Shown piece after piece: positions 1-24,941 of a DNA stretch of 24,941 nt. This DNA comes from a virus. Numbering within the stretch: position 1 is the first letter of the stretch; every line of letters begins with the position of its first letter. The translations under genes and the position numbers were made by a program. The notes below the pieces were generated by a model that worked only from the letters and a program-made list of their open reading frames with translations, was not told the DNA's origin and ran no database searches. Where the stretch lies: positions 1 to 24,941 of IMG/VR virus record IMGVR_UViG_3300031212_000020. One strand, 5' to 3'.

Positions 1-373
1 CATCCAGGCTCCAGGTGCCATCCAATAGCAGTCCGCCGGCGGCGATCCACTGGTTGCGCTGGGCCGTGTGCTCCAGCAGCTCAACATCGCTAAAACCAAG
101 CACCTCTAATGCGCGGCGCACGGCCCGAACCGTGCCTCGCTTGCGGCGGATGGGTATAGCGGCATCGATGGCGTTCCGCTTCTGCTGCTCAGTCCATTGG
201 CTGTCCCAGGCGTCAACGCCAACGGCCCAGGCCAGCCAAGGCAATATGTTTTCGGGGGCCGAAGCGCCGTTCCACACGGTGTGCAAGGGTGCATTTGCCC
301 GTTCGATCAGCGCGTCCGCTTGCTCGATTCGGCGCTCCAGCGGCGTGGCGTTTGGTGGCAAAAGGCTAGTCAT
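1..373 (-). CDS. I: Baseplate/tail protein I (partial, runs off the window)
   Basis: This is the N-terminal 124 residues of a P2 gpI-type protein (phage tail protein I family). In P2, gpI is part of the baseplate wedge and works with gpJ and gpW at the tail tip. The frame is open to the window edge. The start (ATG, 371-373) gives residues MTSLLPPNATPLER, followed by a stretch reading LPWLAWAVGVDAWD and then KRNAIDAAIPIRRKRGT. These are the hallmark segments of the family. The start overlaps the end of J by 8 bases, as in a translationally coupled tail operon. The C-terminal part and the next gene (H, tail fibre) lie outside the window. Confidence 0.93.
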   Translation of the reverse strand, partial: MTSLLPPNATPLERRIEQADALIERANAPLHTVWNGASAPENILPWLAWAVGVDAWDSQWTEQQKRNAIDAAIPIRRKRGTVRAVRRALEVLGFSDVELLEHTAQRNQWIAAGGLLLDGTWSLD

Positions 374-1274
374 TGATGATTACTTGGATGCCGGTGCAGT
401 AAGGGGACTCACTGGGCTCGCCGCCCAGATCCGCAACAGGTGAATGCAGCGTGACACGCTCAACACCAGGCGCGTAGAGCCGTGACTCCAGGGCACCGGC
501 GACGATTGTTTCGCCCAGGGCGTGGCGCTCATCGACATAAATTCTTGCCGCCGCGATTGCCTGCTCACGCACGACCGCCGAATCGGGCCCGCCGCGTAAC
601 TCGATGGTGGCGGAAACGCTGAATCTCAAAACCGATGCACTGGCAACCAGAACCGTGTCGGTGAGCGGGCGAGCGTCATCCGCGCTGAGTGCTTGTTCAA
701 CGATGTTGACCAGCTCGGTTGATGCTTCGCCATCGCCCTCTCGTGAGAGAACGTATGCCTGCACTAGCCCAGCAAGCGGGCGAACCACTTCTGCATCTTT
801 GATGCGCGGGTCTGCGCGTAGCGCGAAATAACGATAGGCGTTACGGGATCCGGCTGTGCTGAAGGCGTCATGGGCCAGCAATATCCGGCGCAAATAATCG
901 GTGTCGGACTCATCAACCCGGACCACTGGCGGCGTTGCGTCGGGTTGGGCTGGCGTGATGACTAGCCGCGGCGTCAAGTAATACGTTACGCCAATGTGAT
1001 CAAGCTCAGGGCCGGCAGCGTAGGCGAGCATGAGCGATCGGGCGCGCTCGTTTTGCATCTGCCGAAGCATTAGCTCTCGGTAGGCTGACTCTTGAAGAAA
1101 TTTGACCAGGGGTTCGCTTTCGAGCTGTAGCGTTTCCACAAGCTGTTCTCGTTCCGTCTCGGGTGTTAGCTCAATGAGTCGTTCTTTACGCTCAACAAGC
1201 AACGACTCGAACGTCATTGAGTCAATCAAGTTAGGCGCTGGCAGCCTAGAAAGGTCGATCGCGTTATTGCTCAT
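366..1274 (-). CDS. J: Baseplate assembly protein J
   Basis: This 302-residue protein has the same length as P2 gpJ and belongs to the baseplate J / gp47-like family. It forms the baseplate wedge arms that surround the central spike. Recognisable family segments include the N-terminal LPAPNLIDSMTFESLL, the central ARSLMLAYAAGPELDHIG (about residues 78-95), and VDESDTDYLRRILLAHDAFSTAG (about 119-141). It starts 4 bases inside W and ends 8 bases inside I, so W, J and I form a tight overlapping block. No unusual feature was seen. Confidence 0.96.
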   Translation of the reverse strand: MSNNAIDLSRLPAPNLIDSMTFESLLVERKERLIELTPETEREQLVETLQLESEPLVKFLQESAYRELMLRQMQNERARSLMLAYAAGPELDHIGVTYYLTPRLVITPAQPDATPPVVRVDESDTDYLRRILLAHDAFSTAGSRNAYRYFALRADPRIKDAEVVRPLAGLVQAYVLSREGDGEASTELVNIVEQALSADDARPLTDTVLVASASVLRFSVSATIELRGGPDSAVVREQAIAAARIYVDERHALGETIVAGALESRLYAPGVERVTLHSPVADLGGEPSESPYCTGIQVIIND

Positions 1275-1630
1275 TCGCCTGCGCCTATGTTTACGATGAT
1301 TGAAAGGCGCTGATCGCCGCCGCTTTCGCCTGCAGCGATTGTGGCTTCAATCTCAACTGAAAATAAGCCGGGGGAGTTTGTGCTGGCTATCGATACAACT
1401 CTGCTTAGCCGAACCCGGGGCTCCCACTGCTGAATCGCGATAGCGATGGCGGCGTAGGCCCTTAGTTGGGTGCCACCGTTTAGCGGCTGGTCGATAAGCT
1501 CGGGAAGAAGTGATCCATACCCACGGCGCATAACACGGCTTCCGATGGGCGTTGCCAGAATATCCGCGATGCTCTGTTGTATATGTTGGACCCCAGATAA
1601 TTTTCGTCCGGTTTTTGCGCTCATGCCCAT
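1271..1630 (-). CDS. W: Baseplate wedge protein W (gp25-like)
   Basis: This 119-residue protein belongs to the gpW/gp25 family, a small baseplate wedge component that shares a fold with T4 gp25 and type VI secretion TssE. The typical core is present: IQQSIADILATPIGSRVMRRGYGSLLPELIDQPLN (about residues 17-51). It contains the conserved SRVMRRGYGS turn, followed by the AIQQWEPRV helix. The ATG used overlaps the TAA of the upstream small gene by one base (TAATG), which suggests coupled translation. An internal ATG two codons later (MSAKTG) is an equally possible start. Confidence 0.95.
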   Translation of the reverse strand: MGMSAKTGRKLSGVQHIQQSIADILATPIGSRVMRRGYGSLLPELIDQPLNGGTQLRAYAAIAIAIQQWEPRVRLSRVVSIASTNSPGLFSVEIEATIAAGESGGDQRLSIIVNIGAGE

Positions 1631-1827
1631 TAGTCCACCTTGTATTGGCCGGCTGATGAACCGTCTGTTACAGGTACTTCCGCGTTGCTCTGAACTTCAT
1701 CAACAACAGCGTTGGCAATAGCGGTTGCCATGCGATCGACCCAACTGTGCTTGCCCGATGCGGTGGCACCTTGCGCTTTCATTTCTGCAATGATGCGGCT
1801 TTTAAGCTGGCCTTTGCTCAGTGCCAT
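1630..1827 (-). CDS. Small conserved protein between V and W, function unknown
   Basis: This 65-residue protein sits between the spike gene V and the wedge gene W, a place where P2 itself has no gene. It reads as a mostly helical N-terminal half (MALSKGQLKSRIIAEM) and a second helix, WVDRMATAIANAVVDEVQSNAEV. A polar tail, VTDGSSAGQYKVD, follows. From memory, similar small proteins occur in baseplate modules of other P2-like phages, but no function is known to me. An AGGT-type ribosome site precedes the ATG. The gene starts 2 bases after V ends and overlaps W by one base. A baseplate assembly role is inferred only from position. Confidence 0.75.
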   Translation of the reverse strand: MALSKGQLKSRIIAEMKAQGATASGKHSWVDRMATAIANAVVDEVQSNAEVPVTDGSSAGQYKVD

Positions 1828-1829
1828 GG

Positions 1830-2390
1830 CTATTTACCTGCCGTTACTGTGCTGGATCCATCGCCGTGCGGGTTACCGGTGAAGTGGCAGATGTGGCCCG
1901 TTGTTACAACGGGGTTGCCATCGTTGTGGTGGATTTTCTCGGCATTCACTTTGCACACGCCGCCCACTGCTGTGGTTGCATTGCCGCCAATGTTGATGGT
2001 GGCGTTTCCGGCTACGTTGATATTCACTTTCCCAGGGAATGTAGCGACCAGTTCTTTCTTCACGTGGTCGTAAGTGATCGTGGCGCCATCCGGATAGACC
2101 CGCTTGTGCTCATCAGCGCTTTTAGACGGTGCGTTCTGGGTGTAAAGGCCGGTGATGATGATGGCCTGGGCCAAGTCGCCAGCGGGTGACAGCAAAATAA
2201 CCTGTTCGCCGACTGTCGGCGGATTCCATTCCAAAGTGCTGCCTGTTCTTGCGGATATCCACGGCTGCCACCCGGTGACGTTATCGCCGGCTTTTACTTT
2301 CGCCCGTGCGTGGTCAACGTCCACTTCGGCGATGGTGCCGATGCGAACGATGTTGTTAATCAGGCGGATTGCTTCGGTGGTTTTGTCCAT
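1830..2390 (-). CDS. V: Baseplate spike protein V
   Basis: This is the membrane-piercing central spike of the tail (P2 gpV type, 211 aa in P2). The N-terminal OB-fold part contains NIVRIGTIAEVDVDHARAKV and WQPWIS, then PTVGEQVILLSPAGDL. After FPGKVNINV the protein becomes a repetitive beta-helix stretch (INVAGNATINIGGNATTAVGG). It ends in a His-rich tip (HICHFTGNPHGDGSSTV), suited to the metal-binding apex. I chose ATG at 2388-2390 (186 aa). A TTG at 2418-2420 would add ten residues. Neither start has a good ribosome site, which matters for the late promoter discussed in the findings. V is the first gene of its late operon. Confidence 0.93.
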   Translation of the reverse strand: MDKTTEAIRLINNIVRIGTIAEVDVDHARAKVKAGDNVTGWQPWISARTGSTLEWNPPTVGEQVILLSPAGDLAQAIIITGLYTQNAPSKSADEHKRVYPDGATITYDHVKKELVATFPGKVNINVAGNATINIGGNATTAVGGVCKVNAEKIHHNDGNPVVTTGHICHFTGNPHGDGSSTVTAGK

Positions 2391-2433
2391 GCGGACAGTT
2401 TGTGCTGGGGCAATGCGCAACAGTAGGCGCGGC

Positions 2434-2459
2434 AGTTGTCAGCCGGTAATGCGACAACT
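2434..2459 (-). promoter_or_regulatory. Candidate Ogr-type activator site for the V operon
   Basis: A perfect 7-base inverted repeat, AGTTGTC-N12-GACAACT, lies in the 44-base gap between S and V. It is the only sizeable dyad there. In P2, the activator Ogr binds a TGT/ACA dyad centred near -55 of late promoters. Here the centre is about 56 bases upstream of the V ATG. The ends (TTGT...GACAA) and an internal CCGG recur in the dyad between O and P. The spacing of the TGT and ACA trinucleotides is 14 here, not the P2 value of 12, so the assignment to Ogr is an inference. Confidence 0.5.
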
Positions 2460-2464
2460 TCAAA

Positions 2465-2917
2465 TCAAAGCGTGACGTGTTCCAGGATCTTCTCGGCGAT
2501 CATGTCCAGGTCCTGACGGCTGGTGCCCAGCAGTGGGCGAGATGGGTAATCGTATTCCGGGCCATTCTTGTCGACTTTCGCCCGTAGCCCGTAATGGTGG
2601 ATTCGGGCAATACGCCCTACTGCACCACTGAACAGCAGCCCGGCGGCGTCTGGCGAGGTATTAATCCGCAGAAACTTGGACGTGCGAATTTTGGTGAACA
2701 TCGCTTTTTTCCGTATGCCTCCCGACTTTCCGCCAATACGGCTTTTCCGTGGCTCCCAGCTTTCACCGTTCGGGCCTTCCTGCTTTTTCATCCGCTCCTG
2801 GTTAGATTTGCGCAGCTCCCGGGCAATGGATTTCATCAGCTTTCGGCGTTCAGCCGGTTGCATTTTTCTTAGCAGGGGCTCGGCCCAGCCAGACAGCGCA
2901 TCGATGTCGTCAGTCAT
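2465..2917 (-). CDS. S: Tail completion protein S
   Basis: This 150-residue protein has the same length as P2 gpS and belongs to the phage virion morphogenesis / tail completion family. It helps finish the tail before it joins the head. Family features include a basic N-terminal helix (LLRKMQPAERRKLMKSIARELRKSNQERMKKQ), then GPNGESWEPRK. The C-terminal part reads IARIHHYGLRAKV and YPSRPLLGTSRQD. It begins 8 bases inside R, so R and S are coupled. It is the last gene of the long O-to-S late operon, and a new late operon starts with V immediately afterwards. Confidence 0.95.
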   Translation of the reverse strand: MTDDIDALSGWAEPLLRKMQPAERRKLMKSIARELRKSNQERMKKQEGPNGESWEPRKSRIGGKSGGIRKKAMFTKIRTSKFLRINTSPDAAGLLFSGAVGRIARIHHYGLRAKVDKNGPEYDYPSRPLLGTSRQDLDMIAEKILEHVTL

Positions 2918-3371
2918 CGAAATCTACGTCCTCTTTAAAGTGATGCAGATCCATTATTATTTCCCATTCGGTGGCGTCCATTTCCATAGGCGCTTCGGGC
3001 AGCACGTGTTCCACGTCTAGGCCCGCTTCGGTGGCCTTTACGATTACTCGCTCGGTTACGTTAACGGTGATCGCTATGTCATAGCTGTTGTTGTTCAGCA
3101 GCTCTGCTTCAAAGCGAATGGTGTTCATGGGGTCATGGCCCGGCTCGCGCACTTGCAGCCAGGACAGTATGGGCAGGACCAGGTCATCCACGTTGCCGGC
3201 GTAGTCGGTCACAATGATCTGGATTGGGATGGCGTAGGCGTGGCTGAGGTTTTGCCCGGGCCAGAACTCTATGCTGCCGTCTTCGATAAATGTCAGCAGC
3301 TTGTCCGGGTTGCGCTTCAGGCCGGGAACGTTAGCCAGTAAGTGGCCGCGCAGGTCTTCAAGCTTTTTCAT
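2910..3371 (-). CDS. R: Tail completion protein R
   Basis: This 153-residue protein matches P2 gpR (155 aa), a tail completion protein needed for stable tails to attach to heads. The start MKKLEDLRGHLLANVPGLKRNPDKLLTFIEDGSIEF and the following NLSHAYAIPIQIIVTDYAGNVDDLVLPILSWL are characteristic. The ATG overlaps the Rz1 stop by four bases (ATGA), and the end overlaps S by eight. In P2 the same order (lysis genes, R, S) is found, so position and sequence agree. Confidence 0.94.
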   Translation of the reverse strand: MKKLEDLRGHLLANVPGLKRNPDKLLTFIEDGSIEFWPGQNLSHAYAIPIQIIVTDYAGNVDDLVLPILSWLQVREPGHDPMNTIRFEAELLNNNSYDIAITVNVTERVIVKATEAGLDVEHVLPEAPMEMDATEWEIIMDLHHFKEDVDFDD

Positions 3372-3634
3372 GGCTGGCTCCGGAGTTGTAAATTGATGGC
3401 TTCAACCAGCCCGTTATGTCGAATTTTGCAACGGTGATAGATTTTGGCCCACTCGTTCATTGTGGCGCCGACCGTGCCGCCCTTGCCGTCAGTCAGCTGC
3501 GGCAGCTGCTGCGGGCACTTGGTCAGCAGGTTCTGCTGGTAAGATTGCGGCCTGTCCTGTTGCGGCATTATTGAGCAGGCGGACAAACTCAGGCTCAAGA
3601 CACACGCGCTGATAAATGGGTTTTTGAATTTCAC
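3368..3634 (-). CDS. Rz1: Outer-membrane spanin subunit (Rz1-type lipoprotein)
   Basis: This 88-residue protein is the outer-membrane half of the spanin pair, which disrupts the outer membrane in the last step of lysis. A short basic start and hydrophobic helix (KFKNPFISACVLSLSLSAC) end in a lipobox LSAC. This predicts cleavage before that Cys and lipid anchoring. The mature part has two further Cys residues and proline/glutamine-rich segments typical of Rz1 proteins. The start is GTG at 3632-3634, with AGGGGA seven bases before it. The first 49 codons are embedded in another frame of the Rz gene (3489-3634), the usual nested spanin architecture. Its end overlaps R by four bases. Confidence 0.85.
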   Translation of the reverse strand: MKFKNPFISACVLSLSLSACSIMPQQDRPQSYQQNLLTKCPQQLPQLTDGKGGTVGATMNEWAKIYHRCKIRHNGLVEAINLQLRSQP

Positions 3635-3863
3635 GAATAATTCCCCTATCGATAACCCTTTCACTGGGCTCAAGGCGGGCCAGCTGGTGTTCCACTACCC
3701 GGGCCACTTCGGATTCCCGGCTCATTTCGGCTTCAATCACTTGGCGCGCCACGCGCTCAGCAGTCAGGGCCTGGCTGTCTTCAAACCAGCCGCGGGCCTG
3801 CCAGCCTGAAAAAGCGATCGCGACCATAAGCGCCAGGGGGCCCAGTATTTTTGCGTAGATCAT
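3489..3863 (-). CDS. Rz: Inner-membrane spanin subunit (Rz-type)
   Basis: This 124-residue protein has one N-terminal membrane helix (ILGPLALMVAIAFSGW, about residues 6-21). A charged, coiled-coil-prone periplasmic part follows (ALTAERVARQVIEAEMSRESEVARVVEHQLARLE), with a C-terminal alanine-rich tail. This is the layout of inner-membrane spanins (P2 LysB, lambda Rz), which pair with Rz1 through the periplasm. The ATG overlaps the stop of the preceding holin-like gene by four bases (ATGA). Rz1 begins within it in a different frame. The assignment rests on topology and context more than on sequence identity. Confidence 0.85.
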   Translation of the reverse strand: MIYAKILGPLALMVAIAFSGWQARGWFEDSQALTAERVARQVIEAEMSRESEVARVVEHQLARLEPSERVIDRGIIREIQKPIYQRVCLEPEFVRLLNNAATGQAAILPAEPADQVPAAAAAAD

Positions 3864-4063
3864 TCGCGCTGCCTCTCGCTGTGCACATAAAGACCAAACC
3901 AGCCGGCAGATGCGCCGACGACCGTGCTAACGAAAGCCGACTGCGCGGCAGTTGGGTCTGGCAGCGCCATAAACCATTGGCAGATTTGCCAGAACATGAT
4001 GGCGTACATGGTTACCAGTGTCCTGGGTACCGCGCGCCAGGCGTCTAACTGCTCAGGGGTCAT
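3860..4063 (-). CDS. Small two-helix membrane protein, probable holin
   Basis: This 67-residue protein has two hydrophobic segments, about residues 13-33 (PRTLVTMYAIMFWQICQWFMA) and 42-60 (SAFVSTVVGASAGWFGLYV). A short loop containing PDPT separates them, and the tail is charged (HSERQRE). It lies between the amidase and the spanins. Size, topology and place fit a holin or antiholin, but it is not P2 Y. The ATG at 4061-4063 has GAGG nine bases upstream. A longer frame would overlap the amidase gene end and has no support. Which of the two membrane proteins in this cassette forms the lytic hole is not decided by sequence. Confidence 0.65.
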   Translation of the reverse strand: MTPEQLDAWRAVPRTLVTMYAIMFWQICQWFMALPDPTAAQSAFVSTVVGASAGWFGLYVHSERQRE

Positions 4064-4073
4064 GGGCGCTGCC

Positions 4074-4508
4074 TCAGTCAATTCTGTGTTGGGATTTGGT
4101 GGCCCACCAGGGGCGAACGTCGAAGTTAGGGCAGGTTTTGCGGGAATCCAGGTCACGGTGGCCAACAACTTCAGCATCAGGGTACTCCCCCAGCTTTGCG
4201 ATCAGCCAGCCTTCCAGAACTAGAAGCTGGTCGGCATCAGGCGCTTTGTTGGTAATAATGCAAATGCCCAGACTGTCGCTATTGTCGCCTTCGCCGTTTT
4301 CGTCAAAATCGCGCACATGCGCGCCTTGCCAGTAATCTGGCCGGCCTTGCTGCAGTTGCGCATCGCCGGTTATCACGGCGTTATAGCCAATACCTGACCA
4401 GCCGCGCTGCTTATGCCACCGGTGGATGTCTGCTGCGGTATCGCCGCGATCTGCCGGGCTGTCGCTGATATGCACGACCAGGTACTTAATCTTCGATCTG
4501 CTCTTCAT
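4074..4508 (-). CDS. Endolysin: N-acetylmuramoyl-L-alanine amidase (T7 lysozyme type)
   Basis: This 144-residue enzyme cuts the amide bond between muramic acid and the stem peptide. It is a type 2 amidase of the T7 lysozyme group. Zinc ligands and catalytic residues are visible: His13 in VVHISDSP, Tyr42 in GIGYNAVI, His117 in VGHRDL, Lys124, and Cys126 in RKTCPNFDV. These correspond to T7 lysozyme His17, Tyr46, His122, Lys128 and Cys130. No signal peptide is present, so a holin is needed for access to the wall. A good ribosome site (GGAGG) precedes the ATG, which overlaps the preceding stop by one base (TAATG). P2 uses an unrelated lysozyme-type endolysin (K), so this is a module replacement. 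Confidence 0.93.
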   Translation of the reverse strand: MKSRSKIKYLVVHISDSPADRGDTAADIHRWHKQRGWSGIGYNAVITGDAQLQQGRPDYWQGAHVRDFDENGEGDNSDSLGICIITNKAPDADQLLVLEGWLIAKLGEYPDAEVVGHRDLDSRKTCPNFDVRPWWATKSQHRID

Positions 4509-4936
4509 TAGCTGCCTCCAAGTACGGATATGAGCACTTTCAGTAATTCAGTTCGATAGGCCATCACAAGACCGCCAATGCCCATTAGGGCGTATAATGC
4601 GCCAGTGGCGAATGCCACTTTTCTGGTGAGCTCGCCCACACTCTTCACCAATGATGTGATTGCTCCAGTTGTTGCGCCTGCTATCTCCGTCATTGCGACC
4701 ACAGTCGCGCGATAATCGCTGTCCATGCGCTTACGAAATGATTCCAAGGCCTGCCGGGTTTCGCGCTGCTCTTCTTGTTGTTCGATTCGAGCTTCTCGTA
4801 CTTCGCTGCGGATGCCCGTAACAGCGTGCTCAAGTGCGTGAACTCTGGGTTGCAGTTGTTCAAGATCGCGGAGCCGAGCAGCCCAGTCCTGGGCTACCAT
4901 GTCGTGCAACAGTTTTTCATTGGAGTCATTGCTCAT
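4508..4936 (-). CDS. Coiled-coil protein with C-terminal membrane helix (XhlA-like topology)
   Basis: This 142-residue protein opens the lysis cassette. Residues about 18-72 are strongly charged and heptad-like (RLRDLEQLQPRVHALEHAVTGIRSEV and following). Residues 107-127 form a membrane helix (VAFATGALYALMGIGGLVMAY), followed by a second hydrophobic tail (LLKVLISVLGGS). This resembles the topology of XhlA-type or holin-associated proteins, but I do not recognise a specific family. The ATG at 4934-4936 has a GGGGA ribosome site a few bases upstream. It starts 10 bases after X ends and overlaps the amidase start by one base. Role as holin, antiholin or accessory lysis protein is inferred from place. 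Confidence 0.7.
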   Translation of the reverse strand: MSNDSNEKLLHDMVAQDWAARLRDLEQLQPRVHALEHAVTGIRSEVREARIEQQEEQRETRQALESFRKRMDSDYRATVVAMTEIAGATTGAITSLVKSVGELTRKVAFATGALYALMGIGGLVMAYRTELLKVLISVLGGS

Positions 4937-4946
4937 AAATCCCCGC

Positions 4947-5153
4947 TTAGTTCCAAAGCTGCACAGTTTGCCGTGCCGGCTGAGCCGGAACCTCTGGCAA
5001 TCGAATGCGGGTACCCATGGCAATTATCGGGCCCTGCTCTGCCAGGCCAGGGTTGGCTTCCAGCACGGCTTCTGTAACGGCAGCTGTGTAGCCGTAATGG
5101 CGAAAGCAGATGCGGTCTACCGTGTCGCCCTGAATGGCTCTTACGTCAACCAT
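4947..5153 (-). CDS. X: Tail protein X (LysM-like)
   Basis: This 68-residue protein matches P2 gpX (67 aa), a small tail protein with a LysM-like fold. Typical features are the start VRAIQGDTVDRICFRHYG and the later ANPGLAEQGPIIAMGTRIRLPEV. The ATG shares one base with the stop of L (TGATG). In P2, X follows L in the same way and precedes the lysis genes, so position confirms the call. Confidence 0.95.
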   Translation of the reverse strand: MVDVRAIQGDTVDRICFRHYGYTAAVTEAVLEANPGLAEQGPIIAMGTRIRLPEVPAQPARQTVQLWN

Positions 5154-5614
5154 CAGATCAGCTCCACAGTTGTGCGCCGGGCGCCGCGAACATCCGACAG
5201 CGCCCAGGCAGCATTACGCCGGTAATCATCGTCTGCGGGTGCCAGTGCACCGGCTTTCTGATGACCTTTGCCGGTGGTGTCGTAATCGCGATACCGCTCG
5301 ATCAGGTCCGCTTTTGCCAGGCTATAAACGGCACGCAGATAGAGTTGCTGGTGATAGCCCGCACGCTGCCAGGGCTGAATGGGCATTCCAGTGATGTCGG
5401 TAACGCCACTGGCAACCTGTTCCTGCACCCAGTTGCTCAACTGATCGTTGGCGTCAGAGATCGCAGCCTCCAGTGCGTGCTGGCATCGCTCATTGGTCAC
5501 CGTGCCATCCACGCGTGTTGCATCGCGGAATGATTCGACGGCAATATCGGGAAAAAACGGGGCATTCGTGATGATTGCGGGTTCGGTAGGCCCGCCGGCG
5601 GCGATCAGGCTCAT
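5153..5614 (-). CDS. L: Head completion / stabilisation protein L
   Basis: This 153-residue protein is of the P2 gpL type (169 aa in P2), which joins the filled head and helps tail attachment. Recognisable parts are FFPDIAVESFRDATRVDGTVTNERC near the start and a central helix (ALEAAISDANDQLSNWV). The C-terminal region contains YLRAVYSLAKADLIERYRDYDTTGKG. The ATG at 5612-5614 is chosen because AGGAG lies about seven bases upstream. The reading frame stays open for 20 codons before it, but that extension crosses an inverted repeat and has no family signal. It is separated from M by about 100 bases. Confidence 0.93.
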   Translation of the reverse strand: MSLIAAGGPTEPAIITNAPFFPDIAVESFRDATRVDGTVTNERCQHALEAAISDANDQLSNWVQEQVASGVTDITGMPIQPWQRAGYHQQLYLRAVYSLAKADLIERYRDYDTTGKGHQKAGALAPADDDYRRNAAWALSDVRGARRTTVELI

Positions 5615-5637
5615 GCTTGCTCCTATGAAGGCGGTGG

Positions 5638-5682
5638 ACGGGGCCGAAGAGTTGCAGGCAAAGCCGCAAATCATGGCCCCGT
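5638..5682. repeat. Inverted repeat in the M-L gap
   Basis: ACGGGGCC (5638-5645) and GGCCCCGT (5675-5682) are perfect 8-base reverse complements separated by 29 bases. They lie in the only sizeable gap (about 100 bases) within the otherwise tightly packed capsid operon. In the transcript they could form a stem just upstream of the L ribosome site. No T run follows, so it is not an obvious terminator. It might act as an RNA stabiliser, a processing site or a translation control hairpin. The function is unknown. Confidence 0.45.
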
Positions 5683-5716
5683 GCCGCCTTGGCGTCGGGG
5701 GCCGACTCGGTAACGG

Positions 5717-6379
5717 CTATTCGCCGGAATCTTTCAGATTTCGCTCCAGGCGCTCAATGTCTTTCTTCACACCCACCCGTTCATTCAAATCCAGAGCGCG
5801 GTTCAGGGCAGACAGCGCTTGCTCGTCATTCCCTTGGTCGCGCAGCAGATAGCCGTAGGCTTTGAACAGTTTGGCTTTCACCTGGTCTTGCATGTCCGCA
5901 TCGGCAAACAGATCAACGGCCCTACGTAGCTGCACCGGCAGGTCTTCCTCAACGGTTTCATTGGCTATGGCCAACAAGCTGAACACGGCAACTTCTTCAG
6001 CTGCCAGTGTTGCGGTAGTACGTGCGTACTTGTCCGGGGTTTGCATACCGTGCTCTATCGCGTATTCCGCGATATCCAGTCCGGTTTTGACGTCACCAAT
6101 ATCCAGATACCAAACCATCAGGGTTACCAGGACATCGTCTTGCTGGCCGGTACCGGCTTCGAGTACACCCTGCACATAGCTGTCGTACTTCGGCAGCATT
6201 TCGCGCTTCGCGTCGATCTTGCGTTCGATGCTTTGAATGTCGTGCAGCCGTCGCGAGTCTTCAATTATTGCAATCCGGTGCAATTCGTGGGACTCGCCTT
6301 GCGGGCGCTCTGGCGAAGACTGCGCCGCCTCCACGGCGGCGCGTACTCGCAAGAAATGTTTTCTTGCTGGGCTTGTCAT
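5717..6379 (-). CDS. M: Terminase small (endonuclease-associated) subunit M
   Basis: This 220-residue protein matches P2 gpM (247 aa), the terminase subunit that recognises and helps cut cos before packaging by gpP. The start MTSPARKHFLRVRAAVEAAQ is typical of the family. The middle reads MLPKYDSYVQGVLEAGTGQQDDVLVTLMVWYLDIGDVKTGLDIAEYAIEHGMQTP, the most conserved part. The ATG at 6377-6379 has GAGG upstream and is preferred to a TTG at 6394 that would overlap N. The C-terminal end is Leu/Arg/Glu-rich (RALDLNERVGVKKDIERLERNLKDSGE), a tetratricopeptide-like or coiled-coil tail. Confidence 0.95.
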   Translation of the reverse strand: MTSPARKHFLRVRAAVEAAQSSPERPQGESHELHRIAIIEDSRRLHDIQSIERKIDAKREMLPKYDSYVQGVLEAGTGQQDDVLVTLMVWYLDIGDVKTGLDIAEYAIEHGMQTPDKYARTTATLAAEEVAVFSLLAIANETVEEDLPVQLRRAVDLFADADMQDQVKAKLFKAYGYLLRDQGNDEQALSALNRALDLNERVGVKKDIERLERNLKDSGE

Positions 6380-6390
6380 ATCAACCTCGA

Positions 6391-7395
6391 TCAAACGATG
6401 GTGATGTTTTCAACCACGCAGCCGGCGCCGAAATCTTCAACCACATAGGCTTCGTTTGAAGACTCGTAGTTCTCGATGCGGTTACGCTTTGGGTTGTCGA
6501 TCACGTGACGGCGACGGGCGCCGGACTGGTAGTAAATCGACAGGTTTTCCAGCGTTGTGATCATCAGCGCGCCTTCTGGGAAGAACGGTGCTGAGACGGC
6601 AGGAAGGCCGCCCATTCGCTTCTGCGAGACGATAAGGTCCGTGGCTGATTTTTCAGACGGGGTCTGATTGTCGTTGATCAGCGGAAAATACTTGTCTTGC
6701 AGCAGTGCGCTGCCCACCATGACAACCAGGTCCGGATTTCCTTGGTGCCAGGTTTCAACCATGCTGTGCAGGGCATCGTAAACAAGGGCGTCTAAGTTCT
6801 TGTAGTCGCCAGTGGAGCCAACATTCACCTCGCCGGACTCGGCTACCACTTCGGACATCACGCGCTCGGGTGCACTGGCGCGGTAGTGCTGCAACCAGCC
6901 GATGTTGACGTCCTGCAGCAACTGGTTTGTCGCGCGGTCAGTTTCCACAGCCGCCGATGTGCCGTTAAAACCGATCATGATTCGGTCGAGCGCTTGCTGG
7001 CGCAAAATCGCATCGCGAACAAGAGCCTGGAAATTCGGGAACTTCGCCCAAGCATCAATTTTGGCGTATGGCAGCGCGGTGTCGAACTCGGTCAGCAGGC
7101 ACTCGTAGCCGTTACTACCCAAATCGCTAACATCCCGCGGCGCACGGTCTTTGCTGGACACGTTGGTGCGGCCGGCAATACTACCAACGCCAAGGCCAAT
7201 TTTCGCGCCCTTGATTTCATCAACGCCAATCATGTTGATGGCCTGGAGCAAAGCACTGGATTCCTGAATTCGTCTTTCCAGGGTTTGCTGTACAGACGGC
7301 GTTACGTTGAACTGCTCAGCTGGGTTTTCTGCGCCATTCAGTGTCGCGATCTGAGAGCGCAGCTTGTTAAAAAGTACCCGTGTTTCATTACGCAT
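6391..7395 (-). CDS. N: Major capsid protein N
   Basis: This 334-residue protein is the HK97-fold major capsid protein of the P2 type (gpN, 357 aa). Family segments include MRNETRVLFNKLRSQIATLNG and FNVTPSVQQTLERRIQESSALLQAINMIGVDEIKG in the N-terminal part, which is trimmed during maturation in P2. Also visible are CLLTEFDTALPYAKIDAWAKFPNF, MIGFNGTSAA and the C-terminal IENYESSNEAYVVEDFG. An AAGGA ribosome site precedes the ATG. It is the most abundant virion protein and lies directly after its scaffold gene, O. Confidence 0.97.
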   Translation of the reverse strand: MRNETRVLFNKLRSQIATLNGAENPAEQFNVTPSVQQTLERRIQESSALLQAINMIGVDEIKGAKIGLGVGSIAGRTNVSSKDRAPRDVSDLGSNGYECLLTEFDTALPYAKIDAWAKFPNFQALVRDAILRQQALDRIMIGFNGTSAAVETDRATNQLLQDVNIGWLQHYRASAPERVMSEVVAESGEVNVGSTGDYKNLDALVYDALHSMVETWHQGNPDLVVMVGSALLQDKYFPLINDNQTPSEKSATDLIVSQKRMGGLPAVSAPFFPEGALMITTLENLSIYYQSGARRRHVIDNPKRNRIENYESSNEAYVVEDFGAGCVVENITIV

Positions 7396-7406
7396 TTCGT
7401 TTTCCT

Positions 7407-7440
7407 TCAGCAGTCGGTCAGAATCAGCAGTCGGTCAGAA
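7407..7440. repeat. 17-base tandem duplication at the end of gene O
   Basis: The 17-mer TCAGCAGTCGGTCAGAA occurs twice with no gap (7407-7423 and 7424-7440). On the minus strand the first-read copy encodes the last residues of O (ILTDC) and its stop. The second copy lies in the leader of N, just before the N ribosome site. The spacing to N is therefore enlarged without altering either protein. It looks like a recent slippage or unequal-crossover duplication. Confidence 0.9.
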
Positions 7441-8236
7441 TTTCTTCGTGGCCACCGGTGGCAGGGTCGCGTCTGCTTTGGTTGTAGGGGCTGGTTTCAA
7501 GATCGGTTTTCAGCGCGGTGAATTCCGCTTTAAGTGAGTCCAGCGCAGTTTTCATCTGGCTGTACTCACTGTTCATTTCATCAATTGACGCGCGAAGTTG
7601 CTGGGCATCGGTGACAAACAGCTCGAGTGTTTTTTCCAGATCCGCACGGAAGTCACTGAATTTCGCCGCGCTCGCGTCGCGATGCTTTGAAAACAGTGCC
7701 TTCACCTTGGTAAACAGGGTGTCGGTGTCAGCGGCCGGGGGCTTTTCTGCAAAACCCAACTCCGCTTCCAGCGCTGCAGAAAACAGGTTTTCCGGGCGTT
7801 GCTTACGATTGGCCAGTGGGCTGTCTGTTGCCGTGCTGCTGAACTGGAGCATTTCGGTGCCCAGGGATGAGGGGGAATCCGTCACGGCCAGGCCTACCAT
7901 GTACGCTTCGCCGGTGCCTGCAAAATCAGGATCCACTTCGATGGACGTGTAAATCTTCTGGCGGTCTTTCGACATTTTCACCAGATCATCAGTGGGGTCG
8001 ACTTCTGCGAACAGCTCCAGCTTGCCTTCCGCGTTTTCGCGGGTTTCCAGGCTAACCACATCGCCGAAAGCCTTGAACGCGCCATCTGCCATCATGCTGC
8101 GCATGTGCTCAAGCCAAATCCGCGCCCCGTATTTCTCGGGATTGAAATTGGCAGCCATCTGTTCAATCCAGGTGCGGCTTATTGCGCGGCCATCCGTAGT
8201 GGCCCCTTCCGTTGCGACTCGAAATTTCTTTTTCAT
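7424..8236 (-). CDS. O: Capsid scaffold with maturation protease O
   Basis: This 270-residue protein matches P2 gpO (284 aa). The N-terminal half is a serine protease that processes the capsid, and the C-terminal half is the internal scaffold. The catalytic residues known from P2 (Asp19, His48, Ser107) correspond here to Asp15 in ATTDGRAIS, His44 in IWLEHMRS and Ser98 in KIYTSIEV. The following VGLAVTDSPSSLGTEML is strongly conserved. Residues about 165-255 are heptad-like (KTLELFVTDAQQLRASIDEMNSEYSQMKTALDSL), the scaffold helix. The protein ends in ATGGHEEILTDC, like the P2 end. GGAG precedes the ATG. It is the first gene of the O-to-S late operon. Confidence 0.96.
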   Translation of the reverse strand: MKKKFRVATEGATTDGRAISRTWIEQMAANFNPEKYGARIWLEHMRSMMADGAFKAFGDVVSLETRENAEGKLELFAEVDPTDDLVKMSKDRQKIYTSIEVDPDFAGTGEAYMVGLAVTDSPSSLGTEMLQFSSTATDSPLANRKQRPENLFSAALEAELGFAEKPPAADTDTLFTKVKALFSKHRDASAAKFSDFRADLEKTLELFVTDAQQLRASIDEMNSEYSQMKTALDSLKAEFTALKTDLETSPYNQSRRDPATGGHEEILTDC

Positions 8237-8329
8237 GTTGCCACTCCAATGCTTTATGGGCGATTCTGTAAAACCTCATCAGTAGCCCACAGATTCACGG
8301 CATAGCCGTTCAATTCCAACGTGTTGCAC

Positions 8330-8350
8330 TTGTCCCGGTCTATCGAACAA
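8330..8350. promoter_or_regulatory. Candidate activator dyad between the divergent O and P late operons
   Basis: TTGT (8330-8333) and ACAA (8347-8350) form a dyad with 13 bases between them, in the 159-base gap between the divergent genes O and P. Read on the minus strand, it shares TTGT, an internal CCGG and GACAA with the dyad upstream of V. Its centre is 56 bases from the P start codon, the same distance as the V dyad to the V ATG. Divergent late promoters for P-Q and O-S are expected here from P2. Ogr binding is inferred, not shown. Confidence 0.4.
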
Positions 8351-8395
8351 AACCTGCACCAATAACGGCACCGCCGCAGCCATTACGCTGGGCGC

Positions 8396-10159
8396 ATGGA
8401 TAAAACAGTTGAATCGGATTACAGAGAGCATTTCGTCGAAGCCCGCACCTTGTATTGGCTGGGCTGGCGTGCAGTGCGCATCTGTGAGCGATTGGGCATC
8501 AGCCAGCAGTTGTTCAACAACTGGAAGAAGCGGTTTGAATGGGACCAAAGCTCGCCAATTCAGAGGGTCGAGAGCTCTATCGAGTCGCGCATGGTTCAGC
8601 TGGTTTTCAAGGATGAAAAAGAAGGTAGGGATTTCAAGGAAATTGACTTGCTAGGCCGGCAGATAGAGCGACTGGCGCGGGTGAACAAGTACGAGACAAC
8701 CAGGCGCGAATCGGATCTGAACCCGAATATTCTTGAAAGTAGCCGGGCGCCACGCAAATCGAAAAACGACATTGGCGAAGAAGGCCTGGAGCTGATCACC
8801 ACTGCTTTTAATGAATCGTTATTCGACTATCAGCACACGTGGAAAGTTGCGGGGCTAACCCATCGCATTCGAAACATTCTTAAATCTCGGCAGATCGGCG
8901 CCACCTGGTACTTTGCCCGGGAAGCAATCGTTGATGCTTTTCACACGAGTAAGAACAAAATCTTCCTGAGTGCATCGAAGGCCCAGGCGCATGTTTTCCG
9001 GCAGTACATCGTGCAGTTCATCAAAGACACCTGCGATGTTGAACTGAAAGGCGACCCGCTCATTCTGCCGAACGGCGCCACCCTGTACTTTCTCGGCACC
9101 AACGTGCGCACGGCCCAGAGCTATCACGGCGATCTTTTCATGGATGAGTACTTCTGGATCCACGACTTTCAGCAATTCCGGAAAGTGGCCAGCGGCATGG
9201 CCATGCATAAGAAGTGGAGTCAAACCTATATTTCCACGCCATCGGCGTTCACCCACGATGCCTACCCCTTCTGGACGGGCGAGCTTTTCAATAAGCGCCG
9301 GGCCAAAGATAAACGGGTAATTGTTGAAACCTCGCACGCTGCACTGGCCAATGGCCTGGCATGCCCGGATGGGCAATGGCGACAGATCGTGACCGTTGAA
9401 GACGCGATGGCCGGAGGTTGTGACCTTTTCGACATAGAACAGCTGAGCATGGAATATTCTCCAGACGAATACGCCAACTTGCTGATGTGCCAGTTTGTCG
9501 ACGACACCCACGCTGTATTCCCGTTGGCAAAATTGCAGCCGTGCATGGTCGACAGCTGGATTGAATGGCGGGATTTGAAGCCCTACACCGACAGGCCTCT
9601 GGGTGATAGTCCGGTATGGATTGGTTACGACCCATCGGGGGCTGGCGAAGACGGAGATGGCGCGGGACTGGCTGTTATTTCCCCCTCACATTCCAACAGT
9701 AAACCGCACCGCGTAATTGAAAAGCTTCGATTGAGGGGCCTTGATTACGAGCAGCAGGCTGATGAGATCCGGAAGCTAACCTTCCGGTATAACGTCGAAT
9801 TCATTGGCATTGATGTGACCGGCCTGGGTGAAGCGGTGGCCGAATTGGTGGAGAAGTTCTTCCCGGGCGTTACCAGGTACCAGTATTCGCTGGATGTGAA
9901 GGCCAGGCTGGTCATCAAAACCCAGAACATCATCGACCGCTGCCGGCTTCAGTTCGACGCCGGCGACACCGCGATCGCCCAGAGTTTCATGGCTATTCGC
10001 CGTGTAATGACAGATTCCCAGAAACACATAACCTACGCTGCCGGTCGCCGTGGCGACACCGGGCATTCGGACATCGCCTGGGCAATTATGCATGCCCTGG
10101 CGAATGAGCCGCTTGAAGGCCCGGCAAAGCATGGCGGCAGCATGATGGAGATTTATTGA
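8396..10159 (+). CDS. P: Terminase large subunit P (ATPase/nuclease)
   Basis: This 587-residue protein matches P2 gpP (590 aa), the motor that cuts concatemers at cos and pumps DNA into the procapsid. An N-terminal helix-turn-helix is visible at about residues 24-46 (WRAVRICERLGISQQLFNNWKKR). The ATPase domain has the deviant Walker A, SRQIGATW (164-171), and Walker B, LFMDEYFW (247-254). The C-terminal nuclease domain has acidic clusters in IGYDPSGAGEDGDGAG and FIGIDVTGLGEAV, and ends with HSDIAWAIMHAL. No clear ribosome site precedes the ATG. P is transcribed divergently from O and overlaps Q by one base. Confidence 0.97.
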   Translation: MDKTVESDYREHFVEARTLYWLGWRAVRICERLGISQQLFNNWKKRFEWDQSSPIQRVESSIESRMVQLVFKDEKEGRDFKEIDLLGRQIERLARVNKYETTRRESDLNPNILESSRAPRKSKNDIGEEGLELITTAFNESLFDYQHTWKVAGLTHRIRNILKSRQIGATWYFAREAIVDAFHTSKNKIFLSASKAQAHVFRQYIVQFIKDTCDVELKGDPLILPNGATLYFLGTNVRTAQSYHGDLFMDEYFWIHDFQQFRKVASGMAMHKKWSQTYISTPSAFTHDAYPFWTGELFNKRRAKDKRVIVETSHAALANGLACPDGQWRQIVTVEDAMAGGCDLFDIEQLSMEYSPDEYANLLMCQFVDDTHAVFPLAKLQPCMVDSWIEWRDLKPYTDRPLGDSPVWIGYDPSGAGEDGDGAGLAVISPSHSNSKPHRVIEKLRLRGLDYEQQADEIRKLTFRYNVEFIGIDVTGLGEAVAELVEKFFPGVTRYQYSLDVKARLVIKTQNIIDRCRLQFDAGDTAIAQSFMAIRRVMTDSQKHITYAAGRRGDTGHSDIAWAIMHALANEPLEGPAKHGGSMMEIY

Positions 10160-11145
10160 TGAGCAACGGCAAGTTTGAAGCATTTACATTCGGCGAACCC
10201 ACACCGGTAATGGATCGGTATGAAATGCTTTACACCGGCTGCTGGGCAGCGGGACAGGATTATTACGAACCACCGGTTGATCTGGGCGCACTGGCAAAAT
10301 CATACCGGGCCACCGCACACCACGGCAGCGCATTGCAGGTTAAACGGAATATTCTGGTGAAGTCCTTCCAGCCAACAAAATACTTAAGCCGTCAGGACTT
10401 TTCGCGTATGGCGCTGGATTACCTGGTGTTCGGTAACCTCTACGGCGAGATGATTACCAATCGGCTGGGTGGCCTGGTAAAGATCAAACCGGTATTGGCC
10501 AAGTACTGTCGACGCGGAATCAAACCTGAAACTTATTGGTGGGTGCATGGTTGGCTGCAGGCAGAAGAGTTTGCAGCCGGAAGCATAATCCACCTGATGG
10601 AACCCGACCTAGACCAGGAATTGTATGGCGTGCCCGACTATATCGGCTCGCTGCAGTCTGCCTGGCTGAACGAAAGCGCCACCCTATTCCGCCGCAAGTA
10701 TTACAACAACGGCAGCCACGCCGGATTCATCATGTACATGACCGACGCGGCACAGCAGCAGGGTGACATCGATGAGCTGCGCACCGCCTTACGCAACAGC
10801 AAAGGCCCGGGCAACTTCAAAAACCTGTTCATGTATGCGCCCAACGGGAAAAAAGACGGGCTGCAGGTAATACCGGTTAGCGAGGTGGCCGCGAAGGATG
10901 AGTTCTGGAGCATCAAGAACGCAACGCGTGACGACCAGCTGGCAGGCCACCGCGTACCGCCGCAGCTGATGGGCATTATCCCCACCAACACCAGTGGGTT
11001 CGGGGATGCAGAAAAGGCGGCTCGAGTATTTGCCGCCAATGAACTGGAGCCGCTGCAAGAGCGCATGCTGGAGATGAACGACATCGCCGGCAAGGAAGTG
11101 CTGAAGTTCAAGCCGTATTCCCTGGGCGAGCCAGTCACGTCCTAG
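10159..11145 (+). CDS. Q: Portal protein Q
   Basis: This 328-residue protein matches the P2 portal gpQ (344 aa), the dodecameric ring at the head vertex through which DNA enters and to which the tail joins. Conserved parts include the N-terminal FTFGEPTPVMDR and YEPPVDLGALAKSYRATAHHGSALQVKRNIL. Later segments are LMEPDLDQELYGVPDYIGSLQSAWLNESATLFRRKYYNNGSHAGFI and MGIIPTNTSGFGDAEKAARVF. The ATG at 10159 shares one base with the P stop (TGATG) and has GGAG about nine bases upstream. A TTG three bases earlier is possible but less likely. A strong terminator follows the gene. Confidence 0.97.
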   Translation: MSNGKFEAFTFGEPTPVMDRYEMLYTGCWAAGQDYYEPPVDLGALAKSYRATAHHGSALQVKRNILVKSFQPTKYLSRQDFSRMALDYLVFGNLYGEMITNRLGGLVKIKPVLAKYCRRGIKPETYWWVHGWLQAEEFAAGSIIHLMEPDLDQELYGVPDYIGSLQSAWLNESATLFRRKYYNNGSHAGFIMYMTDAAQQQGDIDELRTALRNSKGPGNFKNLFMYAPNGKKDGLQVIPVSEVAAKDEFWSIKNATRDDQLAGHRVPPQLMGIIPTNTSGFGDAEKAARVFAANELEPLQERMLEMNDIAGKEVLKFKPYSLGEPVTS

Positions 11146-11167
11146 CCGTTACCAAGCCAGGCTAAAC

Positions 11168-11192
11168 AGCCCGCCACGCGCGGGCTTTTTTT
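11168..11192 (+). terminator. Rho-independent terminator of the P-Q operon
   Basis: A perfect 7-base stem, AGCCCGC/GCGGGCT, with a 5-base loop (CACGC) is followed by a run of T to 11192. It starts 22 bases after the Q stop. It should end P-Q transcription before the non-coding region that holds the origin candidate and attP. Confidence 0.9.
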
Positions 11193-11380
11193 CGTCCCGA
11201 GCAAACCACACGGGTGGGGTTGCTCGTAGTGCCAGCGCGAACTCCCCCCCGCCTTCGGTTCTTGTATGCACTCCTGCCTTAATCCACACCGTATTTACAC
11301 GCTCCAACGGAGGCTCAGAGGGTGAAGCAGACTGATATATCAGCTTTCTGTTCTGTGGCAGCAGGGGGGCTTCGGAAAAG
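11193..11380. other. Non-coding stretch, expected location of cos (not resolved)
   Basis: In P2-type phages, cos lies just past the end of Q. Here the region after the Q terminator contains an inverted repeat, CGAGCAA (11198-11204) / TTGCTCG (11220-11226), around a G-rich stretch (GGGTGGGG). Next come a C run at about 11242-11250 and a perfect 12-base palindrome, CTGATATATCAG (11332-11343). No ribosome-site-led ORF of phage type is visible. I could not match the P2 cos sequence with confidence. The assignment of cos to this stretch is an inference from gene order. Confidence 0.35.
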
Positions 11381-11640
11381 CGTAACAAGCGTAACAAGGG
11401 GAAATAATGCCCTGCAGGCCGCACCACTGCTCACTCTTCCTGTTACAAAAAAGAGTAACAGGGAGTAACAAAAACGTAACAGCATTGATTATAAAGGGTT
11501 TTTTATTTTTAAAAGTTACGTTCGTAAAGTGTAACAGCGTTACGTGTTCGTTACAGATTACTTGCCACTACTAACGATTATAGGTAATTAATATATATAG
11601 ATAATAATAATAGTGTTACATGTGTTACGTTTGTTACTCC
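11381..11640. other. GTAACA iteron cluster with AT-rich core: candidate replication origin
   Basis: Exact GTAACA hexamers occur at 11382, 11391, 11455, 11465, 11476 and 11531. The complement TGTTAC occurs at 11441, 11614, 11623 and 11632. Several near matches lie between (for example 11515, 11539, 11550). The left group is mostly direct, with spacings of 9, 10 and 11 bases. The right group is inverted, with 9-base spacing. Between them are T/A-rich segments, including a TTTTTTATTTTTAAAA-like run (about 11500-11514) and an ATTAATATATATAGATAATAATAAT-type segment (about 11587-11611). Iterons flanking an AT-rich unwinding region are the layout of P4- and SaPI-type origins used by primase-helicase initiators, and this phage encodes such a protein. 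Function is inferred. Confidence 0.6.
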
Positions 11641-11811
11641 TTTCCGAACCCCCCCAACATTCTGAGGGAAACCTCCCAACGCACCTGCACGCACACGCGT
11701 ACACCATCATTGTCTTTCGTCTCACAATAAACGGATTCGCTCGATTAACGCTGACGTGTACGTTGCTGTGGCGAGCAGTGGTGGTGCCGAAGTAGTTCAG
11801 ATTTCACGTAG

Positions 11812-11828
11812 GAGCGCGCCCCGACAGA
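11812..11828 (+). repeat. attP arm-type repeat (left arm)
   Basis: GAGCGCGCCCCGACAGA matches the 17 bases at 12041-12057 with one mismatch, in the same orientation. The two copies flank the tRNA-Cys-like core at distances of about 120 and 50 bases. They are best explained as arm-type binding sites for the integrase or its cofactors. Confidence 0.6.
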
Positions 11829-11947
11829 GTATTCGCAGGTTATTGATTCTAAAGGGACTAGCTTAGGCAAAAAGAGGTGTCAAACAGGATTAAGATTGCG
11901 GTGCAGGTGATTCATTTAGCGTAACAAAAGGCTATCAGATGGAGCAC

Positions 11948-11992
11948 CCTGCAACTCCGTTAACGCCGGTTCGATTCCGACCCGCGCCTCCA
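11948..11992 (+). other. attP: attP core: 3' half of tRNA-Cys
   Basis: The 45 bases from CCTGCAA to CGCCTCCA read as the 3' half of a tRNA-Cys gene. They contain anticodon-loop bases CTGCAA (anticodon GCA), the variable region, the T loop GGTTCGATTCC, the 3' acceptor strand CCGCGCC, and TCCA. The 5' half (acceptor GGCGCGG, D arm) is absent upstream, so this is not a functional tRNA gene. The T stem has one mismatch. A tRNA 3' end beside an integrase gene is the usual attachment core, which restores the host tRNA on integration. Phage head genes lie on one side and int on the other, so the site reads as attP rather than attL or attR. Confidence 0.8.
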
Positions 11993-12040
11993 TTTTTATC
12001 TTTATATTCCAATGCCTTGGGGCTTCCGAAATTTACCGGC

Positions 12041-12079
12041 GAGCGCTCCCCGACAGAACCCCGACCAAGTCCCGACAAT
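12041..12079 (+). repeat. attP arm-type repeats (right arm), three CCCGAC sites
   Basis: GAGCGCTCCCCGACAGA (12041-12057) repeats the left-arm element with one mismatch. Two further related decamers follow, CCCCGACCAA (12059-12068) and TCCCGACAAT (12070-12079). They end at the int stop codon. Three closely spaced same-strand copies on one side of the core, with one on the other side, resemble the P and P' arms of tyrosine-recombinase attP sites. Confidence 0.6.
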
Positions 12080-13329
12080 CAATCGCTAGTTTGTGCTGCA
12101 TCGCGTAGTGATTTAAGCGTGGATCGGCTGCGCTCTGGCGGCCGGATCAGGCGGTAGTGGTTACGCATGGCTTCGGTTTCATGGCCACCCTTGTTGTTCT
12201 CGCCCTGGGACACGAACTCGTCGGTTAAGCCTTTCTTGCGCAAGTCTCGCAACTGATACTGCCCTTTATAGCCAGCGTCCTCACAGGCTTGCGCCCAGCA
12301 CCCCTGCATAAATCGATGCTTCACCGGCTGGGTGCGGCTGCGCATGTCGAAGTAGCGGGGATAAACCATCAGATACGGCGAGATAATGCCCTGCTCTCGC
12401 TTCCAGTTGCGAAACCAATCAACCAGCTGGCGCAGTTCGGTGTTCATTTCCAGCAAAATACCCACGCCGGTTTTGTGCCGGGAGAAGGTAATTTCTCCAA
12501 ATTCGCCACCATCATCGTTTATTTGGCTTTCTTTCAGGCCGAAAACGTCAATGGGTTGCTGGCTCATCATGTAAATCAGGTCGCATATTTTCGCGCGCCA
12601 AGCACCGTCGCATGCTCGGCGGTTCAGGTTGTGCACCAGTAGGTGTTCGGTAATGGCTACGTAAACATCGTTAGGTATCAGCACTTCGCGCTTTGGTTCG
12701 ACTGATTTCTGGATGTCGGGAATGGGGTTTCTGTCGATCACGCCATCCTGGATGGCATGGCCAAATACCCTGGATAACGTATTGCGCAGGCCGTTGTAGT
12801 GAGTGGGCTTGGTTAACCAGGGCGATAGGAGTTTGCGAACCTTGCGCAAAACGTGGGGATCGCAAAGGAAGAACTGGGAATCGTCGCTGGCTGCCAGCTG
12901 CTGCGCGTCGGCGGCGTAATCGGTGCGGGTGGCCATGGCTACGGGCCTGCCTCGGTTGCGGCCGCGCTGGCTTAGTACGTGGCACTCGTTCCAGGTAACA
13001 CTGCCTTCGGATAGTTGATGGCCAAGCACCGTTGTGCGCCACTTTTCCAAGTAGGCCTTGAGGGTTATTCGTTTGATGGTTTCGGTAGATCTGGAAATGG
13101 CAAGGCTACCCGCTAACAGATCTGCCTCGAAATCGCCGCCGTCCTGCTCCCACATCTGCTGCAATATTCCCCAGCGCCGGATGGCCTGCTGCTTATCGCG
13201 GGTTTGTAGGCTGCCTTGCTTGCGGGTTTTGGGATGGCGCACGTAAAAAACGCCACTGCGGGCGTCTATGTACAGGCCAGGGTAGCGCTGAAGCCACTCC
13301 TGACCTTGTTTCCGTTGGTTTTTGGCCAT
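12079..13329 (-). CDS. int: Tyrosine recombinase integrase (atypical active site)
   Basis: This 416-residue phage integrase should recombine attP with a host tRNA-Cys gene. The C-terminal catalytic part shows Lys286 (SRHKTG), Arg364 (in RDLRKKGLTD), His383 (GGHETEAM) and the nucleophile Tyr392 (RNHYRL). The box I arginine, normally in TGQRP-type text, is replaced by Gln258 (MSQQPIDVFGL). The first His of the HxxR motif is Arg361. The ATG at 13327-13329 lies one base after the xis stop. A longer frame to 13539 only overlaps xis. No ribosome site is evident, so translation may be coupled to xis. The gene is last in the early operon, beside attP. Activity is uncertain because of the missing arginine. 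Confidence 0.9.
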   Translation of the reverse strand: MAKNQRKQGQEWLQRYPGLYIDARSGVFYVRHPKTRKQGSLQTRDKQQAIRRWGILQQMWEQDGGDFEADLLAGSLAISRSTETIKRITLKAYLEKWRTTVLGHQLSEGSVTWNECHVLSQRGRNRGRPVAMATRTDYAADAQQLAASDDSQFFLCDPHVLRKVRKLLSPWLTKPTHYNGLRNTLSRVFGHAIQDGVIDRNPIPDIQKSVEPKREVLIPNDVYVAITEHLLVHNLNRRACDGAWRAKICDLIYMMSQQPIDVFGLKESQINDDGGEFGEITFSRHKTGVGILLEMNTELRQLVDWFRNWKREQGIISPYLMVYPRYFDMRSRTQPVKHRFMQGCWAQACEDAGYKGQYQLRDLRKKGLTDEFVSQGENNKGGHETEAMRNHYRLIRPPERSRSTLKSLRDAAQTSD

Positions 13330-13330
13330 G

Positions 13331-13570
13331 TTACTGCAGCTGCTGCGCGAGATTTTGAAGGAAACCCAGCTCCTGGTTGCTCTCAGGCAATCCTTTAAGC
13401 CGGCGTTCCATTGTCTCGAAATACGTGTCCAGGTCAATTCGCCACCGTCGACCGTCGCGGAATGCTCCTGGTATGTCCGGACACCGGTTGCGGATGGACA
13501 CCAGCGAAGGCGGCTCTTTGTCGTCGCAGTACACCACATCGATGAACGTTTGAAGGCTGACAGGTCTCAT
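13331..13570 (-). CDS. xis: Putative excisionase (winged-helix type)
   Basis: This 79-residue protein sits directly before int. It reads SLQTFIDVVYCDDKEPPSLVSIRNRC and then IPGAFRDGRRWRIDLDTYFETMERRL. This has the helix-then-wing pattern of MerR-like phage excisionases, in which a short helix is followed by a G(R/K)xWxID strand. Excisionases bend DNA at the attachment sites and steer the integrase toward excision. The ATG overlaps the preceding stop by four bases. The call rests on the fold-like pattern and the position beside int. Confidence 0.7.
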   Translation of the reverse strand: MRPVSLQTFIDVVYCDDKEPPSLVSIRNRCPDIPGAFRDGRRWRIDLDTYFETMERRLKGLPESNQELGFLQNLAQQLQ

Positions 13571-13860
13571 CTGGTTGTTTCCTCCCTCCGCGCCTGCCGG
13601 CCTTGCCAGCGCAGGAAGTGTGACTTTATGTGGCGAAAGCGAGTAGCGGCGCCCAGGTTGTGGTCCAGTTCGGCACGGCTGGCGATGTTGCAGGCCGTAA
13701 CGATGAGATCCCGCGCATCTTCTACCGTGTGGGTGCCATCCGGAATGGTAACTCCGGCCTTTTTGCTCTGGGCCCTGTCCAGGTACACGCGGAACTCTGG
13801 ATCTTGGCAGAGCATGGCGGCGGATCGGGCGAGGTGGCCGCCTTTCATTTCAGTCGTCAT
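13567..13860 (-). CDS. Conserved early protein, function unknown
   Basis: This 97-residue basic protein contains GHLARSAAMLCQDPEFRVYLDRAQSKK, then IPDGTHTVEDARDLIVTACNIASRAELDHN, and ends in a basic tail (HFLRWQGRQARREETTR). I recall similar proteins from Pseudomonas-type phages, where they are also unassigned. No catalytic or metal motif is visible. The ATG at 13858-13860 has AGGAG eight bases upstream. It overlaps the upstream gene by eleven bases and xis by four, so it belongs to the early operon. Confidence 0.7.
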   Translation of the reverse strand: MTTEMKGGHLARSAAMLCQDPEFRVYLDRAQSKKAGVTIPDGTHTVEDARDLIVTACNIASRAELDHNLGAATRFRHIKSHFLRWQGRQARREETTR

Positions 13861-14095
13861 TGATCTGCTCCTGCACGCCCAGTTTCTCAACTGTTATCCG
13901 GTATTCAGGCTCGCCGTTTGCGTGGATCACCACCGGCTTACCGAATTGCAGAGTGTGTTCAGCCACGGCCACCAGTGCTTCCACCGTCACATCGCGCTTA
14001 TTCGCAGCCCATACCCTGCCACACTTAAGAAGGGTTCCGGCATAGATTGTGCCAGTAAGAGGGCTTGCTGCTACGTGGATCGGCTTACTGATCAT
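13850..14095 (-). CDS. Conserved small early protein, function unknown
   Basis: This 81-residue protein reads SPLTGTIYAGTLLKCGRVWAANKRDVTVEALVAVAEHTLQFGKPVVIHANGEPEYRITVEKLG. The SPLTGTIYAG start followed by W-A-x-K-x-D-V-T is a pattern I know from several phage hypothetical proteins. It suggests a small alpha/beta fold. It has no known function. It overlaps the 117-aa gene upstream by four bases (ATGA) and the next gene by eleven. Ten bases within this overlap include the ribosome site of the downstream gene. Confidence 0.7.
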   Translation of the reverse strand: MISKPIHVAASPLTGTIYAGTLLKCGRVWAANKRDVTVEALVAVAEHTLQFGKPVVIHANGEPEYRITVEKLGVQEQINDD

Positions 14096-14445
14096 CGGTC
14101 TTGCTCCTTATTAGCCTCGTTGCGCAGCCTTTCAACCTCTTCTTCAATAAGATCCATTGGGTCGGTTTCGCAATATATGCCTAGTTTTAATACTAATTTG
14201 TGAACTGCTTCTGCCTGTTTTGTAAGGATAAAGGCTTTTGAATAGTCTATACCCATCTGAAAACTACTACTTTTAAGCCCATGACGACTGGCCTGCCAGC
14301 CCATCCATTTACCGTGATAAATCTTCACTTCATCAAACCCAGCAGCACCAGGCAGGGCATCGTACTGCTCGCTTGCATCATTCCAAAAGACCCCTTTCGG
14401 CACTGAAAAACACTTTTCGAAATCCTTCCTGCTAACACTAATCAC
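14092..14445 (-). CDS. Early protein of unknown function (GTG start)
   Basis: This 117-residue protein begins at GTG (14443-14445) and reads MISVSRKDFEKCFSVPKGVFWNDASEQYD. A short motif, YHGKWMGWQASR, follows near residue 45, like the W-x-G-W-x-A-A motif of several small phage proteins. The C-terminal half is helical and acidic (DLIEEEVERLRNEANKEQDR). The start is supported by a perfect GGAGGT five bases upstream. It is also supported by an 8-base overlap (GTGATTAG) with the stop of the preceding frame. The same reading frame is open far upstream, which would make it look like a 255-aa protein, but the upstream part belongs to a different, frameshifted gene. Confidence 0.7.
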   Translation of the reverse strand: MISVSRKDFEKCFSVPKGVFWNDASEQYDALPGAAGFDEVKIYHGKWMGWQASRHGLKSSSFQMGIDYSKAFILTKQAEAVHKLVLKLGIYCETDPMDLIEEEVERLRNEANKEQDR

Positions 14446-14859
14446 AAGCCACCTCCGATGCCGCTTTGCGCTTCTGTTCAACGAACTGATCACGCCATTC
14501 CAGAGATTTTTCACAGGCTTCTTGATAGGTGTCGGCATAGATCCACTTTGCGGCGTAATAGCCCATGACATGCGGTGCGACTCATCAGCCTTTATGTTTT
14601 GCGGTACCGGTGTTGAGAACTTAACCAGGAAGCCGCTTTTTTCGTTATCCATCAAGTGATCGAATATCAGCCCGGGGTCGTCCAGATCGTAAGGTGGCTC
14701 TATTCCGATAGACTCCCACAGGGGCTCGGGGTCTTCTTCCATAAAAGCTTCTGTTGCTACAGGAGGAAATAAATCCTGTGCCAGCATAGTGGCCAGATGA
14801 ATGATTACTTCTGCCCTGATATTGCCTTCAAACATGCTATCGATTGTTTCGGTTTTCAC
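14438..14859 (-). pseudogene. Early gene with apparent single-base frameshift
   Basis: From GTG at 14857-14859 the frame encodes about 99 sensible residues, ending ...FSTPVPQNIKADESHRMSW. It then turns into basic low-quality sequence (ITPQSGSMPTPIKKP...). At that point another frame opens and reads GYYAAKWIYADTYQEACEKSLEWRDQFVEQKRKAASEVACD, stopping at TAG (14438-14440). That TAG overlaps the next GTG start by 8 bases, the normal operon layout. Adding one G to the GGG at 14563-14565 joins the two parts into a protein of about 139 residues. No standard slippery heptamer is present. A deletion or base-calling error is more likely than programmed frameshifting. Function is unknown. Confidence 0.65.
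14451..14456 (-). promoter_or_regulatory. Ribosome binding site that decides a GTG start
   Basis: GGAGGT on the minus strand, five bases before GTG 14443-14445. It shows that a separate protein starts here, although the same frame is open further upstream. Confidence 0.8.
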
Positions 14860-15254
14860 AATGCCATCCCCTGTCTTACTTCGTGATTCTTGTAAAACGC
14901 CCGGGCTTTATTCGCTATGCGCTGATGCCGGCGCCGGTAAACTGTGTTTTCTTTGACACCGTTCCGCCTGGCTATAACCGTAATCCGGTAGTTCGGCATT
15001 TTGTTGGCCTTGGCCAGATGGTATTCGCTACGTAATCGCTGAATTTCTGCGTTCTGGACGTCTGTTCGGCATTTCAGGTGTTTTGTTTCTGCTATCCATA
15101 TAGCAGTGGTGCTTACGAAAAACCGATCGGCGAGCACCTGGAGCGATCGCTGCCGCAAGTAATTCAGCAAGTAATCGCGCTGGTCCAGATCAGCGTCTAT
15201 GCTCCTTTGGGAGATAACGGACGTAGCCTTGGAAATCTTCTTTTTAACGGTCAC
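14856..15254 (-). CDS. Probable DNA-binding early protein, function unknown
   Basis: This 132-residue protein has two stretches that look like helix-turn-helix units, about residues 40-54 (VLADRFFVSTTAIWI) and 93-110 (VIARRNGVKENTVYRRRH). A highly basic linker and tail surround them. It is therefore probably a DNA- or RNA-binding regulator, but I cannot name a family. The start is GTG at 15252-15254, with GGAGG six bases upstream. It overlaps the preceding gene by eleven bases and the next GTG by four (GTGA). Confidence 0.65.
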   Translation of the reverse strand: MTVKKKISKATSVISQRSIDADLDQRDYLLNYLRQRSLQVLADRFFVSTTAIWIAETKHLKCRTDVQNAEIQRLRSEYHLAKANKMPNYRITVIARRNGVKENTVYRRRHQRIANKARAFYKNHEVRQGMAL

Positions 15255-15474
15255 CTCGTTCCTCCAGAATTTTTAAGGCCCTACGGGCATGCTTGCTTGC
15301 AAGCTTGCGAAGGGTTTTGTGCTCGCAACCATTGCAACCGGAAAGGCACCACCATTTGAATATGGCAGCCACACGTTCCAGGCATTCAGCCGGAAGATCC
15401 ATTGCCAGATTTTTTAGATCAATATCTGCATCTGATACCGATTGATTGAATTCTCTTGGGCGCTCAGTGCTCAT
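15244..15474 (-). CDS. Small Cys-containing early protein, function unknown
   Basis: This 76-residue protein has an acidic N-terminal half (NQSVSDADIDLKNLAMDLPAECLERVAAIFKWW). A compact Cys cluster, CLSGCNGCEH (about residues 43-52), follows, with a basic helix (KTLRKLASKHARRALKILEERGDR). The spacing could bind a metal ion, but no known zinc-finger pattern is evident. It overlaps the upstream gene by four bases (ATGA) and the downstream gene by eleven. Assignment as a gene rests on this packing and on codon-frame continuity. Confidence 0.6.
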   Translation of the reverse strand: MSTERPREFNQSVSDADIDLKNLAMDLPAECLERVAAIFKWWCLSGCNGCEHKTLRKLASKHARRALKILEERGDR

Positions 15475-15845
15475 GCCGCCACCTTCTTCAGCTCAGCTTC
15501 AATCCGTGTGTTGCGCGCTATCAGCCAGTCCAGGTAACGAATAAAGGTTTCAATCTCTACCATTCGGACCTGGTATTCTTCTCTGCACCGTTCAACCGTA
15601 GACCAGTCGTAGAAATCCAAATCAATACGGATAGCCGCGAGCTGTTCAGGCAACTCGAATTCTTTTTCGTAACGGGTGTTCGCTGGCATTACCCGAACAT
15701 CAAAATTCTCACAATGGGCGCTGACATGCGCATGAAACTGAACAAGACCTCGGCGGTTAATGACCATGCCTTGTAAAAAAATCTCTTCCATAACCAGGTA
15801 GAGGTTATCGATCATCTGTTCTTTTGTTAGCGTCTGATTTTCCAT
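15471..15845 (-). CDS. Early protein of unknown function
   Basis: This 125-residue protein starts at ATG 15843-15845, with GGGAG seven bases before it. It reads MENQTLTKEQMIDNLYLVMEEIFLQGMVINRRGLVQFHAHVSAHCENFDVRVMP near the N-terminus. A repeat-free acidic/basic helical end follows (YQVRMVEIETFIRYLDWLIARNTRIEAELKKVAA). The HAHVSAH segment has three histidines, but no metal-site family is recognised. An apparent 214-residue frame is an open extension into the next gene's antisense reading and is not used. No function can be assigned. Confidence 0.65.
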   Translation of the reverse strand: MENQTLTKEQMIDNLYLVMEEIFLQGMVINRRGLVQFHAHVSAHCENFDVRVMPANTRYEKEFELPEQLAAIRIDLDFYDWSTVERCREEYQVRMVEIETFIRYLDWLIARNTRIEAELKKVAA

Positions 15846-15906
15846 AATGTTCTCCCTATATACCGCGTGTTCGTTTTTGGTGTTGCAGTGCTGCATGGCA
15901 ATCAAT

Positions 15907-16320
15907 TCAGGTTTGGCCTTTACGACAGATTTCCCCAGCTTCTTCCAGGGAATCCACTGTTCCCCACCAGGTGGGGCGATCCCATGCGCCGCCGTCCAGA
16001 CACTCCACCCAGTAGTGGGTCTGTTCGCCGTGTTGCCTGGTGGTGATGTAGGGCCGGTACCACCAGAAGCGGTGACTTTCGAGCCGCTCGTCGTTTGGGG
16101 TGACTGAAAACCCATCGGGCAAGATTGGATCCAGCGCGTACCCTTCGATCACGGTGTGCACCTGCTTATTTGTTATTGCCGCGACAACGTTATCCTTTAG
16201 TGCGGCGGTCATCGTCTCTGCCAGCAACTCAAGTTCTGTCAGGGTCATTTCGTCGGTGCTCTGCATTAGTACCTCTAGAACGTCCAGGGTCTGTTGAAGG
16301 TGACTGCTGTTCGTGTCCAT
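15907..16320 (-). CDS. Conserved early protein, function unknown
   Basis: This 137-residue protein starts at ATG 16318-16320, with GGAG eight bases upstream. The N-terminal half is helical (LQQTLDVLEVLMQSTDEMTLTELELLAETMTAAL). The C-terminal half is rich in aromatic residues (HRFWWYRPYITTRQHGEQTHYWVECLDGGAWDRPTWWGTVDSLEEA). The aromatic part looks like a compact beta domain, but I do not recognise it. About sixty non-coding bases separate it from the next gene, one of the few gaps in this operon. Confidence 0.65.
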   Translation of the reverse strand: MDTNSSHLQQTLDVLEVLMQSTDEMTLTELELLAETMTAALKDNVVAAITNKQVHTVIEGYALDPILPDGFSVTPNDERLESHRFWWYRPYITTRQHGEQTHYWVECLDGGAWDRPTWWGTVDSLEEAGEICRKGQT

Positions 16321-16353
16321 CGGTTATCTCCAGTTAGAATTTTCAGCTTTTAT

Positions 16354-16572
16354 TTATCGGTAGTTCCGGGCTTTCGCTTCCAGCAGGTGCTGGCACTCGA
16401 CGCAAGTGGGACACCCCGGCGCGGCTTTGCGCCTGGCTTCGGGGATTAGCTCGCCGCACTGTTCGCAATCAGGGGCTGTGCTTAGGTAGCTGTTCAGTTC
16501 CAGCTGGGCGCGCAGCGCGGTTTCGAGGGATTGCTCGATGTAGGCGTCGGCAACGTCGGCTTCATCGGCCAT
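16354..16572 (-). CDS. TraR/DksA-type C4 zinc-finger protein
   Basis: This 72-residue protein has a helical N-terminal half (ADAYIEQSLETALRAQLELN) and the C-terminal C4 finger CEQCGELIPEARRKAAPGCPTCVECQ, the signature of the TraR/DksA family. Full DksA has a long coiled coil. Short forms like TraR enter the RNA polymerase secondary channel and change initiation without ppGpp. Many P2-like phages carry one among the early genes. The ATG has GGAG about ten bases upstream and overlaps the preceding gene by eleven bases. A likely role is shifting host transcription during lytic growth, inferred from the family. Confidence 0.88.
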   Translation of the reverse strand: MADEADVADAYIEQSLETALRAQLELNSYLSTAPDCEQCGELIPEARRKAAPGCPTCVECQHLLEAKARNYR

Positions 16573-16798
16573 CGTTCAAGTACTCCGTTGCGTTGGCGCT
16601 TAAATCTTTGGCCGGTACCAGGCGCACAATTCCGGCTTCCATGCAGGCGGCAGCCTGCTCTGCGGAATCAAACACCAGCACCATGGCCACGTGGTGGTGC
16701 ACACGGCCGTGGTCTTCGTTGATGACTGTCAGCTCGCCAATGTCGTGCAGGCGGGCGGCTGGGGCTTGTTCGGTTGTTATTGCTACTGCTTGGGTCAT
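16562..16798 (-). CDS. Small early protein after the primase, function unknown
   Basis: This 78-residue protein reads LHDIGELTVINEDHGRVHHHVAMVLVFDSAEQAAACMEAGIVRLV. It has an HHH stretch and alternating hydrophobic segments suggesting a small alpha/beta fold. I do not recognise it. The start has a weak GGA upstream. It lies 27 bases after the primase gene ends and overlaps the DksA-type gene by eleven bases, so it is co-transcribed with both. Confidence 0.6.
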   Translation of the reverse strand: MTQAVAITTEQAPAARLHDIGELTVINEDHGRVHHHVAMVLVFDSAEQAAACMEAGIVRLVPAKDLSANATEYLNDGR

Positions 16799-16825
16799 AA
16801 GGTTTTCCGGTTTTTAGGTAGAGGT

Positions 16826-19537
16826 CTAGGCTTCGGCTTCAAAAATCCAGCAACGCACGGTGGCGCTGCCCAGGGCATTTCCTTCGCGGCGGAGGACGCT
16901 CCGCACGGTTCGGCTCGATTCAATAAATTTTCGGCTGCGGCTGGTTTTCAGGTGCCGCTTCAATTCGGTGATGGGCGGAATGCGCAGCTTTGCTTCAGCG
17001 CACACTTGCTCGAAGTGCTTAAGGTTGACGGCAATCAGGCTGTCGTCGTCGTAGTGGTTCAGGGTGGCGGTGCTGCTCTGGCCTTCGATGTAGTCGAACG
17101 CTTCCCAGAATTCCTGAACCATGGGGTGGTCAGCGTTCACGGCGGTTTGCCGTTCGATGGCCATGCCCTGCACCATTTCACGGGCGGGTTCCAGGTAACT
17201 TTCGGGCAGCAGCTGCAGGCCGTCTGGGCCCAGGCAGTCCAGCAGCGCCATAATCTGGCTGTGGTTTTTGGCTATCCGGTGAATGCGTATGTCTGGTAAC
17301 TCGGAAAGCGCTTTTTCATAGATAGGTGACCGCTCGCAGATAATCCGCATCAGCGAGGCTTCCGCCGTGGCCGCTTGCAGAATAAAGCCGCTCACCTGTT
17401 CCATGGGTGTGCGCTCCAGGCGTTCGGCCAGGGCCTTGGTTGTTTCGCTGTGGCCTTGGCGCGTTACGTTCAGGTGCACAATCCGCTGCAGTACGGCATC
17501 GCTTGCCGACACCTGGGCGTTCTGGCTGATCACCACGGCGCCGCGGAACGGTGGCTCGTAAGTGTCGTTGCCGCCGTTCTTCATGCCACGGCTGCGAACA
17601 GACCGGCCGTTGTAGGCCGTTTTTAGTTCGTCCCAATCAAACTGGCGCTGCTTTGCGCCGGCGCCGTCCTGGTCCCGATCGGACTCGATCAGCACTACCG
17701 GCAAGTTGGACACCTGGGCGAAGTTACGAGCCCGGGCTGCAAGGGTGGCTTTGCTGGGGTCGAATCCTTCGTAATCCTGCCGGCCAACCAGTTTCCACAG
17801 GAATTCGATCAGCGTGGATTTACCAGAACCGGCTTCGCCCACTATCTCGATGAACGGGAAAGACTTGTGCGCCCGCCGGATCTGCTCGGCAAACAGGCTG
17901 CCCAGCCAGTACGCCAGGGCAATAACGCCCTTAGGGCCAAAACAGTTGGCCAAGTCCAATGCCCAGCCGTGCTGGTAGTCGGCACGGTTGTTGTTGATTT
18001 TCAGTGCCACCGACTCAGAGAGCGTTTTCACGCTCATTCGGCCGATGTCGTAATAGTCCTCGTCATTCAGTTCGTAGATGCTGCCGTGGCTTACGGCCAA
18101 CTCTGGGAACACCCAGGTTTCGTGCTCTTTGCTATAGCCAATGAAGTCGATAGTCTCTACGGTTTTAATGCCGCTGATCTGTTGTTTCAGCAGCCGGTCT
18201 AACTGCTGGCTGCTGCCGGTCCATACCGCACCAGGTGCAACGCTTAGCAGGCGCTTTTTGAATTCGCTGGCGCTGGCCAGCTGGCCGCCACTGAAGGTGT
18301 TTTTTACCGGCCGGCCATCGTGTGGGAATTCCACGCGGGTGTAGTACCAGCTTTCATCCGTCACTTTGTTGGCCAGGTAATACAAAAAACTGACGTGGCT
18401 GTTGGCGATTTCAGAAACGGCGTTGCACTGGTCCAGCGCTCTGTCGCGGATTTCGCGATCGGTCAGGGTTTCGCTGGATTCTTCCTGGTCATTTACGGCT
18501 TTCTGAAATTCGTCCATGTTCAGGCGGAACCAGAATAGGCGGTTGCCGTAATCGAACGGGAAGTCGCGCTTTCCGGTGTGGTTGAAAATGTGGGTGGCTT
18601 TTTCGCCAGCGCTGCGAGCGATGACCAGGTCACCCTGGTGCCGTGGCTCTTTGGTCAGCAGTTCGCCGTCTTCACTGACCAGTTCGCCGCGCTGCCATGC
18701 GTCGTTCCAGTCGCGCTTCTCTTTACCCACCGGCGCGATAACAGCGGCGCCGATCAGCCAGCCCGCGGCGCGGGAAATGCGGGCGAACTTCTGAACGTAA
18801 CGAACGCCAGCGCTGTCGCCGTCTAAGGCCCAAATTAAACGCGGGGGTTTATTGCCAGCGGCTTCACACAGACCAGAGACCTGTTCCAGAAGCTTTTCCG
18901 GGTAGTTGTTGCAGCTGAACGCGGCAACGGCAGCAATGCCAGCGTGGTACAACGCGATGGCGTCGAATATGCCCTCCACTATCCACAGCTCTGACACCTG
19001 GGAAAGGTCCAGCCCGGGCGGTACCCAAGCCTGACCACGGAAGTTGGCACCTTTGTTGAAGTGGGCTTTCATCTTGCCGAAGCGGTCCGGCTTATCGATG
19101 ATGCGTTCCCAGTAGTCGGTACCGTTAATGGCAAAGCGCACTGTTGCTGATGAAATATTGCGGTGGTAATCCCAGTAGGTTTCCTGGCTGTACCAGCCCT
19201 GAACTTTGTCCAGGGCAAAGCCGCGGCCGTGCTCCATGTACGCATCGGCCACTTCGGTACCGCTGGCCTTTTCGCCTGGCTTTAAGTCGCGCTTTGCGAA
19301 GCGTTCTGTCCAGCTGTCGAACAGTTCCGGGAACAATTGCTTTACGTGGTGTGAATCGCCGCACTTTGATTCCCGCCCGCAGCGGATCATCCAGGGCGCA
19401 TCCAGCGAGGTGAACGCCTCTTTTTTTCCGCAGCTGGGGCACAGCAACCGGCGCACATATTTCGCGTCGGTGCTCTCTTTGCCGCCAAAGTCGCTTTTTA
19501 GCCGGGAAATGATGTCCGACCGCAGGTGGTCTTGCAT
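16826..19537 (-). CDS. Replicative primase-helicase (TOPRIM plus SF3-like ATPase)
   Basis: This 903-residue protein is the probable replication initiator. The N-terminal zinc-binding unit has Cys33, Cys36, Cys53 and Cys59 (CPSCG...CGRESKC). A TOPRIM primase core follows at about 183-260, with VEGIFDAIAL (Glu188, Asp192) and the acidic pair in ALDGDSAG. A long middle region precedes a helicase-type ATPase: Walker A GEAGSGKST (about 567-575), Walker B PVVLIESD (about 613-620), and a sensor/arginine-finger segment VVISQNAQ...LQRIVHL. The order and content resemble P4 alpha and SaPI replication proteins, not the P2 gene A rolling-circle nuclease. The ATG at 19535-19537 has GGAG seven bases upstream. 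A longer frame to 19714 overlaps the preceding gene. Confidence 0.93.
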   Translation of the reverse strand: MQDHLRSDIISRLKSDFGGKESTDAKYVRRLLCPSCGKKEAFTSLDAPWMIRCGRESKCGDSHHVKQLFPELFDSWTERFAKRDLKPGEKASGTEVADAYMEHGRGFALDKVQGWYSQETYWDYHRNISSATVRFAINGTDYWERIIDKPDRFGKMKAHFNKGANFRGQAWVPPGLDLSQVSELWIVEGIFDAIALYHAGIAAVAAFSCNNYPEKLLEQVSGLCEAAGNKPPRLIWALDGDSAGVRYVQKFARISRAAGWLIGAAVIAPVGKEKRDWNDAWQRGELVSEDGELLTKEPRHQGDLVIARSAGEKATHIFNHTGKRDFPFDYGNRLFWFRLNMDEFQKAVNDQEESSETLTDREIRDRALDQCNAVSEIANSHVSFLYYLANKVTDESWYYTRVEFPHDGRPVKNTFSGGQLASASEFKKRLLSVAPGAVWTGSSQQLDRLLKQQISGIKTVETIDFIGYSKEHETWVFPELAVSHGSIYELNDEDYYDIGRMSVKTLSESVALKINNNRADYQHGWALDLANCFGPKGVIALAYWLGSLFAEQIRRAHKSFPFIEIVGEAGSGKSTLIEFLWKLVGRQDYEGFDPSKATLAARARNFAQVSNLPVVLIESDRDQDGAGAKQRQFDWDELKTAYNGRSVRSRGMKNGGNDTYEPPFRGAVVISQNAQVSASDAVLQRIVHLNVTRQGHSETTKALAERLERTPMEQVSGFILQAATAEASLMRIICERSPIYEKALSELPDIRIHRIAKNHSQIMALLDCLGPDGLQLLPESYLEPAREMVQGMAIERQTAVNADHPMVQEFWEAFDYIEGQSSTATLNHYDDDSLIAVNLKHFEQVCAEAKLRIPPITELKRHLKTSRSRKFIESSRTVRSVLRREGNALGSATVRCWIFEAEA

Positions 19538-19550
19538 TTGTAGCTCCGGG

Positions 19551-19892
19551 TTAGGCTTGGATGTGCGTAACAGGGTTGGCGTTGTCGCGCAGATGGAGCA
19601 GTTCGCGGATTGAAAAAACGGAGGTTCTGCCGGTGCTGGCGTCGAAAATAACAACGGTGTTGCCGGTGGTAAGGCTGACATCAATGAAAGCCGCAGGCAT
19701 GCCCACGTCTTCAAGGTCTGCCCACACTGATAAAGCCAGTATGGCTGCGCGCCGGCGGCTGCAGTTGAACTCTTCCATCAGGCTGTCCACTACTTTCTCA
19801 ACGCAGTCATTGGCGCTGTGGCTGTGCTTGCGCAGGGCCATCAACTGGCGGTAGGCGGCGTCGGTCATGATTTGTTTTGCGATAGCGGTCAT
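19551..19892 (-). CDS. Early protein before the primase, function unknown
   Basis: This 113-residue protein reads MTAIAKQIMTDAAYRQLMALRKHSHSANDCVEKVVDSLMEEFNCSRRRAAILALSVWADLEDV. A short hydrophobic beta part follows (AFIDVSLTTGNTVVIFDASTGRTSVFSIRELLHL). The helical first half, with CSRRRAA, could bind nucleic acid, but no family is recognised. The ATG at 19890-19892 has AGGA eight bases upstream. It ends 13 bases before the primase start, so a replication-related role is possible but unproven. Confidence 0.65.
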   Translation of the reverse strand: MTAIAKQIMTDAAYRQLMALRKHSHSANDCVEKVVDSLMEEFNCSRRRAAILALSVWADLEDVGMPAAFIDVSLTTGNTVVIFDASTGRTSVFSIRELLHLRDNANPVTHIQA

Positions 19893-19920
19893 GTTCGTGT
19901 CCTTTCGTGTTTTTGATGCG

Positions 19921-20214
19921 TTACGGCGTTTGTTCTTTGTCTTCACCCAGCAGGGCCATTTGCAGGTGGCGCTGTATGCTTTCGGTGAACGGAATGCGCT
20001 TGTCTTTCTCATGGCCGGTGTAAGAAAGCCGTGCCACGTGTTCGATGTGAATCACGCCGCGGTAGCCGCACTCGATGTCTTGGCACATCACGTATCCGCG
20101 CTTCAGCAGTGGGTCTATCTCCTGGCTGGTGCGCATCCGACAAATGCCGCCGCAATCGGGGCAGAAAATGCGCATGTAATTTCGCTTCATGGGCGTTTTA
20201 ACTTTGGCTTTCAC
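19921..20214 (-). CDS. ogr: Ogr/Delta-type zinc-finger late gene activator
   Basis: This 97-residue protein carries Cys18-X2-Cys21-X22-Cys44-X4-Cys49 (FCPDCGG...VMCQDIECGYRG), exactly the spacing of the P2 Ogr and P4 Delta zinc finger. Ogr binds dyads upstream of late promoters and contacts the RNA polymerase alpha subunit. A GTG start at 20212-20214 is chosen. It overlaps the upstream stop by four bases (GTGA) and has GGGAG nine bases upstream. An internal ATG gives an 89-aa form. In P2, ogr lies next to D under its own control. Here it sits in the early operon before the primase, so early transcription should directly trigger late genes. Confidence 0.88.
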   Translation of the reverse strand: MKAKVKTPMKRNYMRIFCPDCGGICRMRTSQEIDPLLKRGYVMCQDIECGYRGVIHIEHVARLSYTGHEKDKRIPFTESIQRHLQMALLGEDKEQTP

Positions 20215-20399
20215 TTGCGTGGGCTCCCTACTGCGTGAATGGCACGGTTGCGCCCGGTTAACTTCAGGCTGGATTGCTTCAGCCGCTGTTTCAGCAGCCA
20301 TTCGGCCGCCTGGTCAATAGTCGCTAATCTCTCTTGGTGTCGGATGGATTCGAGCAATTGCTCCTGTTCTTCTGTCAGCTCGACGTTCAGTTCAGGCAT
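20211..20399 (-). CDS. Small conserved early protein, function unknown
   Basis: This 62-residue protein reads MPELNVELTEEQEQLLESIRHQERLATIDQAAEWLLKQRLKQSSLKLTGRNRAIHAV. It has a short strand, then two helices and a basic tail, a pattern like small ribbon-helix-helix or antitoxin-type DNA-binding proteins. From memory, similar proteins are found near ogr in other P2-like phages. A GAGG ribosome site lies about nine bases before the ATG. Its stop overlaps the ogr GTG by four bases, so the two are translationally coupled. Confidence 0.7.
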   Translation of the reverse strand: MPELNVELTEEQEQLLESIRHQERLATIDQAAEWLLKQRLKQSSLKLTGRNRAIHAVGSPRK

Positions 20400-20425
20400 T
20401 TTTCATGGCCTCAAAAGGTGCGAAT

Positions 20426-20632
20426 TTACAACTCGGTTTTACTGTGCCCAAAAGCCATGCTTAGTGCGGAGGGAAGCAATGCGGCCTCGGCTTGAGCGAT
20501 CAGCATCTGGCGCACCAGGCCGGCACGATCGGTGCCGGTGTAGTTCACCAGGGCGGTGATCAACGCAGCTTCGTAATCGTCCAGGTTGATGCTGACGCGG
20601 TGTTTCCGGATGCGTTTAGGGTCCTGATACAT
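20426..20632 (-). CDS. Small early protein, possible ribbon-helix-helix
   Basis: This 68-residue protein starts at ATG 20630-20632, where AAGGAGA stands seven bases upstream. A longer frame from 20662 lacks such a site. The text RKHRVSINLDDYEAALITALVNYTGTDRAGLVRQMLIAQAEAALLPSA gives one strand followed by two helices, typical of Arc/CopG-like folds. It lies second in the early operon after the Arc-like regulator. A regulatory or DNA-binding role is likely, but no target is evident. Confidence 0.7.
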   Translation of the reverse strand: MYQDPKRIRKHRVSINLDDYEAALITALVNYTGTDRAGLVRQMLIAQAEAALLPSALSMAFGHSKTEL

Positions 20633-20658
20633 GGCAACTCTCCTTAAAGGATCTAACT

Positions 20659-20859
20659 TCAAGCGGATTTCTGGTGCTTATAGAGTTCCAGACCAGCCAG
20701 GAAGAACACTCTGGCCTGGGCCGCCATAGAACGGTTTTCGGTGGTGGCGATGTTGATTAGCTGGTCGCGCTCCTCTTGAAGGAGGCGAAGGCCAACCGGC
20801 TTTTCAACAACAACACCATCGGGAGCGCGATTGCGGATGGGTTTATTGGTTTGGCGCAT
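20659..20859 (-). CDS. Arc/CopG-like regulator, first gene of the early operon
   Basis: This 66-residue protein is divergent from the repressor gene, the place taken by cox in P2. It has a basic, flexible N-terminus (RQTNKPIRNRAPDG). A ribbon-helix-helix-like core follows: VVEKPVGLRLLQEERDQLINIATTENRSMAAQARVFFLAGLELYK. It is therefore not a Cox-type helix-turn-helix protein, but it may do the same job as a Cro-like repressor of the lysogeny promoter. The ATG at 20857-20859 has GAGGA eight bases upstream. A perfect inverted repeat (20870-20892) in its leader could be its own operator. Confidence 0.75.
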   Translation of the reverse strand: MRQTNKPIRNRAPDGVVVEKPVGLRLLQEERDQLINIATTENRSMAAQARVFFLAGLELYKHQKSA

Positions 20860-20869
20860 GGTGTATCCT

Positions 20870-20892
20870 CTGTGTGTTATTTCGTTACACAG
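20870..20892. promoter_or_regulatory. Inverted repeat in the early leader, candidate operator
   Basis: CTGTGT (20870-20875) and ACACAG (20887-20892) are perfect reverse complements 11 bases apart. They lie between the early -10 box and the Arc-like gene start, overlapping the expected transcription start. This is a good place for autoregulation. Confidence 0.5.
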
Positions 20893-20893
20893 A

Positions 20894-20923
20894 ATGATAG
20901 ACCCCAATCCACAAGCCTGTAAA
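20894..20923 (-). promoter_or_regulatory. Candidate leftward early promoter
   Basis: On the minus strand, TTTACA (-35, 20918-20923) and TATCAT (-10, 20894-20899) are 18 bases apart, followed by the Arc-like gene. It lies in the short switch region between the divergent repressor and early genes. The ACAAT dyad at 20923-20938 touches its -35 box. Confidence 0.55.
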
Positions 20924-20938
20924 CAATTTGGTTATTGT
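20923..20938. promoter_or_regulatory. Candidate repressor operator ACAAT-N6-ATTGT
   Basis: A perfect 5-base dyad with a 6-base spacer, abutting the -35 box of the leftward early promoter. It is a good position for repression by the CI-type protein encoded just to the right. Confidence 0.5.
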
Positions 20939-20945
20939 ATTTTGC

Positions 20946-20960
20946 TATTGGTATTCAATA
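20946..20960. promoter_or_regulatory. Second switch-region dyad TATTG-N5-CAATA
   Basis: A perfect 5-base inverted repeat ending at the first base of the repressor ATG. Its ATTG/CAAT half-sites are those of the upstream dyad in the opposite orientation. It may be an autoregulatory operator for the repressor gene. Confidence 0.4.
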
Positions 20961-21622
20961 TGGGTGACAAACTTTTAAATAGTGAATTAATGATTCACAG
21001 AATGAGAGAAGCGATCGGCGCCAAAAACGATGGTCAGGTTGGTGAATTCGTCGGCGCATCTAAACAGGCGGTTTATAACTGGAAAAATCGGGGATCTATC
21101 CCGATCGAGTACTGCGTTGGGTTCTGCATGAAAACGTCCAGAAGTATGGATTGGCTGATTTTTGGAGAGACAGCCGAGGGCGCAACAGAAATACCGCCGG
21201 GCATGGATAACGAGTATTCAGAAATTCCGCTTTACGACATAGAAGTCAGCGCCGGCCACGGCTCCTTTTTCGATCACGAACGGATAAGCAGCCGCCTGAA
21301 GTTTCGCAACGACTGGCTTACCCGCGAGGGCTTGTCTAAAAGCACCCTGGTCGGCATTCTCGTGGCCGGCGACTCTATGGATGGCACACTAGCTGATGGT
21401 GACATGGTGTTGATTGACCGCTCCCGCACTAAGCCAGATGGCGTTTTCGCTATTCGAATTGGTGATGGCCTGCGGATAAAGCGCTTGCAGAAGATGACGG
21501 ATGGATCGCTTCGGGTGTCCAGCGATAACGATATGTATCGCGAAGAAATCATCCATCCGGAGAACATGGGCCAGGTGGAGATTGTGGGGCAGTGCTATTG
21601 GCGCAGTGGTAAGGTTTTTTAA
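20960..21622 (+). CDS. cI: Prophage repressor, CI/LexA-like with S24 peptidase domain
   Basis: This 220-residue repressor keeps the phage dormant. Residues about 11-70 form a CI-type helix-turn-helix domain (HRMREAIGAKNDGQVGEFVGASKQAVYNWKNRG). The C-terminal domain is an S24 self-cleaving peptidase. It has an Ala98-Gly99 site in EVSAGHG, the nucleophile Ser139 in VAGDSMDGTL, and the base Lys174 in LRIKRL. RecA-stimulated cleavage, and so SOS induction, is expected. This differs from the P2 C protein, which is small and not SOS-cleaved. ATG 20960 has no ribosome site. A second ATG at 20990 also lacks one, so the message may be leaderless or nearly so. It diverges from the early operon. Confidence 0.9.
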   Translation: MGDKLLNSELMIHRMREAIGAKNDGQVGEFVGASKQAVYNWKNRGSIPIEYCVGFCMKTSRSMDWLIFGETAEGATEIPPGMDNEYSEIPLYDIEVSAGHGSFFDHERISSRLKFRNDWLTREGLSKSTLVGILVAGDSMDGTLADGDMVLIDRSRTKPDGVFAIRIGDGLRIKRLQKMTDGSLRVSSDNDMYREEIIHPENMGQVEIVGQCYWRSGKVF

Positions 21623-21649
21623 TGGAAGCTGTTGAATAAGGAGTTTGTT

Positions 21650-22189
21650 GTGGCTTTAACAAAGTGCAAAGAGTGTAAAAGAGAGGTTTCAGCTCAGGCT
21701 AAGACCTGCCCGCATTGCGGCGTAAAGAGTCCCGGGGTCGGTAATAAGGAAATGCTGATCGGACTTGGCGCCATCGCACTGGTTACAGTGATTGGCTTTA
21801 CCGCTTGTTCTTCCGAAGATGAAGTGGTTGAAAAGCCAGCCGGCCCTACGGCAGAGGAAATAGCGACAACAGAAGCCGCTGAACAAGCGCTGTGCCGGCA
21901 GGATATTGCGTGCTGGGGCGAGCAACATTGGTCAGGTGCAACTAACCGATGCCAAAAAGAGATTGAGCGCCAGGCCAAGTATGAGGTTAAGTGGACTGAT
22001 GAATACCCCGATTTGAAGCTGAGCCGGCGCGGCTGGCTGGACAAGGATGAGGGCACCCTTACCTACTACGGCGACCGCGTTCAGTTCTCCAATGGCTATG
22101 GCGCTTTCGAAAATTACGCATACAGCTGTGACTATGACCCGTCAACAAAGACGGTTTTGAGCGTGGTGGTGGAGCCCGGCAGGCTCTAA
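21650..22189 (+). CDS. Zinc-ribbon membrane protein, probable lysogenic accessory gene
   Basis: This 179-residue protein has an N-terminal zinc ribbon (Cys6, Cys9, Cys21, Cys24; CKECKREVSAQAKTCPHCG). One membrane helix follows at about 35-53 (MLIGLGAIALVTVIGFTAC), then an Ala/Glu-rich linker. The C-terminal domain has paired Cys residues (LCRQDIACWG, NRCQKEI, YSCDYDP) and a conserved-looking end, YGDRVQFSNGYGAFENYAYSC...VVVEPGRL. The ribbon should be cytosolic and the Cys domain periplasmic. The start is GTG at 21650-21652, preceded six bases upstream by AAGGAG. An in-frame TTG at 21632 is less likely. It follows the repressor in the same direction and is probably expressed in lysogens. Function is unknown; superinfection exclusion is one possibility. 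Confidence 0.8.
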   Translation: MALTKCKECKREVSAQAKTCPHCGVKSPGVGNKEMLIGLGAIALVTVIGFTACSSEDEVVEKPAGPTAEEIATTEAAEQALCRQDIACWGEQHWSGATNRCQKEIERQAKYEVKWTDEYPDLKLSRRGWLDKDEGTLTYYGDRVQFSNGYGAFENYAYSCDYDPSTKTVLSVVVEPGRL

Positions 22190-22204
22190 GTCAGCGGTTT
22201 TTTT
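22172..22204 (+). terminator. Weak hairpin plus T run after the zinc-ribbon gene
   Basis: GAGCC-N5-GGCTC (22172-22186) overlaps the end of the gene. Seven T (22198-22204) follow 11 bases later. The gap makes it a poor intrinsic terminator, but it may partly separate the next gene. Confidence 0.3.
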
Positions 22205-22251
22205 AGTGCATGACTTCGACCATTGGAGTTATAAAAACAAGGATGTCCGCA

Positions 22252-22707
22252 ATGGGCTCAATTTCGTTTAACTATACGGATTCAAAAGGAGAAACAAACG
22301 ACTGGACGGTGGAGCACTGGAACGAGTCGGGGCGATATTTGCGGGGCGTTTGTCAGCACGATGGAAAGTACCGCACCTTTCGTAAAGACAGAATCAACCG
22401 GTACCTGGGTGAAGGCGAAGCAACGGTCAGGCAGCCTTACACGCCGCCACCGCCGAAAGCGGATACAAGCCCAGAGATTTGTTTCACGGGTTTTGCCAAA
22501 GACCTTCGGGCAACGCTTGAAAGCCAGGCTTCCGAACACCTGATGGCGGTTAAAAAGGACGTTACCAAAAACCTTTCGTTTCTTTGCTGCGGCCCAAATG
22601 CCGGCCCGGCGAAGATGGAAAAAGCCCGTGACCGCGGGTGCTTCATCCTTTCGCACGATGCGCTGATAACAATGCTGGAGACGGGCGAGATACCCCACGA
22701 ACATTAG
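22252..22707 (+). CDS. WYL-like domain fused to BRCT domain
   Basis: This 151-residue protein joins a small N-terminal WYL-like domain (about 3-52) with a C-terminal BRCT domain (about 75-147). The WYL-like part reads ISFNYTDSKGETNDWTVEHW and YRTFRKDRINRYL. The BRCT part reads EICFTGFAKDLRATLE, KKDVTKNLSFLCCGPNAGPAKMEKARDRGCFILSHDALITML. The BRCT text resembles that of NAD-dependent DNA ligases and bacterial single-BRCT proteins, which bind DNA ends or phosphates. WYL domains sense nucleic-acid or nucleotide ligands. ATG 22252-22254 is chosen because AAGGA lies eight bases upstream; ATGs at 22210 and 22243 are alternatives. It follows the repressor and zinc-ribbon genes. A DNA-damage or defence role is possible but only inferred. 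Confidence 0.8.
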   Translation: MGSISFNYTDSKGETNDWTVEHWNESGRYLRGVCQHDGKYRTFRKDRINRYLGEGEATVRQPYTPPPPKADTSPEICFTGFAKDLRATLESQASEHLMAVKKDVTKNLSFLCCGPNAGPAKMEKARDRGCFILSHDALITMLETGEIPHEH

Positions 22708-22726
22708 CAATAGGTTCTTTCTATTG
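22708..22726. other. Short hairpin between convergent gene ends
   Basis: CAATAG-N7-CTATTG lies between the stop of the WYL/BRCT gene and the stop of D, which run toward each other. There is no T run on either side. It might still help end both transcripts. Confidence 0.25.
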
Positions 22727-23707
22727 ACTGATTGTTTCGGCATTTAAGGCTGTAATCAATCCACTATCACTCAAGCTATGGCTGGCCCTGGTAATCACCC
22801 ACTGCCGGCCATTTACTTGCGGCTTCAGACCGTCCACTGACATTTGCCACTCTGGCCCAATCTCTGGCCGGCCCACGGCCAGGGTGATGCTGAATTCTGC
22901 TTCTCCTCGAGTAAGCCTGTTCAACTCCGCGTTCGCCGCTGCCAGGGCTTCCGGTTCGTTGGCGTAGGTTGCGCGCAGGCGCTTTATTCTGCCGTCACTG
23001 CCTGCCAGTGCCTGTACTTGTGTGCCCTTTTCTAAGTCTTGCCAGAACGCCACCACGCCGGTGTATTTTTCGCGGTCTACTTCGCGGTAGCTGTATTGGT
23101 CACTGCTTTGCGGGGTGATGGCCAACAGTGGCAAGGCGTTCCCGCTGGCTGTTTTGGCTTCGCCCCTGGGTGTGAACAGCAGGCGGCCGGCTTTTACTGC
23201 GGATATGGCGTCGTGCCTTTCGGCCAGACGGTTCAGCAGGTTCAAATCAGACTCGTCGGTTTGGTCCAGGTGCTCGATGGCGATCGCGCCCAGGCGCTTG
23301 GCCACCACTACTTCCAGTTCGTTGTTGGCTGCGATTTCACCCACTATGTCGCCCAGGGTTACCTGGTCCCACGATCGTGTTCGCCGCGCGGGCAAGCCGT
23401 TGCGCATGTCGGCACTGCGGGCGGTTATGCTGATTTGGTCGGGCGGGCCGGTGAAGCTGGCTTCGTCGACAATGAACAGGCCTTTTTCGACCAGCTGCTG
23501 ATTCTTCCAGCCTATGGCCAGCTCAATCTCGGCGCCCTTAGGCGGGATCTCTACGGCGCTGTCGTGGTCGCTGATGGTGATTGAGAGGGTGTCGGCTTCG
23601 TCGCCTGGGGTTTCGTCTAGGGTCAGGTCGATCAGGCGGCCGTTTACCCGCGGGGTGATGTTGGTGCCGTTAACGATCAGGCGGTAATACGGGGCGCGGT
23701 GTTCCAT
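22721..23707 (-). CDS. D: Tail protein D (baseplate hub)
   Basis: This 328-residue protein is of the P2 gpD type (387 aa in P2), the baseplate hub that holds the V spike and is related to T4 gp27. Recognisable text includes YYRLIVNGTNITPRVNGRLIDLTLDETPGDEADTLSITISD near the start. Further segments are LDQTDESDLNLLNRLAERHDAISAVKAGRLLFTPRG (about 147-182) and VNGRQWVITRASHSLSDSGLITALNAE at the end. It begins one base inside the U stop (TAATG). It is the last gene of the tail F-E-T-U-D operon. In P2 it would be followed by ogr, which is absent here. Confidence 0.95.
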   Translation of the reverse strand: MEHRAPYYRLIVNGTNITPRVNGRLIDLTLDETPGDEADTLSITISDHDSAVEIPPKGAEIELAIGWKNQQLVEKGLFIVDEASFTGPPDQISITARSADMRNGLPARRTRSWDQVTLGDIVGEIAANNELEVVVAKRLGAIAIEHLDQTDESDLNLLNRLAERHDAISAVKAGRLLFTPRGEAKTASGNALPLLAITPQSSDQYSYREVDREKYTGVVAFWQDLEKGTQVQALAGSDGRIKRLRATYANEPEALAAANAELNRLTRGEAEFSITLAVGRPEIGPEWQMSVDGLKPQVNGRQWVITRASHSLSDSGLITALNAETISQ

Positions 23708-24183
23708 TATGCGAGTAACCCTCCGCTGCGGCGTGGGTTGTAAAGCCCTAGGCCAATGGCGGCGTCGCGGCTGGTACCTGCCTGGCTGCGGAACTGTTCG
23801 AAGTTGTCTTCGTCTACCCGAACCAGTTCGATGCTGAATTCGATTTTGCGCGGCACGCCGTCGCTGAAAAACACGGAGCTGGTTTCGCTCACGCCGGTGA
23901 TGGCCCAGAAGCCGTAAACCCGGCCCGATCCTTCGATCAGCGGCCAGGCTTTGCCCTCGTCTGCCATGATTCGCACGTCGTCCAGGGTTACGCGGCCGCC
24001 GGTTATTTCGGGGTGCAATGTGCCAGACAGGGATATGGTGTCTTCACCTGGGCCCAGGTATTGGTACCCGGGCCGCTGCCCTACCCGCGACTGGCTGGCG
24101 TGGCGCCATTGGCTTGCGCGCTGCAGCTGCTGATACGGCAGAGACTTTGTTTCAAATACAAACATGCCCAGCGTCATCATCAT
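23707..24183 (-). CDS. U: Tail protein U
   Basis: This 158-residue protein matches P2 gpU (159 aa), a tail tip / tube initiation protein. Family features are MFVFETKSLPYQQLQRASQWRHASQSRVGQRPGYQYLGPGEDTISLSGTLHPEITGGRVTLDDVR and FSIELVRVDEDNF. Three ATG codons in a row start the gene, so the exact first residue is ambiguous by two. It follows T after 5 bases and overlaps D by one. Confidence 0.95.
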   Translation of the reverse strand: MMMTLGMFVFETKSLPYQQLQRASQWRHASQSRVGQRPGYQYLGPGEDTISLSGTLHPEITGGRVTLDDVRIMADEGKAWPLIEGSGRVYGFWAITGVSETSSVFFSDGVPRKIEFSIELVRVDEDNFEQFRSQAGTSRDAAIGLGLYNPRRSGGLLA

Positions 24184-24188
24184 AGCGG

Positions 24189-24941
24189 TTAATCCCTGTC
24201 GTACAGTGCGCTGCGGGCGCGGGTGGCTTTGGCTCTGTCACGCGCGGCCAGTATGCGCTGCACTTCGCCGGCGATTTCCTGGGCGCTTTGCCCGGGTGCT
24301 GTGTTGACGTGGATGGTGATGGTGTCGCCACCGGCTTGCTGTGTGGTTGGCGCGCCACGGGAAATGGGCGGCCTGCTGTCGAATTCCACGTTGCCGGCGG
24401 CGGCTGGCAGTGCTGCAGCGCCAATGGCAATGCCCGCACCGGCCTGGCGTACACGCTTTCCAAAGCCGGTAACTTGCTTGAGTGTGTCGGGCTCTTTCTG
24501 TTCCAGGCCCTGGCGGTAGCCTTCCAGGGTGTCGTGGCCTGCGCTCATGAACACGCGGGACGGGGATTTGATGCCCAACGTTTCTTTGAACCAGCCGATC
24601 GCTTTGGCGCCGGCGCCGGTGATGGTTTCTTTCACCTTGCTTAGGCCACCGAGTATGCCGCCCACCAGGCCGTCTAGGATCTGTTTGCCGAAGCCGGTGA
24701 AAGACTCGGGCAGATCGACACCGAACCAGATCATTACTCCGGAAAAGGCTTTCTTGAAAAGGCTAACAGGCGACCACGACACAATAAGGCTACCCACCGT
24801 TGAGATGCCTTGGCTGAAGGCGCCACTGACGCCAGACCATAAGCCGCTGAGCATGCTACCCAGGCCACCAATGGCGCTACCGATACCGGACACTAGGCCG
24901 CTGATCATCTTGCCGCCGGCGGCGGTCAGGTTGGATGGCAG
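24189..24941 (-). CDS. T: Tail tape measure protein T (C-terminal part, runs off the window)
   Basis: This is the last 250 residues of a large tail tape measure protein, which sets tail length and is ejected at infection. The frame is open to the window edge, and the internal ATG at 24908 is not a start. Repeated Gly/Ser-rich hydrophobic stretches (MISGLVSGIGSAIGGLGSMLSGLWSGVSG) are typical. The motif LGIKSPSRVFMSAGHDTLEGYRQGL is a near-universal mark of tape-measure C-terminal regions. The end is basic (RILAARDRAKATRARSALYDRD). Most of the protein lies outside the window, where E, FII and FI are expected. Confidence 0.93.
   Translation of the reverse strand: MPSNLTAAGGKMISGLVSGIGSAIGGLGSMLSGLWSGVSGAFSQGISTVGSLIVSWSPVSLFKKAFSGVMIWFGVDLPESFTGFGKQILDGLVGGILGGLSKVKETITGAGAKAIGWFKETLGIKSPSRVFMSAGHDTLEGYRQGLEQKEPDTLKQVTGFGKRVRQAGAGIAIGAAALPAAAGNVEFDSRPPISRGAPTTQQAGGDTITIHVNTAPGQSAQEIAGEVQRILAARDRAKATRARSALYDRD

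Follow-up and report, generated by a model that had tools for sequence, protein, structure and literature searches.

A palindromic iteron cluster as the putative replication origin of P2-type phages carrying a satellite-type primase-helicase

Based on sequence comparisons, we propose that a cluster of short repeats in a P2-type temperate phage is very probably its replication origin, presumably used in the theta mode, with the phage's own primase-helicase as the proposed initiator. We favour this reading because the architecture of the cluster is conserved, because it occurs and varies together with the primase, because this primase and the gpA initiator exclude one another and because the proposed initiator resembles known initiator helicases in its predicted fold. 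We also consider it probable, with less confidence, that the phage belongs to a large lineage of autonomous P2-type phages with a satellite-type (P4/PICI) theta replicon, in which the origin plan is fixed, the repeat word is rewritten with the initiator, the resulting initiator-origin pairs are potentially non-interfering and satellites are directly linked with their helper phages.

A repeat cluster between cos and attP

The window, that is, the whole stretch of 24,941 bases that was analysed, is a viral record (IMGVR_UViG_3300031212_000020) in which Q, cos, the putative origin, a tRNA-type attP and int follow one another; since this succession is continuous, the DNA is that of an unintegrated or concatemeric phage. 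The virion genes are those of Peduoviridae, with a P2 Q portal and P terminase and a neighbouring O-N-M-L-type order. An earlier note, made from the sequence alone, had pointed to ten exact GTAACA/TGTTAC hexamers within 256 bases, and a recount bears this out. The copies start at 11382, 11391, 11441(-), 11455, 11465, 11476, 11531, 11614(-), 11623(-) and 11632(-), so that 256 bp (11382-11637) hold ten against a shuffled expectation of about 0.07. Over the full 24.9 kb of the window the hexamer occurs 17 times, a number reached in none of 100 shuffles, for which 6.65 +/- 2.8 are expected, and given the local base composition the log10 P of the cluster is about -13. Three further minus-strand sites, at 11515, 11539 and 11550, bring the GTAAC sites in the cluster to 13. 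The helical spacing of 9-11 bases described in the note resolves into a period of 9 in the outer sets and of 10/11 in the inner set, and the switch of orientation across an AT-rich centre holds in the main, the left side being mainly plus and the right side mainly minus, with one exception on each (11441 and 11531).

The GC content of the cluster region is 0.39 versus 0.55 for the window. Taken as a whole, the cluster is an imperfect palindrome of 292 bp (11364-11655) that is AT-rich in the middle. Its two ends pair as an inverted repeat of 33 bp with 88% complementarity, reading GGGGGGCTTCGGAAAAGC-GTAACA-AGC-GTAACA at 11364-11396 and inverted at 11623-11655. These inverted-repeat ends are a feature missing from the earlier note. 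A further, eleventh GTAACA at 11921 adjoins attP and is not retained in relatives that have this integrase; it was excluded from the putative origin. The DNA fold of the 11364-11655 region is strong (z -6) because of the palindrome and was not counted as evidence, and Rfam returned no match for RNA features at the region.

The features of the window are collected in Table 1. The cos was assigned by alignment with near relatives; compared directly with the cos of P2 or Smp131, the window showed no similarity above chance. Relatives support the order attP - origin - cos - Q, in keeping with the earlier placement of the cluster beside the expected cos end and attP. The AT-rich core occupies the position of an IHF-consensus element, TATAAAATCAATGACTTA, in relatives, and the window origin itself contains no good IHF match.

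Table 1. Features of the window around the putative origin and the proposed initiator gene
Feature	Position	Strand	Basis
Putative replication origin, palindromic GTAACA iterons, GC-rich inverted ends GGGGGGCTTCGGAAAAG / CTCCTTTCCGAACCCCCCC	11364..11655	.	
Outer iteron pair GTAACA-N3-GTAACA, period 9	11382..11396	+	
Inner iteron set: inverted 11441; direct 11455, 11465, 11476 (periods 10, 11)	11441..11481	.	
AT-rich core between inner sets, minus strand AAAATAAAAAACCCTTTATAATCAATG	11483..11514	.	
Degenerate second inner set: GTAAC(T) 11515 -, GTAACA 11531 +, GTAAC(G) 11539 -, 11550 -	11515..11554	.	
Second AT-rich stretch, degenerate inner set to outer iterons	11571..11613	.	
Outer iterons, 3 copies, period 9	11614..11637	-	
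Primase-helicase, phrog_1139, proposed initiator	16826..19537	-	family match and predicted fold
Probable cos AAGGCGGGGGGGAGTTCGCGC	11235..11255	-	lies opposite GC-rich cos-like sequence in an alignment with relatives
attP core, 3' part of tRNA gene CCTGCAACTCCGTTAACGCCGGTTCGATTCCGACCCGCGCCTCCA	11948..11992	+	common to two Marinobacter prophages
Candidate integrase arm-type site CCCCGACAGAGT	11819..11830	+	copies 12048-12059, 12059-12070 across attP
Tyrosine integrase	12079..13539	-	phrog_1
Portal protein Q	10156..11145	+	P2 portal family
Terminase large subunit P	8396..10159	+	P2 terminase family
Terminator-like hairpin after Q	11168..11186	+	pattern only; about one expected by chance

Elsewhere in the window, an Ogr/Delta-like zinc-finger activator (19921-20301) lies directly upstream of the replication genes, whereas in P2 it lies beside gene D. 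A protein with a weak BRCT-like match (PF12738; 22210-22707) between the repressor and gene D is unusual cargo, and five CGGTAC copies inside the primase coding region (19018-19300) probably reflect chance or codon use.

Conservation in primase-bearing relatives

The phrog_1139 primase is found at full length in Dobby, Smp131, phi3, ev239, PfPro, Halomonas 4908 and other phages. Each of these records carries its own hexamer cluster built on a different word, with the exception of ZY1, whose record appears cut at its ends; this 'Bacillus' phage is closely similar to a Halomonas phage and its stated host is doubtful. We gathered 160 further primase loci, retrieved the DNA beyond Q and assembled 60 origins in total. 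An 8.4-kb viral contig (IMGVR_UViG_3300031404_000073) encodes a primase identical to that of the window. Q is present in all 35 primase-bearing viral contigs of at least 29 kb and in 48 of 50 primase-bearing genomes, and the relatives carry complete P2 head and tail genes, unlike satellites, which have no virion genes of their own.

The earlier note had asked whether the cluster beside Q is conserved in related phages, and it is, with lineage-specific words. In a scan of bacterial genomes with this primase, from which palindromic words were excluded, a similar cluster turned up near Q in 35 of 39 prophage regions; 28 of these clusters are stronger than any of 40 shuffles, the other seven are weak individually, and the remaining four regions have no detectable cluster. 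A fortieth region (L247) was left out, as that genome has its primase locus at another place, with a cluster of its own (L164). Viral contigs without a cluster were not scored as absences, since many stop just short of the origin because of prophage trimming, as a comparison of contig G002 with its genome L209 illustrates. The closest relatives, two Marinobacter prophages (L209 and L210), share the word GTAACA. By lineage the words are GTAACA (Marinobacter), GGTAAC, GGTAAT (Dobby), CCTAACC, GGTGAT, GGAACA (phi3), CTGACA (PfPro) and GTCACA.

The site of the cluster is less constant. It lies away from Q in phi3, in the Comamonas prophage L164 and in a Pseudomonas group (G010), and in the first two it is directly 3' of the primase; in the window it is 5.2 kb from the primase gene. 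As the cluster adjoins cos and Q in most relatives, it might be taken for a packaging element, the terminase-binding part of cos, but we find this barely credible: it is missing from gpA-type P2 phages, which share the terminase/portal system, the three exceptions place it away from Q, and its words track the primase. In the Pseudomonas group, one locus (L199, 16050-16560) seemingly uses two words, with outer AGTAATA pairs (period 9) and inner GTGATA.

Behind the different words there is a common architecture. The left half usually consists of a GC-rich boundary with CGGAAAA, two period-9 iterons and an inner set at periods 10-12; to the right of an AT-rich core come the inner set and then the outer pair, both inverted, and a mirrored boundary. 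Same-strand spacings over the 60 origins are 9 (60 cases), 11 (55), 12 (28), 10 (26) and 22 (20), and they persist across origins with different iteron words. Exact IHF-consensus sites number 38 over the 60 origins against 1.7 expected, none of them in the window's clade, and the TATAAAATCAATGACTTA elements recur between iteron sets, for example at L181 2317-2591. In an alignment of the window with three near relatives, which may favour identical words, 80% of GTAAC columns are invariant versus 24% of other origin columns (p=1.5e-15).

An operator or partition site with no origin function could also look like this, as operators resemble inverted iterons and two promoter-like pattern matches fall inside the cluster (0.9 expected by chance). 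Such a regulatory array is highly improbable, however, given that no reading frame is driven from the cluster in a conserved way, that the architecture is that of the P4 origin repeats and that the cluster excludes gpA.

Iteron words follow the primase

The repeat words follow the primase, not the integrase. In Mantel tests, which leave some shared ancestry in, iteron similarity goes with primase similarity once the integrase is corrected for (partial r 0.53, p 0.0005), as opposed to a partial r of 0.05 (p 0.15) with integrase similarity once the primase is corrected for; the viral origins in this set were selected because found, and the unbiased rate of occurrence is that of the genome set. 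GGTAA-type iterons are common to phages with two unrelated integrase types.

These results bear on another account of the hexamers, as arm-type sites of the integrase, or of an excisionase, at the nearby attP. The att site is about 0.3 kb away, and 186-like phages do have small clusters of arm sites at attP (AGTGGC in EtG and 186). Dobby (L004, 50-212) and PfPro (L008, 1862-2071) likewise have ACGTAACA repeats on both sides of a tRNA-type attP, which look like arm-type sites. Yet the integrases of these two phages are 70% identical and share this arm word, and their separate clusters differ, GGTAAT in one and CTGACA in the other. In phi3 the cluster is on the far side of int, past the primase, and in Smp131 it is 2.3 kb from the mapped attP (PMC3931495). 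The cluster words are independent of integrase type; in the window, other candidate arm repeats stand on both sides of attP, and the GTAACA cluster neither flanks the att core nor follows the integrase, as arm sites do. We regard the arm-site account as improbable: integrase arm sites and cos are features separate from the cluster. Arm sites, cos or packaging elements, operators and RNA features were all weighed and found weaker than an origin.

Nor does the primase occur together with gpA. No protein of the gpA family (PF05840) was found in any of 34 primase phages, including Dobby, Smp131, phi3, ev239, PfPro and Halomonas 4908, and the family was found in all seven classical P2 control phages, so that gpA and the phrog_1139 primase are mutually exclusive (0/34 versus 7/7). 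The window has no protein of this family either, and the earlier statement that it encodes nothing like P2 gene A thus extends to these relatives. The gpA-type phages have no such cluster, their sole notable detector matches being Int arm repeats.

The proposed initiator

The primase-helicase consists of a zinc finger, a Toprim domain, an AAA+ helicase and a C-terminal domain. Its AlphaFold2 model (pLDDT 86.7) has SCCmec Cch (E 4e-14, TMt 0.62) and SaPIbov1 Rep (E 2e-12, TMt 0.63) as best PDB folds, followed by SaPI5 PriRep1 and then by DnaG for the zinc/Toprim part. The alignment with P4 alpha is confined to the Toprim region (28% identity, 142 columns, probability 75%). The likeness to SaPI and P4 proteins perceived earlier is thus one of fold to SaPI Rep and SCCmec Cch, and of the Toprim region to P4 alpha. 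As modelled, the whole protein has the SaPI Rep fold, an AAA+ helicase with a C-terminal DNA-binding domain. The C-terminal domain alone gave nothing significant against the PDB, the best match being a weak one to Cch (5dgk, E 0.09), with ORC winged helices also weak, and it did not match the origin-binding domain of P4 alpha. SaPI Rep and SCCmec Cch2 bind iterons through the C-terminus (PMC7581432), and by analogy we infer the same for the protein of the window.

Might the iterons of such an origin instead be recognised by something other than the primase, either DnaA of the host or a small protein of the phage, with the primase acting afterwards? Co-variation singles out no primase domain, the C-terminus co-varying with the iterons no more strongly than the N-terminus, and there are nearby early genes without known function. 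Against this, the primase is the gene by which these phages were found and is intact in nearly all of them, SaPI Rep and SCCmec Cch2 each bind the iterons of their own element (PMC7581432), and a DnaA-box scan of the origin gave no match. We consider recognition by another protein unlikely. Sliding co-variation along the primase has a modest peak at residues 101-140, which we do not trust as an iteron-reading segment.

Comparison with known replicons

One of the closest parallels is P4 (alpha, ori1, crr; NC_001609), which has short direct and inverted iterons with periods of 9 (crr) and 10/11 (ori), a large Toprim primase-helicase and no nicking initiator. The annotated type-1 repeats of P4 have the same periods as the window (P4 ori 9310/9320/9331), and our cluster detector, run on the P4 genome, returned crr unaided as its top match. 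P4 differs in its type-1 iteron, GGTGAACA, which is not the iteron of the window, and in needing two regions 4.5 kb apart, whereas a single segment of 290 bp accommodates both sets here; moreover, sequence similarity to alpha is limited to the Toprim region. SaPIs and other PICIs (pri-rep-ori; PMC6092414) have an initiator helicase of the same fold (8tch, 7ola, 7pds), and SaPI origins are situated 3' of rep (PMC7581432), as are the clusters of phi3 and Comamonas relative to the primase. In contrast to PICIs, the carriers here are complete P2-type phages, the origin is mostly beside attP/cos and not directly 3' of the initiator gene, and the primase is of DnaG/Toprim type and fused to the helicase. 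SCCmec Cch/Cch2 (5dgk; PMC7581432) is the best fold match and an AAA+ helicase that loads itself and, in the case of Cch2, binds direct repeats through its C-terminus; its putative origin differs in having only three repeats, and its polymerase-primase partner is separate. P2 and 186 (gpA, rolling circle) share the virion, terminase and cos systems, but here there is no gpA, and the origin is an iteron array instead of a nick site inside A. Finally, the Peduoviridae with a phrog_1139 primase (Dobby, Smp131, phi3, ev239, PfPro and Halomonas 4908) have the same primase family and origin plan and differ from the window in the iteron word.

A model for replication and its implications

How might such an origin work? 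The phage would lack the P2 rolling-circle system, whether by loss or because it never acquired it. Its primase-helicase would bind the 6-7-bp iterons that flank the AT-rich core, the contact probably being made by the C-terminal domain, as it is in SaPI Rep and SCCmec Cch2, and load as two AAA+ rings facing opposite ways. The loaded rings would melt the core and the Toprim domain would prime both strands, giving theta replication of the circularised genome, a mode and direction that we regard as plausible.

Among temperate phages, those like P2 are the textbook example of rolling-circle replication. The earlier note took the pairing of P2 virion genes with a separate theta-type origin for an undescribed mosaic. 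As a mosaic of genes it is not new, since P2 virion genes with such a primase are common and already deposited. What appears undescribed so far is the origin of these phages and its rule. None of the records of Dobby, Smp131, phi3, ev239, PfPro and Halomonas 4908 has an annotated origin, and in the open-access literature we found no description of such an origin in P2-like phages; the paper on Smp131 treats cos and attP, and no passage on a phage origin turned up when it was searched (PMC3931495). In the PICI literature, the two-sided organisation of iterons at the origin is held to be unique to PICIs (PMC6092414). Deposited annotations can mislead, a terminase being labelled as a transposase and the primase as a twinkle protein (L003 3313-5094 and 33035-35701; L002).

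At least two replication systems would thus be exchanged beneath one virion type. The origin can now be marked when these phages are annotated, an exchange of replicons between satellites and their helpers becomes testable, and at least eight iteron words on one fixed geometry offer a direct way to ask how an initiator helicase reads its origin. The Burkholderia P2-like phages KS14 (L250, 270-3041 and 30436-31086) and Musica have a different primase/helicase; together with the ParA that KS14 encodes, this suggests that a third type of replicon occurs beneath P2 virions.
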